A stretch of DNA of 64,000 bases from Methylococcales bacterium (lineage in GTDB: Bacteria > Pseudomonadota > Gammaproteobacteria > Methylococcales > Methylomonadaceae), in NCBI GenBank assembly GCA_028715725.1, contig JAQURG010000018.1, positions 1 through 64,000 of the forward strand, in the 5' to 3' direction. Positions within the stretch are counted from its first letter, which is position 1. The number at the start of each line of letters is the position of its first letter. The notes beneath the pieces were generated by a model that was not told where the DNA came from, did no database searches, and saw only the letters and a program-made list of their open reading frames with translations. Both the position numbers and the translations under genes were made by a program. This document shows, one piece after another, positions 1 through 64,000 of the stretch.

Positions 1-1
1 T

Positions 2-112
2 AATGTCATTCGACACAATGGGCCATCGAAGCATAGCTTGCGTCTTCGCAAGATGCGCGCTGCTATCAACGATGATTACCGGTCTGAATTAATCTTTGGG
101 AAAGCAACATAG
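2..112 (+). CDS. Possible C-terminal fragment of an unidentified protein (cut by window start)
   Basis: An open frame enters from the window edge and stops at TAG 110-112, giving 36 residues rich in Arg and Lys (including SLRLRKMRAAINDDYRSEL). It has no start inside the window and I do not recognise the family. The charged, helical-looking composition and lack of in-frame stops are compatible with the tail of a real gene upstream of hemF, but a 36-codon open stretch can arise by chance. Bases 113-312 after it hold nothing I recognise apart from the run-up to hemF. Confidence 0.2.
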   Translation, partial: NVIRHNGPSKHSLRLRKMRAAINDDYRSELIFGKAT

Positions 113-294
113 CGCGATTGCCTTGTATGAAGAGGCGTTTAAGTTGATTATTTTTATTTTAGTGCAGGCGTCCATAAAATCAAATAAAGCCAGTAATAAC
201 TCTTCCGCGTAATGATATGAGCAGTATCGGTTTCCTCGATAATGCCGTTGTAGGGTATGATTATCATCTGAATTTCCTGACTTTCGGCATTTGA

Positions 295-1227
<933 letters not shown>

Positions 1228-1292
1228 AGTTTGTGTTTTAATGAACCAAGTCTCCAGGATTTTACAATAACTCTGTCAGATCATTCCGGTAG

Positions 1293-1324
1293 TTAATGCT
1301 GACCGCCATCGAGCATTAATTTTC
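1293..1324 (+). terminator. Rho-independent terminator after hemF
   Basis: An 8-bp perfect inverted repeat (TTAATGCT at 1293-1300, AGCATTAA at 1312-1319) closes an 11-base loop and runs into a TTTT tract. It lies 66 bases after the hemF stop and before the next gene on the same strand, as expected for an intrinsic terminator. Confidence 0.6.
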
Positions 1325-1376
1325 TAAAAAATAGGTTCCCTCTTGGGGGTAATTTTTATAGAGGTTGGGGGTTATC

Positions 1377-2663
1377 ATGACTTTGCTTCGAAAATTGTAT
1401 CCCTTTTGGGTGTTGAGCGTTTTGTCAGTCATTACAGGATGCGCACCCAATGAGATTTATCGGACAGATTATACCGCGTGCACTGTTTCTTCGGGGAATT
1501 CGTGCGATAAACATTCGTTACAAAAGCACAATATCGGTGCTGATAATGAGTATATGCTGGGCTTTGTTGAAGTTGATGATCAGGGGCAGTTGCGGGACCG
1601 GGCCCAGATGATGGCATTGATAGATAGTCTTTATCAGACCGCTGTGAATGACAGTATTTTAATCAATGTATTTGTTCATGGCTGGCATCATAATGCGGCT
1701 CCTGGCGACAGCAATATTGAAAATTTTGAAAATAGTCTTGCCAGGCTTAGTAAAGTTGAGAGCGACTTAAGTCGCACAAAGCATCGTCCTGCTCGTAAAG
1801 TGGTTGGCGTTTATGTTGGATGGCGGGGTGAATCCGTTACTGTGCCGGTTGTTAATAATCTTACTTTTTGGGAACGTAAGAACACGGCACAGAAAGTAGG
1901 CCATTTGGGGATAACCGAATTGCTGGTGGATTTGGAAGAAATTGCAAATGTTAAAAATTCCTTGTCGCCTCCCATAAAAAGCCGTTTGGTGGTGATTGGG
2001 CACAGTTTTGGCGGGGCTGTTGTTTATAATGCGACGGCACAAATTCTCGCCAGCCGTTTTATTGACAGTCAGGCGGGTAAGGCTTATACCGGCGCGGCTA
2101 ATGGCTTCGGCGATCTGGTCATATTGCTTAATCCCGCGTTTGAAGCTCTGCGTTATGTGCCGTTTTATGATCTGGCGCAAGCACGCTGCAGCTATTTTGA
2201 TAATCAGGTTCCCAAGCTGGTTATTTTGACATCGGAAGCGGATGACGCCACTGGTTTGGCATTTCCAGCAGGGCGGGTATTCTCCACTTTTTTTGAGACC
2301 CATAATGTCATAGAACGTAATGAATGTAAGCGTACTTTAATCGTGGAGGAGGGCGAGTCTGATCGAAATGCGGTGGGCCATTATTTGCCTTTGATTAGCC
2401 ATACGCTAACTCCTGTAGCTAATGACCAGGCAATGAAAACCGCCAACTACGTCAATATGAAAAACATCTGGAGCACCCAAATCAGTGGTGGCTCAACCCG
2501 GTTTGGATTAACTGTGCTGACGCATCTGGATAAAACTGAACCTCGCAACCCTTACCTGAATATCCGGGTGGATAAAGAACTGATTACCGGCCACAATGAT
2601 GTGTTTGGGGATAGGGTAATGGAATTTTTGCGCTTGTTGATTATGTTGTCCACTGGAGGCTAA
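1377..2663 (+). CDS. Putative lipoprotein with alpha/beta-hydrolase fold
   Basis: A 428-residue protein starting at ATG 1377, preceded by a GGGG run. The frame can be extended to a TTG at 1365, but the ATG gives the better signal peptide: a hydrophobic run followed by the lipobox VITGC near residue 22, predicting an envelope lipoprotein. The mature part has the two hallmarks of a serine alpha/beta hydrolase: an oxyanion-type VHGWHHNA strand near residue 103 and the nucleophile elbow GHSFGG near residue 213. Its substrate cannot be told from sequence; DUF900-type or lipase-like hydrolases are the nearest ideas. It lies alone between hemF and the convergent thiC gene. The hydrolase fold is well supported, the lipoprotein call moderately so. 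Confidence 0.7.
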   Translation: MTLLRKLYPFWVLSVLSVITGCAPNEIYRTDYTACTVSSGNSCDKHSLQKHNIGADNEYMLGFVEVDDQGQLRDRAQMMALIDSLYQTAVNDSILINVFVHGWHHNAAPGDSNIENFENSLARLSKVESDLSRTKHRPARKVVGVYVGWRGESVTVPVVNNLTFWERKNTAQKVGHLGITELLVDLEEIANVKNSLSPPIKSRLVVIGHSFGGAVVYNATAQILASRFIDSQAGKAYTGAANGFGDLVILLNPAFEALRYVPFYDLAQARCSYFDNQVPKLVILTSEADDATGLAFPAGRVFSTFFETHNVIERNECKRTLIVEEGESDRNAVGHYLPLISHTLTPVANDQAMKTANYVNMKNIWSTQISGGSTRFGLTVLTHLDKTEPRNPYLNIRVDKELITGHNDVFGDRVMEFLRLLIMLSTGG

Positions 2664-2823
2664 AGCAATTCTATGCGGTGCAAACTCGGGCAATCACATG
2701 AATATGAAGCAGGCTAAGCAGATTTTGCCGGGTTTTAGTGCAATATACTCCGACATTTTATCAATGTTAGGTTAGTTCCTGCTTCTCAAAAACTTGCCGA
2801 TCAGTCTCTATATAATGCCGCTA

Positions 2824-2868
2824 CCGGCTCAAGATAACAGGATTGCCTGTTCTGTTACCTTGAGCCGG
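2824..2868. terminator. Hairpin between the convergent hydrolase and thiC genes
   Basis: A 10-bp perfect inverted repeat (CCGGCTCAAG 2824-2833, CTTGAGCCGG 2859-2868), whose stem can be extended inward by ATAACAG/CTGTT pairing. It lies 6 bases past the thiC stop and 160 bases past the lipoprotein stop, so it could end both transcripts. No T-run follows on either strand, so the terminator role is inferred from position and stem strength. Confidence 0.45.
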
Positions 2869-2874
2869 TGTTTG

Positions 2875-4887
<2,013 letters not shown>

Positions 4888-5183
4888 TTACGGATGTGGC
4901 ACTAAGTTAAAGGATAATGCCAAGGATTGCAAGCAGCCCGTTTTATCTGTATCAAGAATATCTTATAAAACAATTGCTTTAATGAAGTGAAACAGTCCTT
5001 GTCAGCTATGGGCAGCCTGATAATCAATAATTTACCGCAACACAGGCATTTTTTTTAGGTCTTTTAAAACATATTTAATATGATATAAAACATGAGGGTG
5101 CCCGGTAATTGGTCAAAAGATTGAAAGTATTTTTTTATTCTGTTCAAGCGCCATAAGCAAAATTTTTTAGTTAGGGAAGGTCT

Positions 5184-5915
5184 GTGAAAATTTCTATTGT
5201 TGTTCCTGTTCATAACGAAGCGGACAATATTGTCTCTTTGATAGAAGAGATTGTTAATGCCATGCGTCAGGCGCAAGCCTATGAAATTATTTATGTGGAT
5301 GATGGAAGCAATGACCAGACAGCTGCTGTTTTAAAACAGGCGCTGCAGGATTTTAAACGGCTGAGAGTGATTCGGCATCAACAAGGCTGCGGGCAAAGTA
5401 AAGCTATTCATACCGGTGTAAAGGCGGCAAATTACTCCTGGATCGCTACACTGGACGGCGACGGTCAAAATGACCCCGCCGATATTCCTTCTCTGTATGA
5501 GGTATTGATGCGCCAACAGGAAGCCATCCCCAATTTATGGATGGTGGCCGGGTGGCGGAACAAACGTTATGATTCCCGCTGGCGGCTTTTTTCTTCCAGA
5601 GTAGCCAATACGGTACGCTCCCGTTTACTGGGCGACAATACGCCGGATACCGGCTGTGGTTTAAAGGTGTTTTCAAGGGATAGATTTCTGGAATTGCCTT
5701 ATTTTGATCATATGCATCGCTTTCTGCCTGCGCTGATTTTAAGAGCCGGAGGCTGCGTAATATCTGAGCCGGTAAATCACAGATCCAGAACTAACGGTTA
5801 TTCGAAATACGGTACTCTGGATCGGCTTTGGGCGGGAATTACCGACATGATGGGTGTTATCTGGTTGCAAAAACGCGCCAAACCCGTCGTGATAAATGAA
5901 GTTGAAGAGAATTAA
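5184..5915 (+). CDS. Family 2 glycosyltransferase (dolichyl-phosphate mannosyltransferase-like)
   Basis: A 243-residue GT2 enzyme, starting at GTG 5184 after the strong ribosome site AGGGAAGG. The GT-A fold is clear: N-terminal ISIVVPVHNEADNI, the nucleotide-binding YVDDGSNDQT near residue 38, and the metal-binding TLDGDGQNDP near residue 91. This places it with enzymes moving a sugar from a nucleotide donor to a polyprenyl phosphate. There is no C-terminal membrane domain, so it is probably cytosolic or peripheral. It is followed by a terminator and convergent with galU; the neighbouring galU and manC suggest a surface-polysaccharide or lipid-linked sugar role. Confidence 0.85.
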   Translation: MKISIVVPVHNEADNIVSLIEEIVNAMRQAQAYEIIYVDDGSNDQTAAVLKQALQDFKRLRVIRHQQGCGQSKAIHTGVKAANYSWIATLDGDGQNDPADIPSLYEVLMRQQEAIPNLWMVAGWRNKRYDSRWRLFSSRVANTVRSRLLGDNTPDTGCGLKVFSRDRFLELPYFDHMHRFLPALILRAGGCVISEPVNHRSRTNGYSKYGTLDRLWAGITDMMGVIWLQKRAKPVVINEVEEN

Positions 5916-5920
5916 ACAGG

Positions 5921-5944
5921 ATTCGGAGTTGCAGTCCGAATTTT
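5921..5944 (+). terminator. Rho-independent terminator of the glycosyltransferase gene
   Basis: ATTCGGA (5921-5927) and TCCGAAT (5935-5941) form a 7-bp stem with a 7-base loop running straight into TTTT. It lies 6 bases after the stop codon. Confidence 0.65.
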
Positions 5945-5953
5945 AAAATGAAG

Positions 5954-5996
5954 ACTGCGGAGGGCTCGAATAAATTAAATTTCGTGCCTCCGCAGT
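5954..5996 (-). terminator. Likely terminator downstream of galU
   Basis: A 10-bp perfect inverted repeat, ACTGCGGAGG (5954-5963) with CCTCCGCAGT (5987-5996), just past the galU stop. Read on the minus strand it is followed by CTTCATTTTA, a loosely T-rich tract. The 23-base loop is AT-rich. Confidence 0.45.
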
Positions 5997-6015
5997 GTAA
6001 AAGCCGTAACGTCAG

Positions 6016-6906
6016 TTATTGAATTTTATGCGTTTTGGTTAACTCTTTCAGGTAAGCCTTGAAGTCATCTTTTAATTCCTTGTGCAAGAGTCCCTGTTCT
6101 ACGGTTGCAATTAAAAAACCCAGTTTAGAGCCGCAGTCATAACGTTTGCCTTCAAATTCGTAAGCCAATACCGTCTCATCCTTTAACAAGTCAGCAATTG
6201 CGTCGGTTAATTGAATTTCGCCTCCTGCGCCTCTTTCTGTCTTTTGGATTTTGTCGAATATGGCAGGCGTTAAGATATAACGGCCGACGACAGCCAGATT
6301 TGAAGGCGCAACTTCCGGCTTGGGCTTTTCAACAATCAATTCAACCGGCGCTGATCTGTCTGAAAATTCGCCGGTTTTAACAATTCCGTAACTGGCTGTC
6401 TCGGATGGGTTAATGCGTTCGACGCCCAGTATCGACGTATGCTTTTGCGCATACAATTTAACCATCTGGGCCATACAGCCCCGATTGGAATCTTCGATCA
6501 TGTCATCCGCCAGTATGACTGCAAAAGGTTCGTCGCCAATGACCGGTTTGGCGCAATAAACTGCATGTCCAAGACCCAAAGCCTCGGCTTGCCGAATAAA
6601 AATGCAGGACACATGCAGAGGCAGAATATCCCGAATCAGCTTCAGAATTTCAGTCTTGCCTTTTGCCTCCAGCTCTTTTTCCAATTCGTAAGCCTTGTCA
6701 AAATGATCGGTTATGGCATTTTTACTACGCCCGGTAATAAAAACCATGGTATCGATACCCGCCGCGACAGCTTCTTCTACAGCATATTGAATCAATGGCT
6801 TATCAACAATAGGCAGCATCTCTTTGGGACTCGCCTTGGTTGCTGGCAAAAAACGTGTTCCCAATCCGGCAACGGGAAAAACTGCTTTGGTAATTATTTT
6901 ACTCAT
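6016..6906 (-). CDS. galU: UTP--glucose-1-phosphate uridylyltransferase GalU
   Basis: A 296-residue cytosolic nucleotidyltransferase making UDP-glucose from UTP and glucose-1-phosphate. The N-terminal nucleotide-binding loop [19 protein letters not shown] is complete, as are the ILADDMI metal site near residue 129, the VEKP block near residue 191 and the [10 protein letters not shown] block near residue 226. Length and motifs match bacterial GalU. It shares strand with manC upstream (76-base gap), and both make activated sugars for polysaccharides, so co-transcription is plausible. Confidence 0.95.
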
Positions 6907-6981
6907 TAATTATTTCCTTTTTATTTAAAGTATTAAGGTAAAAGTAATAAAGGCCGTCTTCAGACTTGCGCTTTTAACTTA

Positions 6982-8382
6982 TTAAACACGCCCGTATTGA
7001 TCGCCAAAGCGAACAATATCATCTTCGCCCAGATAACTTCCTGATTGAACTTCAACAATTTCCAAAGGAATAACGCCGGGGTTTTCGAGGCAATGTACAA
7101 TGCCCAACGGGATATAAATAGATTCATTTTCAGTAATCAGCAGCTTTTCGTCACCCTTGGTAACCAATGCCGTACCTCTGACCACGACCCAGTGTTCGGC
7201 GCGATGATGATGTTTTTGTACGGATAATTTGCCTCCGGGCTTAACCACAATCCGTTTGGTTTGATGGCGATCTCCGCTATCAACCAGGTCATAATGTCCC
7301 CATGGCCGATAGGCTTTCCGGTGAATATTCGCTTCGTTACGGCCAAGTTCTTTTAACTGGACTACAATTTGTTTGACTTCCTGCACCCGGTCTTTAGGGG
7401 CAATCATAACGGCATCATCAGTTTCTATGACAACCAGATTATGAACGCCAATAACAGCAACAAGTTTATTCTGGGCGTGTATAAAAGAATCTCGGGTATC
7501 CACTGTCAATACATCACCGCTAATGGCATTGCCGAACGGGTCTTTATCGGTGACCTCCCATAAAGCGGACCATGATCCTACATCACTCCAGCCGGCATCC
7601 AGCGGTATTACAACCGCCTTGTCCGTTCTCTCCATTACGGCGTAATCGATTGAATCGGAAGGGCACGTCGAAAATAATTCCTTATCCAGACGGACGAAAT
7701 CCAGGTCAGTTTTTGCGGCTTTTAGCGCTTGGCGGCAAATTGACAGCATCTCCGGATTAAATTTCTCCAATTCATTCAGGAAACTGCCGGCTTTAAACGC
7801 AAACATGCCGCTATTCCAGAAATAATCACCGCTTTGCAAATACTGTTTTGCCGTGCTTGCATCAGGTTTTTCAACAAATGCGGCTACATTAAAAGCCGCG
7901 CCCTGCTGTAAAACATCGCGCTTGATATAGCCGTAACCGGTTTCCGGTCCGTTGGGAACAACGCCGAAAGTAACCAGAAATCCTTGTGCCGCCAGGGCTC
8001 TTGCATGGCTTATAGCTTCATGAAAAGCCGGCAGATCTGATATGACATGATCGGCAGGCAACACTAACAATATATCATCTTCTGATGCGGCCGTTAATGC
8101 CGCCATAGCCACAGCAGGCGCAGTATTCTTGCCGATCGGTTCGAGAATGATAGCGGCCGGTTTTGCGCCTATTTCCCATAGCTGTTCAGCCATCATAAAG
8201 CGATGATCTTCATTACATACCGCAATTGGCGCTTTTAATTCTTCAACACCGTTCAACCTGAGAATCGTTTCCTGGATCATCGTATGATCAGTAATCAGAG
8301 GCAAAAATTGCTTGGGATATTGTCCGCGAGATAGGGGCCAAAGTCTCGTACCCGAGCCACCCGATAAGATAACGGGAATCAT
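6982..8382 (-). CDS. manC: Mannose-1-phosphate guanylyltransferase / mannose-6-phosphate isomerase
   Basis: A 466-residue two-domain enzyme. The N-terminal ~280 residues form the GDP-mannose pyrophosphorylase, with SGGSGTRLWPLSR at the start and FVEKP near residue 170. The C-terminal ~115 residues are the type II phosphomannose isomerase cupin, with the metal-binding QKHHHRAEHW signature. It converts mannose-1-phosphate plus GTP to GDP-mannose and feeds from fructose-6-phosphate. The bifunctional ManC/AlgA/XanB length matches exactly. Next to galU and a GT2 gene, it points to exopolysaccharide or lipopolysaccharide synthesis. Confidence 0.94.
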   Translation of the reverse strand: MIPVILSGGSGTRLWPLSRGQYPKQFLPLITDHTMIQETILRLNGVEELKAPIAVCNEDHRFMMAEQLWEIGAKPAAIILEPIGKNTAPAVAMAALTAASEDDILLVLPADHVISDLPAFHEAISHARALAAQGFLVTFGVVPNGPETGYGYIKRDVLQQGAAFNVAAFVEKPDASTAKQYLQSGDYFWNSGMFAFKAGSFLNELEKFNPEMLSICRQALKAAKTDLDFVRLDKELFSTCPSDSIDYAVMERTDKAVVIPLDAGWSDVGSWSALWEVTDKDPFGNAISGDVLTVDTRDSFIHAQNKLVAVIGVHNLVVIETDDAVMIAPKDRVQEVKQIVVQLKELGRNEANIHRKAYRPWGHYDLVDSGDRHQTKRIVVKPGGKLSVQKHHHRAEHWVVVRGTALVTKGDEKLLITENESIYIPLGIVHCLENPGVIPLEIVEVQSGSYLGEDDIVRFGDQYGRV

Positions 8383-8517
8383 AATGTTATTTCCTTAATT
8401 GAATTTATATACTAATCATGGGGGCGTTATTCTAGCACTTCTTATTAAAGGCCTAGTATTTTTGTCAGCGGTCGGAAATTGTGGATTTGCTGCTGCAAAA
8501 ACAGTTTTTACGGCTTA

Positions 8518-9135
8518 TCAGCAAATATTATTATTAATTATGCCTTGTTGTATCAGCAAATTAACTACCGTTTTAACACTTTCATTCAAAGTTTGTTCAT
8601 GGGTGTTAACAATCAGCTCAGGTTGTTCCGGCGCTTCATAAGGGGAGTCGATACCTGTGAAGAAAGGAATTTCGCCGGCCCTGGCCTTTTTATAAAGACC
8701 TTTAACATCTCTTTGTTCACAGGTTTCAATTGGACATTGGCAATATATTTCCAGAAAATCTCCCCGAGGAACAAGCTTTCTGGCGGTATTGCGGTCGGAT
8801 TTAAAAGGTGAAATAAAAGCTGTTAAAGTGATAATGCCCGCTTCTATCATTAATTTGGCTAACTCGCCAACTCTCCTGATATTTTCAACACGATCGCCAT
8901 CGCTGAATCCCAAATCGCCGCATAAACCGCGGCGTACATTATCACCGTCAAGCACAAAGGTGGAAATACCGGTTTTATGAAGATAATCTTCCACTGCGTG
9001 GGCTAAAGTAGATTTACCCGCTCCTGATAAGCCCGTAAACCACAGGATAACGCTTTTGTGTTCATGCAGTGCTTCTCTATCAGAGCGTGTTACGATAGCA
9101 GGATGCCAGACTGTATTGGTACTTTTTATTACCAT
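8518..9135 (-). CDS. cysC: Adenylylsulfate kinase CysC
   Basis: A 205-residue kinase phosphorylating adenosine 5'-phosphosulfate to PAPS. Visible are the Walker A loop GLSGAGKST near residue 34, the [17 protein letters not shown] substrate loop, and the FISPFKSDR segment carrying the conserved active-site serine. It lies 18 bases downstream of the DHH gene and on the same strand as manC and galU. No cysD, cysN or cysH is nearby, so this copy is not part of an assimilation operon. PAPS is also the donor for sulfotransferases, so the sugar-nucleotide neighbours hint at sulfated polysaccharide, but no sulfotransferase gene is seen here. Confidence 0.93.
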
Positions 9136-9153
9136 GATTTAACATATTGATAA

Positions 9154-10113
9154 TTAGTAATGAAATTTTCGTTCAAATGCGTTAATAAATACGGATAATT
9201 GATTAAGTGGCAGATGATTTATACCCCCCGCGCTTTTACGTCCGCCTCCCGTTTTAAATGAAGAACACAATTCATCGGCCCCCGATTTTGTGGTTAATGG
9301 GGCCCTGACACTGACCTGATAGCCGCCTTTGGCGTTATGACTCAGGACAGCATGAGCGCGTGCCGGATTCTGATTAGCCAGAGCATTGCCGAATACGCCG
9401 TTAACTCGTCTTGCCCAAGCTTCATCCGGCAGAATATAAACCGCTATTGCAGTTGTGCAGTACTCCGGTTGGGTTTGCCGAGCCTGGGCCATGTCCTCTG
9501 CATATCCTGCCAGAAGTTTCTGGTAAACGGCCGAGTTATCAGCTATAAAATCAAAAGGAGAAGTGTAGGGCGCTAATTCACGGTAAAGCTCGTCCGGCGC
9601 AAAATGCAAGTCAGTGATGCTGTCCCCGTAGGCGTTATAATTGATACAAATGCCCAGGTCATGGATTTGCTTAAGCTGGGTTTCCGTTAATGACAGGGAA
9701 TGAGCTGTATTTTTCGCATTTTCAATCAGGTTATCCCCGAAAGCCGCAGTAACTGCCCAGGCGCGATATTTCCCTTTAAGGTATTGATCCACCAATAAGC
9801 CGGTGCAGATATTTGCCGCGGTATCAATAAGCGCTTCAAGATTGGGGTGGAGCGGAATAACTCCCGCTTGATGATGATCTACATAAAACACCTTAACGCC
9901 TTGCAGGAGAATTCTATCCAAAGCCGCACGGTTTTTTTCCAAAGAAATATCCAGTACCGTGACCCGGTCATTTTCTTGTACCGAAAGTTGTTCCAGTAAT
10001 TGGATATCTCTTTTTACACCCGTTATCAATTTTGATGTGATGGGCTGTGCCAGACGCAATTGTACCAGTGCGCAAATGCCATCTGCGTCACCGTTAAAAA
10101 CATCAAATTGCAT
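9154..10113 (-). CDS. DHH-family phosphoesterase
   Basis: A 319-residue protein with the DHH phosphoesterase N-terminal domain: FNGDADGICAL at residues 6-16, VLDIS near 53 and the name-giving VDHHQAG at 78-84. The C-terminal domain is DHHA1-like, with the nucleic-acid-binding GGGRKSAGG near residue 290. This two-domain layout is used by oligoribonucleases (NrnA), cyclic-dinucleotide phosphodiesterases and RecJ relatives; which substrate applies cannot be told. It is the first gene of a minus-strand pair with cysC, 18 bases apart. PAP released from PAPS is a known NrnA substrate, so its pairing with the PAPS-forming kinase is suggestive. Confidence 0.85.
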   Translation of the reverse strand: MQFDVFNGDADGICALVQLRLAQPITSKLITGVKRDIQLLEQLSVQENDRVTVLDISLEKNRAALDRILLQGVKVFYVDHHQAGVIPLHPNLEALIDTAANICTGLLVDQYLKGKYRAWAVTAAFGDNLIENAKNTAHSLSLTETQLKQIHDLGICINYNAYGDSITDLHFAPDELYRELAPYTSPFDFIADNSAVYQKLLAGYAEDMAQARQTQPEYCTTAIAVYILPDEAWARRVNGVFGNALANQNPARAHAVLSHNAKGGYQVSVRAPLTTKSGADELCSSFKTGGGRKSAGGINHLPLNQLSVFINAFERKFHY

Positions 10114-10242
10114 AGTTCGTCCTGTGATTGCCTATGATGGCATTATTCTACGCGATGAGTCGGGCAATTCAAAAACATCATGGAACGAAAGGCTTTGTTG
10201 GATGTAGAATGTAAAAAACACACCTGAAATATTTTGTTATTA

Positions 10243-11376
10243 ATGACAACTCAAGACCATCTAGTAAACTTAAATTTTTTTAAAGAGAGCATCAAACGTT
10301 TTTTACCAAACTCACAAGCGGTTTCCCTGGCTGTTATTTTAATTGTCAGCTTTGTGCTGATCTATTCATTGTCGAGCATACTGATGCCTGTTTTTGCATC
10401 CGTTGTCCTGGCGTATCTGCTGGAAGGCTTGGTGGAAAAGGCTGTACGTGCGCACTTGCCGCGTTTACCTGCGGTATTTCTGGTATTTTCAGGCTTTATG
10501 GCTTGCCTGGGATTTGTTCTGTTTTATTTAATGCCGCTTGTTTCACAACAGGCTGTCGAACTTATTCAACATATTCCGGAGATTATCAGCAGAGCTCAAA
10601 CCGGCATCATGCGCTTGCCGCAAATGTATCCGAAATTGATTTCAGAGACCAGAATTCAACAAATGATGTTTGCAGTTCAGCGGGAACTGCTAACTTATGG
10701 TCAGAATGTATTATCGCTTTCGGCAGCTTCGGTAATGGGTATTGTGAGTGCATTGATTTATCTGTTTCTGGTGCCCATGATGGTTTTCTTCTTTTTAAAG
10801 GATAAGGAATTACTGATTTCCTGGTTCTTGCAATTTATGCCCAGGGATAGGAATTTAACCGTACGGGTATGGGAAGAGGTGAATGTTCAGATCGGCAATT
10901 ATGTGCGTGGCAAATTTGCTGAAATATTTATCCTCTGGTTTGTCAGCTATGCCACTTTCACAACGATGGGCTTGAATTACGCTATGTTGTTGTCTGTATT
11001 GATGGGCGTGCAGGTCATTATTCCCTATGTAGGAGCAACTTTAGTGACTTTTCCGGTGCTGGGAGTCGCTTATTTTCAGTGGGGATGGAGCGGCGATGAT
11101 TTTATGTATATTGTTATTGCTTACTCCATTATCCAGGCTTTAGACGGTGTTGTGCTGGTGCCTGTGCTGTTTTCTGAAGCAGTCAACTTGCATGCGATTG
11201 CTATCGTAGTCGCCATCCTTTTTTTCGGCGGCATGTGGGGGTTTTGGGGAGTATTTTTTGCTATTCCATTAGCGACTGTTGTTAAGGCAGTGTTAACCGC
11301 CTGGCCGAGAATTGGAGACCAGGATCTGAATGCGGGCGTCATCGATATGGAGCCAAGGCACAAACTCCAGGGTTAA
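10243..11376 (+). CDS. AI-2E family transporter (PerM/TqsA-like membrane protein)
   Basis: A 377-residue polytopic inner-membrane protein. Hydrophobic segments occur near residues 25-65, 75-100, 165-190 and in a C-terminal group near 225-350. The family features are the paired N-terminal helices, the amphipathic central region around residues 105-160, and the C-terminal VIPYVGATLVTFPV block followed by GVVLVPVLFSEAVNLH. Family members include exporters of autoinducer-2 and Na+/H+ antiporters, so the cargo is unknown. The ATG at 10243 was preferred over the TTG at 10234; neither has a clear ribosome site. It is divergent from the DHH gene and convergent with the deacetylase gene. Confidence 0.85.
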   Translation: MTTQDHLVNLNFFKESIKRFLPNSQAVSLAVILIVSFVLIYSLSSILMPVFASVVLAYLLEGLVEKAVRAHLPRLPAVFLVFSGFMACLGFVLFYLMPLVSQQAVELIQHIPEIISRAQTGIMRLPQMYPKLISETRIQQMMFAVQRELLTYGQNVLSLSAASVMGIVSALIYLFLVPMMVFFFLKDKELLISWFLQFMPRDRNLTVRVWEEVNVQIGNYVRGKFAEIFILWFVSYATFTTMGLNYAMLLSVLMGVQVIIPYVGATLVTFPVLGVAYFQWGWSGDDFMYIVIAYSIIQALDGVVLVPVLFSEAVNLHAIAIVVAILFFGGMWGFWGVFFAIPLATVVKAVLTAWPRIGDQDLNAGVIDMEPRHKLQG

Positions 11377-11396
11377 ATTTGCTCTTGAATAGGAAC

Positions 11397-12323
11397 CTAG
11401 TCATCCAGCAGGGCCTTAACATGAACAGCGACACTGGCCGCCAAAGCGTTAAGGTTATAACCTCCTTCTAATGCAGAAATGATTCTGCCTGCGCAAGAGC
11501 TTTTCGCGATAGCCATCAATTGTTGAGTAACCCATCGATAATCATCTTCTACCAGCATAATGGATGCGAGAGGATCATTACGGTGAGCATCGAAGCCCGC
11601 TGAAATCAGCAGTAAGTCGGGTTTAAAATTTCTAAGCGCCGGCAGAATAACAGTGCTGTACTTGTGTCTGAATTCAACGCCTGTATCACCGGCTGCAAGC
11701 GGTACATTGATAATATTGCCCATTCCCGTCTCTGACGAATAGCCTGTGCCCGGATAATGGGGCATCTCATGACTGGAGACATACAGAACATCAGGCCGAT
11801 TATAAAAAGCCGCCTGCGTGCCATTGCCATGATGGACATCAAAATCAACAATAGCGATGCGTTCCAGATGATATTGGCGGCGCGCATACTCGGCCGCAAT
11901 CGCTACATTATTAAAAAGGCAAAATCCCCTAGCCGAAGCCGGTTCGGCGTGATGTCCGGGTGGACGGATTGCGCAAAAGGCGCTGTCAGCTTTGCCGGCC
12001 AGAATCCTGTCAACTGCATCACAAACAGCGCCTACCGCCCGGAAAGCTGCTTTTCCGGTCCCTGATGATACAATAGTGTCAGGGTCCAGCGAATGTCGGC
12101 CCTGCTCCGGTATCGCTGCGCAGATGTTATCAATATAAAATTGCGGATGAATCAGCCTGATTTGCTGCTGCGTACCCGGCGGAGCTGTTACCCGGACTAA
12201 ATGTGAGAACTCCGGCGCTTCCAGTGCTTTTTCTATGCTTCTAAGTCGATCTGCACATTCGGGATGACCGGTACCGGTATCATGCAGCAGAAAATCAGGA
12301 TGACTGTAATAAAGTGTCGTCAC
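11397..12323 (-). CDS. Histone deacetylase superfamily protein (acetylpolyamine/acetoin-type deacetylase)
   Basis: A 308-residue zinc hydrolase of the HDAC/arginase fold. Key positions are intact: the charge-relay histidines in RPPGHHAEP (residues 120-128), the zinc ligands D162 and H164 in DFDVHHGNG, and the later zinc Asp in SAGFDAHRNDP. SSHEMPHYPGTG and the C-terminal EGGYNLNALA match bacterial class II-like enzymes. In bacteria these act on acetylated polyamines or small acetyl-amines; the true substrate is unknown. It sits convergent to the permease and upstream, on the same strand, of nothing else close. Confidence 0.9.
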   Translation of the reverse strand: MTTLYYSHPDFLLHDTGTGHPECADRLRSIEKALEAPEFSHLVRVTAPPGTQQQIRLIHPQFYIDNICAAIPEQGRHSLDPDTIVSSGTGKAAFRAVGAVCDAVDRILAGKADSAFCAIRPPGHHAEPASARGFCLFNNVAIAAEYARRQYHLERIAIVDFDVHHGNGTQAAFYNRPDVLYVSSHEMPHYPGTGYSSETGMGNIINVPLAAGDTGVEFRHKYSTVILPALRNFKPDLLLISAGFDAHRNDPLASIMLVEDDYRWVTQQLMAIAKSSCAGRIISALEGGYNLNALAASVAVHVKALLDD

Positions 12324-12379
12324 AAAGCCTCTTTATAAAAATAGCCCTTATTCTCCACAGACACGGTGGTTATTAAAAT

Positions 12380-13381
12380 TCAAGAATTTGAAAAAATATG
12401 TTGTAGTTTGCTTTTATATCTATTTTTAAGCGTTTTGTCAGTATAAACCTGCTTAATAATATCCCGTTTTGCCTCCAGCCAGTCGCGAATATCATCGCCT
12501 GGATAAAAGCCGCGTTTTTCTGCTTTGTAATAAGCCGCTTCAGCGATCATGGCTTCAATGTCAATGGCTTCAAGCGATGGCGACGCATGCACGGTGAATC
12601 CGAATTTTATCAGGTTGACAACATCCTGCGGCGAATTTCCTTTGATGCCAATTTCAGCAGGTTCTCGCTCTGACAGAGTGCCGAAAAGCCTGTCCCAGAT
12701 GGATAAAACAGCGCCGTAGTTACTGTCATGTTCATTACGTTGAATCGAATGGTGAGTCCGGTGCAGAGAGGGAACAATAATAATTTTTCCCAGGAATTGC
12801 TCGCCCATGAAAGAAATATTGGCATGATGAAACATCACAAATAGAGTTATTATTACTTCATTAGTTAACACCACGGCTTCTTCTATGCCTAAAAGGACAA
12901 TCAGGGCCGCTTTCAGGAGGTTGGTGATGAAGAGCTCGACAAAGTGTACTCGAAATGCTGTTGAGGTGTTCAAATAGGGATCGTTGTGGTGCACCTTGTG
13001 GAACATCCATAGACAATCGAAGCGATGGCAGGCTTTGTGCCAGAGATAGATTAGCAAATCCAGCAATAAAAACGACAGGACGGCTTTCCATCCGGGGCTG
13101 GATAGAGCATTAAGCAGTCCTGTGTCCGAATATTGTTTAGCCAGTATCCATAAAGATGAAGTCGACACTGACGACATGGCGATACTGTTGACAATAAACA
13201 AGCCAATGTTTGTTTTAAAGGACTGTTGCAAATGTTTGGCTGGCAGTTTTTTTCTTGGCGATTGGTGTTCAAGAATCATCAGTATGGTGAAAACCATAAG
13301 CAGAGTTAATGCCGGAATTTCTTCCGGCACTATTGTCAGCCATCTGAAATTGGATTCAAGTAAAGTTGCTAGGCTTAACAT
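12380..13381 (-). CDS. Sterol desaturase / fatty acid hydroxylase family membrane protein
   Basis: A 333-residue membrane-bound di-iron oxygenase. The histidine clusters that bind the two irons are present in order: HKACH and HKVHH near residues 116-134, a further HH near 192, and HRTHH near 210. Hydrophobic segments precede and separate them. The family hydroxylates or desaturates sterols, fatty acids and carotenoids; substrate is not predictable. Some methanotrophs make sterols or modified hopanoids, which would fit but is speculative. The C-terminal ~90 residues are soluble. It lies 56 bases beyond the start of the deacetylase gene on the same strand. Confidence 0.88.
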   Translation of the reverse strand: MLSLATLLESNFRWLTIVPEEIPALTLLMVFTILMILEHQSPRKKLPAKHLQQSFKTNIGLFIVNSIAMSSVSTSSLWILAKQYSDTGLLNALSSPGWKAVLSFLLLDLLIYLWHKACHRFDCLWMFHKVHHNDPYLNTSTAFRVHFVELFITNLLKAALIVLLGIEEAVVLTNEVIITLFVMFHHANISFMGEQFLGKIIIVPSLHRTHHSIQRNEHDSNYGAVLSIWDRLFGTLSEREPAEIGIKGNSPQDVVNLIKFGFTVHASPSLEAIDIEAMIAEAAYYKAEKRGFYPGDDIRDWLEAKRDIIKQVYTDKTLKNRYKSKLQHIFSNS

Positions 13382-14026
13382 GATCTTTTCCTCGCGATAA
13401 AACTATTAACCTAAACATACATATAAAATATTAAAATATTGTTAATGACGGGCTATAGCAAAATTATTACGCCACGAGTATTATTTTTACTGAACGGATA
13501 TTAGCCTGTAAACTTCTTACCAATTTAGAAGAGGAGGCTATCCGGTGACTCAATCTCACCTATTGTTTCTTATTGTAAGTAACAGCAAACTTTATGCCAG
13601 TAAGTGATTGATTGGCCTGGTAAGGGATTAAGTCCTGCTAAGTCATTAATTGACAAGGTTTAAGCTGCTGTAGATTTATTTGCAAGCAGATGAAGAATGC
13701 CAGTGGAAAATCCGGATGTATCAATTAAGTGCATTTGTTTCATCAAAATGCACCAATTGTCAGTTAAATTTAACTATTGCTCCTCAAAATCATGCATATT
13801 GCGGACTTAATCTTGTAAAAGAGGCTCTATTCGTCATTTGAGACTGAACCACACGATAACTGTCGTTCAATTGACCTGCTTGAAACCTGGATTGTTTTTA
13901 CAAGCAGTCCCCGTATTCCATAATGAGAAGCCGGCAGTCAAACAAAGTGTAGGGGTATTGTGTGCTGATAATAAAACGCAAGTCATATTCTATAAATAAA
14001 TAAAGAGTAACCGTGCGTGCCAGACT
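13382..14026. other. AT-rich non-coding stretch, nothing recognised
   Basis: About 645 bases with stops in all frames and no RNA gene or riboswitch I can recognise. The first part presumably carries the promoter of the sterol-desaturase family gene. A GAGGAGG followed by a 20-codon GTG frame at 13544 is present, but it is too short to support. Together with the adjacent decayed gene this makes the largest gene-poor stretch of the window. Confidence 0.4.
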
Positions 14027-14495
14027 TCACCAAATTTGATATCGGGTATTTGCGGAACATCGCCACACGGACGCCGTCCACCTGAAGATGGGCAGAATCA
14101 ACATTCCATGTGCAGTTTTCCAGCTGGCTAGGGTGTAAGTTACGCTTAATACCCGATAATCAATATAGTAAAGGATACTGTTGACTAACAGGAAAAAAGG
14201 CCCAATGCTTGCCACAGCGTCATGTTCCCCTGCCATGCGGTAAACAACCATTGCTACCACCCATCGCCGGGTAATTTAGCCGGCTGATTATTAACAGCAG
14301 GCGTATAGAAGTAAACCAGAAAAAAGATAGCGCTCAAAAATATAATGATTTCAACGGGAGTAAACAGGTGGGTATAGGTAAAAATGATAGGTAAGGTATT
14401 GAAAGCCATATCTACTTTAGTCTGGTTAATGCCTTTAAAGCCAGCTAGCGAAAATCAGGAACAGTAATGATCGCAACAATGACTATATATCGCAT
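14027..14495 (-). pseudogene. Decayed small membrane-protein gene (several frameshifts and a stop)
   Basis: On the minus strand, protein-like pieces follow one another in shifting frames. A start ATG at 14495 opens a hydrophobic peptide (MRYIVIVAIITVP) that stops after 16 codons. A second piece (14454-14254) continues with SLAGFKGINQT, then TFTPVEIII-like and FLSAIFFLVYFYTP hydrophobic stretches, and ends at TAG. The same frame then reads WQGNMTLWQALGLF. At a run of six A on the plus strand (14193-14198) the reading passes to another frame with FLLVNSILYYIDYRVLS. Stitched together they make a plausible three- or four-helix membrane protein with an N-terminal signal. I do not know the family. 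The reconstruction is mine; chance hydrophobic frames in AT-rich DNA are the alternative. Confidence 0.42.
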
Positions 14496-14569
14496 TTTTT
14501 TCCAAAAACAAGGCAATCTCCTCTATCAGGCACTGGAATAGCTTAATCTACTTAATCGATCGTTCTATT

Positions 14570-15799
14570 GTGCTAAATATTATCTGGATCAGCTTTTTTC
14601 TCGCCGCCTTTTGCACCGCGCTGTTTAAGCTGGTTTTTTTAGGCGACCAGCAGATTTTTGCGCAAATCATGGAGGCCATGTTTGCGTTGTCGAAATCGGC
14701 TTTTGAAATATCCCTGGGGCTGACCGGCGTGCTGGCTTTATGGCTGGGCATTATGCGCATCGGCGAAAAGAGCGGTTTTATTCTGCTATTAACCCAAGGT
14801 CTAACGCCGTTATTCAGCCGGTTAATGCCGGATGTGCCCAAAGGCCATCCGGCGTTGGGGGCTATCGTGATGAATATATCAGCCAATGCGCTGGGGCTGG
14901 ACAATGCTGCAACACCGCTGGGCATCAAGGCGATGAAAGAGCTGCAAACACTGAATCCGAATCCTGAAACAGCCAGCAATGCGCAAATCCTGTTTCTGGT
15001 AATTAACACCGCAGGCGTCACGTTGTTTCCGGTGACGATTTTTACTTACCGCGCCCAGCTCGGGGCCGCCAATCCGACCGACGTATTCATCCCGATCCTG
15101 ATCGCCACGTATATGGGCACAATGGCGGGATTATTTACCGTCGCGTTCGTGCAGAAAATCAACCTGCTGGATAAAGTGATCATGGCTTACCTGGGCGGGT
15201 TTACGATGGTCGTCGGCGGAATACTGGCGTATTTTTCCAGCCTGCCGCAACAGCAGATGCTTGAGCAATCTGCGATCATCAGCAATTTTATCCTGTTCTC
15301 GCTGGTCATCACCTTTATTGTCGGCGCTATCAATAAGGAAATTAACGCCTACGAAGCCTTTATTGAAGGCGCCAAGGAAGGCTTTCAGACAGCGATTACC
15401 GTTATCCCTTACCTGGTCGCGATGCTGGTTGCGATCGGCGTGTTCAGGGCCAGCGGCGCGCTGGACTTGCTGGCCGATCTGGCCAGAACCGCGGTGCATT
15501 ACTTCATGCTCGACGACCGCTTTGTCGATGCCTTGCCCACCGCATTAATGAAGCCATTCAGCGGCAGCGGAGCCAGGGCGATGATGATCGACACTATGAA
15601 GACCCTGGGTGCCGATTCGTTTGCCGGACGTCTGTCTGCGATCGTGCAAGGCAGTTCCGAGACTACTTTTTATGTGCTGGCGATTTACTTCGGCTCGGTC
15701 GGCATCAAACATATTCGCCATGCCGCCGCGTGTGGGATAATAGCCGACTTTGCGGGCATTATTGCCTCTATATTTGTTGCTTACTGGTTCTTTGGATAA
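14570..15799 (+). CDS. SpmA-SpmB fusion protein (nucleoside recognition/Gate domain membrane protein)
   Basis: A 409-residue polytopic membrane protein made of two related halves. Residues 1-~200 resemble spore maturation protein A, with the family stretch GAIVMNISANALGLDNAATPLGIKAM near residues 102-127. Residues ~210-409 resemble SpmB, with MKPFSGSGARAMMID near residue 327 and a C-terminal QGSSETTFYVLAIYFGSVG block. Fused SpmAB proteins are widespread in non-sporulating Gram-negatives; their function is not settled. The start is GTG 14570, without a clear ribosome site. Its stop abuts the mtaB start (TAA-ATG), so the two are co-translated. The gene is distinctly GC-richer than the flanking sequence. 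Confidence 0.85.
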   Translation: MLNIIWISFFLAAFCTALFKLVFLGDQQIFAQIMEAMFALSKSAFEISLGLTGVLALWLGIMRIGEKSGFILLLTQGLTPLFSRLMPDVPKGHPALGAIVMNISANALGLDNAATPLGIKAMKELQTLNPNPETASNAQILFLVINTAGVTLFPVTIFTYRAQLGAANPTDVFIPILIATYMGTMAGLFTVAFVQKINLLDKVIMAYLGGFTMVVGGILAYFSSLPQQQMLEQSAIISNFILFSLVITFIVGAINKEINAYEAFIEGAKEGFQTAITVIPYLVAMLVAIGVFRASGALDLLADLARTAVHYFMLDDRFVDALPTALMKPFSGSGARAMMIDTMKTLGADSFAGRLSAIVQGSSETTFYVLAIYFGSVGIKHIRHAAACGIIADFAGIIASIFVAYWFFG

Positions 15800-17101
15800 A
15801 TGTTAGTACACTTAAAAACACTCGGTTGCCGCCTTAACGAAGCCGAACTGGAAACCTGGGCTCAGGCTTTTCAAAAGTCCGGCCATCAAATCACCAGGCA
15901 AGCCGAAGCCGCCCAGCTTATTGTGCTCAATTCCTGCGCGGTAACCCAGGATGCCGCCCGAAAATCGCGCCAGCTGATACGGCGCATCCACCGCGATAAT
16001 CCGCAAGCCAAGCTCGTCGTCAGCGGCTGTTATGCGACCTTGAACGAAGATGAAGCCGCGTCGTTGCTGGGCGTCGACCTGATCGTCAGCAACAAGGACA
16101 AGGATCAACTGGTCGAAAAAACCCTGACCGAGCTGAACATGGAGAGCATGCCCGTGCTGTCCACCGAACCGGGAGAAATTTCACTGTTCACGCGCGGCAG
16201 GCAACGCGCTTTCGTTAAGGTTCAGGACGGCTGCCGCTACCGCTGCACCTTCTGCATCGTTACCGTGGCGCGCGGCGAGGAAAGCAGCCGACCCGTGCAG
16301 GCGGTCATCGACGAAATCAAAGCGCTGCACCAGCAAGGCATCACCGAAGTCATTCTGACCGGCGTGCATTTGGGCGGTTACGGCAGTGATCTGGGCAATA
16401 ATCTGTCCTACTTGATCAAAGCCATTCTGGCGGAAACCGATATTCCAAGGCTTAGATTGGGCTCGCTGGAACCTTGGGAATTGCCGGGCGATTTTTTCGA
16501 GCTGTTCCACAATCCGCGCCTGATGCCGCATCTGCACCTGCCGTTGCAAAGCGGATCGGACACCGTGCTGCGCCGCATGGCAAGGCGCTGCAAGACCGAG
16601 GAGTTTTCCGCCATCGTCAGCCAGCTGCGTGCGAAGATTTCGCACTTTAATATTACCACCGATATTATTGTCGGCTTTCCCGGCGAAACCGAGGAAGAAT
16701 GGCAGGATAGCTTTAACTTCATCAAGAAGATAGGTTTCGGCCATATCCATATCTTCACCTATTCCAAGCGGGAAGGCACCAAGGCTGCAGGTTTGCCGAA
16801 CCAGGTAAGCAACGAGGTCAAAAAACAGCGCAGCAGGCAATTGCATGAGCTGGCTGAAGAAATGAAGTTGAAATTTTGCCGGGATAATATAGGCAATGAG
16901 TTTCCGGTATTGTGGGAAGGTTACAGTGAATCTTTGGAAGGTAATAAACAGCGAGTATTTGGTTATACGCCAAATTATCTGCGCGTGGCTTGTGTGATAG
17001 GTAATGATGAATCCGTTGAGAATAAGATCATCAAGTGCGCTGTAACGGCGGTGGGTGGAAACTGTGTTATCGGAAAGCTTGTGGAAGCCTTAGAAAAATA
17101 G
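15800..17101 (+). CDS. mtaB: tRNA t6A37 methylthiotransferase MtaB
   Basis: A 433-residue radical-SAM methylthiotransferase converting t6A37 to ms2t6A37 in tRNAs. Domain order is typical: N-terminal UPF0004 domain with cluster cysteines (C10 in LKTLGCRLNEAE, C48 in NSCAVT, the SGCYA cysteine near 77), the radical-SAM CRYRCTFC motif near residue 146, then a C-terminal TRAM-like region. CKTLGCRLNEAE and absence of the MiaB-type extension separate it from the miaB gene at 31,307. It begins on the base after the SpmAB stop. GC content falls abruptly near 16,800-16,860, so the last ~85 codons look different from the rest. Confidence 0.9.
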   Translation: MLVHLKTLGCRLNEAELETWAQAFQKSGHQITRQAEAAQLIVLNSCAVTQDAARKSRQLIRRIHRDNPQAKLVVSGCYATLNEDEAASLLGVDLIVSNKDKDQLVEKTLTELNMESMPVLSTEPGEISLFTRGRQRAFVKVQDGCRYRCTFCIVTVARGEESSRPVQAVIDEIKALHQQGITEVILTGVHLGGYGSDLGNNLSYLIKAILAETDIPRLRLGSLEPWELPGDFFELFHNPRLMPHLHLPLQSGSDTVLRRMARRCKTEEFSAIVSQLRAKISHFNITTDIIVGFPGETEEEWQDSFNFIKKIGFGHIHIFTYSKREGTKAAGLPNQVSNEVKKQRSRQLHELAEEMKLKFCRDNIGNEFPVLWEGYSESLEGNKQRVFGYTPNYLRVACVIGNDESVENKIIKCAVTAVGGNCVIGKLVEALEK

Positions 17102-17533
17102 CCATGAAACTAAATAGATAGCAACTGCCAGGATTGCGACCAATGTGCTTTTGCCGATTAAAGACAAACTCAGCCAATAATCAGTTGCACGAGTTTTATA
17201 TAATATCCATTCTGCATGGACGGCATGCAAGGCGTTCTTTAATCGAAAAAAAAGACGCCGCAGCAAGCGCCATAGATAATAAAAGGGGAGCGCGGCGATA
17301 ATTACAATCAAATAGAAAACAATGACTTGAGTTTGATGAAGTTCGGTATGAAGTAGATGTTCGACAACTGTATCAAGGAAGGACTCAATCCCTTCGAAGG
17401 AGATAAACAATAGCTCAAAGAAAAAATGGACTAGCTCAAACAATAACCCCATAACGACATCGGGCATCATTACGACGCTGATAATGCCCATCAAAGCCAG
17501 GCCGGAAAGAATTTTTTGAGTATTTGAAAGCAT
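17090..17533 (-). CDS. Small membrane protein of unknown function
   Basis: A 147-residue protein with hydrophobic segments near residues 8-45, 68-90 and 126-147, and a basic stretch between (LWRLLRRLFFRLKNALHAVHAEW). I do not recognise a family. Its last 12 bases overlap the end of mtaB on the other strand, so the two genes converge. It sits 57 bases past the purL stop in the divergent sense and appears to be a single-gene unit. The coding call rests on length, coherent hydrophobic pattern and fit in the gap. Confidence 0.65.
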   Translation of the reverse strand: MLSNTQKILSGLALMGIISVVMMPDVVMGLLFELVHFFFELLFISFEGIESFLDTVVEHLLHTELHQTQVIVFYLIVIIAALPFYYLWRLLRRLFFRLKNALHAVHAEWILYKTRATDYWLSLSLIGKSTLVAILAVAIYLVSWLFF

Positions 17534-17590
17534 TCGTCCTTCGCCTGTATTCTGAAAAAAGGGATAAAAGCTATTTAATCCTTGTCGTTT

Positions 17591-20500
17591 TCACTTTAAG
17601 CCTTGCGTCCAAACTCTGGCATTTCTGAACATCCGCATCCATGTGCCATATTCGCTCCAGTCATCAGGGTGCCATGAATTTTGCAAAGTTCTAAAGCAGC
17701 GTTCAGGATGCGGCATCATGATCGTGAAGCGGCCGTCGCTTGTTGTTAAGCCGGTGATGCCGAAAGGGGAGCCGTTGGGATTGGCTGGAAAGTCCGTCGT
17801 TTTGGCGCCATAGTTATCGACATAACACAAAGCGACACTTTGCGCGTCGATAGCGGCCTGAGGGTCGCCGGCAAACTCGGCGCGGCCTTCGCCATGGGCC
17901 ACGGCGACCGGCATTCTGGAACCTTCCATTCCTGTAAAGAAAATGGACGGTGATTTTTGTATTTCAACCATTGTCACCCTGGCTTCAAATTGTTCTGACG
18001 TATTGCGCAGAAATCGCGGCCAATGTTCGGCTCCGGGAATTATTTCCTTTAATCCGGACATCATCTGGCAGCCGTTACAAACGCCCAGGCCGAAGGTATC
18101 CGGCCGTTGAAAAAAGGCCGCGAATTCATCCCGGGCGCGTAGATTAAAAAGAATGGATTTGGCCCAGCCGCCACCGGCGCCGAGGACATCGCCATAAGAA
18201 AAGCCGCCGCAGGCGACCAGTCCGGTAAAATCATGCAAGCTCACCCGTCCATGGATAATGTCGGTCATGTGCACATCGATACTGGTAAATCCGGCACGAT
18301 CAAACGCTGCCGCCATTTCTACATGGCCATTGACTCCTTGTTCGCGCAGAATCGCGACTTTCGGTCTTGGAGTCGTCAGGAATGAGGCACTCACATCATC
18401 ATTAATATCAAAAGTTAATGATACATTCAAGCCCGGATCATTATCGTCTGAGATACGTTCAAATTGTTGCCTGGCGCAATCTGGGTTATCCCGCAAAGCC
18501 TGCATTCTGTAGCTGACTTCCGACCAGATGGTCTGCAATTCGGCACGGCCGGCTGAGTAAATCAGGTTTTTTTCAAGGCTAATATCCAGTCGCGGTTCTT
18601 TCATCGCCTTGCCAATGGCATAAGAGCAGTCTTTCAATCCTGACTGATTTAATAAACCAAGAACTTCATCATAATCACCGGCACGAACTTGCACTACGGC
18701 GCCCAGTTCTTCATTAAACAATGCGGAAACGGCATCATCCCCTAAATGATCGAGTGATAGAGACACGCCCAACCTGCCGGCAAACATCATTTCAGATACA
18801 GTGGCTAATAAGCCGCCGTCAGAACGGTCATGGTAGGCCAGCAGTTTTCCCTGATCATTTAGAGACTGTATAGCATTAAAGAACCTTTTCAATAGCGAAG
18901 GCTCATCTAAATCAGGGCAGTTATCTCCCATTTGATTATAAACTTGCGCCAATACCGATCCTCCCATACGATTTTTGCCAGCGCCCAAATCAATTAAAAT
19001 TAACAGGCTGTCATCAATATCGCGCAACTGAGGGGTAAGCGTTTTGCTGATATCGGCCACGGGCGCAAACGCGCTAATAATCAATGATAACGGCGCTGTC
19101 ATGATTTTTTCGCCCGCGTTATCTTTCCATACGGTTTTCATCGACAGCGAATCCTTGCCTACCGGTATGGCGATGCCCAGCGCCGGGCATAAGTCCATGC
19201 CGACCGCTTTAACGGTATCGAACAACGCAGCATCTTCACCCTGAAAACCGGCTGCCGCCATCCAGTTGGCAGAAATTTTAATTTTACTCAGTGATTCTAT
19301 CCGGGCTGCTGCAAGATTGGTTAGCGCCTCGCCTATCGCCATACGTCCCGATGCCGGAGCGTCAATAACAGCGATGGGCGATCGTTCTCCCATCGCCATA
19401 GCCTCACCGGTCAGGGCATAAAAACCTGATGCAGTTACCGCAACGTCGGCTACGGGTACCTGCCAGGGGCCGACCATCTGATCGCGCGCCACCAGGCCTG
19501 TTATGGAACGGTCACCGATATGAATGAGAAAGCTTTTATCGCCGACCGCAGGAAAGGACAGCACCCGTTTAACGGCCTCTTTTATATTAAGCCTGTCTAA
19601 GTCCAGCGCCTGTGTATCCGGTTGAACATGTTTAACATTCCTGTGCATTTTTGGAGGTTTGCCAAATAATATGGACATCGGAATATCAACCGGCTTATCG
19701 CCCAGTAATGCGTCATTCAGCAGCAGATGTTCCTGCTCTGTGGCTTCGCCTATGACGGCATACAGGCAATGTTCGCGCTCGCAAAAAGAGCTGAACAGCG
19801 CCAGCGAGTCGGGTTTAATAGCGATAACATAGCGTTCCTGCGCTTCATTACACCAGATTTGCATGGGAGACATGCCTATGTCGGCATTTTGAACATTCCG
19901 CAATTCAAAGCGTCCCCCGCGTTCGCAATCATGGATGATTTCCGGTACGGCATTGGATAAGCCGCCGGCACCAATATCATGTATAGAGATAACCGGTGAC
20001 TCATCACCCAGAGAGTTGCAATGATTGATGACTTCCTGGCAACGACGTTCCATTTCGGGATTTTCGCGTTGCACTGAGGCAAAGTCGAGGTCTTCAGAGC
20101 CGGCGCCTGAGGCCTGTGACGAAGCGGCTCCTCCCCCCAAGCCGATGAGCATGGCAGGACCCCCTAAGATGACGATTAATGAACCGGCCGGAATAGGGCG
20201 TTTTTCTATCAGCATCGGGCGGATATTGCCCATGCCTCCTGCGATCATAATCGGTTTATGGTAACCCTTGAATTCATTGCCATGACTGCCGGGTACAGGC
20301 TGCTCAAAGCTGCGGAAATAGCCGGCCAGGTTGGGTCTGCCAAATTCATTATTAAAAGCAGCCCCTCCCAATGGGCCTTCCAGCATAATTGCCAAGGCCG
20401 AAGCGATACGTTCCGGCTTGCCGTTTTCCTGTTCCCAGGGCTGAGGAAATCCGGGGATTTTTAAGTGCGATACGGAAAATCCCGTCAGACCTGCTTTTGT

Positions 20501-21478
20501 TGCAGAACCACGGCCGGTTGCGCCTTCATCGCGAATTTCTCCACCCGATCCGGTAGCTGCGCCCGGAAAAGGCGATATAGCCGTAGGATGATTATGGGTT
20601 TCAACTTTCATTAGCAAATGTGCGTCTTCTTCAATATAGCCGTATTCGCGGGTTTGCGCATTGCGAATAAAAACCCGGGTTTTAGAGCCCGCCGCGACCG
20701 AAGCATTATCATGATAAGCGGATAAAATTCCTTCCGGGCTTTTTTCCGCTGTGTTTCGTATCATGCTGAATAATGAACGGGCTTGCTCTACGTCGTCTAT
20801 CGTCCAGTCGGCATTGAAAATCTTGTGCCGGCAATGTTCCGAGTTGGCTTGAGCAAACATCATCAGTTCAACATCTGTTGGATTTCTGCCAAGAGCTTGA
20901 AAACTGGCAGTCAGATAATCAATTTCATCGTCCGACAAAGCCATGCCGAGTTGTCTATTAGCATTAACCAGCGCATCCCGGCCCTGTTCGATAATAGCCA
21001 CTCTGAGTAAGGGTTGGGGCTGATGGTGAGCAAATAAATCGGCCTCTATATTGTCGTATAGCACCGTTTGGGTCATACGGTCATACAGTAATTTTGACAG
21101 TTGTGTTTTGTCCTGCATTGATAATGGCTTAATTGCCACCAGCGAATATTCAATCCCCCGTTCAATACGATTAACATGGGTCAAACCGCAGCGTTGGGCG
21201 ATTTCTGTTGCTTTACTGGACCAGGGTGAAATGGTGCCTGACCGTGGCACGACCAATAAGGATTGCGAGTCTTGAACCCCTGCTGATAGCCCGGAGCCGT
21301 AAGACAGTAATTGATTTAAAATGGCTGTTTGACATTCATCCAGGTTATTTTCAACATCGACAAAATGAATAAACCGTGCTGAAACGGCAGTAACAGCCGG
21401 ATATACAGCTTGTAATTCAGACAGCAGTTTTTTTATACGAAAGTCGGATAATGCAGAGGTTCCAGGAATTGTTAACAT
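17591..21478 (-). CDS. purL: Phosphoribosylformylglycinamidine synthase PurL (large, single-chain)
   Basis: A 1295-residue enzyme, the full gammaproteobacterial length, converting FGAR plus glutamine and ATP to FGAM in purine synthesis. Order of domains: N-terminal PurS-like part, linker, two AIR-synthase-type ATP domains ([18 protein letters not shown] near residue 290; a second half beginning near 640), and a C-terminal class I glutaminase with nucleophile in [11 protein letters not shown] near residue 1140 and catalytic His in MPHPERCFR near 1265. It stands alone on the minus strand; about 100 bases separate its start from the bamC stop. Confidence 0.97.
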
Positions 21479-21580
21479 ATCAGTAAAACAGTAAATATGG
21501 GTTAGCGCGCATAACCTAATAAATAAATGCGGTTATGGTTATCGAGTCACGCCGGGTTAGTCCAACGGAACCGATTCGGG

Positions 21581-22270
21581 TTATTTTGTCGCCAGATCTG
21601 CCTTGATCGTTTCTTGCAAGAGAGTTAATAATTTCAAGCTGGCAGCATCGGATAACAATTGCTGATCTTCATCAACGACAACAATATCCGTCTGCTGGTT
21701 ATTTTTTTCCAGTTTGAGCAGATAGGTCTTTTCATTGCTTTGAACCCCCTTGAACAGAAACACGACTTCATCCCAGTATGATCCATCCTCTACTTTCTGT
21801 TCATCAGGCGCGTACTGGACAGTAAACAGGCCTGCTTCCTGGTTGCGCTCGGTTACTTCTATAGATTTCCGGCTTAATGCCTTGTTGACTATGCGCCAGG
21901 CCCTGATAAATGGCACATTAATACGTAACCGGTTTTCTCCATTTTCAAAATTAACGCGTTCAACCGTAACCGCGGTGTCCGGTGTTTCGCTTACGGGCGC
22001 GGCGGAGGCTGTATCCTCAACAGGTGTATTTATTGCAGTCAGCGGCTCAGACGTATACACAGCCGTATCGGTTGAGGAGTTTGCTGCTGGGGGCATGTCC
22101 GGGGCCTGATTTTTCTTCAGATCATCCGGCAGTATCAGGGGCGGAATTTCAGTGGTGTATTGATAATCTTTTTCCTTATCGGGAAATAAACTTTTAACAT
22201 AACTGCAAGCCGACAGATTGACCAGGACAGATGCACCAATAAGGAAAAATCCTATTTTAGAGTTTTTCAT
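21581..22270 (-). CDS. bamC: Outer-membrane assembly lipoprotein BamC (NlpB)
   Basis: A 229-residue lipoprotein. The chosen ATG 22270 gives a signal peptide ending in the lipobox LSAC near residue 22; an upstream extension into dapA exists but adds an unlikely N-terminus. After the lipid-anchored Cys come the BamC-type unstructured segment with PPLILPDDL near residue 45, a Thr/Ala/Pro-rich linker, and a C-terminal helix-grip domain with VPFIRAWRIVNKALS. BamC is a subunit of the beta-barrel assembly machine. It starts 4 bases after the dapA stop, the same dapA-bamC pairing as in Escherichia coli, which supports the call despite low conservation. Confidence 0.85.
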   Translation of the reverse strand: MKNSKIGFFLIGASVLVNLSACSYVKSLFPDKEKDYQYTTEIPPLILPDDLKKNQAPDMPPAANSSTDTAVYTSEPLTAINTPVEDTASAAPVSETPDTAVTVERVNFENGENRLRINVPFIRAWRIVNKALSRKSIEVTERNQEAGLFTVQYAPDEQKVEDGSYWDEVVFLFKGVQSNEKTYLLKLEKNNQQTDIVVVDEDQQLLSDAASLKLLTLLQETIKADLATK

Positions 22271-22274
22271 TTGC

Positions 22275-23150
22275 TTAGAGAACGCCGGCTTGATACATCG
22301 CATCGCGGACTGCATCAAAACAATCCTCAGTCAGCCACGTCAGCGGCAAACGAATGCCTTTACCCATTAAGCCCATTTCAGCAACAGCCCATTTGACAGG
22401 TATCGGATTCGACTGGATAAACAGATTTTTATGCAAGGCAGATAATTTTGCATCAATGGCGAGCGCGGTTTCATTATCATTCGACATCGTCGCCGTAATC
22501 ATTTCGTGTACCAGGCGTGGCGCAACGTTACCGGTTACAGTAATTGTGCCGTTGCCGCCTAGTAGACAAAACTCGCGGCTGGTCGCATCATCACCGGTAT
22601 AAATGGCAAAATCCGCACCCGTTAAATCGCGTATTTTTTTGACTCTGGACAGATCCCCGGTCGCTTCTTTAACGCCAACAATATTGGCAATGTGGGACAG
22701 TCGTCCAACCGTTTCCGGCAACATATCGCAGGCGGTGCGCCCCGGTACATTGTATAAGATCTGCGGTATATCGACGGCCTCAGCAATGGCTTTATGATGC
22801 AGATATAACCCTTCCTGGGTTGGTTTATTATAGTAGGGAGTCACGATTAAACAGGCATCGGCGCCGGCTTGTTTGGCTTTTAGAGTCAGGCTGATCGCTT
22901 CAGTGGTGGAATTGGCTCCGGTTCCGGCAATAACAGGAATTCTACCGTTAACAAGGTTTACAACAGACTTGACGACATCGCAGTGCTCGTCTTCATCGAG
23001 TGTCGCCGATTCACCTGTAGTGCCTACCGCAACAAGGGCATCTGTGCCTTGATCAATGTGATACTCGACTAGTCTTTGCAGACTTATCTTGTCCACAGCA
23101 CCGCTTTCATCCATTGGTGTTACTAATGCTACGATACTACCTTGAATCAT
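22275..23150 (-). CDS. dapA: 4-hydroxy-tetrahydrodipicolinate synthase DapA
   Basis: A 291-residue TIM-barrel lyase condensing pyruvate with aspartate semialdehyde in lysine and peptidoglycan precursor synthesis. The substrate loop VAVGTTGESATL (residues ~40-51), the YNVPGRTACD block with the proton-relay tyrosine near residue 133, and the Schiff-base lysine in VGVKEATGD near residue 161 are all intact. Length is standard. It forms an operon with bamC (4-base gap). A TATAAT at 23194-23199 on the minus strand is a candidate -10 box 45 bases before the start. Confidence 0.97.
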   Translation of the reverse strand: MIQGSIVALVTPMDESGAVDKISLQRLVEYHIDQGTDALVAVGTTGESATLDEDEHCDVVKSVVNLVNGRIPVIAGTGANSTTEAISLTLKAKQAGADACLIVTPYYNKPTQEGLYLHHKAIAEAVDIPQILYNVPGRTACDMLPETVGRLSHIANIVGVKEATGDLSRVKKIRDLTGADFAIYTGDDATSREFCLLGGNGTITVTGNVAPRLVHEMITATMSNDNETALAIDAKLSALHKNLFIQSNPIPVKWAVAEMGLMGKGIRLPLTWLTEDCFDAVRDAMYQAGVL

Positions 23151-23157
23151 GAAATCT

Positions 23158-23579
23158 CTAGCTCAAAATTGATATGAATATTAAATTGCCGCTATTATAA
23201 CAAGCAAATACATAAAAAAGGTACAAGGTGCAAAGGTAAAAGAGACATAGCTCGCTATGCCTGAACAGGATGACTTGCCGATATAATGTAGAGTATGCTT
23301 TATTTGTATAGCTAAGGGCCGCTAACCCTGCCGTTAGCGTTTGAGAAAACATGGAATAGCATATTATCCTGTTTCTATCTGCCGTGCTCGTTACATATGA
23401 TCAGCGCCGCAGAGCCCTTGAGACTGGTGTTTTGGCAGGCATTCTGCTGCTACAACTTAAAGCTCATCTTTTGAAGCAAACTGGCGATACCCGTACAATA
23501 TGCATGAAAATATTCAAACTTTAAAGAGCCCATTCGTAGTTTGAGCGGTTCATAATTAAAGCTAAATCAGGGTAAGTAC
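23158..23579. other. Divergent intergenic region dapA / isomerase
   Basis: About 420 bases between divergent genes. The half nearest dapA is AT-rich and holds its likely -10 box. The remainder has no open frame with gene-like composition and no RNA fold I recognise. Presumably it carries the promoters of both flanking genes. Confidence 0.4.
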
Positions 23580-24416
23580 ATGAGACTGTCTGTATCCAAT
23601 ATTGCTTGGGATGTCGTTGAAGATGAAGCGATAGCCGGCCTGCTCAATCGTTTTGGCATCGATGCGATTGATATCGCGCCGGGGAAATATTTTCCCGATC
23701 CAATCAAGGCGACAGATGAAGATATTGCCCGTATCAAGAACTGGTGGGCTGACCGTGGTATAGAAATTACCGGTATGCAGGCGCTGTTGTTTGGCACTAC
23801 GGGTTTAAATATGTTTGGCTTGCCGGAATCTCAAAGCGCAATGCTTCAGCGCTTGACGGCTGTGTGTCGCATCAGTGCAGGCTTGGGAGCCAGGCGGTTG
23901 GTGTTTGGCTCGGTTAAGAATCGCGATCGCACCGGCTTGAGTAATCAGGAGGCCATAAAAATAGCGGTGCCTTTTTTTCAACGCTTGGGAGACATTGCTC
24001 AATCCTACCGTGTGCTGATTTGCCTGGAGCCTGTTTCACCTTGTTATGGCGCCAATTTTATGATTACCAATGCAGAAACGGCAGAAATAGTACAGAAAGT
24101 GGCCCATCCATCCATTAGAATGCAGTTGGATACGGGCGTACTGACTATCAATGGGGAAGACTCTGCCGCTATACTGCAAAAGTATGCACATTTTATTGAG
24201 CATGTTCACGCCAGTGAGCCGCAGTTGCTTCCGCTGGGAGAAGGCGGAACTGATCATGCCAAGGTCGCCGAAGCCCTGAAGCGACATTTGCCCGATCATG
24301 TGGTTTGTGTTGAGATGATGGCGACCACGGATGAGCGGCATGAAGTGTCAATAGCACGCTCACTAACCGTGGTGGGCCGGCATTATTGCAATACCGGAGT
24401 TCAGGCAAATGCTTGA
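23580..24416 (+). CDS. Sugar phosphate isomerase/epimerase family TIM-barrel protein
   Basis: A 278-residue protein of the AP-endonuclease-2/xylose-isomerase-like barrel family. Conserved elements are the N-terminal SNIAWDVVEDEAIAGLL, the LEPVSPCYGANFM strand with a metal Glu near residue 151, QLDTGVLTINGED near residue 182, and the HVHASEPQLLPLGEGG block near residue 212. These patterns give the three-metal carboxylate/His set of the family. Activity could be epimerisation or isomerisation of a sugar; the substrate is unknown. It is followed by a palindrome (24466-24483) and the helicase gene. Confidence 0.75.
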   Translation: MRLSVSNIAWDVVEDEAIAGLLNRFGIDAIDIAPGKYFPDPIKATDEDIARIKNWWADRGIEITGMQALLFGTTGLNMFGLPESQSAMLQRLTAVCRISAGLGARRLVFGSVKNRDRTGLSNQEAIKIAVPFFQRLGDIAQSYRVLICLEPVSPCYGANFMITNAETAEIVQKVAHPSIRMQLDTGVLTINGEDSAAILQKYAHFIEHVHASEPQLLPLGEGGTDHAKVAEALKRHLPDHVVCVEMMATTDERHEVSIARSLTVVGRHYCNTGVQANA

Positions 24417-24514
24417 AATGGCATTCTTCGGCATAGGGCCTACATGAAACCCCCGGCATTTTCCGCTCTTACCCCGGTAAGAGGCTAAACTGGTAAAATC
24501 GTAACATAATGCAG

Positions 24515-24520
24515 TATAAT
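24515..24520 (+). promoter_or_regulatory. Candidate -10 box of the DEAD-box helicase gene
   Basis: A perfect TATAAT lies 61 bases upstream of the helicase ATG and just after an intergenic hairpin (CTCTTACC/GGTAAGAG, 24466-24483). The matching -35 position reads GGTAAA, a poor hexamer, so the assignment is tentative. A ~60-base leader would be in line with the long leaders of cold-induced helicase genes. Confidence 0.35.
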
Positions 24521-24581
24521 GCTTTATAAATGAACATTTCTCTGCGCTTACGCGCCTTCTCCTATTCCAACAGGTAAATCC

Positions 24582-26369
24582 ATGTCCAATGATGTTTCAA
24601 CATTACCCTCTTTCCGTGATTTAGCACTGATAGACCCGGTGCTCAAAGCGCTGGATGATGTCGGTTATGAAACACCTTCACCTATTCAGGCTCAAGTAAT
24701 TCCGCACATGCTGCAAGGCAAGGATGTATTGGGGCAAGCACAAACAGGAACAGGTAAAACGGCAGCTTTTGCTCTGCCGATTTTATCGCGCATCGATCTT
24801 CGCCAAAAAGACCCGCAGGTTCTGGTTCTGGCGCCTACTCGCGAATTGGCGATACAGGTGGCGGAAGCATTTCAACGTTATGCGGCGCATTTAAAAGGTT
24901 TTCATGTTTTACCCATTTATGGTGGACAGGATTACAGTAGCCAGTTACGCCAGTTAAAGCGCGGCGCCCATGTTGTTGTCGGCACCCCGGGCCGGGTTAT
25001 GGATCATATGCGTAAAGGCACGTTGAATCTGGATGGTCTTAAGGTTCTTGTTCTTGACGAGGCCGATGAAATGCTGCGCATGGGTTTTATTGATGATGTG
25101 GAATGGGTGCTTGAACAAACTCCCGACGACATACAAATCGCGCTTTTCTCGGCAACGATGCCAACGGCTATTCGCAAGATTGCACAAGAGTACTTGCATG
25201 AGCCGGAACAAATCACTATTAAAGTCACCAGCGCGTCTGCAGAGTTCATACGCCAGCGTTATTGGATAGTCAGCGGCGTACACAAACTGGATGCATTAAC
25301 CCGCATCCTGGAAGCTGAAACGTTCGATGGCATGATTATTTTTGTCAGAACCAAAACTGCAACTATTGAATTGGCTGAAAAGCTGGAAGCTCGGGGATTT
25401 TCAGCGGCTGCGATTAATGGTGACATGTCTCAGGCGCTTAGAGAGCGTACTATTGCTAATCTGAAAAACGGCAAACTGGACATTCTGATTGCAACCGATG
25501 TGGCCGCACGCGGATTGGACGTGGATCGTATTACCCATGTTGTTAACTATGACATCCCTTACGATACCGAGTCCTATATCCATCGTATAGGTAGGACCGG
25601 GCGTGCGGGACGCACAGGCGATGCGATATTGTTTATTGCTCCGAGGGAAAGAAAACTGTTAGGCAACATCGAAAAAGCAACCAAGCAAAAAGTTGAAGAA
25701 ATGGGCTTGCCTTCAACTGAAGTCATTAACAATAAACGTATTTCACGGTTTAAACAGAATATTACCGATACCCTGGCTGCCGAGGAGCTCAGTTTTTTCA
25801 CTCAACTGATAGAGCAATACCAGCATGAACATAATGTCTCTGCGTTAGAGATAGCAGCTGCTTTAGCTAAGCTGGTGCAGGGTGATACTCCGTTGTTAAT
25901 GCAAAATCTGCCTAAAAGAGCTCATGAAGGCAGAGAAGACAGGCCGCAAAATGAAGGCCGTTCACAAAAAGAAGATCGTCCACAAAGAGAACGTAAGCCA
26001 AAACGTACATTTGGAAGCGGGGCCGCTATAGAAATGGAGACATTTCGTATTGAAGTCGGCCACAATCACGGTGTAAAACCCGGCAATATTGTTGGCGCGA
26101 TCGCTAATGAAACAGGCATTGACGGTAATCATATCGCCCGTATCAGAATAGAAGACGAATACAGTACTGTTGAGTTGCCGGCGGGTATGCCCAAAGAGTT
26201 GCTTGAGGAGCTGAAAAAAATCAGAGTTGTCGGTCAGCAGCTTAACATATCAAAAATGCATGAAGGCAGTCATATATCAAGAATGGATGATATGGGTAAA
26301 AAAGCGGACAAAAGCAAAAAACGGATCGGTTCTACATCCCGGCGTGCAAAACCAAAAGCAGCCGAGTAA
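24582..26369 (+). CDS. deaD: ATP-dependent DEAD-box RNA helicase DeaD/CsdA
   Basis: A 595-residue helicase with all core motifs in order: GYETPSPIQ (Q motif), AQTGTGKT (I), PTRELA (Ia), VLDEADEML (II), SATMP (III), ATDVAARGLDV (V) and HRIGRTGRAG (VI). After residue ~370 follow the dimerisation helices and, near residues 480-560, a DbpA-type RNA-binding RRM (ETFRIEVGHNHGVKPGNIVGA), then a Lys-rich tail. This places it with DeaD/CsdA, which remodel structured RNA in ribosome assembly and mRNA decay at low temperature. Between the core and the RRM is an Arg/Glu-rich, low-complexity linker. Single gene, convergent with dnaQ. Confidence 0.95.
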   Translation: MSNDVSTLPSFRDLALIDPVLKALDDVGYETPSPIQAQVIPHMLQGKDVLGQAQTGTGKTAAFALPILSRIDLRQKDPQVLVLAPTRELAIQVAEAFQRYAAHLKGFHVLPIYGGQDYSSQLRQLKRGAHVVVGTPGRVMDHMRKGTLNLDGLKVLVLDEADEMLRMGFIDDVEWVLEQTPDDIQIALFSATMPTAIRKIAQEYLHEPEQITIKVTSASAEFIRQRYWIVSGVHKLDALTRILEAETFDGMIIFVRTKTATIELAEKLEARGFSAAAINGDMSQALRERTIANLKNGKLDILIATDVAARGLDVDRITHVVNYDIPYDTESYIHRIGRTGRAGRTGDAILFIAPRERKLLGNIEKATKQKVEEMGLPSTEVINNKRISRFKQNITDTLAAEELSFFTQLIEQYQHEHNVSALEIAAALAKLVQGDTPLLMQNLPKRAHEGREDRPQNEGRSQKEDRPQRERKPKRTFGSGAAIEMETFRIEVGHNHGVKPGNIVGAIANETGIDGNHIARIRIEDEYSTVELPAGMPKELLEELKKIRVVGQQLNISKMHEGSHISRMDDMGKKADKSKKRIGSTSRRAKPKAAE

Positions 26370-26414
26370 TTTTATTCAAGCCGGGTTAGCGTAAAGAGAT
26401 TTTGTAAAATACGT

Positions 26415-26435
26415 GGCGGAGCTGCAAGCTCCGCC
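26415..26435. terminator. Hairpin between convergent deaD and dnaQ
   Basis: A 9-bp perfect stem, GGCGGAGCT (26415-26423) with AGCTCCGCC (26427-26435), and a 3-base loop. It lies between the stop codons of the two converging genes. On the minus strand it runs into ACGTATTTTAC, a partly T-rich tract; on the plus strand there is no T-run. Confidence 0.5.
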
Positions 26436-26455
26436 AGAACCGGCAATGCCGGATA

Positions 26456-27187
26456 TTACGCTTCAGGGCTCCAGATACAAGCGCCGCCGGCTTTGTCAAT
26501 CGCCGCCAGGCATTGCTGATGGGCCATTAATTCTTCATCATTGCAGCGGATGATGGTTAATGCGGGACGATGTGCAGAAATAGGCGTAAGTTTTCTGTTG
26601 GAAACGGATTCATTTGTACCAGGCAGATTTTCATCCAGCAACGAAGACTGACCGCCAGTCATTAGCAGGAATACATCAGCCAGAATTTCTGCGTCTAATA
26701 ACGCTCCATGTAAATCCCGGTGACTGTTATCAATACCATAGCGTTTACACAGGGCATCCAGGCTGTTTCTTTGTCCGGGATGTTTTTTTCTGGCATAAGC
26801 CAGCGTATCAAATACTTCGCTGTAATCAGCGACAGACCCTACTTGATCTTGTAGTCGTGAAAATTCATGATTGATAAAGCCGACGTCAAAGGGCGCGTTG
26901 TGAATGACTAATTCAGCGCCTTGTATGAACGCAATAAAATCTTCAACAATATGCCCAAACTGGGGTTTGTCATTTAAAAATTCATTGGTAATGCCGTGAA
27001 CCGCGATAGCGCCCTCGTCAATAAGCCGGTCCGGATTAATATAAACATGAAAGCGGTTGCCTGTTAAACGGCGCTTAACCACCTCGACGCAACCAATTTC
27101 AATAATTCTATGGCCTTCCTGCGGATTTAAACCGGTGGTTTCAGTATCGAGAACTACGATGCGGTTTGTAAATGTACGATTATCCAT
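26456..27187 (-). CDS. dnaQ: DNA polymerase III epsilon subunit (3'-5' proofreading exonuclease)
   Basis: A 243-residue DEDDh exonuclease. ExoI reads VVLDTETTGLNP (catalytic D and E), ExoII lies in VIHNAPFDVGFINHEF, and ExoIII with the catalytic His in HRDLHGALLDAEILADV. The length is typical of the epsilon subunit that binds the alpha subunit through its C-terminal tail. It stands 48 bases downstream of iscA on the same strand but is probably an independent function. In many gammaproteobacteria dnaQ neighbours rnhA; that is not the case here. Confidence 0.94.
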   Translation of the reverse strand: MDNRTFTNRIVVLDTETTGLNPQEGHRIIEIGCVEVVKRRLTGNRFHVYINPDRLIDEGAIAVHGITNEFLNDKPQFGHIVEDFIAFIQGAELVIHNAPFDVGFINHEFSRLQDQVGSVADYSEVFDTLAYARKKHPGQRNSLDALCKRYGIDNSHRDLHGALLDAEILADVFLLMTGGQSSLLDENLPGTNESVSNRKLTPISAHRPALTIIRCNDEELMAHQQCLAAIDKAGGACIWSPEA

Positions 27188-27235
27188 ATATTTTTAATTT
27201 TTATCAGTCGCGCCGTTACACTTGCACTGCAATTA

Positions 27236-27562
27236 TTAATTGACAGAAAAGCTTTCTCCACAGCCGCATGTGCCTTTAACATTCGGATTGTTAAACTGAA
27301 AGGCTTCATTGATGCCTTCCCTGCGATAATCCAGCTCTATTCCTTTAATAAATTCCAGGTCGCCTTTCGGCACGATAATTTTTACGCCAAAATTTTCAAA
27401 GACCGCATCATTTTCATTCAGGTTATCGGCATAATCGAGTGAATAAGCATAACCCGAACAACCGGATTTTTTTACACCCAATTTTAAGCCGATGCCTTTG
27501 CCGCGTTTTTCCAGTTGTTTTTTAATTTGACGAGCTGCGTTTTCAGTTAATGATACAGACAT
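27236..27562 (-). CDS. iscA: Iron-sulfur cluster assembly protein IscA
   Basis: A 108-residue A-type carrier. The three conserved cysteines are seen: C35 in [10 protein letters not shown] and the C-terminal CGCGESF pair. It accepts and delivers Fe-S clusters to targets, especially 4Fe-4S proteins. It lies 10 bases downstream of iscS, so it belongs to the iscR-iscS-iscA operon. The usual iscU between iscS and iscA is absent, as are hscB, hscA and fdx. Confidence 0.93.
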
Positions 27563-27572
27563 AACATTCTCT

Positions 27573-28682
27573 CTATAATTGGTAAACCAAGGTTTTTAGC
27601 AGATTAATAAATTCAAGAATTTCAGTTTCGGTATTGGCTTTACCCAAGCTGATGCGGATTGCACTTTTTGCAAAATCGGCTTCTACTCCCATGGCAAGCA
27701 ATACCGGACTCGGCACACTGCCGCCGCTGGCGCAGGCGGAGCCGCTGGAAACGGCAATGCCTTTTTGGTCCAGTTTCATCAGCAGCATCTCTCCATCAAT
27801 TTCAGGTATGCCAAATTGCACAGTATTAGGGAGTCGATTCGCCTGCTGAGCAAAAATGGTTAAACCTGGAATCGTTGTTAAACCATTCTCCAACAGCTTT
27901 CTTAATGTCAGCAGTTGCTTGCTGTATTCGGCAAGTTCTGCTTGCGCAAGTTCCGCCGCTTTGCCGAATCCGACTATGGCGGCGACATTTTCAGTTCCGG
28001 CTCTTAGCTCTTGTTCCTGTCCACCTCCCAGAAAAAGAGGTTTTATTTCCACGTCCTTATTAAAGATCAATGCACCGCAACCTTTAGGTCCGTAGATTTT
28101 ATGGCTGGACAGTGACATTAAATGCACACCCAGTGTATTAAATGAAATCGGGATTTTACCTGATGCCTGTACAGCATCGCTATGAATAATAATATCATTT
28201 GCTCTTAACTGTTGGGCATGGCGCGCCAGATCCTGGATAATACCGGTTTCATTATTTGCCAGCATAATCGAAACAAGGGCAGGTTTCTCCTTAATAACCT
28301 GGGCAACAGCATCTTGTGTTACATATCCATTGGCATCCACATCGATAAACGTCAGCTGATGTCCCAATTTTTTTAGACGAAGGGCGGGTTCAGTAACAGA
28401 AGGATGCTCAATAGCCGAAATAGCGAGGCTTGAGTGTGGAGCTAATGTTGCTAGCGCCACGTTGTTTGCTTCCGTACCGCCACTGGTAAAAATAACCTGT
28501 GAAGATTGTACGCCGACTAATGCAGCGACCTGCTCACGGGCAGCATCGATAGCACTGCGTACGATTCTGCCATGACGATACAGGCTGGAAGGATTTCCAT
28601 AGAATGTGGTCAGGAAAGGTAATAACGCATCCAGTACCCGGTCATCGAGAGGTGTTGTGGCATTATGATCAAAGTAGATCAT
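27573..28682 (-). CDS. iscS: Cysteine desulfurase (IscS/NifS family)
   Basis: A 369-residue PLP enzyme taking sulfur from cysteine for Fe-S clusters and tRNA thiolation. The N-terminal [11 protein letters not shown], the PLP lysine in [14 protein letters not shown] near residue 200, and the active-site cysteine loop SSGSACASG near residue 322 are intact. At 369 residues it lacks part of the longer C-terminal tail of E. coli IscS (404), which there docks IscU, and resembles shorter NifS-like forms. It overlaps the iscR end by 14 bases, showing tight coupling. Confidence 0.92.
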
Positions 28683-29169
28683 TCAGGTTATGCGCTAGCT
28701 CTGCAGAACGATGAATTTCAATGACACGCTGTGCTTCCTGATCCTGTCTTTTGGCAACTTCCTGGACATGATGTTTTTCCAATAGTTGAGCAATAGTGAT
28801 GCCTTGTAAATAATCCCTGATTTGATCGCTTAAGCCCATCCATAAATCGTGTGTCAAACACGCCTGGTTTTTTTGACAATTGCTTTCACCACCACATTTG
28901 GTGGCATGGATTGGCTCATCGACAGCGGCAATAATGTCAGCGATATTAATATCAACTGCCAAGCCCGATAGCGTATAGCCGCCACCCGGGCCGCGGATGC
29001 CTTTAACCATGTTTGCGCGGCGCAAACGTGCAAATAACTGTTCCAGATAAGAGAGGGAAATGGTTTGACGAGCCGCAATATCGGTTAATGTAACTGGTTT
29101 TTTGTGGCTGTGATAAGCCAGGTCCAGCATTGCAGTTACCGCATAACGGCCTTTAGTAGTCAAGCGCAC
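28669..29169 (-). CDS. iscR: Fe-S-sensing Rrf2-family regulator IscR
   Basis: A 166-residue regulator starting at GTG 29169 after a well-placed GGAG. The frame stays open upstream to 29256, but the GTG start gives the canonical N-terminus and places the cluster ligands exactly at C92, C98, C104 and H107 (KCGGESNCQKNQACLTH), the numbering known from E. coli. The winged helix-turn-helix with GPGGGYTL lies near residues 28-68. With its 2Fe-2S cluster IscR represses its own operon. A matching binding site overlaps the promoter (29214-29238). Located next to trmJ and suhB, the standard gammaproteobacterial context. Confidence 0.95.
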   Translation of the reverse strand: MRLTTKGRYAVTAMLDLAYHSHKKPVTLTDIAARQTISLSYLEQLFARLRRANMVKGIRGPGGGYTLSGLAVDINIADIIAAVDEPIHATKCGGESNCQKNQACLTHDLWMGLSDQIRDYLQGITIAQLLEKHHVQEVAKRQDQEAQRVIEIHRSAELAHNLNDLL

Positions 29170-29206
29170 GAGATAATCTCCAATAAAAGTAAGTGAATTC
29201 CTTATA

Positions 29207-29238
29207 ACTATACTTAACCCAGCAAAATAGTCAACTAT
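29207..29238 (-). promoter_or_regulatory. Promoter of iscRSA with overlapping IscR type 1 box
   Basis: On the minus strand TTGACT (29234-29229) and TATAGT (29212-29207) are separated by 16 bases, a good sigma-70 promoter 37 bases upstream of the iscR start. The -35 box lies in a stretch from 29238 to 29214 beginning ATAGTTGACTATTTT. All 15 positions of its left half fit the type 1 IscR consensus (ATASYYGACTRWWWY), while the right half fits only in part. This implies repression by cluster-loaded IscR. Confidence 0.7.
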
Positions 29239-29405
29239 TGTACTCTTGGTTTGCAATCTAAAAAGTTAAACAGTTTTTCGCTTTTATATGATTATCTGCG
29301 AATTCATAAAAAGTGAGATGCCTGGAGCGTTTTCGAACACTTAATTCCGGCATCATCATTGCGCATAATAGGGCTATATTCAAAGACGCAGGCGATGTTT
29401 CTGCA

Positions 29406-30134
29406 TTAATCGATTTTCTGATGATTTTGAGACATCCTTAATATGCCCCTGAGTATATCGAGCTCTTTAGTATCCAATTGTATACGGTTATATATGCGGC
29501 GCAAACGACGCATAATGGATTTTGATTTATCAGGATGCATAAAACCAATATCAGTTAGGGCTTCATATAAATGGGCATAAAAGGACTCCATTTGCATTCC
29601 TGTCGCCAGCGGACATTCGCCTTTATCGCCGACTGTCACTGTTTCCTGTGCATCAGTTGCCACAAATAGCTCATAACAAACCACTTGCACGGCCGAGGCA
29701 ATATTCAGAGAGCTGTATTTGCTGTTACAAGGGATTCTGAGCAGGAAATGGCATAAATCCAGCTCATGATTTTTCAAACCTGAGTTTTCCCGTCCAAATA
29801 TAATAGCGACTTTTTGATTGGGTTCATTAATCACGACTTTCTCGGCACATTGCCGCGGCGTTATTTCCGGCCATGCGATCGTTCTGGACCGGGCGCTTGC
29901 GCCGATTACTAATTGACAATCTGCAATTGCTTCATGCAAACTGGCGCATAAGGTAGCTTCCGCTAGTACATCATCAGCACCCGATGCTCTTGATGTCGCA
30001 TCTGCGCTGGGAAATATTTTGGGCGAGACCAGCCACAAATTACTCATCTTCATGTTTTTCATTGCACGGGCAACAGCGCCGATATTTCCTGGATGTGTTG
30101 TTTCTACCAGAACAATCTTGATATGTGACAGCAA
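29406..30134 (-). CDS. trmJ: tRNA (Cm/Um32) 2'-O-methyltransferase TrmJ
   Basis: A 242-residue SPOUT methyltransferase that methylates the 2'-OH of residue 32 in several tRNAs. The knot-forming motifs are visible: VETTHPGNIGAVARAMKNM at the start, IIFGRENSGLKNHEL near residue 112, and LNIASAVQVVCYEL near residue 143. The start is TTG 30134, supported by AAGGA eight bases before; the N-terminus matches the family. It lies between iscR downstream and divergent suhB, the known suhB-trmJ-iscR arrangement. Confidence 0.93.
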   Translation of the reverse strand: MLSHIKIVLVETTHPGNIGAVARAMKNMKMSNLWLVSPKIFPSADATSRASGADDVLAEATLCASLHEAIADCQLVIGASARSRTIAWPEITPRQCAEKVVINEPNQKVAIIFGRENSGLKNHELDLCHFLLRIPCNSKYSSLNIASAVQVVCYELFVATDAQETVTVGDKGECPLATGMQMESFYAHLYEALTDIGFMHPDKSKSIMRRLRRIYNRIQLDTKELDILRGILRMSQNHQKID

Positions 30135-30221
30135 TTGTGTCGTCCTTCGTTGAAAAAAGACCGAATTTTACCAAAAGATTTGGTATCCTATTACTTTTAT
30201 CTGCTCATTATAAATTCGCCT

Positions 30222-31016
30222 ATGCAACCCATGCTAAATATCGCTGTCCGCGCCGCAAGAAGCGCGGGTGATCTGATTCTTCGTTCAGCTGAGAATATTG
30301 GTCGTTTGCACATCGATCAAAAAGGCAAAAATGATTATGCCTGTGAAGTTGACCGTTTAGCGGAGCGGGAAATTATTAATATTATCAAGGCCGCTTATCC
30401 TGAGCATGCCATTCTGGCTGAAGAAAGCGGCCACCATAAAGGCAATGATTTTGTCTGGGTTATAGATCCGCTGGATGGAACCACCAATTTTTTACATGGA
30501 TTTCCTCAATATGCGGTGTCTATCGCCTTAAAGTACAAAGGCAAGCTTGAAGTCGGAGTCGTTTACGACCCATTACGTGATGAATTGTTTACCGCTAAAC
30601 GCGGCGGCGGAGCCATGTTGAATAACCGTCGCATCAGAGTCACCAATCAAACCAGTTTGAAAGGAGCACTGATCGGTTCGGGCTTTCCTTTTAAAACCGA
30701 TCAGCACCTTGATGCTTACGTAGGCATGTTTCGCTCAATAACGGTTGGTGCAGCCGGGATTCGGCGTGCGGGTGCGGCGGCGCTTGATTTAGCCTATGTT
30801 GCCGCGGGCCGGCTGGATGGCTTTTGGGAGATAGGCGTAATGGAATGGGATGTGGCGGCAGGTATTCTTTTAATTAAAGAAGCGGGCGGGGTGGTGACTG
30901 ATTTTTCTTTTAATGATAATTACCTGGAGTCAGGAAATGTGATCGCAGGAAGCCCCAAAATGCATCAGGTCTTATACCAGTTGATTGAGCCGCATGTCAC
31001 TGATAATTTAAAATAA
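30222..31016 (+). CDS. suhB: Inositol-1-monophosphatase family protein SuhB
   Basis: A 264-residue enzyme. I chose ATG 30222 (MQPMLNIAVRAARSAG), which matches the family N-terminus; an open upstream extension to 30135 has no support. The lithium-sensitive phosphatase motifs are intact: EESG near residue 67, WVIDPLDGTTNF near residue 81 and EWDVAAGILL near residue 207. Besides hydrolysing inositol monophosphate, SuhB takes part in rRNA transcription antitermination in E. coli. It is divergent from trmJ. Confidence 0.93.
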   Translation: MQPMLNIAVRAARSAGDLILRSAENIGRLHIDQKGKNDYACEVDRLAEREIINIIKAAYPEHAILAEESGHHKGNDFVWVIDPLDGTTNFLHGFPQYAVSIALKYKGKLEVGVVYDPLRDELFTAKRGGGAMLNNRRIRVTNQTSLKGALIGSGFPFKTDQHLDAYVGMFRSITVGAAGIRRAGAAALDLAYVAAGRLDGFWEIGVMEWDVAAGILLIKEAGGVVTDFSFNDNYLESGNVIAGSPKMHQVLYQLIEPHVTDNLK

Positions 31017-31176
31017 TCAGAAGTGTGGCAATGATAGTTATACAGAAGGATTTTTAAAGCAGTAAGGCAGTTTCCAGCATTGTCTTGCTCATTTAATACG
31101 TTAATGTGACTTTTACTATCTATCACATTTGATTCATGAATTGAATGGGCCTTGTTTGTTTAATCTGTCTTTGAGG

Positions 31177-31182
31177 TATAAT
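31177..31182 (+). promoter_or_regulatory. Candidate -10 box of the miaB operon
   Basis: A perfect TATAAT sits 125 bases before miaB in the 290-base gap after suhB. The best upstream hexamer, TTGTTT at 31152-31157, is 19 bases away, slightly wide. No riboswitch or RNA gene was recognised in the ~120-base leader. Confidence 0.4.
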
Positions 31183-31306
31183 GGCTATCATGTTCAAGCC
31201 CGTGGTTTCGTCAGCTTTATTAGCAACTCAACGGCGTGCGCTTTATTATTGCACTTTTACCCACCAATAAAATCGAAGCGTTTGAGGTGATTTACTTTTA
31301 CAAAAT

Positions 31307-32662
31307 ATGACACAAAAACTTTATATTCAAACCAATGGTTGTCAGATGAATGAATATGATTCCGACAAGATGCGGGATGTTCTTCAAGCATCGCATGGAT
31401 TTGAATTGATTGACGATCCAAAACTGGCCGATGTTCTACTGCTTAATACCTGTTCAATACGCGAAAAAGCACAGGAAAAAGTTTTTTCAGCCTTAGGTAA
31501 ATGGCGCAAGATTAAAGACAAGCGCCCCGATGTGATAATCGGCGTCGGGGGATGTGTCGCCAGTCAGGAGGGTGCCGCTATTCAAAAACGTGCGCCTTTT
31601 GTAGACATGGTGTTTGGGCCGCAAACCTTACATCGCCTCCCTCAGTTGCTGGATCAGGTCCGCAGCCAGCATAATCCCGTTGTCGATGTATCTTTTCCTG
31701 AAATAGAGAAATTTGATGCTTTGCCCGAGCCCCGCGCAGAAGGTCCAAAAGCCTTTGTTTCGGTCATGGAAGGATGCAGCAAATATTGCTCTTTTTGCGT
31801 AGTGCCTTATACCCGTGGCGAGGAAATCAGTCGCCCTTTGAAAGATGTAATTGCTGAAATCAGTACATTAGCCAGACAAGGCGTGCGGGAAGTCAATCTA
31901 TTGGGGCAGAACGTTAATGCCTACCGAGGTGAGATGGAGGAGGGCGATATTGCCGATTTTGCATTGTTGCTGCATTATGTGGCGGCAATAGACGGAATAG
32001 ATCGGCTTCGTTTTACGACCTCACATCCGGTTGAGTTTACCCATAATTTGATCGAGGCTTTTGCAGAAATTCCACAACTTGTTGATCATCTGCATTTGCC
32101 GGTACAAAGCGGTAGCGACCATATTTTGAAAATGATGAAACGCGGACATACCCGCGCGGATTATATGGAAACTATACGCAAATTGCGCGCAGTCCGCCCC
32201 AATATTAGCCTTTCTTCAGATTTTATCATTGGCTTCCCGGGCGAAACCGACGAAGAATTTGAACAGACAATGTCGTTTATTGAAGAGATCGGTTTCGATT
32301 TGTCCTTTAGTTTTATTTATAGCCAACGTCCCGGAACGCCTGCGGCAGATTTGCCGGATGAAGTGCCCGCGGAAGTAAAAAAGCTGCGTCTGGAGCGTTT
32401 CCAGAATCGAATCAATGAAATGGCTGCGACTATCTCAAACAGTATGGTGGGTACAGTGCAGACTGTGCTGGTCGAGGGGCAATCTAAAAAGAATCCGTTG
32501 CAAATGCAGGGAAGAACGGAAAATAATCGCGTAGTAAACTTTATTGCTCATCCGAGATTGGCTGGGCAATTTGTCGATGTGCTGATTGCAGAAGCATTGC
32601 CTAATTCGTTGCGGGGCCGTTTGGTTGAGGCCTCTGTTAATAAAATTGTTACCCATGCCTGA
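31307..32662 (+). CDS. miaB: tRNA-2-methylthio-N6-dimethylallyladenosine synthase MiaB
   Basis: A 451-residue radical-SAM methylthiotransferase making ms2i6A37. N-terminal cluster cysteines lie in [11 protein letters not shown] (C11), [10 protein letters not shown] (C48) and [10 protein letters not shown] (C82). The radical-SAM triad is CSKYCSFC near residue 156, and the TRAM domain closes the protein near residues 375-440. Length and motifs separate it from the MtaB paralogue at 15,800. It heads the conserved miaB-phoH-ybeY-corC operon, 9 bases before phoH. Confidence 0.96.
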
Positions 32663-32671
32663 TTTATCATA

Positions 32672-33646
32672 ATGACATCACAGGAAATTTCCTTGCTTCC
32701 TGCCGATAACGGCAGATTATCCAATTTTTGCGGGCAATTAGATACCCATTTGCGGCAAATAGAAAAACGTCTTCAGGTTGAAATTGCTAATCGCGGCAAC
32801 CAGTTCAAGGTGACGGGAGTAGACAGTTCAGTTAAAGCGGCTTGCGCTGTCATGCAGAAGTTATTTGCAAGCACCGAAAAAGAACAATTAACCGCTGAAC
32901 TGATCCACTTGGCTATGCAGGATGCTTCTATTGATGAGATGTTAAATGCTTCGGCTACCGAAGCCGAACAAGAGGTAGCCATTAAAACCAAATTCGGGTT
33001 GATTAAAGGGAGAGGAGCTAATCAACAGGGTTACTTAAAAAAAATTGTTTCTCACGATATAAATTTTGGCGTCGGACCCGCCGGAACAGGTAAAACTTAC
33101 CTGGCAGTCGCTTGCGCTATTGATGCCTTGCAAAATGAAAAAGTCAGAAAAATAATTCTGGTGCGTCCTGCCGTAGAGGCGGGTGAAAAATTAGGCTTTT
33201 TACCGGGAGACATGGCGCAGAAAGTCGATCCCTATTTGCGGCCCTTGTATGATGCGTTGTATGAAATGCTGGGTTTTGAACGGGTTGAAAAGATGATTGA
33301 TAAAGGCGTTATAGAAGTCGCACCTTTAGCTTTTATGCGCGGACGGACTCTGAATGATGCCTTCATTATTCTGGATGAGGCGCAAAACACCACAACAGAG
33401 CAGATTAAAATGTTTCTTACACGCGTGGGTTTCGGTTCGACTGCTGTGGTAACCGGCGATATTACGCAAATCGATTTGCCGTCGGAAAAAATGTCCGGGT
33501 TACGGCAAGTGCTTGATGTGCTCAAAGATATTGAGGGCATCAGCTTTACTTTTTTTGGGGCGCGGGATGTGGTCAGGCATCCTTTAGTGCAGCGCATAGT
33601 TTCCGCTTATGAAGCGTATGAGAAAAAAGATAAAGCCGATCAATGA
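32672..33646 (+). CDS. ybeZ: PhoH-like ATPase (YbeZ)
   Basis: A 324-residue protein with an N-terminal KH-like region followed by a PhoH ATPase: Walker [12 protein letters not shown] near residue 136 and Walker [12 protein letters not shown] near residue 230. PhoH proteins are linked to RNA metabolism and, with YbeY, to ribosome maturation. It overlaps ybeY by four bases (ATGA), indicating translational coupling in the miaB operon. Confidence 0.93.
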
Positions 33647-34104
33647 ATCTAATCGAAGTCCAGAGAATTTTTAAATCAGTCGGCCAGCCTGATCAGGAAA
33701 AAATTCAACAGTGGATAGATATTGCACTGAATGGTTTAAATAAAGATACCGAAATCGTTGTGCGTATTGTCGATGAACAGGAAAGCGCCGAGCTCAATGA
33801 ACAATACCGCCTAAAGCCAGGCCCTACTAATATTCTCACTTTTCCATTTGAAGCACCTGAAGGCATAGAGCTGAACTTACTGGGCGATCTGGTTATATGC
33901 GCTCCGGTGCTTGAAAAAGAAGCTTTTGAACAACATAAAGCATTAACAGATCATTGGGCGCATATTGTTGTGCATGGCGTATTGCATTTACTGGGCTACG
34001 ACCATATCGACGACGATGAGGCGGAGCTTATGGAAAGCAGAGAAATAGCAATTCTGGGACAGTTTAATATAGAAAATCCTTATATACAGGTATGTCGAGA
34101 ATGA
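33643..34104 (+). CDS. ybeY: Endoribonuclease YbeY (16S rRNA maturation)
   Basis: A 153-residue zinc-dependent single-strand endoribonuclease. The metal-binding [11 protein letters not shown] motif (three histidines) is intact near residue 110, and TNILTFPFE near residue 60 is the usual substrate strand. It acts in 16S rRNA 3'-end processing and ribosome quality control. It overlaps the previous gene by four bases and the next (corC) by 13 bases. Confidence 0.95.
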
Positions 34105-34943
34105 GTGACGAGCAACCTCCAAGTACAAGCGCCCCCCGAAAACGCTGGGTGGAAAGAATCAGTCAGCTATTTTCCGGGGAGCCGCAAGACTTGGATGATC
34201 TTCTGGGCATATTGAGGGAGGCCCGGAAAAACCGATTATTGGATACCGATGCTCTATCCATGATTGAAGGCGTGTTGCAGGTATCGCAAATGCGGGTAAG
34301 GGATGTCATGATTCCCCGCATTCAAATGGTTGTAGTGCCGAAAGACGCTGAGCTGGAGACAATATTGCCATTAGTGACAGAGTTCGGCCATTCCCGCTAT
34401 CCTGTTATTGATGGCGATCGCAGCAAAGTGATTGGCGTCTTATTGGCCAAAGATTTGCTGGCCCGAGTATTACAAAATAAAACTCTCACCGTCCAGGAAA
34501 TAATGCGGCCCGCATTCATTGTTCCGGAAAGCAAGCGCTTGAATGTATTGCTTAAGGAACTACGGACCAATGGTAATCATATGGCTATTGTTGTTGACGA
34601 ATACGGCCAAGCGGCAGGTCTGGTCACTATTGAGGATGTGTTAGAGGAAATCGTCGGTGAAATTGAAGACGAGCACGACGATCATGAAGACGAAGGCTAT
34701 ATTTTTCAGCGCAGCCCGAATGAGTTCATGATAAAGGCGCTTATGCCTATTGAAGAATTTGATGAGTATTTTACCACCCATTTAGCTACCGATGAATATG
34801 ACACCGTAGGCGGTTTTCTTGTCAGTCAGCTTGAGCACATGCCAAAAAGAGGCGAGAGTTATGTTATCGATAATATGCGCTTTGAAGTCGTCAGAGCGGA
34901 TAACCGTCGCGTACACCTGACTAAATTGAAAATAATTAAATAG
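34092..34943 (+). CDS. corC: CorC/HlyC-family CBS-domain protein (YbeX)
   Basis: A 283-residue cytosolic protein without transmembrane segments. Two CBS domains span roughly residues 65-185 ([15 protein letters not shown] and [14 protein letters not shown] start the two repeats), with [23 protein letters not shown] between CBS2 and a C-terminal CorC_HlyC domain at residues ~200-280. E. coli YbeX/CorC has been tied to magnesium/cobalt efflux and ribosome metabolism. Last gene of the miaB operon; convergent with the PfkB-type kinase. Confidence 0.92.
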
Positions 34944-34988
34944 GGGTAAGGTAAATTTAAGCAACAGGTTGAACGGATGGCCTTATTA

Positions 34989-35897
34989 TCAGTCCTTATA
35001 AGGTTCTTCAAACAAGGCGCGGTGTTCTTCCTGCGTAGGCATACCGGGGCGCGCCCCTATTTTCGTACAGCATAAAGCTCCTGCGGCGCTTGCATACCGT
35101 AGAACTTCAAGCCAATCCATATCAGCAGCAATGGCGGCCGCAAATGCGCCATGAAAAGCATCGCCGGCGCCGGTTGTATCCATAGCGGTAACAGGGAAAG
35201 CGGGACAACTTCCAAACTTCTGTCCGCGCCGCCATATTATGCCTTTTTCTCCCAAAGTGATGACGACAGCGGGAGAAAACTCCGCCAGTCGGGTTAGCGC
35301 TGTTTTTTCATCTCCAGCATACTGTTGAGCAAATTTTTCCGAGCAGACTAAATAATCTACTCGTTCCATTAGGGCCAGGGTTCCTTTATGAAGAGAGCCG
35401 GCATCCAATACAGTGGATATATGCTCTGTGCGCGCTTGTTCAGCCAGAGGAATGGAAATATAGGGTTGATGTCCATCGAACAGTATGGCTTTGGATTTGA
35501 TTGGGGAGAAATTTATAGCGCTCGAAGCCAGAGGTTCTGTATCTGCCTTGTAGTTTATTAAGGCCCGTTTGCCATCCTGTTTGACGAGTATCGCAGAAAT
35601 CGGGGTAGGAGATGAGCCACGAACTACGAACCGGGTATTAATGCCGTATGCATTCAATTCCTGATAATGCTTTTCACCATAGATATCCTGACCCAGATAG
35701 CCGGCAAAAGCTGCTGAGAATCCCAAGCGGGAGATAGCCACAGCGGCATTTGCAGCGGGTCCTCCGCCACAGCCGAGAAAGTCGTCGGCAAAGATCTTCT
35801 CATCTTCTAAAGGATGGCGGGAAACTGAAAACACAAGATCATAAGAAGCTTGACCTATGCAAAGCACGTCAACTTGAGTCGGGGAAATTGCTGTCAT
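34989..35897 (-). CDS. PfkB/ribokinase-family carbohydrate kinase
   Basis: A 302-residue sugar or nucleoside kinase. The N-terminal signature GCGGGPAANAAVAISRLG near residue 42, the substrate lid, and the ATP/anion-hole motif DTTGAGDAFHGAF near residue 240 with the catalytic Asp are complete. The family includes ribokinase, fructokinase and sulfofructose kinase. The sequence does not settle which sugar is used, so no symbol is given. It lies on the minus strand, 47 bases downstream of the GGDEF-EAL gene. Confidence 0.87.
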   Translation of the reverse strand: MTAISPTQVDVLCIGQASYDLVFSVSRHPLEDEKIFADDFLGCGGGPAANAAVAISRLGFSAAFAGYLGQDIYGEKHYQELNAYGINTRFVVRGSSPTPISAILVKQDGKRALINYKADTEPLASSAINFSPIKSKAILFDGHQPYISIPLAEQARTEHISTVLDAGSLHKGTLALMERVDYLVCSEKFAQQYAGDEKTALTRLAEFSPAVVITLGEKGIIWRRGQKFGSCPAFPVTAMDTTGAGDAFHGAFAAAIAADMDWLEVLRYASAAGALCCTKIGARPGMPTQEEHRALFEEPYKD

Positions 35898-35944
35898 GAA
35901 AGATTAAAACGAAGCTTGTATTTTTAAAAATGCGGTCGTCAACT

Positions 35945-37591
35945 TTACTTGCCGATAGCTTTCCATTTTGTATTGTTCATCCATTTATTGAAATCTGTAG
36001 CAGACAATGGCTTATGCAGGAAATAACCTTGTGCCATATCACAGCCGTATTCCTTAAGTTTAGCCATGATTTCCTCGCTTTCTATTCCTATTGCGGTCAC
36101 TTGCAATCCCAGGTTATGGGCAAGATTGATGATTGCTTTAACGATAGTTGCGTCATTTTCGCTGTTCATAATATCCATAACAAATGACTTGTTTATTTTG
36201 AGCTCTGTCAAGGGCATTTTTTTGAGATAAGCCAGCGAGGTAAACTCAGCTCCAAAATCATCGATTGAAAACTGGTAACCCATACGATGCAGTCGTTCGA
36301 TTATTTCCAGCGCACTTTCAGGATCATTCATAATTGCGCCTTCAGAAGTTTCCAGCATAATCCATTCAGGTCTAACTCCTGTGGAAGCCGCTACGCCAGC
36401 TATAAGGTCAGGTAAATCAGGATCATGCAATTCTTTAATGGATAAATTAACACATACTTTTATATCGATCCCTTGTTTATGCCAGTTCGCACAGTGGTGG
36501 AAAGCCCGCTGAAATGTCCATAAAGTGACGTGTTTAATGATTCTGGTGTATTCCGCCATCATTGGAATGAAGTCATCGGGTGAAGTCACGCCATAGACCG
36601 GATGATTCCAGCGAACCAGTGCTTCAGCGCCCACAAGCTGTCCAGTCTGGATGGATACCTTGGCCTGGTAAAACAGCTCAAGCTCATCATGCTCTATCGC
36701 ATCGCGGAACTCGGACATTAATGTGAGACGCTTGGGGTTGAGCTTATCAAATGTCGGTTCATAGATGCAATAACCGATACTTGATTGTTGGGCGGTATGC
36801 AGCGTGACGCTGGCCCTTTGTACAAGGGTATCTGCGTCATCGCCGTGATCCGGAAAATGTACAATACCTATATTGGGATGTACTATCACTTTAAATTGAT
36901 TAATAACAAAGGGAGGCTCCATGACTTGTTGAATAGTCTGGGCGAGGCGCTCGGCGATAGTCAAGTTGGCAATATTAACCAATAGAAAAGCGAAAACATT
37001 ACCGTCGACTTTTGCAATAATGTCTTTTTCTTTACTGACTTTCCGTAGCCGGGCAGATACCTGTTTGAGGACAAGGTCGCTGGTATTCTGACCCAAGGTA
37101 TTGTATATGTCCTTGAAATTTTCTATTTCCATTAATAGGATGGATAACAATTGATTGTGATCATTTGCTATTAAAATAGCTTTTTCTACCCTATCATAAA
37201 ACAGCGCTCTATTAGGCAAGTCTGTCAGGAAGTCATGAGAGCTGATGTAATTGGCCTGTTTTTCCAGATTATTGGTTGTATTGCGTAATTCCTGAGTCTG
37301 ATCGAATATCATGGCTCCGGCCTTGTAAGCAATCATCGTGCTAGAATACTGTCCCCAAATGCCAAAGACAAAAGGGGTGCTGTCTAAAAACCAGAGAGCG
37401 ATGTTGCTTTTTTGTGCGGAGACAATCCCATCCAAAGATAATTCACCGACCGTAAAAAAACTAACCATTAAAGTAGCAATAACAATAGTAATAACTGCTA
37501 TTAAAACACCTTGATAAGCTGCTTTTGAGACCTCGTTTTTAAGAATCCTGACGTTATCGCTGAGTAAATTGCCTGCAATCGCTATAACCAT
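35945..37591 (-). CDS. Membrane-anchored degenerate GGDEF-EAL protein
   Basis: A 548-residue protein. Two hydrophobic segments near residues 25-45 and 63-80 anchor it; a GGDEF domain (SHDFLTDLPNRALF near residue 118) spans ~115-275, and an EAL domain follows at ~290-540. The GGDEF box reads DGNVF (196-200), so cyclase activity is not expected. In the EAL domain E323, N382, E414, D444, D445, K465 and Q521 are kept, but the expected Glu of the AEGVE box is Ile501 (TAIGIES). Counting from K465 this aligns with RocR Glu352, a catalytic residue, so phosphodiesterase activity is doubtful too. A c-di-GMP-binding sensor or scaffold role is likelier. Confidence 0.88.
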   Translation of the reverse strand: MVIAIAGNLLSDNVRILKNEVSKAAYQGVLIAVITIVIATLMVSFFTVGELSLDGIVSAQKSNIALWFLDSTPFVFGIWGQYSSTMIAYKAGAMIFDQTQELRNTTNNLEKQANYISSHDFLTDLPNRALFYDRVEKAILIANDHNQLLSILLMEIENFKDIYNTLGQNTSDLVLKQVSARLRKVSKEKDIIAKVDGNVFAFLLVNIANLTIAERLAQTIQQVMEPPFVINQFKVIVHPNIGIVHFPDHGDDADTLVQRASVTLHTAQQSSIGYCIYEPTFDKLNPKRLTLMSEFRDAIEHDELELFYQAKVSIQTGQLVGAEALVRWNHPVYGVTSPDDFIPMMAEYTRIIKHVTLWTFQRAFHHCANWHKQGIDIKVCVNLSIKELHDPDLPDLIAGVAASTGVRPEWIMLETSEGAIMNDPESALEIIERLHRMGYQFSIDDFGAEFTSLAYLKKMPLTELKINKSFVMDIMNSENDATIVKAIINLAHNLGLQVTAIGIESEEIMAKLKEYGCDMAQGYFLHKPLSATDFNKWMNNTKWKAIGK

Positions 37592-37607
37592 GGCGCTCTC
37601 TATTAAT

Positions 37608-38789
37608 TTATAAGCCTGTTAACAGGTCTTTTTTAATATCATCAATGTGCTCAAGCCCTACTGAAATCCTGACTAAACCATCTTTAATTCCGGCGGCGGC
37701 TCTGGCGTCAGGTGTTAGCCGACCATGAGTCGTAGTAGCCGGATGGGTTATGGTGGTTTTAACATCTCCCAGGTTTGCAGTAATTGATAACATTTCTGTG
37801 GCATCAATTAATTTCCAGGCATGTTCCTTGCCACCCTTTAATTCAAAACTGACTATTCCGCCGAAGTGGCTTTGTTGACGTTTAGCCAATTCGTGTTGTG
37901 CATGCGATTCCAGGCCCGGATAATGAACTTTTGCAATAGCCGGATGTTGTTCCAGCCATTTGGCAAGCTCAAAAGCGCTATCGCAATGGGCTTTCATTCG
38001 GATATCCAAAGTTTCCAGGCCGGATAAAAACACCCACGCATTAAATGGACTCATGGTTGCGCCGCCCGTGCGCAAATAAGGATAAATATACTTATCAATT
38101 ATTTCATCACTGGCTACTACAGCGCCGCCAACACAGCGTCCCTGACCATCGATATATTTTGTTGCCGAATGAATAACAATGTCGGCGCCTGATTCCAAGG
38201 GCTTTTGAAGTACAGGTGTGCAAAAACAATTATCAACGATCAGCAAGCAATTATGCTTATGTGCAAGTTTAGCTAGTAATTCAATATCTGCAATCTCGGT
38301 TAAAGGATTGGATGGCGTTTCCAGAAACAAAAACCGGGTATTGGGCGTTATAGCGGATTCCCATGCGGCCGCATCGGTGAGGTCAACAAAATCGGTTGTT
38401 ACACCAAATTTGCCGAAGTAGTTCTGAAACATCAATACGGTATTGCCAAAAACGCCACGTGAACAGACTATATGATCACCCGCTTTAAGCAATCCCATAC
38501 CGGCCGCCATAATGGCCGCCATACCCGATGCAAATGCCAGGCAGCGTTCGCCTTTTTCCATCAGCGCCAGCCTTATTTGAAAGGCATTCACTGTTGGATT
38601 GGTAAAGCGGGAATAGATATTGCCCGGTTTTTGTCCGGTAAAGCGCAATGCAGCCTCTTCAGCATTTTTAAACACATAACTGGATGTTGCAAAAATAGGC
38701 ATGCTGTGCTCATCTTCATGAGTTCGTTGGTGCCCGGCTCTTATTGCTTGTGTTTCCGGAGAATATTCGTTCCAGTCAATGTCATTCAT
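37608..38789 (-). CDS. metZ: O-succinylhomoserine sulfhydrylase MetZ
   Basis: A 393-residue PLP enzyme of the Cys/Met metabolism family. The cofactor lysine lies in the HSATKYIDGQGRCVGG motif near residue 207; the YSRFTNPTV block near 58 and the LETPSNPLTEI block near 156 are family-standard. The GQGR form after the lysine is typical of MetZ, which makes homocysteine directly from O-succinylhomoserine and sulfide, rather than of MetB; that distinction is from family knowledge. Alternatives are cystathionine gamma-synthase or lyase. Single gene, followed by the c-di-GMP-type gene 16 bases downstream. Confidence 0.9.
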   Translation of the reverse strand: MNDIDWNEYSPETQAIRAGHQRTHEDEHSMPIFATSSYVFKNAEEAALRFTGQKPGNIYSRFTNPTVNAFQIRLALMEKGERCLAFASGMAAIMAAGMGLLKAGDHIVCSRGVFGNTVLMFQNYFGKFGVTTDFVDLTDAAAWESAITPNTRFLFLETPSNPLTEIADIELLAKLAHKHNCLLIVDNCFCTPVLQKPLESGADIVIHSATKYIDGQGRCVGGAVVASDEIIDKYIYPYLRTGGATMSPFNAWVFLSGLETLDIRMKAHCDSAFELAKWLEQHPAIAKVHYPGLESHAQHELAKRQQSHFGGIVSFELKGGKEHAWKLIDATEMLSITANLGDVKTTITHPATTTHGRLTPDARAAAGIKDGLVRISVGLEHIDDIKKDLLTGL

Positions 38790-39174
38790 AGTTTATGAGG
38801 GGGAGGTTAAAGAAATGGCGATTTTAACACCTTTTCCTTAGCAGGGCTGGCGGCCCGCTCAATTCTATTTCAACCTCCCGTACTTTTGCAAAGACTGATT
38901 CAAGAGGGCTGATTCGATTGTTCTATGAATGTTGCCTTTGAGAATGCCGCCATTTTGAATAGCGGTTAGCTATATAGAGATTGTTGTACTGCGGATGCGT
39001 TTGAGGGGTATTGCGAGAATATTGTTTGAAAAAATGTCATGTAAGCGTTTTGTCCCTGGTAGAAGCGCAGGTTGCGCATCTGCCAGGAAAAATACAAGTT
39101 TACAGCACTTTATCCGGTTTGAAATAAAAGCTACTGCACCCGTTAGTGTTTGAGCACAGCATCAATGTAATTTC
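38790..39174. other. Intergenic region metZ / pyk with a long hairpin
   Basis: About 385 bases. Apart from the likely metZ promoter, the only structure I see is a near-perfect inverted repeat at 39055-39087 (CCTGG-TAGA-A-GCGCA, loop GGT, TGCGC-A-TCTG-CCAGG). It lies ~90 bases beyond the pyk stop on pyk's downstream side and may end that transcript, although neither strand has a T-run right after it. Confidence 0.45.
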
Positions 39175-40623
39175 TTAAGGAGTTAGACCATGTCCGATGA
39201 TAATGACTTTCAATGCGTTAGTGCCGCCTTCTACGCCATTCAAATCACCCTTGGCGATGATGAATTTTTCGCCGTCTTTAGCTTTGTTCCATTTTCTAAG
39301 TTCTTTCACAACGCTACGATTTACTTCAACATGATCCTGATGGGCTTCAATTTGGAAGTAAAGAGGAAAAACGCCGCGATATAACGTCACTTTACCCAAG
39401 GTCTTTTCCTGTCCGCTTAACGCAAAAATAGGAATGCCGGAACTGATTCTGGACATCCACAACGGAGTTGATCCTGACTCGGTTAATGCTACTATGCCTT
39501 TGATTCGGGTATGGTTAGCCATATACATCGCAGACATGGCAATCGCTTCATCATCGCGCTCAAATTGAATATTGATGCGGTGATCCGACTCACGAACACT
39601 GGGTTGTTTTTCCGCTTCTATACAAATGCGATGCATCGCTTCAACAGCTTTAACCGGGTGTTTTCCGGAAGCCGTTTCAGCCGACAACATAATGGCGTCA
39701 GTACCGTCATAAACGGCATTGGCGACATCAAAAACTTCCGCACGTGTAGGGATCGGGTTATCGATCATCGATTCCATCATTTGCGTAGCGGTAATTGCAA
39801 CACGATTGAGTTCACGAGTACGTTTAATCAGCAATTTCTGTATGGCAGGCAAGTTGGCATCGCCGATTTCAACCCCCAGATCTCCACGCGCTACCATCAC
39901 TGCATCAGACGCCAGGATGATTTCGTCCATAACGCCGGGCACGATCGCTTCCGCACGCTCGACTTTAGAAACAATACCGGCATGACAGCCTTCAGCAATT
40001 AACAGACGGCGTGCTTCATGAAGATCTTCAGCACAGCGCGGAAAAGAGACCGCAACATAATCGCACTTCATAATAGCGATGGTTTTGATATCTTCTTTAT
40101 CCTTTTCAGTCAATGCCGCCGCAGAAAGTCCGCCGCCCAAAAGGTTAATGCCCTTGTTGTTGGACAGATCGCCGCCGACAACAACCTTGCAGTTAACGCG
40201 CATGTTCTCAACATTAACAACATCCAGCACGATACGGCCGTCATCCAGCAGCAATCTGCTGCCGGGCCTGACTTCGAGGGCCAGAGGTTGGTAAGTGATG
40301 CCAACCTGGGTATTATCTCCAGCGGTTGGATCAAGATTGATGTCCAGCGCAAAATCCTGGCCCTCGTTTAGAAATACTTTCGTATCTTTAAAGCGGGCAA
40401 TACGGATTTTTGGGCCTTGCAAATCAGCCAGTATACCCACGCGTCTGCCGGTCTTCTTGCTGAGCGCGCGTATAGCATTGGCTCTGTCGATATGATCTTG
40501 AGCAGAACCGTGAGAAAAGTTCATTCGGACAACATCAATACCTGCCCTGAACAAGCCTTCAAGCACACCAGGCTTATCAGTTGCAGGGCCGAGTGTGGCT
40601 AAAATTTTGGTTCTTCTTAACAT
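39175..40623 (-). CDS. pyk: Pyruvate kinase
   Basis: A 482-residue glycolytic enzyme transferring phosphate from phosphoenolpyruvate to ADP. It starts with RRTKILATLGPATD, carries MNFSHG near residue 34, the Mg/PEP-binding MVARGDLGVEIG near residue 243 and the TATQMMESMI block near residue 278. The C-terminal allosteric domain (residues ~345-480) is present. Length is standard for bacterial PykA/PykF; which isozyme cannot be decided. gap lies 16 bases upstream on the same strand, forming a gap-pyk pair. Confidence 0.96.
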   Translation of the reverse strand: MLRRTKILATLGPATDKPGVLEGLFRAGIDVVRMNFSHGSAQDHIDRANAIRALSKKTGRRVGILADLQGPKIRIARFKDTKVFLNEGQDFALDINLDPTAGDNTQVGITYQPLALEVRPGSRLLLDDGRIVLDVVNVENMRVNCKVVVGGDLSNNKGINLLGGGLSAAALTEKDKEDIKTIAIMKCDYVAVSFPRCAEDLHEARRLLIAEGCHAGIVSKVERAEAIVPGVMDEIILASDAVMVARGDLGVEIGDANLPAIQKLLIKRTRELNRVAITATQMMESMIDNPIPTRAEVFDVANAVYDGTDAIMLSAETASGKHPVKAVEAMHRICIEAEKQPSVRESDHRINIQFERDDEAIAMSAMYMANHTRIKGIVALTESGSTPLWMSRISSGIPIFALSGQEKTLGKVTLYRGVFPLYFQIEAHQDHVEVNRSVVKELRKWNKAKDGEKFIIAKGDLNGVEGGTNALKVIIIGHGLTP

Positions 40624-40639
40624 TTAAGTGTGCGATCCG

Positions 40640-41653
40640 TTATTTGGCGTTTACAAAAGCAATTGTGGTATCGAGCATACGATTTGAGAAGCCCCATTCG
40701 TTGTCATACCAGGACAACACTTTTACCAGGCGTCCGCCCAGTACTTTAGTCAAAGGTTCTTCGTAAATAGATGATGCAGGATTGTGATTAAAGTCTATTG
40801 AAACCAGAGGTCTTTCGTTGATATCCAGAATTCCTTTTAATGCACCTTTGGATGCGCTGGTCAAAATTTCGTCTATTTCCGCTTTGCTGGTGTCTCTGGA
40901 AGCCTGGAAGGTTAAATCGACAACTGAAACATTAATTGTAGGAACGCGCATGGCGAAGCCATCCAGTTTTCCGGCCAGTTCGGGCAATACCAGGCCGACA
41001 GCTGCGGCAGCGCCTGTTTTGGTAGGAATCATGGATTGTGTCGCTGAGCGGGCGCGGCGTAAATCGCTGTGATAAACGTCAGTCAGAACCTGGTCATTGG
41101 TATAGGAATGGATAGTGGTCATTAAGCCACTTTCAATACCCAGTGCGTCATTTAAAGGTTTTACAATCGGCGCCAGGCAGTTAGTTGTGCATGATGCATT
41201 AGAAATAACGGTGTCTGACGCTTTTAAAGTGTGATGGTTTACGCCAAATACAATAGTACCGTCAACGTCATTGCCGCCTGGAGCTGAGATAATAACTTTT
41301 TTTGCGCCGGCGGTAATGTGCGCGGACGCTTTAGCTTTACTGGTAAAAAAGCCGGTACATTCATGAACAACTTCAACGCCCAGGTCAGCCCAGGGAAGTT
41401 TGGACGGATCTCTTTCAGAGAAAACCCTGATTCTGTCGCCATTGATGACGATATAGTCTCCGTCAACAGTGACGTCAAAAGGAAATTTTCCATGCACTGA
41501 ATCATATTGAGTCAAGTGTGCATTGGTATTGCTGTCACCTAAATCATTGATTGCAACAATTTGAATTTCATTGGTACGGCCTGACTCATATAATGCGCGG
41601 ACAATATTACGTCCAATACGGCCATAACCATTGATTGCAACTTTAATCGGCAT
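40640..41653 (-). CDS. gap: Glyceraldehyde-3-phosphate dehydrogenase
   Basis: A 337-residue enzyme, starting at ATG 41653 after GGAG; an open upstream extension to 41728 is not supported. The Rossmann start [16 protein letters not shown], the active-site [12 protein letters not shown] near residue 152 with the catalytic Cys, and the C-terminal [12 protein letters not shown] are intact. It oxidises glyceraldehyde-3-phosphate, using NAD or NADP. It precedes pyk by 16 bases, so both glycolytic steps are probably transcribed together. Confidence 0.97.
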
Positions 41654-41812
41654 TGAATTTCTCCAGAGTGATGAGGTTAAAATTAATTTAACGGGTGAAA
41701 AATATTTGAAAACTTCTAATTGTACCAAAAATGCAGCTATGAGGGGTAAAAAATCGCTTATGAGGGATGCCGTTTAAGCCGACCTTTGGTCAACAGATAC
41801 AGGCTCGGAATG

Positions 41813-42238
41813 TCAAAAAGGCTTAACCACCGCCAGAATGACTATGGCAAACAAAAATATGACCGGCACTTCATTCATCCAGCGGTAAAAAATATGGCTA
41901 TGTCGATTGCGGTCATATTTAAAATCCCTTAGCCATATCCCGCAGAAATAATGATAAACCAGCATGAGTACAAGCAGCGTCAGTTTCACATGCAGCCAGC
42001 CGCTGGCGGAGTAAAGGTTCCAGGCATAGTCGATCAGCATCCAGATGCCGAAGACAAAGGTCATTATCATGCCAGGCGTCATAATGCCGAAAAACAGCTT
42101 GCGCTCCATAATTTTAAAACGTTCATTGCTGATGTCATCGGAGCTCATCGCGTGATAAACATACAGACGCGGCAGATAAAACAGACCGGCAAACCAGGTG
42201 ATCATAAAAATCAGGTGTAAAGCTTTTAACCACAGCAT
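41813..42238 (-). CDS. hemJ: Protoporphyrinogen IX oxidase HemJ
   Basis: A 141-residue, four-helix membrane protein of the UPF0093/HemJ family, which oxidises protoporphyrinogen IX to protoporphyrin IX in bacteria lacking HemG and HemY. The invariant N-terminal LKALHLIFMITWFAGLFYLPRL (with the conserved His) and GIMTPGMIMTFVFG near residue 51 identify it. The hydrophobic pattern fits four transmembrane helices. It lies three bases downstream of the TlpA-like gene, so the two share an operon. Confidence 0.94.
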   Translation of the reverse strand: MLWLKALHLIFMITWFAGLFYLPRLYVYHAMSSDDISNERFKIMERKLFFGIMTPGMIMTFVFGIWMLIDYAWNLYSASGWLHVKLTLLVLMLVYHYFCGIWLRDFKYDRNRHSHIFYRWMNEVPVIFLFAIVILAVVKPF

Positions 42239-42241
42239 GGC

Positions 42242-42736
42242 TTATCCTTTTAACAGAAGTTCAATTCGGGATTTCATGTCAGCAATATCAAAAGGGCCTG
42301 TCTTCTTTAAGACAAACGATCCTTCAGGGCTGATTAAAAAAGTACTGGGGGTAAGCTGCACGTCACCGAATGCGCGGGCAAGTTCTGCTGTTAAATCAAG
42401 CGCCACATCATAAGGCAACTGTTGATTTTCAGTCATAGTGACGACATGATTGGGCGGGTCGTAATACATGGCAACGGCTATGATTTCAAGGCCTTGCTTA
42501 TGATATTGCGCATAAAGATCAACCAGGTGCGGAATTTCTTTCATGCAGGCAGGGCAGTCGGTTGCCCAGAATGTGACGATTACGGGTTTGCCGCGTAAGT
42601 CTTTCAGAGCAATTTTTTTGCCGGTGATAGTGGTAAATTTCACATCGGGTATTCTTGCAGAGAACCGGCTCATTGCGTTTATTGAAATGACTGCCAGCGC
42701 TAGTGTCAGAGAAGCTAATAGAACGAATCGAGGCAT
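42242..42736 (-). CDS. TlpA/ResA-like thioredoxin-fold protein
   Basis: A 164-residue protein; the start ATG 42736 gives an N-terminal hydrophobic anchor or signal (PRFVLLASLTLALAVISI) before a periplasmic thioredoxin fold. The redox motif ATDCPACMKE (CPAC) lies near residue 60, and the cis-proline segment LTPSTFLI near residue 130. This resembles TlpA/ResA proteins that reduce apocytochrome c or cupredoxin cysteines. Its partner is unknown; coupling to HemJ (3-base gap) suggests haem or cytochrome maturation. Confidence 0.83.
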   Translation of the reverse strand: MPRFVLLASLTLALAVISINAMSRFSARIPDVKFTTITGKKIALKDLRGKPVIVTFWATDCPACMKEIPHLVDLYAQYHKQGLEIIAVAMYYDPPNHVVTMTENQQLPYDVALDLTAELARAFGDVQLTPSTFLISPEGSFVLKKTGPFDIADMKSRIELLLKG

Positions 42737-42873
42737 GATAATTAGCGTGTTACGGGGAGAAAGAATAAATTGTTCAGGCACCTATAATAATGCCTTGCTC
42801 GGCAATATCGGGATTATAGCAAAGCTGTTAAACTATATGCTCTTTTTGATCTGTCATCTTTCTGCCCTATTTT

Positions 42874-43011
42874 ATGAAAAATTCAACTCAAATTAACGGC
42901 AGATTCGTACATAATCTGGCGACGGGCGCATTATTAACCGCCGCCTCCTTAACTAATTTTATTGCAGCAAATATTGCTGCTGTATATCGAGCGATCCAGA
43001 TTAACTTATGA
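42874..43011 (+). CDS. Small 45-residue protein coupled to the SerB-like gene
   Basis: An ATG at 42874 opens a 45-codon frame (starting MKNSTQINGRF) whose TGA stop (43009-43011) overlaps the start codon of the SerB-like gene as ATGA, the classic coupling arrangement. The peptide has a central Ala/Leu/Thr-rich hydrophobic stretch (LATGALLTAASLTNFIA) that could be one membrane helix, and a basic tail. There is no obvious ribosome site (GCCCTATTTTATG precedes), and I recognise no family. It fills the otherwise unexplained gap upstream of the phosphatase. Confidence 0.45.
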   Translation: MKNSTQINGRFVHNLATGALLTAASLTNFIAANIAAVYRAIQINL

Positions 43012-43649
43012 GTTTCGATGTTATTTGCTTTGACTGCGATAGTACCTTGAGCAGAATAGAGGGGATAGACGAACTCGCCAGGCGTGTGGGCATGGCAGAG
43101 GAAATGTCCAGACTGACCGATGCGGCAATGAATGGTCTCGTGCCTTTGGAAGCGGTCTATGAGCGGCGCCTGTCGCTCATCAGACCTGATCAGGACAGCA
43201 TCAACTGGCTGGCCGGTTTGTATATTGAAGAAATAGTCGACGGCGTTAAAGAAGTGTTTGCCTCTTTATTGGCTCAAGATAAAACGGTGCATATTATCAG
43301 CGGTGGATTGCGTCAGGCTATCTTGCCGCTGGCGCAGCGTCTGGGGCTGCCTGAAAGCCATGTGCATGCGGTTGATATTTATTTCAACGAAGACGGCAGT
43401 TACCTTAATTATGATCTGAATTCGCCGCTGGCCAGAACAGGCGGTAAAGCGACTATTGTCGGCATGCTAAAAACACAAGGTGGTTCTTTAGTGATGATCG
43501 GCGATGGCAAAACCGATTTGGAAGCCAAACAGGCCGGCGCTTATGTATTAGGTTTTGGCGGCGTGGTCGATAGAGCGATTGTGCGTGAGACGGCCGACTT
43601 TTATACGGCTGAGCCTAACTTGCTTTCGGTTTTAACGCATATTTTGTAA
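43008..43649 (+). CDS. HAD-IB phosphatase, phosphoserine phosphatase-like
   Basis: A 213-residue HAD hydrolase. Motif I is CFDCDSTLSRIEG (nucleophile D9, acid D11), motif II HIISGGLRQ near residue 96 with Ser, motif III Lys in GGKATIV near residue 146, and motif IV MIGDGKTDLEAKQ near residue 162. The pattern is that of phosphoserine phosphatases lacking the N-terminal ACT domain, and serine synthesis is the likeliest role; other phosphomonoesters are possible. Its start overlaps the small ORF before it. yebC follows 51 bases later. Confidence 0.85.
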   Translation: MSFDVICFDCDSTLSRIEGIDELARRVGMAEEMSRLTDAAMNGLVPLEAVYERRLSLIRPDQDSINWLAGLYIEEIVDGVKEVFASLLAQDKTVHIISGGLRQAILPLAQRLGLPESHVHAVDIYFNEDGSYLNYDLNSPLARTGGKATIVGMLKTQGGSLVMIGDGKTDLEAKQAGAYVLGFGGVVDRAIVRETADFYTAEPNLLSVLTHIL

Positions 43650-43700
43650 GCTTGAAAATTCAAAAAGAAATACATTTAACTGTTTATTTAGAGAGAAATA

Positions 43701-44447
43701 ATGGCTGGACATAGTAAATGGGCTAATATTAAACATCGCAAGGCCGGACAGGACGCCAAACGCGGCAAAATTTTCACAAAAATGCTGCGCGAAATTACCG
43801 TAGCGGTAAAAACCAGCGGTCCCGATGCCGCCAGTAATCCGGCTTTACGCACCGCAATTGATAAAGCATTGGGCGCAAATATGCGCCGCGATACTATTGA
43901 TACCGCCATTAAAAAAGCCTCCGGCGCGCTGGAAGGCGTTAATTACGAAAATATCCGTTATGAAGGCTACGGCCCTGGCGGTACAGCGGTGATAGTGGAT
44001 TGTTTGACCGATAATCGCAACCGCACCGTCGGAGAAGTCCGTCATGCTTTTACTAAAGCGGGCGGCAATTTGGGCACTGACGGCTCGGTCGCCTATCTAT
44101 TCAGCAAGGTAGGCATGCTCAGTTATGCCCCTTCCGTTGACGAGGATGCTCTCATGGAAGCCGCATTGGAAGCGGGTGCAGAGGATATCATCAGCAATGA
44201 TGACGGCTCTCTTGACGTTATGACCACACCGGAAAATTATCTGGCTGTAAAAGACGCCCTGATTGCGGCCGGTTTTGAGCCCGACAATGCCGAAGTCACG
44301 ATGCAAGCCGCAACGATGGCTGAACTGGATGCTGAAGATGCGGAAAAAATGATGCGCCTGATAGACCGCCTGGAAGATCTGGACGACGTGCAGAATGTTT
44401 ATTCCAATGCGGATATCAGCGACGAGATTATGGAAGGGCTGGATTGA
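43701..44447 (+). CDS. yebC: YebC/PmpR-family DNA-binding or translation-associated protein
   Basis: A 248-residue protein with the invariant N-terminus [14 protein letters not shown], the central [20 protein letters not shown] block near residue 93 and [12 protein letters not shown] near residue 120. Long described as transcriptional regulators, some family members have more recently been tied to translation of proline-rich stretches. A GAGAGAAATA element precedes the start. In many gammaproteobacteria yebC is followed directly by ruvC; here a reverse-transcriptase gene lies between. Confidence 0.96.
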
Positions 44448-44461
44448 TGAGTGGTTTAGGT

Positions 44462-44482
44462 TGGGCAACGTTTTTCTGCCCA
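44462..44482 (+). repeat. Short palindrome after yebC (TGGGCA / TGCCCA)
   Basis: TGGGCA (44462-44467) and TGCCCA (44477-44482) flank ACGTTTTTC. The stem can be extended by one or two bases on each side. It sits 15 bases past the yebC stop and might end the yebC transcript. Similar short palindromes are dispersed in many proteobacterial genomes, but no second copy was noticed in this window. It marks the left edge of the insertion holding the reverse-transcriptase gene. Confidence 0.4.
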
Positions 44483-44578
44483 CTACATTGATAAGTCCAG
44501 AATTATGGTGTGCAAGTTTTATGCAAGAAGACCAGCCCATTCTACCTAGCTATCCCTTGATCATCTAGGAATAAAAAA

Positions 44579-46744
44579 TTGATAGTACAGAAGGAAGATG
44601 TATTTGAAGAGAGTAATCTTGAGTTAGCATTTCAGAGATTAAAATTTGGCTCACGCCATCTTCACAAGCAGCTTTATTGGACTGCTCTTAAGGATATTGA
44701 GCCTTTTCGTAAAGACTATTTTCATCTTGTAATCGATAAATTTTCTAAGACTAAAAGGGTAGAGAACCATGGTGTAATCCGCATATATCTTCCCAAAAAA
44801 GGCGGTTTTGTTCGTCCAATTACCTATCTCGGGTTTGAAGCATTACTTATATACCAAGCTTTAGCTAACAAATTGGCAGAGCATTTCTATTGTGTAATGT
44901 CCCAAAACTACAACAAAATTACTTTTGGAAATCATTTTAATGAAAGCTTCCATTCAGAATTTATTTTCATGCCTTGGAAAAAACGGTGGAAAAGCTATCA
45001 AGATAATTCAAAGTCTCTGATTGAAGAGCGTAGTTATAACTATGTTGTGGATTTTGATATCGCTTCATTCTATGACAGCATTGACCATAAGCTTTTAACT
45101 GAAGTCCTTCGCAACCACTTGGACGAATATTTAATTGAGATACTTATATCAATTCTCCAACTTTCCCACTCAGACTTTAAACATATAAAGCCAGGTTGTG
45201 GATCAGGAATTCCTCAAGGGCCACTTGCGTCTACAGTTGTATCGGAAATATTTCTTCATTTCTATATTGACGAATATTTCTCTAAGCAAATACAAAAAAA
45301 TGAAATCGCATACATCCGATATGCTGATGATATTAGGATATTCTCTCAACAAAAGACAATAGCCAAGAAGTTTGTTACCGTACTAGATTTATTATGTAGG
45401 AATTCAGGTTTAATTCCCCAGTCATCAAAAGTTGGAGTAAGATTTTATGAAAACTCGAAAGAGTTGATTGATGAAGACGTTAAGAAATTTAGCCAATTAC
45501 AAAATCAATACAAAAAATCTGGAAAATTGAAGGAAAAGGATTCCCGCAAGGCTCTTAACTTAATGAAAGAAATGCTTAGAACAGGCGAGATAGACAAGAC
45601 CAAGTTTAGTTTTTATATATATAAGATCGAAAAAAACGATAAATTAAAAGAATTAATTTTAGCCAACATTGTGGATAGATATGAGTTTTCTGACTCTATG
45701 CTCTCTTATCTAAAAAAGCATTATTCTAATGATAAGGATGTTGTTGGGAAATTAGTGGAGCTTTTTATGGTTTATGATAACTTTTTCCTTGATTATCCTA
45801 TTTATTCATTTTTGGAGAAGTTTCGGACTGAGGTTAAATTTAATTCCAATCAGTTTTTTAGGCTGTTCAATCGTAAGGATACCGGCAAATGGTTATCTAA
45901 AATTTCTCTAATAAAGTGGGCGTTGCACTGGAAACAAAAAGAGGTATTAGATTCATTAAATCCAGATGATGTTGAAAACGTTTTGCTCAAAAGAGAGCTA
46001 TTGTGTGCACAGAGCGAATTAACAGAAAATTTAGACGTTAAACGTCAAAGAGAAATCAAAATGCTTAATGACGATCATTCAGATATGTCATTTAAATCAA
46101 TTTCTCTGATTTATGAAAGGTTGCTGTTTGAACCAGCACATGATTATTCAACCCCCAAAAATACAGGGAACCCAATAATAGAAAAGATTTTGAATGGGAA
46201 TAATCATAATCCGATTGCTGATACTTTAAGCCGGCGTGACGAAATCACGCTAAATACCACAGAATTATTCTCTAGTAATGTATTCGATGATGAGAATGAG
46301 TTTGAGCAACTGTCAGTTTTATGCAATTTTTTATTTAGCTATTACCACGACAAAAACTACCGACTTTTTATAGATAGTCTCGATCAATTCAATCATATAA
46401 TGGTAGAAAGGCTTTTCTGTTTAGAGAGAGGTAATAGGCCATCTGAAAATTATGGTGCTATTTTAAAAAATGAGAGTTTTATAAATACTGAAATGATTGG
46501 TGTTCGAGACGTGCTTCTGGAGATTCACTTACTTAGAAATGGTGAATTACATCCCAAGGACATAAAAACGGGAAAATTTCATTCTGGAGATAGGGCGTTA
46601 CAACAGAAAACTAGCGTTATAGAAAAACTATTTCCTGAATGGCTTAATGCAATCGAAGAAATTATATCTTGGCACTCTAGAAAACAGACTCTAAAAAAAA
46701 CAACGCCACACCAAAAAGCGGCGGGAGTTTATGATTGCAGTTGA
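44579..46744 (+). CDS. Reverse transcriptase-HEPN fusion protein, AbiA-like (candidate phage defence)
   Basis: A 721-residue protein starting at TTG 44579, with AGGA placed 8 bases before. The N-terminal third is a complete reverse-transcriptase palm: motif A YVVDFDIASFYDSID (D160), motif B GSGIPQGPLAST (209-219), motif C YIRYADDIRIF (D250, D251), then GLIPQSSKVGVRFY. Residues ~295-570 are charged and helical with no recognised domain. The end (~575-700) is helical and carries LLRNGELHPK, with R653-N654 and H658 fitting the HEPN nuclease Rx4-6H motif. RT plus C-terminal HEPN is the layout of lactococcal AbiA, an abortive-infection protein. No maturase, integrase, retron-type motif or template repeat is seen. 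It is AT-rich and sits alone between yebC and ruvC, 24 bases before ruvC. Confidence 0.88.
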   Translation: MIVQKEDVFEESNLELAFQRLKFGSRHLHKQLYWTALKDIEPFRKDYFHLVIDKFSKTKRVENHGVIRIYLPKKGGFVRPITYLGFEALLIYQALANKLAEHFYCVMSQNYNKITFGNHFNESFHSEFIFMPWKKRWKSYQDNSKSLIEERSYNYVVDFDIASFYDSIDHKLLTEVLRNHLDEYLIEILISILQLSHSDFKHIKPGCGSGIPQGPLASTVVSEIFLHFYIDEYFSKQIQKNEIAYIRYADDIRIFSQQKTIAKKFVTVLDLLCRNSGLIPQSSKVGVRFYENSKELIDEDVKKFSQLQNQYKKSGKLKEKDSRKALNLMKEMLRTGEIDKTKFSFYIYKIEKNDKLKELILANIVDRYEFSDSMLSYLKKHYSNDKDVVGKLVELFMVYDNFFLDYPIYSFLEKFRTEVKFNSNQFFRLFNRKDTGKWLSKISLIKWALHWKQKEVLDSLNPDDVENVLLKRELLCAQSELTENLDVKRQREIKMLNDDHSDMSFKSISLIYERLLFEPAHDYSTPKNTGNPIIEKILNGNNHNPIADTLSRRDEITLNTTELFSSNVFDDENEFEQLSVLCNFLFSYYHDKNYRLFIDSLDQFNHIMVERLFCLERGNRPSENYGAILKNESFINTEMIGVRDVLLEIHLLRNGELHPKDIKTGKFHSGDRALQQKTSVIEKLFPEWLNAIEEIISWHSRKQTLKKTTPHQKAAGVYDCS

Positions 46745-46768
46745 TACTGGCGACTTTTTTAAATAAAA

Positions 46769-47269
46769 ATGAGAATTTTAGGGATAGACCCCGGTTCAAG
46801 ACTGACCGGATACGGAATTATAGAAAACTCGCCGCAAGGTTATAAATATATAGCCAGCGGCAGCATTCGGATTAAGACTGATTATTTTCCGGATCGGCTT
46901 AAACAAATTTTTGACGGAATTCTGGAAATTGTCGATAACTATCAACCTGATCAAATGGCAATAGAACAAGTCTTTATGCATAAAAATGCGGATTCCGCGC
47001 TTAAACTGGGCCAGGCTCGCGGCGCGGCAATTTGCGCAGTGCAAGTCAAGGGTTTGCCGGTATTTGAATATGCGGCGCGGCAAGTCAAGCAGGCGGTAGT
47101 AGGGAAGGGAGCCGCTGATAAACTTCAGGTTCAGCATATGGTGAAAATTCTGTTAAATGTTCAGGGCGAGTTGTCTTTGGACGCCAGCGATGCATTAGGC
47201 ATCGGTATTTGTCATGCGCATTATCAGCAGACTGCAATCATGCTGGGTAAACAAGGTCTCTTGAGATGA
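46769..47269 (+). CDS. ruvC: Holliday junction endonuclease RuvC
   Basis: A 166-residue resolvase that cuts Holliday junctions symmetrically. The four acidic catalytic residues sit in RILGIDPGSRLTGYG (D7), MAIEQVFMHKN (E66), and DASDALGIGICH near residue 138. It is the first of ruvC-ruvA-ruvB; its stop overlaps the ruvA start (ATGA). Only 24 bases separate it from the RT gene upstream, so no obvious own promoter lies in the gap; transcription may pass through the RT gene or start inside it. Confidence 0.96.
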   Translation: MRILGIDPGSRLTGYGIIENSPQGYKYIASGSIRIKTDYFPDRLKQIFDGILEIVDNYQPDQMAIEQVFMHKNADSALKLGQARGAAICAVQVKGLPVFEYAARQVKQAVVGKGAADKLQVQHMVKILLNVQGELSLDASDALGIGICHAHYQQTAIMLGKQGLLR

Positions 47270-47871
47270 TCGGTTTTTTACGCGGTAAACTGGTGCATAA
47301 ATCGCCGCCATTTTTAATGCTCGATGTTCAGGGTGTCGGGTATGAAGTAGAAGCGCCGATGACTACTTTCTATGATCTGCCCGCTATCAATGAGGAGGTA
47401 ACATTGCACACTCATCTGGTGGTTCGGGAAGATGCTCATATTTTATTCGGTTTTATCACCGAAGCTGACCGTACTCTGTTCAGAACATTAATTAAGGTTA
47501 ACGGTGTTGGGCCAAAGCTGGCATTGACTATTTTATCCGGACAGAGCGCGGAAGAATTTCACCGCTGTATTCATGATAACGACACGCAAGGGCTGGTGCG
47601 TTTACCCGGTGTCGGCAAAAAAACCGCTGAACGTCTGATTATTGAAATGCGCGACAGATTGCCAGGTTTGGGCGCTTCAGTCATGATAAGCACCGGCAAT
47701 GCAGGCGCGATGGCGTCAGTCGTCGGCAAGCCAAAACAGGACGCTGTCAGCGCATTGTGTTCGTTGGGCTACAAGCCGCTCGACGCCGGCAAAATGGTAC
47801 AGTATATCAATGCTGAAGGTAAAAGTTGTGAAGACATTATCCGGCTGGCATTACAAGGTGGAATCCAATGA
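47266..47871 (+). CDS. ruvA: Holliday junction DNA helicase subunit RuvA
   Basis: A 201-residue tetrameric junction-binding protein. It starts with [28 protein letters not shown]-type OB fold, has the helix-hairpin-helix [13 protein letters not shown] near residue 75 and [16 protein letters not shown] near residue 109, and the C-terminal UBA-like RuvB-binding domain (residues ~150-201). It targets the RuvB motor to junctions. It overlaps both neighbours by four bases. Confidence 0.96.
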
Positions 47872-48902
47872 TTGAAAGCGATCGACTGATAACGGCTCGC
47901 AGCCATACCGATGAAGAGCGGCAAGACCGCGCCATTCGTCCGAAACGTCTGGCCGAATATGTCGGACAGAAAGAATTATGCGCGCAAATGGAGATATTTA
48001 TCCGGGCGGCGACAGCGCGCGAGGAAGCTTTGGATCATGTGTTGATTTTTGGCCCTCCCGGATTGGGTAAAACAACATTGGCTAATATCATTGCGGCCGA
48101 AATGTGTGTTAAAATTCGCCAGACTTCAGGACCTGTACTGGATAAGGCGGGTGATCTTGCCGCATTGCTGACAAACCTTGAAGCCCATGACGTATTGTTT
48201 ATTGATGAAATACATCGCCTGAGCCCTGCAGTTGAAGAAATCCTGTATCCGGCCATGGAAGATTATCAACTGGACCTGATGATCGGAGAAGGACCTGCCG
48301 CCCGCTCAATCAAGCTGGACTTGCCGCCTTTTACACTGGTCGGCGCAACTACCCGCGCCGGTTTGCTGACTTCCCCTTTGCGTGATCGATTTGGCATCGT
48401 GCAGCGATTGGAATTTTACACGGTTGATGAATTGGCCAGTATTGTCATGCGTTCGGCCAAAGTCCTTGGTATTACTGTAGAGCAAAAAGGCGCCTATGAG
48501 ATTGCCCGCCGTTCTCGCGGCACGCCCAGAATTGCCAACAGATTACTGCGGCGGGTACGCGATTATGCCGAAGTAAAAGGTAATGGCACAATAACAGAGG
48601 AGCTATCCGTTCAGGCTCTGGATATGTTGAGAGTGGATAATAACGGTTTTGATGCGCTGGATCGCAAGTTGTTGATGACAATGATTGAAAATTTTGACGG
48701 CGGCCCGGTTGGGCTTGATACATTGGCTGCCGCTATCAGTGAAGAACGCGGCACGATTGAAGATGTGCTGGAGCCGTATTTACTGCAGCAGGGTTTTATT
48801 ATGCGCACGCCTCGTGGACGCGTTGTCACCCGGAATGCGTACCTGCATTTTGGCTTGCAGCCACCGAAACAAATAGGCTTGTCCGAGGATTTGTTTGATT
48901 AA
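47868..48902 (+). CDS. ruvB: Holliday junction branch-migration ATPase RuvB
   Basis: A 344-residue AAA+ motor. The Walker [12 protein letters not shown] near residue 62, Walker [13 protein letters not shown] near residue 110, sensor 1 [18 protein letters not shown] near residue 160 and arginine finger are complete, with a C-terminal winged helix (residues ~260-335). It drives branch migration with RuvA. Its start overlaps the ruvA stop. A palindromic repeat (48908-48954) follows within 10 bases. Confidence 0.97.
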
Positions 48903-48907
48903 TCAGT

Positions 48908-48954
48908 GTGGAAACGGCTTTAGCCGCGCTCTTCGTGGCTAAAGCCGCTCCCAC
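48908..48954. repeat. REP-like palindromic element downstream of ruvB
   Basis: Two inverted arms, GTGGAAACGGCTTTAGCC (48908-48925) and GGCTAAAGCCGCTCCCAC (48937-48954), flank an 11-base spacer. The right arm is repeated almost exactly at 56720-56735. Such GTGGGAGCGGCTTTAGCC palindromes resemble dispersed extragenic REP elements of gammaproteobacteria, which RAYT transposases mobilise. It may stabilise or end the ruv transcript. Confidence 0.65.
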
Positions 48955-49025
48955 GATGGCTATTTTTTGTCCGGGTTTTAGTATTCGCTCCCAACCTTAT
49001 CTTCGTGCCCTAACCTACAACAGCA

Positions 49026-49436
49026 ATGAAAATTAAAAAATTTATCTGGGCCGTGCGTGTTTATTATGAAGACACCGATGCCGGAGGCGTGGTGTTTTAT
49101 GCCAATTATCTCAAATTTTTTGAACGGGCAAGAACCGAGATGCTCCGGTCATTGGGTTATGAGCAGGACGAGCTCCTCGTCAATGAAGGCATTATTTTTG
49201 TCGTGAAATCTGTTCAGGTCGAATATCTTCGTTCCGCCCGATTTAATGAACAAATCCAGGTCAGCGCCGAGGTGACCTTCGCGAAAAAAGCCAGCCTTAT
49301 CTTTGAACAACTGATTACACGGGGTGATGATGTTTTATGCACAAGCATAATTCGCATTGCCTGTTTGGACGCTCTTACCATGCGTCCTAAAGCGATTCCT
49401 GAAAACTTACTAGAGCTGTTAAAGAATGAACACTGA
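49026..49436 (+). CDS. ybgC: Tol-Pal-associated acyl-CoA thioesterase YbgC
   Basis: A 136-residue hotdog-fold thioesterase. The catalytic YYEDTDAGGVVFYANYLKFFE block, with the active-site Asp, lies at residues ~13-32. YbgC hydrolyses short-chain or hydroxyacyl thioesters and starts the tol-pal operon in most gammaproteobacteria. It overlaps tolQ by 11 bases. Confidence 0.94.
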   Translation: MKIKKFIWAVRVYYEDTDAGGVVFYANYLKFFERARTEMLRSLGYEQDELLVNEGIIFVVKSVQVEYLRSARFNEQIQVSAEVTFAKKASLIFEQLITRGDDVLCTSIIRIACLDALTMRPKAIPENLLELLKNEH

Positions 49437-50103
49437 TTTATCCATTTTCCATTTACTCAAAGAAGCCAGTTTTGTTGTTCAATTTGTCATATTTTTGTTG
49501 CTGATAACATCAGTAGCATCATGGACTTTTATCTTTTCCAAGCGCAAGGAATTAAACCGGGCGGTTGAAATTACTGACGAATTTGAAGAGCAATTCTGGT
49601 CGGGCGCTGCATTAGCCGATCTTTACAGGAAACTGGCAGCCAAGGATTTTGAGCCGGAAGGCATAGAAAAAATATTCCTGGCCGGATATAAGGAGTTTTC
49701 CAGAATGCGGCAATCCGGCAATGTTGAACCCGGCGTGCAGGTCGAAAGCGCCCAGCGGGTTATGCGTATAGAACTGTCGCGTGAATTGGAACGATTGGAC
49801 GAACATTTGGCGTTCCTGGCCACAGTCGGCTCGACCAGTCCTTATGTCGGGTTATTCGGCACGGTATGGGGCATTATGAATTCATTCATGTCATTGGGAA
49901 ATGTTAAGCAGGCGACACTGGCTCAGGTAGCTCCGGGTATTGCCGAAGCATTGATTGCAACAGCTATTGGCTTGTTTGCAGCAATCCCGGCCGTAGTTGC
50001 CTATAACCGGTTTTCTACTCGACTGGACAGGCTGACGGGCCGGTATGAGTTGTTCGTCGAGGAGTTTGTTGTATTGTTGCAAAGACAGGCGCACAGCAAA
50101 TGA
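49426..50103 (+). CDS. tolQ: Tol-Pal system proton-channel subunit TolQ
   Basis: A 225-residue inner-membrane protein of the MotA/TolQ/ExbB family with three transmembrane helices (near residues 15-37, 130-155 and 165-190). TVGSTSPYVGLFGTVWGIMNSF and the APGIAEALIATAIGLFAAIPAV helix are diagnostic. With TolR it converts the proton gradient into motion of TolA for outer-membrane constriction at division. Its stop overlaps the tolR start (ATGA). Confidence 0.95.
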   Translation: MNTDLSIFHLLKEASFVVQFVIFLLLITSVASWTFIFSKRKELNRAVEITDEFEEQFWSGAALADLYRKLAAKDFEPEGIEKIFLAGYKEFSRMRQSGNVEPGVQVESAQRVMRIELSRELERLDEHLAFLATVGSTSPYVGLFGTVWGIMNSFMSLGNVKQATLAQVAPGIAEALIATAIGLFAAIPAVVAYNRFSTRLDRLTGRYELFVEEFVVLLQRQAHSK

Positions 50104-50528
50104 GAAGGAAACACGGCCGCAGAAAGCCTATGGGCGAAATCAACGTCGTTCCTTATATTGACGTAACGCTGGTGTTGCTCATTATTTTTATGATAACCAC
50201 GCCGATGTTGCAGACAGGCGTGGAAGTTGATCTTCCGCAGGCTGAATCTGCTATGGTGGAACAGAAAGAGGGTGAGCCGCCTATTGTTATCTCAATCAAG
50301 GAGCAGGGCGAATACTATATTAATGTCGATGGTCAGAATGACGAGCTGATAGCGCCTGAAGCAATCAATGATCGGGTGGCGGTTGTATTAAGCAACAAGC
50401 CAGCAACACAAGTTTTGATTAGCGCAGATAAAGGCGTGGATTATGGGACAGTCGTTACGGTAATGGCCGCACTGAAAAACGCCGGTGTGCCTACTGTGGG
50501 GTTAATGACCAAGCCTGAAGAACAATAG
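50100..50528 (+). CDS. tolR: Tol-Pal system protein TolR
   Basis: A 142-residue ExbD/TolR-family protein: a short basic N-terminus, one transmembrane helix (residues ~18-38) carrying the proton-conducting Asp in VVPYIDVTLVLLIIF, and a periplasmic domain. It partners TolQ at the inner membrane. tolA follows six bases after its stop. Confidence 0.95.
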   Translation: MRRKHGRRKPMGEINVVPYIDVTLVLLIIFMITTPMLQTGVEVDLPQAESAMVEQKEGEPPIVISIKEQGEYYINVDGQNDELIAPEAINDRVAVVLSNKPATQVLISADKGVDYGTVVTVMAALKNAGVPTVGLMTKPEEQ

Positions 50529-50534
50529 ATTTAG

Positions 50535-52340
50535 ATGGATAGTCAAAAAAGATTTTTGTGGCCGCTCATTTTAGCCTTAGGGTTACACCTGACACTGTTG
50601 GGCTTATTTGTCTTAAGTGCATTATATAAAACGACGGAACCGGAACCAAAGCCTATTCCGGAAATTATTCATGCGACAATGATCGATACGGCTAGCTTAC
50701 AGGCAGAAGCAGCGGCTGTAAAGAAAGCTAAAGAAGCAAAAAAGCAGGCTGCGGAAGCCAAAGAAAAGGCCGAAACCGAGGCAAAGCAAGCTGAGCTTGA
50801 AAAAGCGAGAAAAGAAGCAGAAGCGGCAGAACAAGCTAAAGAAGAAGCAGTCAGACAATCGAAGGTCGAGGCGGCAGAACAAGCCAAGGCTGAGGCCGCT
50901 AGACAGGCAAAAGCTGAGGCGGCAGAACAAGCCAAGCTAGAAGCAGCCAGACAGATAAAAGCGGAAGTAGCCGAGCAAGCCAAGCTAGAAGCGGCTGCAA
51001 AGGCTAAAGAAGAAGCTGCCAGACAGGCAAAAGCGGAAGCAGCCGAGCAGGCCAAGGCTGAAGCAGCTAGACAGGCAAAAGCGGAAGCCGCTGCACAAGC
51101 AAAGGTCGAAGCGGCGAGACAAGCCAAAGCTGAGGCGGCAGAACAAGCCAAGCTAGAAGCAGCCAGACAGACAAAAGCGGAAGCAGTCGAGCAAACCAGG
51201 CTAGAAGCGGCTGCAAAGGCTAAAGAAGAAGCGGCCAGACAGGCAAAAGCGGAAGCAGCCGAGCAAGCTAAGGCTGAAGCAGCTAGACAGGCAAAAGCAG
51301 AAGCCGCTGCACAAGCAAAGGTCGAAGCGGCGAGACAAGCCAAAGCGGAAGCGGCTGCAAAGGCTAAAGAAGAAGCGGCCAGACAGGCAAAAGCGGAAGC
51401 AGCCGAGCAAGCTAAGGCTGAAGCAGCTAGACAGGCAAAAGCAGAAGCCGCTGCACAAGCCAAGGCCGAAGCTGCCAGACAAGCCAAAGCTGAGGCGGTA
51501 GAACAAGCCAAGCTAGAGGCCGCGAGACAAGCCAAAGCGGAAGCGTCTGCAAAGGCTAAAGAAGAAGCCGCTAGACAGGCAAAAGCTGAGGCTGCTGCAC
51601 AAGCCAAGACTGAAGCTGCCAGACAAGCCAAAGCTGAGGCGGCAGAACAAGCCAAGCTAGAGGCCGCGAGACAAGCCAAAGCGGAAGCGTCTGCAAAGGC
51701 TAAAGAAGAAGCCGCTAGACAGGCAAAAACTGAGGCTGCTGCACAAGCCAAGGCTGAAGCTGCCAGACAAGCCAAAGCTGAGGCGGCAGAACAAGCCAAG
51801 CTAGAGGCCGCGAGACAGGCAAAAGCAGAAGCCGCTGCAAATGCTAAAGAAGAAGCCGCCAGACAGGCAAAAGCCGAGGCTGCCGCACAAGCCAAGGCCG
51901 AAGCCGCGAAGCAGGCAAAAGCGGAAGCGGCTGCAAAGGCTAAAGCAGAAGCCGCTGCAAAAGCCAAGGCAGAAGCTGAGGCGGCTGAAAAAGCAGAAGC
52001 CGAAGCTGCGGCACAAGCTAAAGCGGAAGCTGCCAAAGCCAGAATAGCAGCACAGCGGTCAGAAGCAGAGCAGGCGAAACTTGCCATCAAACAAAAAGTA
52101 AATCGAAGCTGGATCCGCCCTGTCTCTGCTACGACAGGTTTAAAGTGTACAATTCGGGTCAGATTGATGTCCGATGGTACAGTAATAGATGCCGAAGTTG
52201 TTTCCAGTAGCGGCGATGAAATTTTTGACAGATCGGCAGAGAATGCGGTTAACAAGGCATCGCCACTGCCAGTGCCTAAAGATAAAGAGCTGTTTGCCAG
52301 AGAATTTAGATCGTTTCAGTTTTTGTTCAACCCAAAATAA
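50535..52340 (+). CDS. tolA: Tol-Pal system protein TolA with an extra-long repeat domain
   Basis: A 601-residue protein, much longer than the 421 residues of E. coli TolA. Residues ~9-30 form the single inner-membrane helix. Residues ~55-505 are an Ala/Lys/Glu/Gln-rich helix spanning the periplasm, built of 8-residue units such as AARQAKAE. Residues ~510-601 form the globular domain III (NRSWIRPVSATTGLKC and the VVSSSGDEIFDRSAENAV region) that contacts TolB/Pal and is used by colicins and filamentous phage in E. coli. At the DNA level the 24-base units are nested in 144-base repeats. A long open frame on the opposite strand is a by-product of the repeat. Confidence 0.94.
   Translation: MDSQKRFLWPLILALGLHLTLLGLFVLSALYKTTEPEPKPIPEIIHATMIDTASLQAEAAAVKKAKEAKKQAAEAKEKAETEAKQAELEKARKEAEAAEQAKEEAVRQSKVEAAEQAKAEAARQAKAEAAEQAKLEAARQIKAEVAEQAKLEAAAKAKEEAARQAKAEAAEQAKAEAARQAKAEAAAQAKVEAARQAKAEAAEQAKLEAARQTKAEAVEQTRLEAAAKAKEEAARQAKAEAAEQAKAEAARQAKAEAAAQAKVEAARQAKAEAAAKAKEEAARQAKAEAAEQAKAEAARQAKAEAAAQAKAEAARQAKAEAVEQAKLEAARQAKAEASAKAKEEAARQAKAEAAAQAKTEAARQAKAEAAEQAKLEAARQAKAEASAKAKEEAARQAKTEAAAQAKAEAARQAKAEAAEQAKLEAARQAKAEAAANAKEEAARQAKAEAAAQAKAEAAKQAKAEAAAKAKAEAAAKAKAEAEAAEKAEAEAAAQAKAEAAKARIAAQRSEAEQAKLAIKQKVNRSWIRPVSATTGLKCTIRVRLMSDGTVIDAEVVSSSGDEIFDRSAENAVNKASPLPVPKDKELFAREFRSFQFLFNPK
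50700..52050 (+). repeat. Nested tandem repeats within tolA (24-bp units, 144-bp blocks)
   Basis: The landmark GCGGCTGCAAAGGCTAAAG or close variants recur at 50991, 51207, 51351, 51543, 51687 and 51831. The spacings are 216, 144, 192, 144 and 144 bases, all multiples of 24. This is a tandem array of 8-codon units with larger 144-bp duplications nested in it; neighbouring blocks are nearly identical, which suggests recent slippage or unequal recombination. Confidence 0.88.
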
Positions 52341-52487
52341 TCAATATGTGCCTTTACATGATATTGTTTTTAAGGTAGAAAACATGGTTATCTTTCAGTG
52401 ACCCAAAGTATAAAAATGTCAGCATTCAGTTGTAGCCGTTAATAATGTGATGACGTCGATTTTTTAGTGCAAGCAGTAGAGGTGTGA

Positions 52488-53768
52488 GTGAATTTTTTTA
52501 GAAAAATCTTATTAATTGTGCTGTTTGGTTTTATGGCGCCAGTAAGCCATGCAGCGCTCACTATTGAAATTACCGAAGGTGTTGAAAGTGCGGTGCCTGT
52601 TGCCATCGTTCCATTCGCCTCACAGGGTTCGCCGGTTAATATTAGCTCTGTGGTAAATGCCGACCTGGGACGTAGCGGTTATTTTAAAATGATGGATGAG
52701 CAAGGCATGCCGAGCAGGCCGAGCACGGCAGCGGAAGTCAACTTTAAAGACTGGCAGGGGCTTGGGCAGAATTATCTGGTAATCGGGCAGGTTTCAGAAA
52801 CTGGCGGCGGTCAATATAATGTTCAATTTCAATTGCTTGATGTATTTAAAGGAGAGCAGCTGTTAGGCTACCGAATGACTTCTTCTGCAGCGGATTTACG
52901 CAGAACGGCACATCATATCAGTGATCTTATCTTTGAGAAATTAACCGGTAAAAAAGGTGTTTTCAGCGGCCGGATTGCTTATATCACTACAGACAATCAG
53001 GGTAATAAACAACAGTTGCATCAACTACAGGTTGCTGACGCGGATGGCTTTAATCCTCAAACTGTAGCATCGTCCGTTGAACCGCTGATGTCTCCTTCCT
53101 GGTCTCCTGACGGCAAGAAAATGGCTTATGTATCCTTTGAGAAAAAATCAGCGGCTATTTATGTACAGACACTGGCTACAGGAGAGAGAGCGCGCATAGC
53201 TGAATTCCGAGGGATCAATGGCGCTCCAGCCTGGTCACCGGACGGCACGAGATTGGCGTTAACCTTGTCCAAAGATGGAAGTCCTGATATTTATATTCTG
53301 AGTCTGGCGTCGCGTTCATTGACCAAGCTGACCCGGAGTTTCGCTATTGATACCGAACCTGCCTGGTCTCCTGATGGCAGTAACATTGTTTTTACTTCAG
53401 ACAGAGGCGGTAATCCGCAACTTTATATGGTTCCGAGCCAAGGCGGACAGGAAAAGAGACTGACCTTTTCCGGCGATTATAATGCCGGAGCCAGTTTTTC
53501 CCCGGATGGGAAAAACATCGCTATGGTGCATGGAAATGGCAATGACTACCGTATTGCCGTTATGGATCTGGCAACCAAGACTGTTAATGTATTAACCGGC
53601 GGCCGATCTGACGAATCTCCAAGTTTCGCCCCGAATGGCACGATGATTTTGTATGCTTCAAAAAAAGGGCGTACAGGTTACTTATCGGCAGTGTCTTTAG
53701 ATGGTAAAATGCAGCAAAAGCTGGTTTTTAATAGTGGTGAAGTGCGTGAGCCCTCATGGGCGCCGTAA
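52488..53768 (+). CDS. tolB: Tol-Pal system beta-propeller protein TolB
   Basis: A 426-residue periplasmic protein starting at GTG 52488 after AGAGG. A signal peptide ends near residue 23 (APVSHAALT). Residues ~24-160 form the N-terminal alpha/beta domain, then a six-bladed propeller built on repeats with (P/S)xWSPDGK ([71 protein letters not shown]). TolB links TolA and Pal. The 147-base gap from tolA contains no recognised gene. Confidence 0.95.
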
Positions 53769-53824
53769 TTTTTAGGCTTAAACACACTATTTTTATAGTT
53801 TGTACTTACAATTGGAAATTGAAG

Positions 53825-54424
53825 ATGAGATTGAATAAAACACTATTGGCCTTGACTATAAGCGCGCTGGTGTTGTCGGCTTGCAGTGATACGGATGAAC
53901 AAGACGCCGGTCTTACTGATGGCAGTCAAAACGCAGCCAGCGGTATCAATGATGCTTCTACCAGTGGTTTAAATAATGCGTCCGGCATAAGCGGCTCGGA
54001 AATGAATGGTTCAGGTATGGGCGGAATGTCAGGTAGTGGCGACTATGCAAGTACTTTAGGCCCGGAATTTAATGATCCGAATAACCCGCTCTCCAAGCGA
54101 ACCGTTTATTTTATGCTGGACAGCAGTGAAATTATGCCGGATTTTATTCCGGTCATTAAGGCTCATGCCCAATATCTGATTGCAAATCCAGGGCAACGCA
54201 TCACTCTGGAAGGTAATGCTGATGAGCGTGGCTCTCGTGAGTATAACATTGCCCTGGGTGAACAGCGTGCAAAGTCAATAGCCAGCATGATGAAAGTTCA
54301 GGGTGTCTCTGAAAACCAGCTGGAAATTGTCAGTTATGGTGAAGAAAAGCCTGTAGTGTTCGGCAGTGATGAGTCTTCCTGGGAGAAAAACCGTCGTGTT
54401 GAGCTGGTTTATCAACCTAGGTAA
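53825..54424 (+). CDS. pal: Peptidoglycan-associated lipoprotein Pal
   Basis: A 199-residue outer-membrane lipoprotein. The ATG at 53825 gives a proper signal and lipobox (LVLSAC, Cys near residue 21); an upstream frame from within the tolB end is not used. A Gly/Ser/Asn-rich linker of unusual length (residues ~30-75) leads to the OmpA-like domain with NADERGSREYNIALGEQRA, which binds meso-diaminopimelate in peptidoglycan. It lies between tolB and cpoB in the standard order. Confidence 0.95.
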   Translation: MRLNKTLLALTISALVLSACSDTDEQDAGLTDGSQNAASGINDASTSGLNNASGISGSEMNGSGMGGMSGSGDYASTLGPEFNDPNNPLSKRTVYFMLDSSEIMPDFIPVIKAHAQYLIANPGQRITLEGNADERGSREYNIALGEQRAKSIASMMKVQGVSENQLEIVSYGEEKPVVFGSDESSWEKNRRVELVYQPR

Positions 54425-54428
54425 ATAA

Positions 54429-55331
54429 ATGAAAAAAACATGCCTTGTTATATTGCTATCTGCTTGCAGCAGTGTTTATGCCGAATTGCCGGTTGTTATC
54501 GATAATTCATCATACCCGTCATCGGCGGTGCCGGCCAGTACGGCTAATTCGCCATCGACAAACACTTTGTATGAAATGATGGGGCGCCTGGAGCAGTTGC
54601 AAGCGGAAGTGCAAAAACTTACCGGCAAGGTGGATGAGCAGGCCTATCGCATCGACGAGTTGAAAAAACACCAGAGCACCATGTACTCTGATTTTGATGA
54701 GCGTTTGCAAAGCATCGAAAATAAGACGGCTGGCGCTGCCCAGTCTGGTGTTGAAAGCCCGGCGGCGGAGCCAGCCATGTCAGGTGACTCGGGAGCCCAA
54801 TCGGGCCAATCTTCCGCTCCGGCTGAAAAACCCGAATCTGCCAATGAGTCTGCTCCAGTTGGCAAACCTGAATCTGCCGATGAACCGACTCCTTCTGCCA
54901 AGCAGGCCGAGACTCCCAAAGTCAGTGCTGCGGTGCAAGCCTCAGGCCCTGAAAAGGCAGAGTATCAGCAAGCTTACAATGAGCTTAGAAGCGGACATAC
55001 CGATCAATCCATACAGCAATTCAAGGCCTACCTGAACAAGTATCCGACAGGCGCATACGCCAATAATGCACAATATTGGCTGGGTGAGGCGTTCAGGGTG
55101 AATAAGGATAAGGAGGCCGCGCGCAAGGCTTTTAATGACGTTATCGAAAAATACCCAAACGGTGCAAAAGTGCCTGATGCCATATTGAAGTTGGGTTATA
55201 TAGAAGTGGAACAAAACAATACGGCAAAAGCGCGTGAATATTTAAACCGTGTGACTACCGACTATCCCAATTCACCTGCGGCGCTGCTGGCGGCAAAAAA
55301 ACTGCTTAAGCTTGATCAAGTCAAAAACTGA
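54429..55331 (+). CDS. cpoB: Cell division coordinator CpoB (YbgF)
   Basis: A 300-residue periplasmic protein: signal peptide (cleavage near residue 19), a coiled coil at ~35-80 (RLEQLQAEVQKLTGKVDEQ), a Ser/Pro/Glu linker with KPESANE-like repeats at ~95-165, and tetratricopeptide repeats from ~175 (EYQQAYNELRSGHTDQSIQQF). CpoB coordinates peptidoglycan synthesis and Tol-Pal-driven constriction. The gene begins four bases after pal and is followed by queE after two bases. Confidence 0.92.
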   Translation: MKKTCLVILLSACSSVYAELPVVIDNSSYPSSAVPASTANSPSTNTLYEMMGRLEQLQAEVQKLTGKVDEQAYRIDELKKHQSTMYSDFDERLQSIENKTAGAAQSGVESPAAEPAMSGDSGAQSGQSSAPAEKPESANESAPVGKPESADEPTPSAKQAETPKVSAAVQASGPEKAEYQQAYNELRSGHTDQSIQQFKAYLNKYPTGAYANNAQYWLGEAFRVNKDKEAARKAFNDVIEKYPNGAKVPDAILKLGYIEVEQNNTAKAREYLNRVTTDYPNSPAALLAAKKLLKLDQVKN

Positions 55332-55333
55332 TT

Positions 55334-55975
55334 GTGAGTTTGTTACGCATCACTGAAATTTTTCATTCCCTGCAAGGTGAATCCAATACAGTGGGAATCC
55401 CCACTGTATTTATCAGGCTCACCGGCTGCCCATTAAGGTGTGTTTATTGTGATACTGCTTATGCTTTTACAGGCGGGAAAAAAGTCGAGATTGCAGAAAT
55501 CATTGTCCAGGCAGAACAATACGATACCCGATATATCACCATAACAGGCGGCGAGCCTCTGGCGCAGCCGGCCTGCCTTGCCTTGATTACCCGATTGCTA
55601 GAGAAAGATTTTATTGTTTCTCTGGAAACCAGCGGCGCAATTGATGTATCTGCGGTAGATCCGCGCGCTATCAAAGTGATGGATCTTAAAACACCGAGTT
55701 CAGGTGAATTGAGCAAAAACCTGTATCAAAATCTTCATCATCTCAACCCTAAGGATCAGGTCAAATTTGTTATCGGCAGCGATGAAGACTACGAGTGGTC
55801 GAAGGCAATTTTAACTCAACATAAGTTGGCTGAACGCTGTCATATTTTGTTCTCACCGGTCATGGGACAGCAGAACCCCACCAGGCTTGCCGAAAAAATT
55901 CTTCAGGACAGACTGCCTGTCCGTTTTCAAATTCAATTACATAAATTGCTTTGGAATGATGCCCAAGGCAAATAA
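55334..55975 (+). CDS. queE: 7-carboxy-7-deazaguanine synthase QueE
   Basis: A 213-residue radical-SAM enzyme, starting at GTG 55334. The substrate loop FHSLQGESNTVGIPTVFIRL and the cluster motif GCPLRCVYCDT (Cx3Cx2C) near residue 32 identify it, with ITGGEPL near residue 71. It forms the deazapurine ring of queuosine from carboxytetrahydropterin. It is tied to queC, the next step, six bases downstream. The order cpoB-queE-queC is as in Pseudomonas. Confidence 0.95.
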   Translation: MSLLRITEIFHSLQGESNTVGIPTVFIRLTGCPLRCVYCDTAYAFTGGKKVEIAEIIVQAEQYDTRYITITGGEPLAQPACLALITRLLEKDFIVSLETSGAIDVSAVDPRAIKVMDLKTPSSGELSKNLYQNLHHLNPKDQVKFVIGSDEDYEWSKAILTQHKLAERCHILFSPVMGQQNPTRLAEKILQDRLPVRFQIQLHKLLWNDAQGK

Positions 55976-55981
55976 AGGCAC

Positions 55982-56674
55982 ATGCAAAAAAGAGCTATTG
56001 TTCTTCTGTCAGGCGGATTAGATTCCATTACCGTACTCGCTCTTGCGAAACAACAAGGATACCAGTGTTATGCCTTGAGTTTTGATTATGGCCAGCGGCA
56101 CAATGCCGAACTGGTGGCGGCCGCACAGATAGCTTCAGACTATCAGGTTGAAGAACATAAAATTATCAAACTTGGGTTAGGTTCGATCGGCGGTTCTGCG
56201 CTCACTGATGAGCATATCGCAGTGCCTGATACGCTCCAGGCCGGGATACCGGTCACTTATGTGCCGGCAAGAAATACTATTTTTCTGTCCTTTGCATTAG
56301 GCTGGGCGGAAGTGTTAAAGCTGCACGACATCTTCATTGGCGTTAATGCCATTGATTACTCCGGCTATCCGGATTGCCGTCCTGAATTCATCAAGGCCTT
56401 TCAGAATCTGGCTAATTTAGCGACCAAAGCAGGCGTAGAAGGTGAACATTTCACAATCCATACGCCCTTGATTTCGTTGAGCAAGGCTGACATCATAAAA
56501 CAGGGTGTCGCATTGGGCGTGGACTATCAACGCACCGTTTCCTGTTATTCCGCCGATGAACAGGGCCGTGCCTGCGGCGTATGTGATGCTTGCCGTTTAA
56601 GAAAAGCCGGATTTACTGAAGCCGACATAGCCGACACAACGCGCTATAAGCTGACTTCAAAGTATCAGCGATGA
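55982..56674 (+). CDS. queC: 7-cyano-7-deazaguanine synthase QueC
   Basis: A 230-residue ATP-dependent nitrile-forming enzyme (PreQ0 synthase). The PP-loop [11 protein letters not shown] lies at residues ~7-17, [10 protein letters not shown] near 94 and the zinc-binding C-terminal cysteines in [21 protein letters not shown] near residue 187. It turns the QueE product into preQ0 on the way to queuosine in tRNA. Last gene of the long plus-strand run. Confidence 0.96.
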
Positions 56675-56719
56675 TCGAAAGTGACAGTAATGTAGAGAGA
56701 CTTTAATCTCGACAAGGGT

Positions 56720-56735
56720 GGCTAAAGCCGCTCCC
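56720..56735 (+). repeat. Half REP-like element downstream of queC
   Basis: GGCTAAAGCCGCTCCC is the right arm of the palindrome found after ruvB (48937-48954), again following a gene end. It lies in the 85-base gap between the convergent queC and rimI genes. A separate palindromic stretch, GCAGGCTTCCTTGCCTG, follows. Confidence 0.5.
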
Positions 56736-56759
56736 GCGCAGGCTTCCTTGCCTGAAGCG

Positions 56760-57299
56760 CTAGAATAACTGTAATGCCAGCATTAGCGCATCTTCGCGGC
56801 CATTTTCAGCCGGGTAATAGCCTTTTCTGATGCCTATCTCATTAAAGCCTACATCCTCATAAAGCGCGATAGCAGCCGTATTCGTGGGCCTGACTTCCAG
56901 AAAAACTGTTTCCGCTCTCCCCCGGGCGACCTCGATCAGGTGTTCGAGCATTTTACGGCCTACCCCTTGTTTCTGCTCAGCAGGGTCCACAGAAATATTA
57001 AGTATATGCGCTTCTCCGACCGCTATTGAAAGCAGGCTATAGCCTAGCACTTTACCTTGAAACTCACATACCCAACAGCTGTAACCAGCCTTAAAGCAAT
57101 CAGTGAAAATGTCTTCTTCCCACGGAAATTGATAGTTTTTTCTTTCTATTTCCAGCACAGTGTGTAAATCGGCATGCGTCATTGTTCTAAGGCGTAGCAA
57201 ATCTCTTTTTTCTACGGACTCTGGAAATACTTTGGCATAAAATTCCGTATCGGCATCATAAACTACCATTTTTTTTATTTTGTCTAGCAAGCCACGCAT
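56760..57299 (-). CDS. rimI: Ribosomal-protein-alanine N-acetyltransferase RimI (GNAT family)
   Basis: A 179-residue acetyltransferase. After an N-terminal extension of about 37 residues with no counterpart in the ~150-residue family standard, the GNAT fold is complete: LNISVDPAEQKQGVGRKML with the acetyl-CoA pyrophosphate loop near residue 102, and the VRPTNTAAIALYEDVGF helix near 140. RimI acetylates the N-terminus of S18. Both an RimI-like role and another GNAT protein are possible; the neighbouring uracil-DNA glycosylase gene, 2 bases upstream, is a frequent rimI partner. Confidence 0.87.
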   Translation of the reverse strand: MRGLLDKIKKMVVYDADTEFYAKVFPESVEKRDLLRLRTMTHADLHTVLEIERKNYQFPWEEDIFTDCFKAGYSCWVCEFQGKVLGYSLLSIAVGEAHILNISVDPAEQKQGVGRKMLEHLIEVARGRAETVFLEVRPTNTAAIALYEDVGFNEIGIRKGYYPAENGREDALMLALQLF

Positions 57300-57301
57300 A
57301 A

Positions 57302-58003
57302 TTAACCTTTATTTTCTTTCATTATTTGCACTGCATATATTAAATCCTGCCAGGCTTTGCGCTTCTCAGTCAAGGACCGTAGCAAATACGCGGGATGATA
57401 GACGACAACCACCGGCGTATTATTGAAAGTATGTATCTTACCTCTTAGCCGGGACAAGGGTTCATCCGTTTTTAATAAAGTTTGTGCCGCAATACGCCCT
57501 ATAGCCAGAATGATTTTAGGCTGGATCAACTTCTGTTGCCGCTGTAGATAAACGTTACAGCTTTCAGCTTCATCGGCACGGGGATCACGGTTATTGGGCG
57601 GTCTGCACTTGAGTATGTTGGTAATAAATACTTCTTCCCGGTTCAGGCCTATAGCTCGTAACATTTCTGTTAACAGCAGTCCTGCGTTACCGACAAAAGG
57701 CAAACCTCGCTCATCTTCATGCTGTCCAGGCGCTTCACCGATCAGCATCCAGTCAGCCTGTTTATTGCCTGAGCCAAATACCGTTTGGGTGCGTGTTGTA
57801 CATAAAGCGCATTTTGTGCAGTTTGCGACTTCCGCTTGCAGCGCATCCCAACGATCCGCTAAAGCGGCGGTTTCCGGTTCAGCGCTGTCATTAACAACTT
57901 CAGACAATAACGATGGCTCACTATGTGTCGAAGTTCTGGTCAGCCAGACATCAATGCCCATCGCTTCAAGATACTGCAAGCGAAGATCGTTATCCAAAAT
58001 CAA
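57302..58003 (-). CDS. Family 4 uracil-DNA glycosylase (Fe-S)
   Basis: A 233-residue DNA repair enzyme. The four cluster cysteines are in CTKCALC near residue 57 and in ILKCRPPNNRDPRADEAESC near residue 140; the catalytic GEAPGQHEDERGLPFVGNAG motif lies near residue 88, and the family motif HPAYLLR near residue 204. The first ~45 residues are variable and likely a flexible lead. It removes uracil from DNA. The gene overlaps none but lies two bases upstream of rimI. Confidence 0.92.
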   Translation of the reverse strand: MILDNDLRLQYLEAMGIDVWLTRTSTHSEPSLLSEVVNDSAEPETAALADRWDALQAEVANCTKCALCTTRTQTVFGSGNKQADWMLIGEAPGQHEDERGLPFVGNAGLLLTEMLRAIGLNREEVFITNILKCRPPNNRDPRADEAESCNVYLQRQQKLIQPKIILAIGRIAAQTLLKTDEPLSRLRGKIHTFNNTPVVVVYHPAYLLRSLTEKRKAWQDLIYAVQIMKENKG

Positions 58004-58109
58004 ACTCCAGACATGTAAAGATCAGATTGTAGAGGATGAACTCTTTTGCGCATCGGCAGCTGAATCCATCTCCTGCAAAGTTTAAAAATCAGCCGCATAT
58101 GATAACGAA

Positions 58110-59654
58110 CTAAACATCCCCTTTCTGAGGATGTCTGCGTTGATCGGGGCTATGCAGCTTGTTGACTGCATTGATATAGGCTTTGGCGGAAGCGATGACT
58201 ATGTCGGTATCAGCTCCCAAGCCATTAACAATCCGGCCTGCTTTTTCCAGACGCACGGTCACTTCGCCTTGGGCATCGGTGCCATTGGTAATATTATTGA
58301 CCGAATACAGCTCTAACGTGGCGTTGGACTTGACCAGCTTTTCAATGGCTTTCAAGCTGGCATCCACAGCGCCGCCGCCATCAGAACTGCCCATGACTTC
58401 CCTGTTGTCTATCCGCAAGGTGATTTTTGCGTTAGGGATTTCTCCGGTTTCCGAGCACACTTGCAAGGAGATAAGTTTGACATACTCATCTTCTGCCTCA
58501 AAACCGGCTTCTGAAATCAGTGCCTGTAAATCTTCATCAAAGATTTCGTGCTTTTTGTCAGCCAATTGTTTAAATCGCAAAAAAGCATCATTTAATTCTT
58601 CTTCCGAGGTGAACTCAAAGCCCAATGCAGTGATTCGGCTTTTGAAGGCATTTCTGCCTGAATGCTTGCCCAGCACCATACGGTTAGCGGTCCAGCCTAC
58701 GTCTTCGGCACGCATGATTTCGTAAGTTTCGCGGCTTTTTAATACGCCATCCTGATGAATTCCGGCTTCATGAGCAAAAGCATTTGCGCCGACGATAGCC
58801 TTATTGGGCTGCACAGGAAATCCGGTGATGGAAGAAACCAGTTTTGAGCAGGTTAAAATTTCGCGGGTATCTATACGAGTTTGGCAACTGAATACATCAT
58901 GCCGGGTACGAACAGCCATCACGACTTCTTCCAGCGAGGCGTTACCGGCGCGTTCGCCCAAACCGTTAATGGTGCATTCAACCTGGCGAGCGCCATTGAT
59001 GACTGCCGATAAGGAATTGGCGACCGCCAGCCCCAAATCATTATGGCAATGCACGGAAAAAATCGCTTTATCTGAATTGGGTATGCGGCTAATCAGGTTG
59101 GCAATGGTCGCGCCAAATTGCTGAGGAACACTGTAACCGACAGTATCGGGTATATTCAGCGTAGTAGCGCCAGCATCAATGACCGCTTCAAGTATCCGGC
59201 ACAGGAAGTCTTCTTCGGAGCGACCGGCATCTTCAGGCGAAAATTCCACATCATCGGTATATTGTCGGGCGCGTTTAACGGCTTTAACCGCATGGTCGAT
59301 AACTTGCTCCGGCGTCATTTGCAATTTCATTCGCATATGTATCGGCGACGTGGCGATAAAGGTATGAATCCGTGAGCGACTAGCGCCTTTAAGTGCATCG
59401 CCTGCGCGGTCTATATCTTTCTCCAAAGCTCTGGCCAGGCCGCAGACAGTGCTGTCCTTGATAACATTGGCGACGGCCTGAACGGATTCAAAATCGCCCG
59501 GGCTGGCGGCAGGAAAACCCGCCTCAATGACGTCAACCTTTAACCGTTCCAGGGCTTTTGCAATTCGGATCTTCTCATCCCGCGTCATCGAAGCGCCGGG
59601 GCTTTGTTCGCCATCACGCAAGGTCGTATCAAATATAATCAATTGGTCTTTCAT
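58110..59654 (-). CDS. leuA: 2-isopropylmalate synthase LeuA
   Basis: A 514-residue enzyme condensing acetyl-CoA with 2-ketoisovalerate, the first leucine step. The catalytic barrel begins with [16 protein letters not shown] (metal Asp), has the metal HCHNDLG near residue 200 and [14 protein letters not shown] near residue 225, and ends with the regulatory ACT-like LeuA dimer domain (residues ~390-510), through which leucine feedback-inhibits. The length is that of the classic long LeuA. It is a single gene; the ~290 bases upstream hold an AT-rich promoter (TATAAT on the minus strand near 59,745) but no recognisable leader peptide. Confidence 0.96.
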
Positions 59655-59946
59655 AAAAACTCCATTCTCGGCAATTGCTCCTGCATTGCTCTACCGCCTG
59701 CATCCGTGCAGTCGATAATATCAACTGTTGGGTTGATATAAATTATAAGGTGGGATATAACAAACGAATGAATGAAAAAGATATGTGCCCGTCAGGGCAG
59801 CAGTCTTAAAGAAAGGCATAACAACCAGGCACGCAAATTTGCTTCAGCAGACATTGCGCCGGTATCAATATTTTCGAAATGCGGGATGTATTGAATTATC
59901 ATGGCAAACGACTATACCGGAATGATGATGTCCTCTCAAGCAGATT

Positions 59947-60687
59947 TTACAATTTCCGTCCGTGTAATCTGCGTCTGCGCATCACCAGGGTAACCAGCGG
60001 CCCTGAAATCGCATAGCCCAGAAATAATAAGAACAACATGGTTTGCGGCTGCGCCATTACAAAGGCAATGCCCAACATGACGGCAATAGCCACAAAAAAA
60101 GGCACTCTGCCTTTTAAATCGATTTCCTTGAAGCTGGAATAACGGAAATTGCTCACCATTAACAAACCCGTGCTTGTGGTTAACACCAGAGCAACATATT
60201 TGGCTATTCCGATATCATAACCATACTCCAGGCAAATCCAGATGAATCCTGCCAGAATAGCCGCCGCTGCAGGGCTTGGCAAACCCTGAAAATAACGCTT
60301 GTCGGCGGAGGTCAATTGCGTATTAAAGCGGGCGAGTCTTAATGCGCCGCCCGCCATATGGACAAAAGCTGCAAACAGGCCTACCTTGCCCAGGCTGGAA
60401 AATGCCCATAAATACATCACCAGGGCAGGCGCTGCACCAAATGAAACCATATCCGATAAACTGTCGTACTGAGCGCCAAAGTCACTTTGCGTATTGGTTA
60501 ACCGTGCCACGCGGCCATCCAGTCCATCCAGAATCATCGCGACAAAAATAGCCGCGGCAGCCGTCTCGAAACGCCCGCCCATCGCCGAAGTAATGGCATA
60601 GAAACCTGCAAACAGGGCTCCGGTAGTAAATAAATTAGGTAGTAAATAAATGCCGCGACGGCGTATGGAGCGTTTTTCTGGAATCAT
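59947..60687 (-). CDS. pssA: CDP-diacylglycerol--serine O-phosphatidyltransferase PssA
   Basis: A 246-residue multi-spanning membrane enzyme making phosphatidylserine. The CDP-alcohol phosphatidyltransferase signature reads DGLDGRVARL followed by FGAQYDSLSD, matching D-x2-DG-x2-AR-x8-G-x3-D-x3-D in full. Hydrophobic segments are distributed over the rest. This is the type II (membrane) class rather than the E. coli soluble type. Single gene; no neighbour in the phosphatidylserine decarboxylase pathway is seen. Confidence 0.94.
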   Translation of the reverse strand: MIPEKRSIRRRGIYLLPNLFTTGALFAGFYAITSAMGGRFETAAAAIFVAMILDGLDGRVARLTNTQSDFGAQYDSLSDMVSFGAAPALVMYLWAFSSLGKVGLFAAFVHMAGGALRLARFNTQLTSADKRYFQGLPSPAAAAILAGFIWICLEYGYDIGIAKYVALVLTTSTGLLMVSNFRYSSFKEIDLKGRVPFFVAIAVMLGIAFVMAQPQTMLFLLFLGYAISGPLVTLVMRRRRLHGRKL

Positions 60688-60916
60688 GCGTCGATTTAAT
60701 CCTTATATTTATTATTGAACAATGAAACACCGGAGCTAAATTATACAATGAGCCTGTAAACTGCACCTATTGTTTCATTGATGTGGTGACTTTTTGATGA
60801 ATTGAACGGAAAACCAATAATTTTGCTCAGAGGCAAGAATTTCAGTCAATGCGCAGCACTTGAGAATGACTCACTTCGGGCTCGAATTCTTGGCGGTTTG
60901 ACGAATTTCAGGGCGA

Positions 60917-61552
60917 TTATAAATGAGCCAGCAAGCCGCTCTGGGCAATGCCATCAAAAACAAACTGAACGGCTAACGCGGCCAGTAAGATACCCGATAT
61001 CCGCATAACTACGTGGATTCCGGTTACGCCAAGAATCCGGTGAATCTGGCCGGCAGATAATAATGCAAACAAGGTAAACAACATCATCGTCAGCAAAGCT
61101 AACAAAACAGCTGCTTGGCGGACAAAGTCGCCTTCAGCATCAGCCATCAGTAAAATAACGGCTCCCATAGTTCCGGGACCTGCAATCAACGGCGTCGCTA
61201 ATGGAAATACTGAGATATCCTGCTTTAATCTGGCCTCAGCATTTTCTTCAGATGTAGTCGTAATAGCTCCTGACGGCCTGGCAAATACCATATCAATAGC
61301 CATTAACAGCAAAAGTACACCACCTGCCGTCCTTAATGCCGCCATCGAAATGCCGAACCCGGCCAACAAGAAATCACCGCTTAAGGCAAATAAACCGAGA
61401 ATGATGGAAGCGATTAAAACCCCGCGAACAGCATAAGAACGCCTTTCGGCAGGCGTAGCCGAAGATGTCAGAGCAGCAAAAACGGCGGCTATATCTAAAG
61501 GCCCAATCGTAGTGAAAAAAGTGGCTAAAGCAATTCCCGCGACTTCAAGCAT
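60917..61552 (-). CDS. MarC-family integral membrane protein
   Basis: A 211-residue protein with about six hydrophobic segments; the N-terminal helix reads ATFFTTIGPLDIAAVFAAL and the centre carries ATPLIAGPGTMGAVILL, diagnostic of MarC/YchE/YhgN. Family function is unclear. The start ATG 61552 is inside the last 28 bases of the upstream gene and is preceded by GGAAGGATG, a decent ribosome site, so the overlap is probably real. Confidence 0.88.
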   Translation of the reverse strand: MLEVAGIALATFFTTIGPLDIAAVFAALTSSATPAERRSYAVRGVLIASIILGLFALSGDFLLAGFGISMAALRTAGGVLLLLMAIDMVFARPSGAITTTSEENAEARLKQDISVFPLATPLIAGPGTMGAVILLMADAEGDFVRQAAVLLALLTMMLFTLFALLSAGQIHRILGVTGIHVVMRISGILLAALAVQFVFDGIAQSGLLAHL

Positions 61553-62046
61553 GTTTCATCCTTCCCGACTGGTGAAGAACGGGTGCTCTTCGACGGGTTT
61601 GCGTTACCGGAATAATCAAGGTTTTCAATAAGCGCGAAATTCTTCGGTTTGGCAATATTCAGGTACGTAAAGATGGCTTTCATATTCATTTGCTGAATAT
61701 TTTCAATAGAACCATACCTGAGCGTGAACATTTTATTTTTCTTGGCGGGCGGATAACTTGCCATGATGGCATCGACTTTGGCATTGATTTGTTCGCGTGC
61801 TTCTTTCAGCAGCCCTTTTACTTGCCTTTTTAGCCCTGAAGAGATAGTTTCATCATGAGTTACAGGCGTTTTTTCAACCGATTGCAATGACTGTGACTGC
61901 TTGCGAAGAGCGGCTAATTTCTTGCTTTTCGCCAATGGCACCAGCAAACCGTTTTCGGGAATAGCAATGCCTTGACCCTCACGACTGATGGAGCCGGATT
62001 TTTGTTCTTTGTTTGAGTCTTGCCTGGACAATTTTATCTCCTTCAA
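61525..62046 (-). CDS. Uncharacterised Lys/Ser-rich protein overlapping marC-type gene
   Basis: A 173-residue protein of no family I recognise. It has low-complexity, Lys/Ser/Gln-rich ends, a helical Lys/Glu stretch near residues 75-95 (GLKRQVKGLLKEAREQINAKVD), and an aromatic/hydrophobic centre. There is no signal peptide or membrane segment. Its end overlaps the MarC-family gene by 28 bases, so the two form one transcription unit. Confidence 0.5.
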   Translation of the reverse strand: MKEIKLSRQDSNKEQKSGSISREGQGIAIPENGLLVPLAKSKKLAALRKQSQSLQSVEKTPVTHDETISSGLKRQVKGLLKEAREQINAKVDAIMASYPPAKKNKMFTLRYGSIENIQQMNMKAIFTYLNIAKPKNFALIENLDYSGNANPSKSTRSSPVGKDETCLKSRELL

Positions 62047-62072
62047 TTGGCCCTTAAGTCAGGTAGGGCGCG

Positions 62073-62156
62073 ATGGCTAAACCATTTACTGATGAACAAG
62101 CGGGCGGAAGTGCGGCCCATAGCTTTCGTTACTATGATAACCTTGCATCTGGCTAA
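62073..62156 (+). CDS. Possible 27-residue small ORF
   Basis: An ATG at 62073 after AGGTAGGG opens a 27-codon frame ending at TAA 62154-62156. It begins MAKPFTDEQAGGSAAH. The ribosome site is fair, but there is no family match I know of and the size allows chance. It is divergent from the unknown gene before it. The remaining ~285 bases to 62,441 hold nothing recognised; this stretch is AT-rich and probably carries the promoter of the next gene. Confidence 0.2.
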   Translation: MAKPFTDEQAGGSAAHSFRYYDNLASG

Positions 62157-62441
62157 AAATATAGAATTACTTGCCTGACAATTATCCTGTGCGTGAGGAA
62201 TAGCAGAAAATACAATCCAAGCCGACCTTATTTAGGCGTATTGGCAGGTCTGTGCCAAAACCAGCCATTGAAAATTAATGATGAATTATGATCTGATGTT
62301 ATCTGGAAACTGTTTTTAAGGTCATTGCCAAGTTATCCAGTTTAGATAAACCATCGTTATAAGGTATTTTTATCAACTAATGTTGAAAATAGAGACTATG
62401 CTATCCAGATACAAATAGTAACTTGTTAGTCATACGAAAGC

Positions 62442-63275
62442 ATGCAGAAACTTCTAACGACATTAATTGTAATTCTCGCTTTGGCAGTTCTTTTAGTGTT
62501 CGTCGCGGCACTGTTTGGCTCTTATACCTTAATTTTCAACCACCCATCGAATGACTTAAACATTTCTCAACGTTTAAGTTTACTTCCTGCCATTACAGTT
62601 AGCGCTGGTGTATTAGTTGCTATTCTGACCTTTGAGCGTGAGCGAAAGAAGCAGGAATTAGAGCGCCAAAGACATGTGTCAGAGGTGTTCTTGGAGCGAG
62701 TAAAAGACGGATTCAAAACTGTAATTGACCTTCTCTCCGACCAGAACAACAACAGGATTACTTGGGTACGTGCAGCGCGAACGCTCCTAAAATCGCTAGA
62801 GCTTAAAGAACAAATAGAGCCTAAGGAATACAAAGTCGCATACGAACTTGAGGAAGAGCGCGCTCGAAATGAGCTATACACAATACTGTCGCTAGTAGAT
62901 AAGGAGTCTGGTGAAAGAGTCCCACTGCCGCCACAGTTTTTCTACGGCATTGAAGACTGGCGCACTTGTAACTCACTTGATGATGCAGCAATTAAAGCAT
63001 CAAGTAGTGCCGTTGTATATTCCCCAACAATTGATGAGGTTCCGCCCCAACCCAACCTCAAACATCTCTTACCAAAATCAGTAATCGCGATATTTGACTT
63101 CGTGGAATATCCCAAGACGTACAATGATCCATTGAAGTCGGTAGGTGATTGGGATGTCAACTGGGAAGATTCTTATGCTATAGATCAAGGAGTTCGTCGT
63201 TACGTAGCACACACCAAGGAAAAAATAGCTATAGGTGGAAAATTGCACGATTTAAATAAGAACAAGAGCGGGTAG
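62442..63275 (+). CDS. Unknown two-helix membrane protein with coiled-coil cytosolic domain
   Basis: A 277-residue protein with two N-terminal transmembrane segments (residues ~5-32 and ~46-64), followed by a charged ERERKKQELERQRHVSEVF helix and a soluble C-terminal region of mixed composition. I recognise no named family. The gene is less GC-rich than the housekeeping genes and has no functional neighbours. Proteins with paired N-terminal helices and a charged stalk occur among phage-defence membrane effectors, but also among many other unknowns, so no role is assigned. Confidence 0.65.
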   Translation: MQKLLTTLIVILALAVLLVFVAALFGSYTLIFNHPSNDLNISQRLSLLPAITVSAGVLVAILTFERERKKQELERQRHVSEVFLERVKDGFKTVIDLLSDQNNNRITWVRAARTLLKSLELKEQIEPKEYKVAYELEEERARNELYTILSLVDKESGERVPLPPQFFYGIEDWRTCNSLDDAAIKASSSAVVYSPTIDEVPPQPNLKHLLPKSVIAIFDFVEYPKTYNDPLKSVGDWDVNWEDSYAIDQGVRRYVAHTKEKIAIGGKLHDLNKNKSG

Positions 63276-63664
63276 TAAGTTTTTTTGCCTATAGTGGGGG
63301 CAATATACCGTTCCTGATGTCGGGGAGATGACAAACAACAATACGTTTTCTAGATTCAAATTAAACATCCTCCATTGGCTCTGGGTCGGCCACTTACTCA
63401 AGTCTTTTCGGATATTTTGTTGAAATTGATGCAGTGATGATGGGCAACCCAAGGCCAGAAACAACCGGTCATTACTAAAGTGAACAAAGGCTTATCAAAT
63501 TTATTTGAAACGGACGTCGTCTTTGTTTTTTATGTCGTGTCCTATTGATTTAGACGCGGTTCAATCAAACAATTAATTAGTTGAACTTATGAGAAAAATA
63601 CGACAAATTAGGCTTTTTATCAGATATTTGATGCCGTATATATTATGTTGGACAACTCAAAAAC
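63276..63664. other. AT-rich stretch between accessory genes
   Basis: About 390 bases with no gene-like frame that I can support. A 31-codon frame at 63328 with a GGGGAG before it is present but without family or composition support. The last 80 bases include AT-rich sequence (TATATATTATG near 63,640) that could serve as a promoter for the following gene. Confidence 0.35.
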
Positions 63665-64000
63665 ATGGTATTTAACGACAAATTATTGCAACAAAGTACC
63701 GTATATGCATTTCATGTTCCAAGCCTGAATGCAATTAAGGTTGGTTTTGGCACTGACGGTCGAACTCGTATGATCCATTACAGTCGTCAATACCGTTTTT
63801 CATCTTCCACAGTATCACTTCGTGAATGGAAATTACCATCTCCGAAACTTGCATCTTCAATTGAAATCGCATGTCACCGAGCGCTATTACAAGCAGACTT
63901 TGGTCGTGTTTCTCATGTTGTTGATGAGCGAGAGGCAAAAGAACTGTTTGATCTCGGTCATCATACCTACGAACAGGCAGTAATTGTAGTAGCAGAGGCG
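63665..64000 (+). CDS. GIY-YIG/T5orf172-like domain protein, N-terminal part (cut by window end)
   Basis: An ATG at 63665 opens a frame that stays open to the window edge, 112 codons. The peptide carries YAFHVPSLNAIKVGFG near residues 14-29, then an aromatic segment, LPSPKLASSIEIACHRAL near residues 60-77, and ELFDLGHHTYEQAVIVVAEA at the end. The pattern AFHVPSLNxIKVGFGxDGR...R...IExxxHxxL resembles T5orf172/MUG113-type GIY-YIG nuclease domains, found in phages and mobile elements. The family call is from memory of the motif and needs a profile search; the coding call is firm because of length and composition. Confidence 0.6.
   Translation, partial: MVFNDKLLQQSTVYAFHVPSLNAIKVGFGTDGRTRMIHYSRQYRFSSSTVSLREWKLPSPKLASSIEIACHRALLQADFGRVSHVVDEREAKELFDLGHHTYEQAVIVVAEA

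Follow-up and report, generated by a model that had tools for sequence, protein, structure and literature searches.

A UG19-type reverse transcriptase in the yebC-ruvC junction of a Methylococcales bacterium, probably the latest occupant of a slot repeatedly filled with small cargo, mostly of defence or toxin-antitoxin type

Defence hotspots flanked by core genes are already known (PMC10250203, PMC5398294), and the usual interpretation is that they are islands which mobile elements have carried in. For example, cDHS1 and cDHS2 of Pseudomonas aeruginosa carry varied defence systems at one site between conserved genes (PMC10250203), and strains of Streptococcus suis exchange defence elements at one variable locus, with competence proposed as the route (PMC5398294). 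The yebC-ruvC junction described here resembles them in that the defence cargo between its two conserved genes changes from genome to genome. It differs from cDHS1 and cDHS2 (median 26 and 6 kb) by a cargo of 0.5 to 4 kb inside a co-directional operon, and from the S. suis locus, which varies within one species, by its use across several genera of a family. A literature search, mostly confined to journals outside subscription, gave no paper describing this junction among the titles listed.

In the DNA studied here the junction is occupied by a reverse transcriptase (RT). Class 1 UG/Abi RTs are described as template-independent, and some of them as protein-primed (accessible parts of PMC13174585 and, for AbiA, of PMC11077055). 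The AbiK, DRT4, DRT6 and UG15 polymerases share the RT and helical domains with the window RT (VIA-align Z 17–19 over about 440 residues for AbiK, DRT4 and DRT6; UG15 heads the Foldseek list), but in none of these rows was its extra C-terminal HEPN-like domain matched. AbiA of Lactococcus has the same order of RT, helical and C-terminal HEPN domains and an RX4-6H motif, and can be aligned over residues 4–705; however, the motif reported for AbiA is RX6H against RX4H here, and the alignment has an rmsd of 11.2. In its accessible part the same source (PMC11077055) gives the R-N-x(3-5)-H type motif as a mark of catalytic HEPN domains and reports that the HEPN domain of AbiA showed no RNase activity in vitro and is enzymatically inactive. 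The best family match of the window RT is the PADLOC group RT_UG19, a candidate DRT group in which seemingly only a subset of matching proteins carries the HEPN-type motif. A partial literature search, including the accessible text of PMC8934634, found no experimental study of UG19.

The window, that is the whole stretch of 64,000 nucleotides analysed, comes from a member of the Methylomonadaceae; compared genomes of this family are designated G and individual loci L. Its yebC gene (43701–44447, forward strand), whose protein found matches at E ≤ 1e-60 in 168 of 201 family genomes (ruvC in 179), is separated by 2,321 bp from ruvC (46769–47269, forward strand), which is followed by ruvA, ruvB, ybgC and the tol genes. 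Between them lies the RT ORF of 721 aa with a TTG start (44579–46744, forward strand), identified from the ORF list, profile matches and alignment, and 24 bases (46745–46768) separate its stop from ruvC. The coordinates all agree with an earlier note on this DNA, which had described a same-direction, AT-rich ORF with a TTG start in the gap, and the two 60-base lines it had quoted, with 53% GC in yebC (44041) and 15% in the RT gene (45601), were exact. The GC content amounts to 51% for yebC, 33.6% for the RT gene and 46% for ruvC, with 45.8% for the whole window; one of the window's 1,066 lines of 60 bases has a GC content of at most 15%, and 2 of its 618 tiles of 2.17 kb are as AT-rich as the RT gene, in which the AT-richness of the window peaks. 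Further downstream, a repeat of about 50 bp is found between ruvB and ybgC (48906–48958), copies of which lie in either orientation at other places in related genomes, and a long tolA-like ORF (50535–52340) contains many near-identical A/K/E/Q-rich repeats, with a long mirror ORF on the opposite strand.

The reading of the ORF as an RT was borne out by Pfam RVT_1 (E 5e-15) and by PADLOC RT_UG19 (PDLC03756, E 2e-112). The latter was the best model, with 375 bits over residues 5–681, followed by UG21 with 157 bits, so that by profile score the protein is placed in the UG19 group above the other RT groups. The AbiA model was not among the best 25 PADLOC models listed for the protein. The RT ORF gave the sole RVT_1 match in the assembly. 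An alignment was built from 17 of 19 sequences (the window and L079 to L096), leaving aside L089, which is cut at a contig end, and L094, which has 400 aa; the RT_UG19 model matched all 17.

The AlphaFold2 model of the full-length protein (pLDDT 81, pTM 0.71) comprises RT fingers and palm in residues 1–300 (44579–45478, forward strand), which VIA-align superposed on group II intron and DRT RTs with Z of 17–25. The polymerase motif YADD is at residues 248–251 (45320–45331, forward strand), and its two aspartates do not vary in any of the 17 rows. With regard to protein priming, for which AbiK has a priming tyrosine, Y33 is kept in 15 of the 16 rows that have a residue there. An all-helical, AbiK/DRT4/DRT6-like domain follows at about residues 301–515 (45479–46123, forward strand) in the model, and alignments with 9wy8, 9vdo and 7r07 run through residues 509–511. 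When compared to DRT6, DRT4 and AbiK by VIA-align, residues ~12–511 of the model aligned over 436–445 residues with Z of 17.0–18.8 and rmsd of 4.2–4.6. The protein is thus predicted to join an RT to a HEAT-like helical repeat domain, as Class 1 UG/Abi RTs do.

The C-terminal 175 residues were modelled separately (pLDDT 85, pTM 0.83), and a HEPN-like domain is predicted at about residues 567–705 (46277–46693, forward strand). Rows 1 to 7 of the VIA-align comparison were HEPN toxins with Z of 7.9–9.1, the best designed or other bundle reaching 6.8, values that are near the helical-bundle noise level; for this domain Foldseek gave no match at E ≤ 0.001 (E > 1) and Pfam gave none. The alignment reveals an HEPN-type RX4-6H motif, R-N-G-E-L-H, at residues 653–658 (46535–46552, forward strand), whose R653, N654 and H658 do not vary among the 17 sequences (R-N-x(3-5)-H, with a polar residue after R). 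The domain may therefore be described as HEPN-like on the basis of a firm motif and a suggestive fold. Taken over model residues 4–705, the comparison with AbiA (8oz7_C) covered 501 residues with a Z of 19.1, which suggests an AbiA-type architecture of RT, helical and HEPN parts, with the HEPN part depending on the same motif and suggestive fold. On reading the C-termini of L076 and L078, which both match the UG19 model, the RX4-6H motif was not seen. In another genome of the class (L075, 202–3336) a distance of about 100 bp separates the end of the UG19 RT from a transposase-like ORF, which has possibly truncated it. The UG19 group as modelled may accordingly be non-uniform.

These domains also bear on the question whether the ORF is the relic of a retroelement, a group II intron maturase or a retron, instead of a defence gene. 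We regard this as very unlikely. It is true that group II intron RTs were the structural rows with the highest Z and that TIGR04416 matches weakly, but its score of 76.5 compares with a cut-off of 300, UG19 is by far the best model, and the helical and HEPN-like C-terminus is common to all 17 aligned sequences. Neither an intron nor a retron RNA was found by Rfam at the RT locus.

Homologues were sought with one genome per species. An earlier scan of contigs with the single RT protein as query had given no match, and the alignment query then found relatives outside the family. The nearest are a Candidatus Anammoxibacter MAG (66% identity), a Flavobacteriaceae MAG (51%), Campylobacterales (39%) and Sulfuricurvum (38%), with further ones at about 30% identity in Flavobacteriia, cyanobacteria and Firmicutes; several of these are MAG bins, for which single taxon assignments may be wrong. 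Within the family, the RT protein matched 24 of 201 genomes at 1e-10 (the window's own included), and all of these matches except the window were partial, with 26–33% identity over roughly 125–290 residues. A UG19-like RT was not found in either of the other genomes of the same genus or in the rest of the 200 family genomes searched. Of the 369 genomes in the class sample the UG19 model matched 4, and of the 398 in the phylum sample 1, the window's own being counted in both. The recent acquisition proposed in the earlier note thus holds in the form of a probable horizontal acquisition of a defence-type gene, in view of its AT-richness, the failure to find UG19-like RTs in the searched relatives and the homologues in other phyla. 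The presence of the RT at the same site in all relatives with matching phylogeny, which that note had named as counting against it, was not encountered. An origin from a plasmid or phage was considered and set aside: no plasmid or phage protein covered 80% of the RT, no plasmid DNA match was obtained, and the scan of viral contigs gave mostly short generic RT matches.

Three homologues have neighbours that match defence genes, namely DrmA and DrmB of DISARM at L093, a PARIS-like pair of AriA- and AriB-like proteins at L080 and a type II methylase at L088; a match to NsnA lies next to L083. Ten neighbours were scanned; those of L086 and L087 and the second neighbour at L088 had no match, and that of L096 matched the candidate model PDC-S26 only. 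The neighbourhoods support, without proving, a defence role, and the RT is likely an anti-virus gene.

To place the junction in its family context, the distance between yebC and ruvC was compiled from 150 ruvC and 133 yebC rows among the matches listed; 17 listed yebC rows were omitted, of which only G131 had a listed ruvC row, on another contig. Among the matches listed, 100 genomes had both genes on one contig, and in 98 of these they were adjacent and co-directional. The gap was below 100 bp in 59 of the 98, 100–500 bp in 16, 500–1000 bp in 7 and 1–4 kb in 16, the window included. The short co-directional junction is thus the commonest state in the family, it also recurred at six loci elsewhere in the order, and the empty junctions that a cross-genome comparison was expected to reveal do exist. 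A gap of 0.5–4 kb was nonetheless present in 23 of the 98 listed genomes, and both other genomes of the same genus are loaded, with 3.2 kb in G049 and 2.7 kb in G023. In G012 (L064) serB is followed directly by ruvC, and this genome has no yebC match at 1e-60.

This distribution bears in two ways on the earlier note's reading, by which a defence gene entered an otherwise intact junction in a single event. The junction is indeed empty in most relatives and a UG19-like RT was found nowhere else in the family sample, which would both fit such an event. Different cargo at the same place in both same-genus genomes, the 23 gaps above 500 bp among 98 and the remnant of vapBC found between the RT and ruvC (see below) argue against a one-off event, and we consider this reading improbable.

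The alternative cargo is diverse. It comprises a GmrSD-type protein in G039 (GmrSD_N/C; HEC-06 model), a DNA methylase (N6_N4_Mtase) with a type II restriction enzyme (REase_II) in G129, a HEC-02A/B pair in G114, Uma2 in G153, a PIN toxin in G155, BrnT in G049, HNH in G161 and a PLD-like protein in G009. By similarity or reading of the sequence, Uma2 was further named in G049, G059, G009, G179 and G171, PIN in G023 and G003 and PLD in G003. DUF2442 proteins were found in G031 and G096, a GNAT acetyltransferase in G024, a sub-threshold Y1_Tnp in G084 and a collagen-like protein in the junction of G004. In G135 three co-directional cargo ORFs (L239, 1178–3190) had no Pfam match, and the two scanned with PADLOC had none there either; this three-gene cargo is a candidate unknown system. 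The main ORF of G049 had neither a Pfam nor a PADLOC match, and those of G119 and G084 (265 aa) had no Pfam match. A cargo gene of about 360 aa is found in the same genus (L062, 8065–9132; L063, 10617–11717); the L062 copy had no Pfam or PADLOC match and appears nuclease-like by eye.

As to the orientation of the cargo, 19 loaded loci together contain 52 ORFs with a length of 65 aa or more, and 49 of these were co-directional with yebC and ruvC. In G037 and G149, which are outside this set, the only ORFs of at least 60 aa are on the opposite strand, and adding both gives 49 of 55. At neighbouring junctions, which served as the control, gaps above 500 bp were found in 0 of 26 cases for serB-yebC, 1 of 39 for ruvC-ruvA, 1 of 21 for ruvA-ruvB and 0 of 6 for ruvB-ybgC, the control loci having mostly been picked for their loaded yebC-ruvC junctions. 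The corresponding Fisher p of 0.0024 is indicative only, as an unselected set was compared with a chosen control set. In G022 (L067), where yebC is on another contig, ruvC and ruvA are split by 2.8 kb with GGDEF/EAL-type and hemerythrin-like proteins (names read from sequence), and in G018 (L068) the ruvCAB run is unusual in having 1.2 kb between ruvA and ruvB. No integrase was present among 20 cargo proteins scanned with Pfam and no tRNA or tmRNA in the window, so that these marks of an integrase-borne genomic island were not seen.

The junction might instead be a relaxed intergenic spot in which any DNA lands harmlessly, the cargo mix mirroring what is generally mobile and not a selected socket. 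The non-defence cargo of G004 (collagen-like) and G024 (GNAT), the lack of a visible integrase or attachment site and the split ruvC-ruvA (G022) and ruvA-ruvB (G018) junctions are all consistent with this. The near-complete co-direction of the cargo and the rarity of gaps at neighbouring junctions argue instead for selection on operon-compatible cargo, and we hold the relaxed spot to be a possible but rather unlikely explanation.

The edges of the insert provided information on the history of the junction. A dispersed intergenic repeat at 44457–44489, left of the insert, is pre-existing junction DNA, with 91% identity to G135 and 80% to G049 at the corresponding site behind yebC; its core pattern has 15 occurrences in the genome at up to 2 mismatches, against 3 for a reversed control pattern. 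On the right, 46713–46758 (forward strand) can be attributed by similarity to other junctions to a vapBC remnant, comprising the end of vapB, the first six codons of vapC and a 12-bp match to the vapC interior. The first 35 bp (46713–46747) match the vapB end and vapC start of G155 at 97%, G023 at 92%, G049 at 91% and G003 at 89%, and the 12-mer directly following, CTGGCGACTTTT, lies inside vapC of G003 and is absent as such from vapC of G155. Beside ruvC of the window, vapC thus seems reduced to a stub, and in G039 a separate vapC stub is found beside ruvC with its own cargo upstream. The acquired segment then spans about 2.2 kb, approximately 44490–46712; these breakpoints, which the earlier note had suggested mapping, were placed where the ancestral similarity stops on the left and right, and not by means of a target duplication. 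The view that the insert fills the whole gap was right for most of it, which is foreign, but not for the two pre-existing stretches at its ends. The RT frame overruns the stop of its closest homologue, L079 (at about residue 705), by some 16 codons and ends in the older junction DNA. Since the vapBC remnant stands beside ruvC, the RT seems to have replaced older cargo: the arrangement was likely yebC-vapBC-ruvC first, after which most of vapBC was replaced by the RT segment. No sign of an exchange of flanks between genera emerged, DNA identities of the window to G135, G049 and G023 being similar on both sides of the insert (mostly 79–86% over the aligned stretches).

Judging from orientation and spacing, the RT may be on the yebC-ruvC transcript. 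The earlier note had stressed the lack of room for a separate ruvC promoter, and this is correct but not informative: 51 of the 59 listed relatives with gaps below 100 bp have at most 48 bp. Little promoter room is normal in the family, most empty junctions offering ruvC even less of it than the window does, and therefore read-through could be argued for equally well where the RT is lacking. A ruvC promoter inside the RT gene, which had been named as speaking against read-through, gave no signal; 6 promoter-like sites were found in 43600–47000, fewer than the 10.3 expected from shuffles, and this candidate was dropped. At up to one mismatch the window has 16 matches to LexA-type boxes where 14.4 are expected, and no convincing one lies at the junction. 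The one Rfam match to a non-coding RNA, with a score of 0.34 far under the gathering score, was treated as chance.

In summary, the yebC-ruvC junction of this family is probably a slot that takes up small cargo recurrently, mostly of defence or toxin-antitoxin type, with a stand-alone UG19-type defence RT of RT, helical and HEPN-like parts as its latest occupant in one lineage. The RT itself, its absence at the same place in relatives, the alternative cargo found there and the displaced vapBC remnant are direct observations. Against the slot stand several cargo proteins without a defence match, namely all three ORFs of G135, the main ORFs of G049, G084 and G119 and the GNAT protein of G024, and likewise the collagen-like protein of G004. 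In the mechanism we propose, the RT gene would have come in by horizontal transfer and taken the place of older cargo. As it is co-directional inside the operon, read-through from the serB/yebC side would transcribe it. By analogy with the Class 1 UG/Abi polymerases AbiA and AbiK, the RT protein might sense infection and then make DNA without a nucleic-acid template, while the HEPN-like domain might dimerize the protein or act as an RNase effector. Since the HEPN domain of AbiA lacked RNase activity in vitro, a structural role may be a better guess than RNA cutting. Tentatively, and with more doubt than for the slot as such, the junction could be an operon-embedded immune socket, in which the conserved flanks yebC and ruvC provide the arms for integrase-free swaps by homologous recombination, only co-directional cargo is kept and immune expression is tied to a DNA-repair operon, the occupant belonging to an RT-HEPN clade that would unite a DNA polymerase and an RNase effector in one protein.

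The RT represents a candidate DRT group with an AbiA-like extra domain. A small slot of 0.5–4 kb in a housekeeping repair operon, which holds different co-directional defence genes from genus to genus along with debris of earlier occupants, would be a clean place to study the swapping of immune genes, and its core-gene flanks would offer a simple route to new systems, for which the three genes of G135 and the gene of G049 and G023 are candidates.

Follow-up and report, generated by a model that had tools for sequence, protein, structure and literature searches.

A UG19 reverse transcriptase with a predicted C-terminal HEPN domain, a candidate one-protein phage-defense gene in a Methylococcales genome

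Introduction

Among the Abi polymerases, AbiA carries a C-terminal HEPN domain that has been called its distinguishing feature (PMC11077055). The motif of the HEPN superfamily has been described (PMC3710099), and in AbiA it reads RNSNPVSH. The AbiA domain mediates dimerization and is needed for polymerase activity, it showed no RNase activity, and R581A/H588A left defense unaffected in vivo (PMC11077055). Class 1 enzymes synthesize protein-primed, untemplated DNA (PMC9508834, PMC11077055). In DRT1, untemplated DNA assembles and holds the fused effector (PMC13275509), and the HEPN RNase held by retron Kva2 cleaves tRNA upon release (PMC13405049). Noncoding RNA templates are used by class 2 DRTs (PMC12632851).

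The group UG19 is named, as a class only, in the myRT paper (PMC8934634). A full-text search returned no other relevant paper naming it, an earlier mention of HEPN in UG19 being possible, and the literature searched yielded neither phage-challenge nor biochemical data on UG19. Here, we analyze a UG19 gene from a Methylococcales bacterium. The window is the whole 64,000-nucleotide stretch of contig JAQURG010000018.1 (assembly GCA_028715725.1, positions 1 to 64,000, forward strand) in which the gene lies. An original prediction had proposed an AbiA-like reverse transcriptase (RT) with a HEPN-type C-terminus, a candidate defense gene that might define a new AbiA-type subgroup.

Results

Assignment of the window protein to UG19

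The reading frame at 44579-46744 (plus strand) is intact, with 721 codons, a TTG start and a stop codon at 46742-46744. The features of the gene and its surroundings are listed in window coordinates; invariance refers to the 73 aligned proteins described below.

43701..44447, plus strand: yebC, left edge of the cargo pocket (ORF; yebC-ruvC layout of relatives)
44567..44570, plus strand: Shine-Dalgarno-like AGGA, 8 bases 5' of the TTG (sequence)
44579..46744, plus strand: UG19 reverse transcriptase-HEPN gene, 721 aa, TTG start (intact ORF; PADLOC RT_UG19 2.2e-112)
44579..45478, plus strand: RT domain (fingers and palm), residues 1-300 (RVT_1; superposition of the model on known RT domains with Z up to 25.6)
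45056..45058, plus strand: catalytic Asp of motif A, D160 (invariant in 73)
45203..45220, plus strand: SGIPQG motif, residues 209-214 (G210, P212, Q213 and G214 invariant in 73)
45320..45331, plus strand: YADD motif, residues 248-251 (Y248, D250 and D251 invariant in 73)
45479..46258, plus strand: predicted Abi-type alpha-helical domain replacing the thumb, residues ~301-560 (alignment with DRT6, DRT4 and AbiK, 443-448 residues, Z 17-19)
46298..46702, plus strand: predicted C-terminal HEPN domain, residues ~574-708 (four long helices; best 17 structural matches all HEPN-family, Z 7.9-9.2)
46535..46552, plus strand: HEPN Rx4H motif, R653-N-G-E-L-H658 (R and H invariant in 73)
46713..46755, plus strand: DUF2281/PIN (VapBC-like) relic, made up of the 3' end of the antitoxin and the start of the toxin and running across the RT stop (35-37 bp, 89-92% identity to such pairs in relatives)
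46769..47269, plus strand: ruvC, right edge of the cargo pocket, starting 24 bases past the RT stop (ORF; yebC-ruvC layout of relatives)

The full RT palm expected from the original prediction, with D160, SGIPQG and YADD, was recovered, and RVT_1 (4.6e-15) was the sole Pfam match of the window protein over the curated cut-off. The best profile was RT_UG19 of PADLOC (2.2e-112, 375 bits), which covered residues 5-681 and profile positions 3-557 of 562; UG21 came second among the PADLOC profiles with 157 bits. Judged by its sequence, the window protein is a member of UG19, an existing catalogued but uncharacterized group, and not AbiA. The idea of a new AbiA-type subgroup was not borne out, since the profile check returned this existing group. 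The expectation that the gene is neither a group II intron nor a retron held: the group II intron profile TIGR04416 gave 76.5 bits against a cut-off of 300, with no intron RNA match in Rfam at E<=0.5, and the retron profiles NF038233 and NF042941 gave 53.8 (cut-off 235) and 32 (cut-off 600). A Cas1-RT identity was considered and dropped.

A profile built from the 73 UG19 proteins matched the solved chains of UG15/DRT4, AbiK, DRT6, DRT9 and Drt3a, and the AbiA chain was absent from the matches at E<=1. The AbiA domain model HEPN_AbiA_CTD (PF18732) matched none of 62 UG19 C-termini at E<=5; a PF18732 scan of 398 genomes of the phylum gave no match, controls included. Thus, of the label "AbiA-like", the arrangement of RT, helical and HEPN domains stood and the sequence kinship did not: the likeness between UG19 and AbiA lies in architecture. 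The AbiA motif RNSNPVSH does resemble RNSIPDSH of two UG19 members, and the HEPN parts of AbiA and UG19 may therefore share an origin.

UG19 homologs come from many phyla

Homologs were chosen by RT motifs alone, and the HEPN region played no part in selection; the set is biased in that its members were picked for likeness to the RT domain of the window protein. A single-sequence scan of viral contigs gave no match. The query alignment of the first motif-guided viral scan included three made-up, mostly randomized rows forcing degenerate motif patterns; the resulting loci were examined as genuine sequence and only L017, a prophage UG19 (611 bits), was kept. A later viral scan yielded L077. An RT-motif alignment of L017, L077 and the window protein was then used for one scan of 84,980 species genomes, which returned 242 candidates, of which 153 were confirmed and 80 kept. 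The final alignment comprises 73 proteins, the window's included, nearly all of full length and 17-65% identical to the query; most of the other loci were truncated at contig ends or disrupted by frame breaks, an insertion or an inversion. RT_UG19 was matched by all 31 sampled homologs, which come from a set spread over many phyla. With tblastn against plasmids and phages, most matches covered residues ~1-430 and were RTs of the group II intron type, and six ORFs from plasmid, phage and relative-genome matches scored best as generic RT or Cas1-RT and were not kept.

In a tree of the UG19 set, drawn with no other UG group as outgroup, the window protein falls into a five-member clade with support 100. 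Its partners come from metagenome bins labeled Planctomycetota, Bacteroidota and Campylobacterota, a composition that speaks for transfer between phyla. The closest homolog (L080 1-1070, from an Anammoxibacter bin) is without the first ~100 residues and has an opposite-strand transposase-like gene upstream. One Desulfofustis genome bin carries three UG19 copies (L120, L130, L157), two of which have a ~1.4 kb insertion at roughly the same site (residues ~410-440).

The predicted structure combines an Abi-type polymerase with a HEPN fold

The AlphaFold2 model of the full-length protein (pLDDT 88.4, pTM 0.84) has the order RT, Abi-type helical domain and helical C-terminus. The RT palm superposes on templated RTs over residues 1-300 (Z 20-25.6), group II RTs aligning mainly over the same stretch, and the position of the thumb is occupied in the model by the long Abi-type helical domain. 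Residues 12-511 align with DRT6, DRT4 and AbiK (443-448 residues, Z 17-19), in line with the predicted helical middle of Abi type, and AbiA aligns over 391 residues with Z 19.5.

Residues 568-721 folded alone reached pLDDT 88.9. With the HEPN part alone, Foldseek E-values were weak, at 0.6 and above. In a second structural comparison, the first 17 matches were all HEPN-family proteins (Z 7.9-9.2 over 108-130 residues), followed by a designed bundle with Z 7.3. A Z of ~9 is modest for a helical bundle, and the assignment draws on the matches pointing consistently to one family and on the correct placement of the invariant motif. By computation, the modeled C-terminus has a HEPN fold, as the structure-prediction check proposed at the outset had anticipated. 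Pfam and PADLOC recognized no HEPN domain in the 62 C-termini.

R653 and H658 are the only invariant positions outside the RT domain

The alignment of 73 proteins holds 17 invariant columns, namely 15 RT positions, including all three catalytic aspartates, plus R653 and H658. No other column outside the RT domain is invariant, and the rest of the HEPN domain varies widely. In the AlphaFold2 model, helix 3 (640-653) ends at R653 and the motif spans 653-658. The predicted RNGELH motif was thus confirmed. Its spacing differs within the family: most homologs have Rx6H (RNQKTEAH, RNKLPGSH, RLESSVAH), and the clade of the window has Rx4H (RNGELH, RNEKFH, RNNELH). The rule of a polar residue after the arginine is kept in part, with N in 34 of 73 proteins and L in 19. 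Position 602, which lies in helix 2 (594-617), is mostly acidic, with D in 55/73 and N in 18/73.

Compared with the nearest homolog, identity was 68% in the HEPN domain, 73% in the RT (from residue 103) and 60% in the helical domain. Values of dN were 0.17-0.27 and dS was saturated, synonymous sites being saturated in five of six comparisons. These figures indicate that constraint acts on all three domains.

The gene sits in a cargo pocket between yebC and ruvC

The genes yebC and ruvC are close neighbors in many relatives, with 183 bases between them in one. In other relatives the gap holds a BrnT toxin, a DUF2281/PIN pair, a Uma2 nuclease or a PLD-like protein, and the yebC-ruvC gap, 44448-46768 in the window, is a cargo pocket in related genomes (L180, L181, L182, L184). 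Here, yebC ends 131 bases before the TTG start. Positions 46713-46747 are 89-92% identical to the stretch in relatives where the antitoxin gene ends and the toxin gene starts. The RT cargo thus appears to have taken the place of a toxin-antitoxin module, because the gene ends in DUF2281/PIN remains. For the same reason the final ~9 residues are of different origin: the native C-terminus is nearer residue ~705, the last ~9 codons (from ~46713) being relic read through.

The RT gene has a G+C content of 33.6%, about the lowest found anywhere in the window, whose overall value is 45.8%, and UG19 was found in none of 250 other genomes of the order and ~400 of the phylum. The best reading is that the foreign-looking gene was horizontally acquired. 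Positions 50535-52340 encode a TolA-like protein, in which Ala, Lys and Glu form a very long and regular repeat.

Among the genes directly next to the homologs, type I specificity subunits account for 5 of 110; DNA methylases, Fic, Schlafen/AlbA, AAA ATPases and integrases also occur, and no constant partner gene was found. Homologs adjoin restriction-modification genes and some sit in prophages. Neighborhoods of this kind, lacking a constant partner, fit a stand-alone defense gene. The view of the gene as a defense candidate is upheld. Closely related prophages carry UG19 with a tyrosine integrase adjoining (L017 4989-7049, L077 4983-7043 and L136), one of them in a Polynucleobacter host; these copies are apparent lysogenic-conversion cargo.

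Discussion

From the family assignment, fold, motif invariance and context established by computation, we propose that UG19 might be a one-protein anti-phage system whose fused HEPN RNase is under the control of protein-primed DNA synthesis, a model to which we give even chances by analogy with known systems. Going by the fold, the RT and Abi-type helical domain would, like Abi polymerases, use the protein itself as the primer for untemplated DNA synthesis; no conserved residue could be singled out as the priming site. Two HEPN copies might pair and build, around R653 and H658, a metal-independent RNase site. On the model of DRT1 and the HEPN retron Kva2, the attached DNA, or an assembly that it holds, would silence the RNase in the uninfected cell. 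Phage enzymes or a changed dNTP pool could disturb the DNA or the assembly and so trigger RNA cleavage, which would stop growth before the phage matures.

The main evidence against an RNase effector comes from AbiA, the closest bench-tested architecture, in which R and H are dispensable and no RNase activity was seen (PMC11077055). Of the predicted HEPN RNase motif, the Rx4H residues and the fold are retained, and the analogy with AbiA does not carry the catalysis. UG19 might instead work as AbiA does, the HEPN domain only holding the dimer and supporting polymerization, with the DNA product stopping the phage and R653/H658 retained because folding, dimer contacts or the binding of nucleic acid require them. 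We regard this as possible but doubtful. The AbiA domain dimerizes, is needed by the polymerase and tolerates R581A/H588A in vivo (PMC11077055), and both residues could also be required for dimer contacts or for binding RNA without cutting it. However, exactly the two catalytic positions are invariant in 73 proteins that are 17-65% identical to the query and otherwise variable in this domain, so that a purely structural HEPN domain in UG19 would be unexpected; moreover, both R and H are retained while the motif spacing shifts from 6 to 4.

It is improbable that the HEPN domain is an active RNase joined to an RT that copies a template, such as phage RNA or a noncoding RNA that escaped detection. 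Class 2 DRTs do use noncoding RNA templates (PMC12632851), and the palm superposes well on templated RTs, but an Abi-type helical domain sits at the thumb position, no RNA family was found near the gene in Rfam, and there is little space on either side (131 bases from yebC to the start, 24 from the stop to ruvC). A domesticated or decaying RT without an anti-phage role in this host would account for the tail chimeric with a relic toxin gene, the TTG start and the lack of a relative found in the order, but is very improbable given that every catalytic residue is intact, that dN is low and dS saturated against the nearest homolog in all three domains, and that homologs adjoin restriction-modification genes and occur in prophages.

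Taking the RNase-effector model further, we tentatively suggest, as a rather unlikely extension, that UG19 could be a one-gene toxin-antitoxin system. Untemplated DNA grown by the RT would be the antitoxin of the fused HEPN RNase, and phage enzymes attacking, unwinding or altering this DNA would trigger RNA cleavage. UG19 would then join AbiA as the second RT-HEPN family, and would be the first to depend on HEPN catalysis. Importantly, UG19 is a family separate from AbiA with an RT-HEPN architecture and with both catalytic residues kept in all 73 proteins compared. The candidate phage-defense family thereby gains a concrete testable mechanism, and in a one-gene system the role of the untemplated DNA of Abi polymerases and the control of a fused effector become testable.

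Among known groups, UG19 (RT_UG19, PADLOC PDLC03756) is by far the top profile over the whole protein, which clusters and aligns with 72 UG19-type homologs; the five-member clade of the window differs by Rx4H in place of Rx6H and by a short insertion (residues ~681-685) after the HEPN motif. AbiA of Lactococcus (PDB 8oz7) likewise has an RT-like domain, a helical domain and a C-terminal HEPN, with RNSNPVSH against RNSIPDSH in the UG19 members L122 and L150. It differs in escaping detection by the UG19 profile at E<=1, in a HEPN_AbiA_CTD unmatched in UG19, and in a HEPN domain reported inactive with dispensable R and H. The class 1 enzymes AbiK, Abi-P2, DRT4/UG15 and DRT6 share an RT with an alpha-helical domain and no thumb, but the matched chains of AbiK, DRT4 and DRT6 align no further than ~residue 511 and have no HEPN counterpart, and the reported assemblies are hexamers for AbiK and trimers for Abi-P2. 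Retron Kva2 (type IX, PMC13405049) offers RT-dependent control of a tRNA-cutting HEPN RNase, but with separate proteins, templated msDNA and a HEPN without the canonical motif. DRT1 (PMC13275509), with a class 3 RT and a nitrilase effector in place of HEPN, resembles the proposed system in joining RT and effector in one polypeptide, where the attached untemplated DNA controls the effector.
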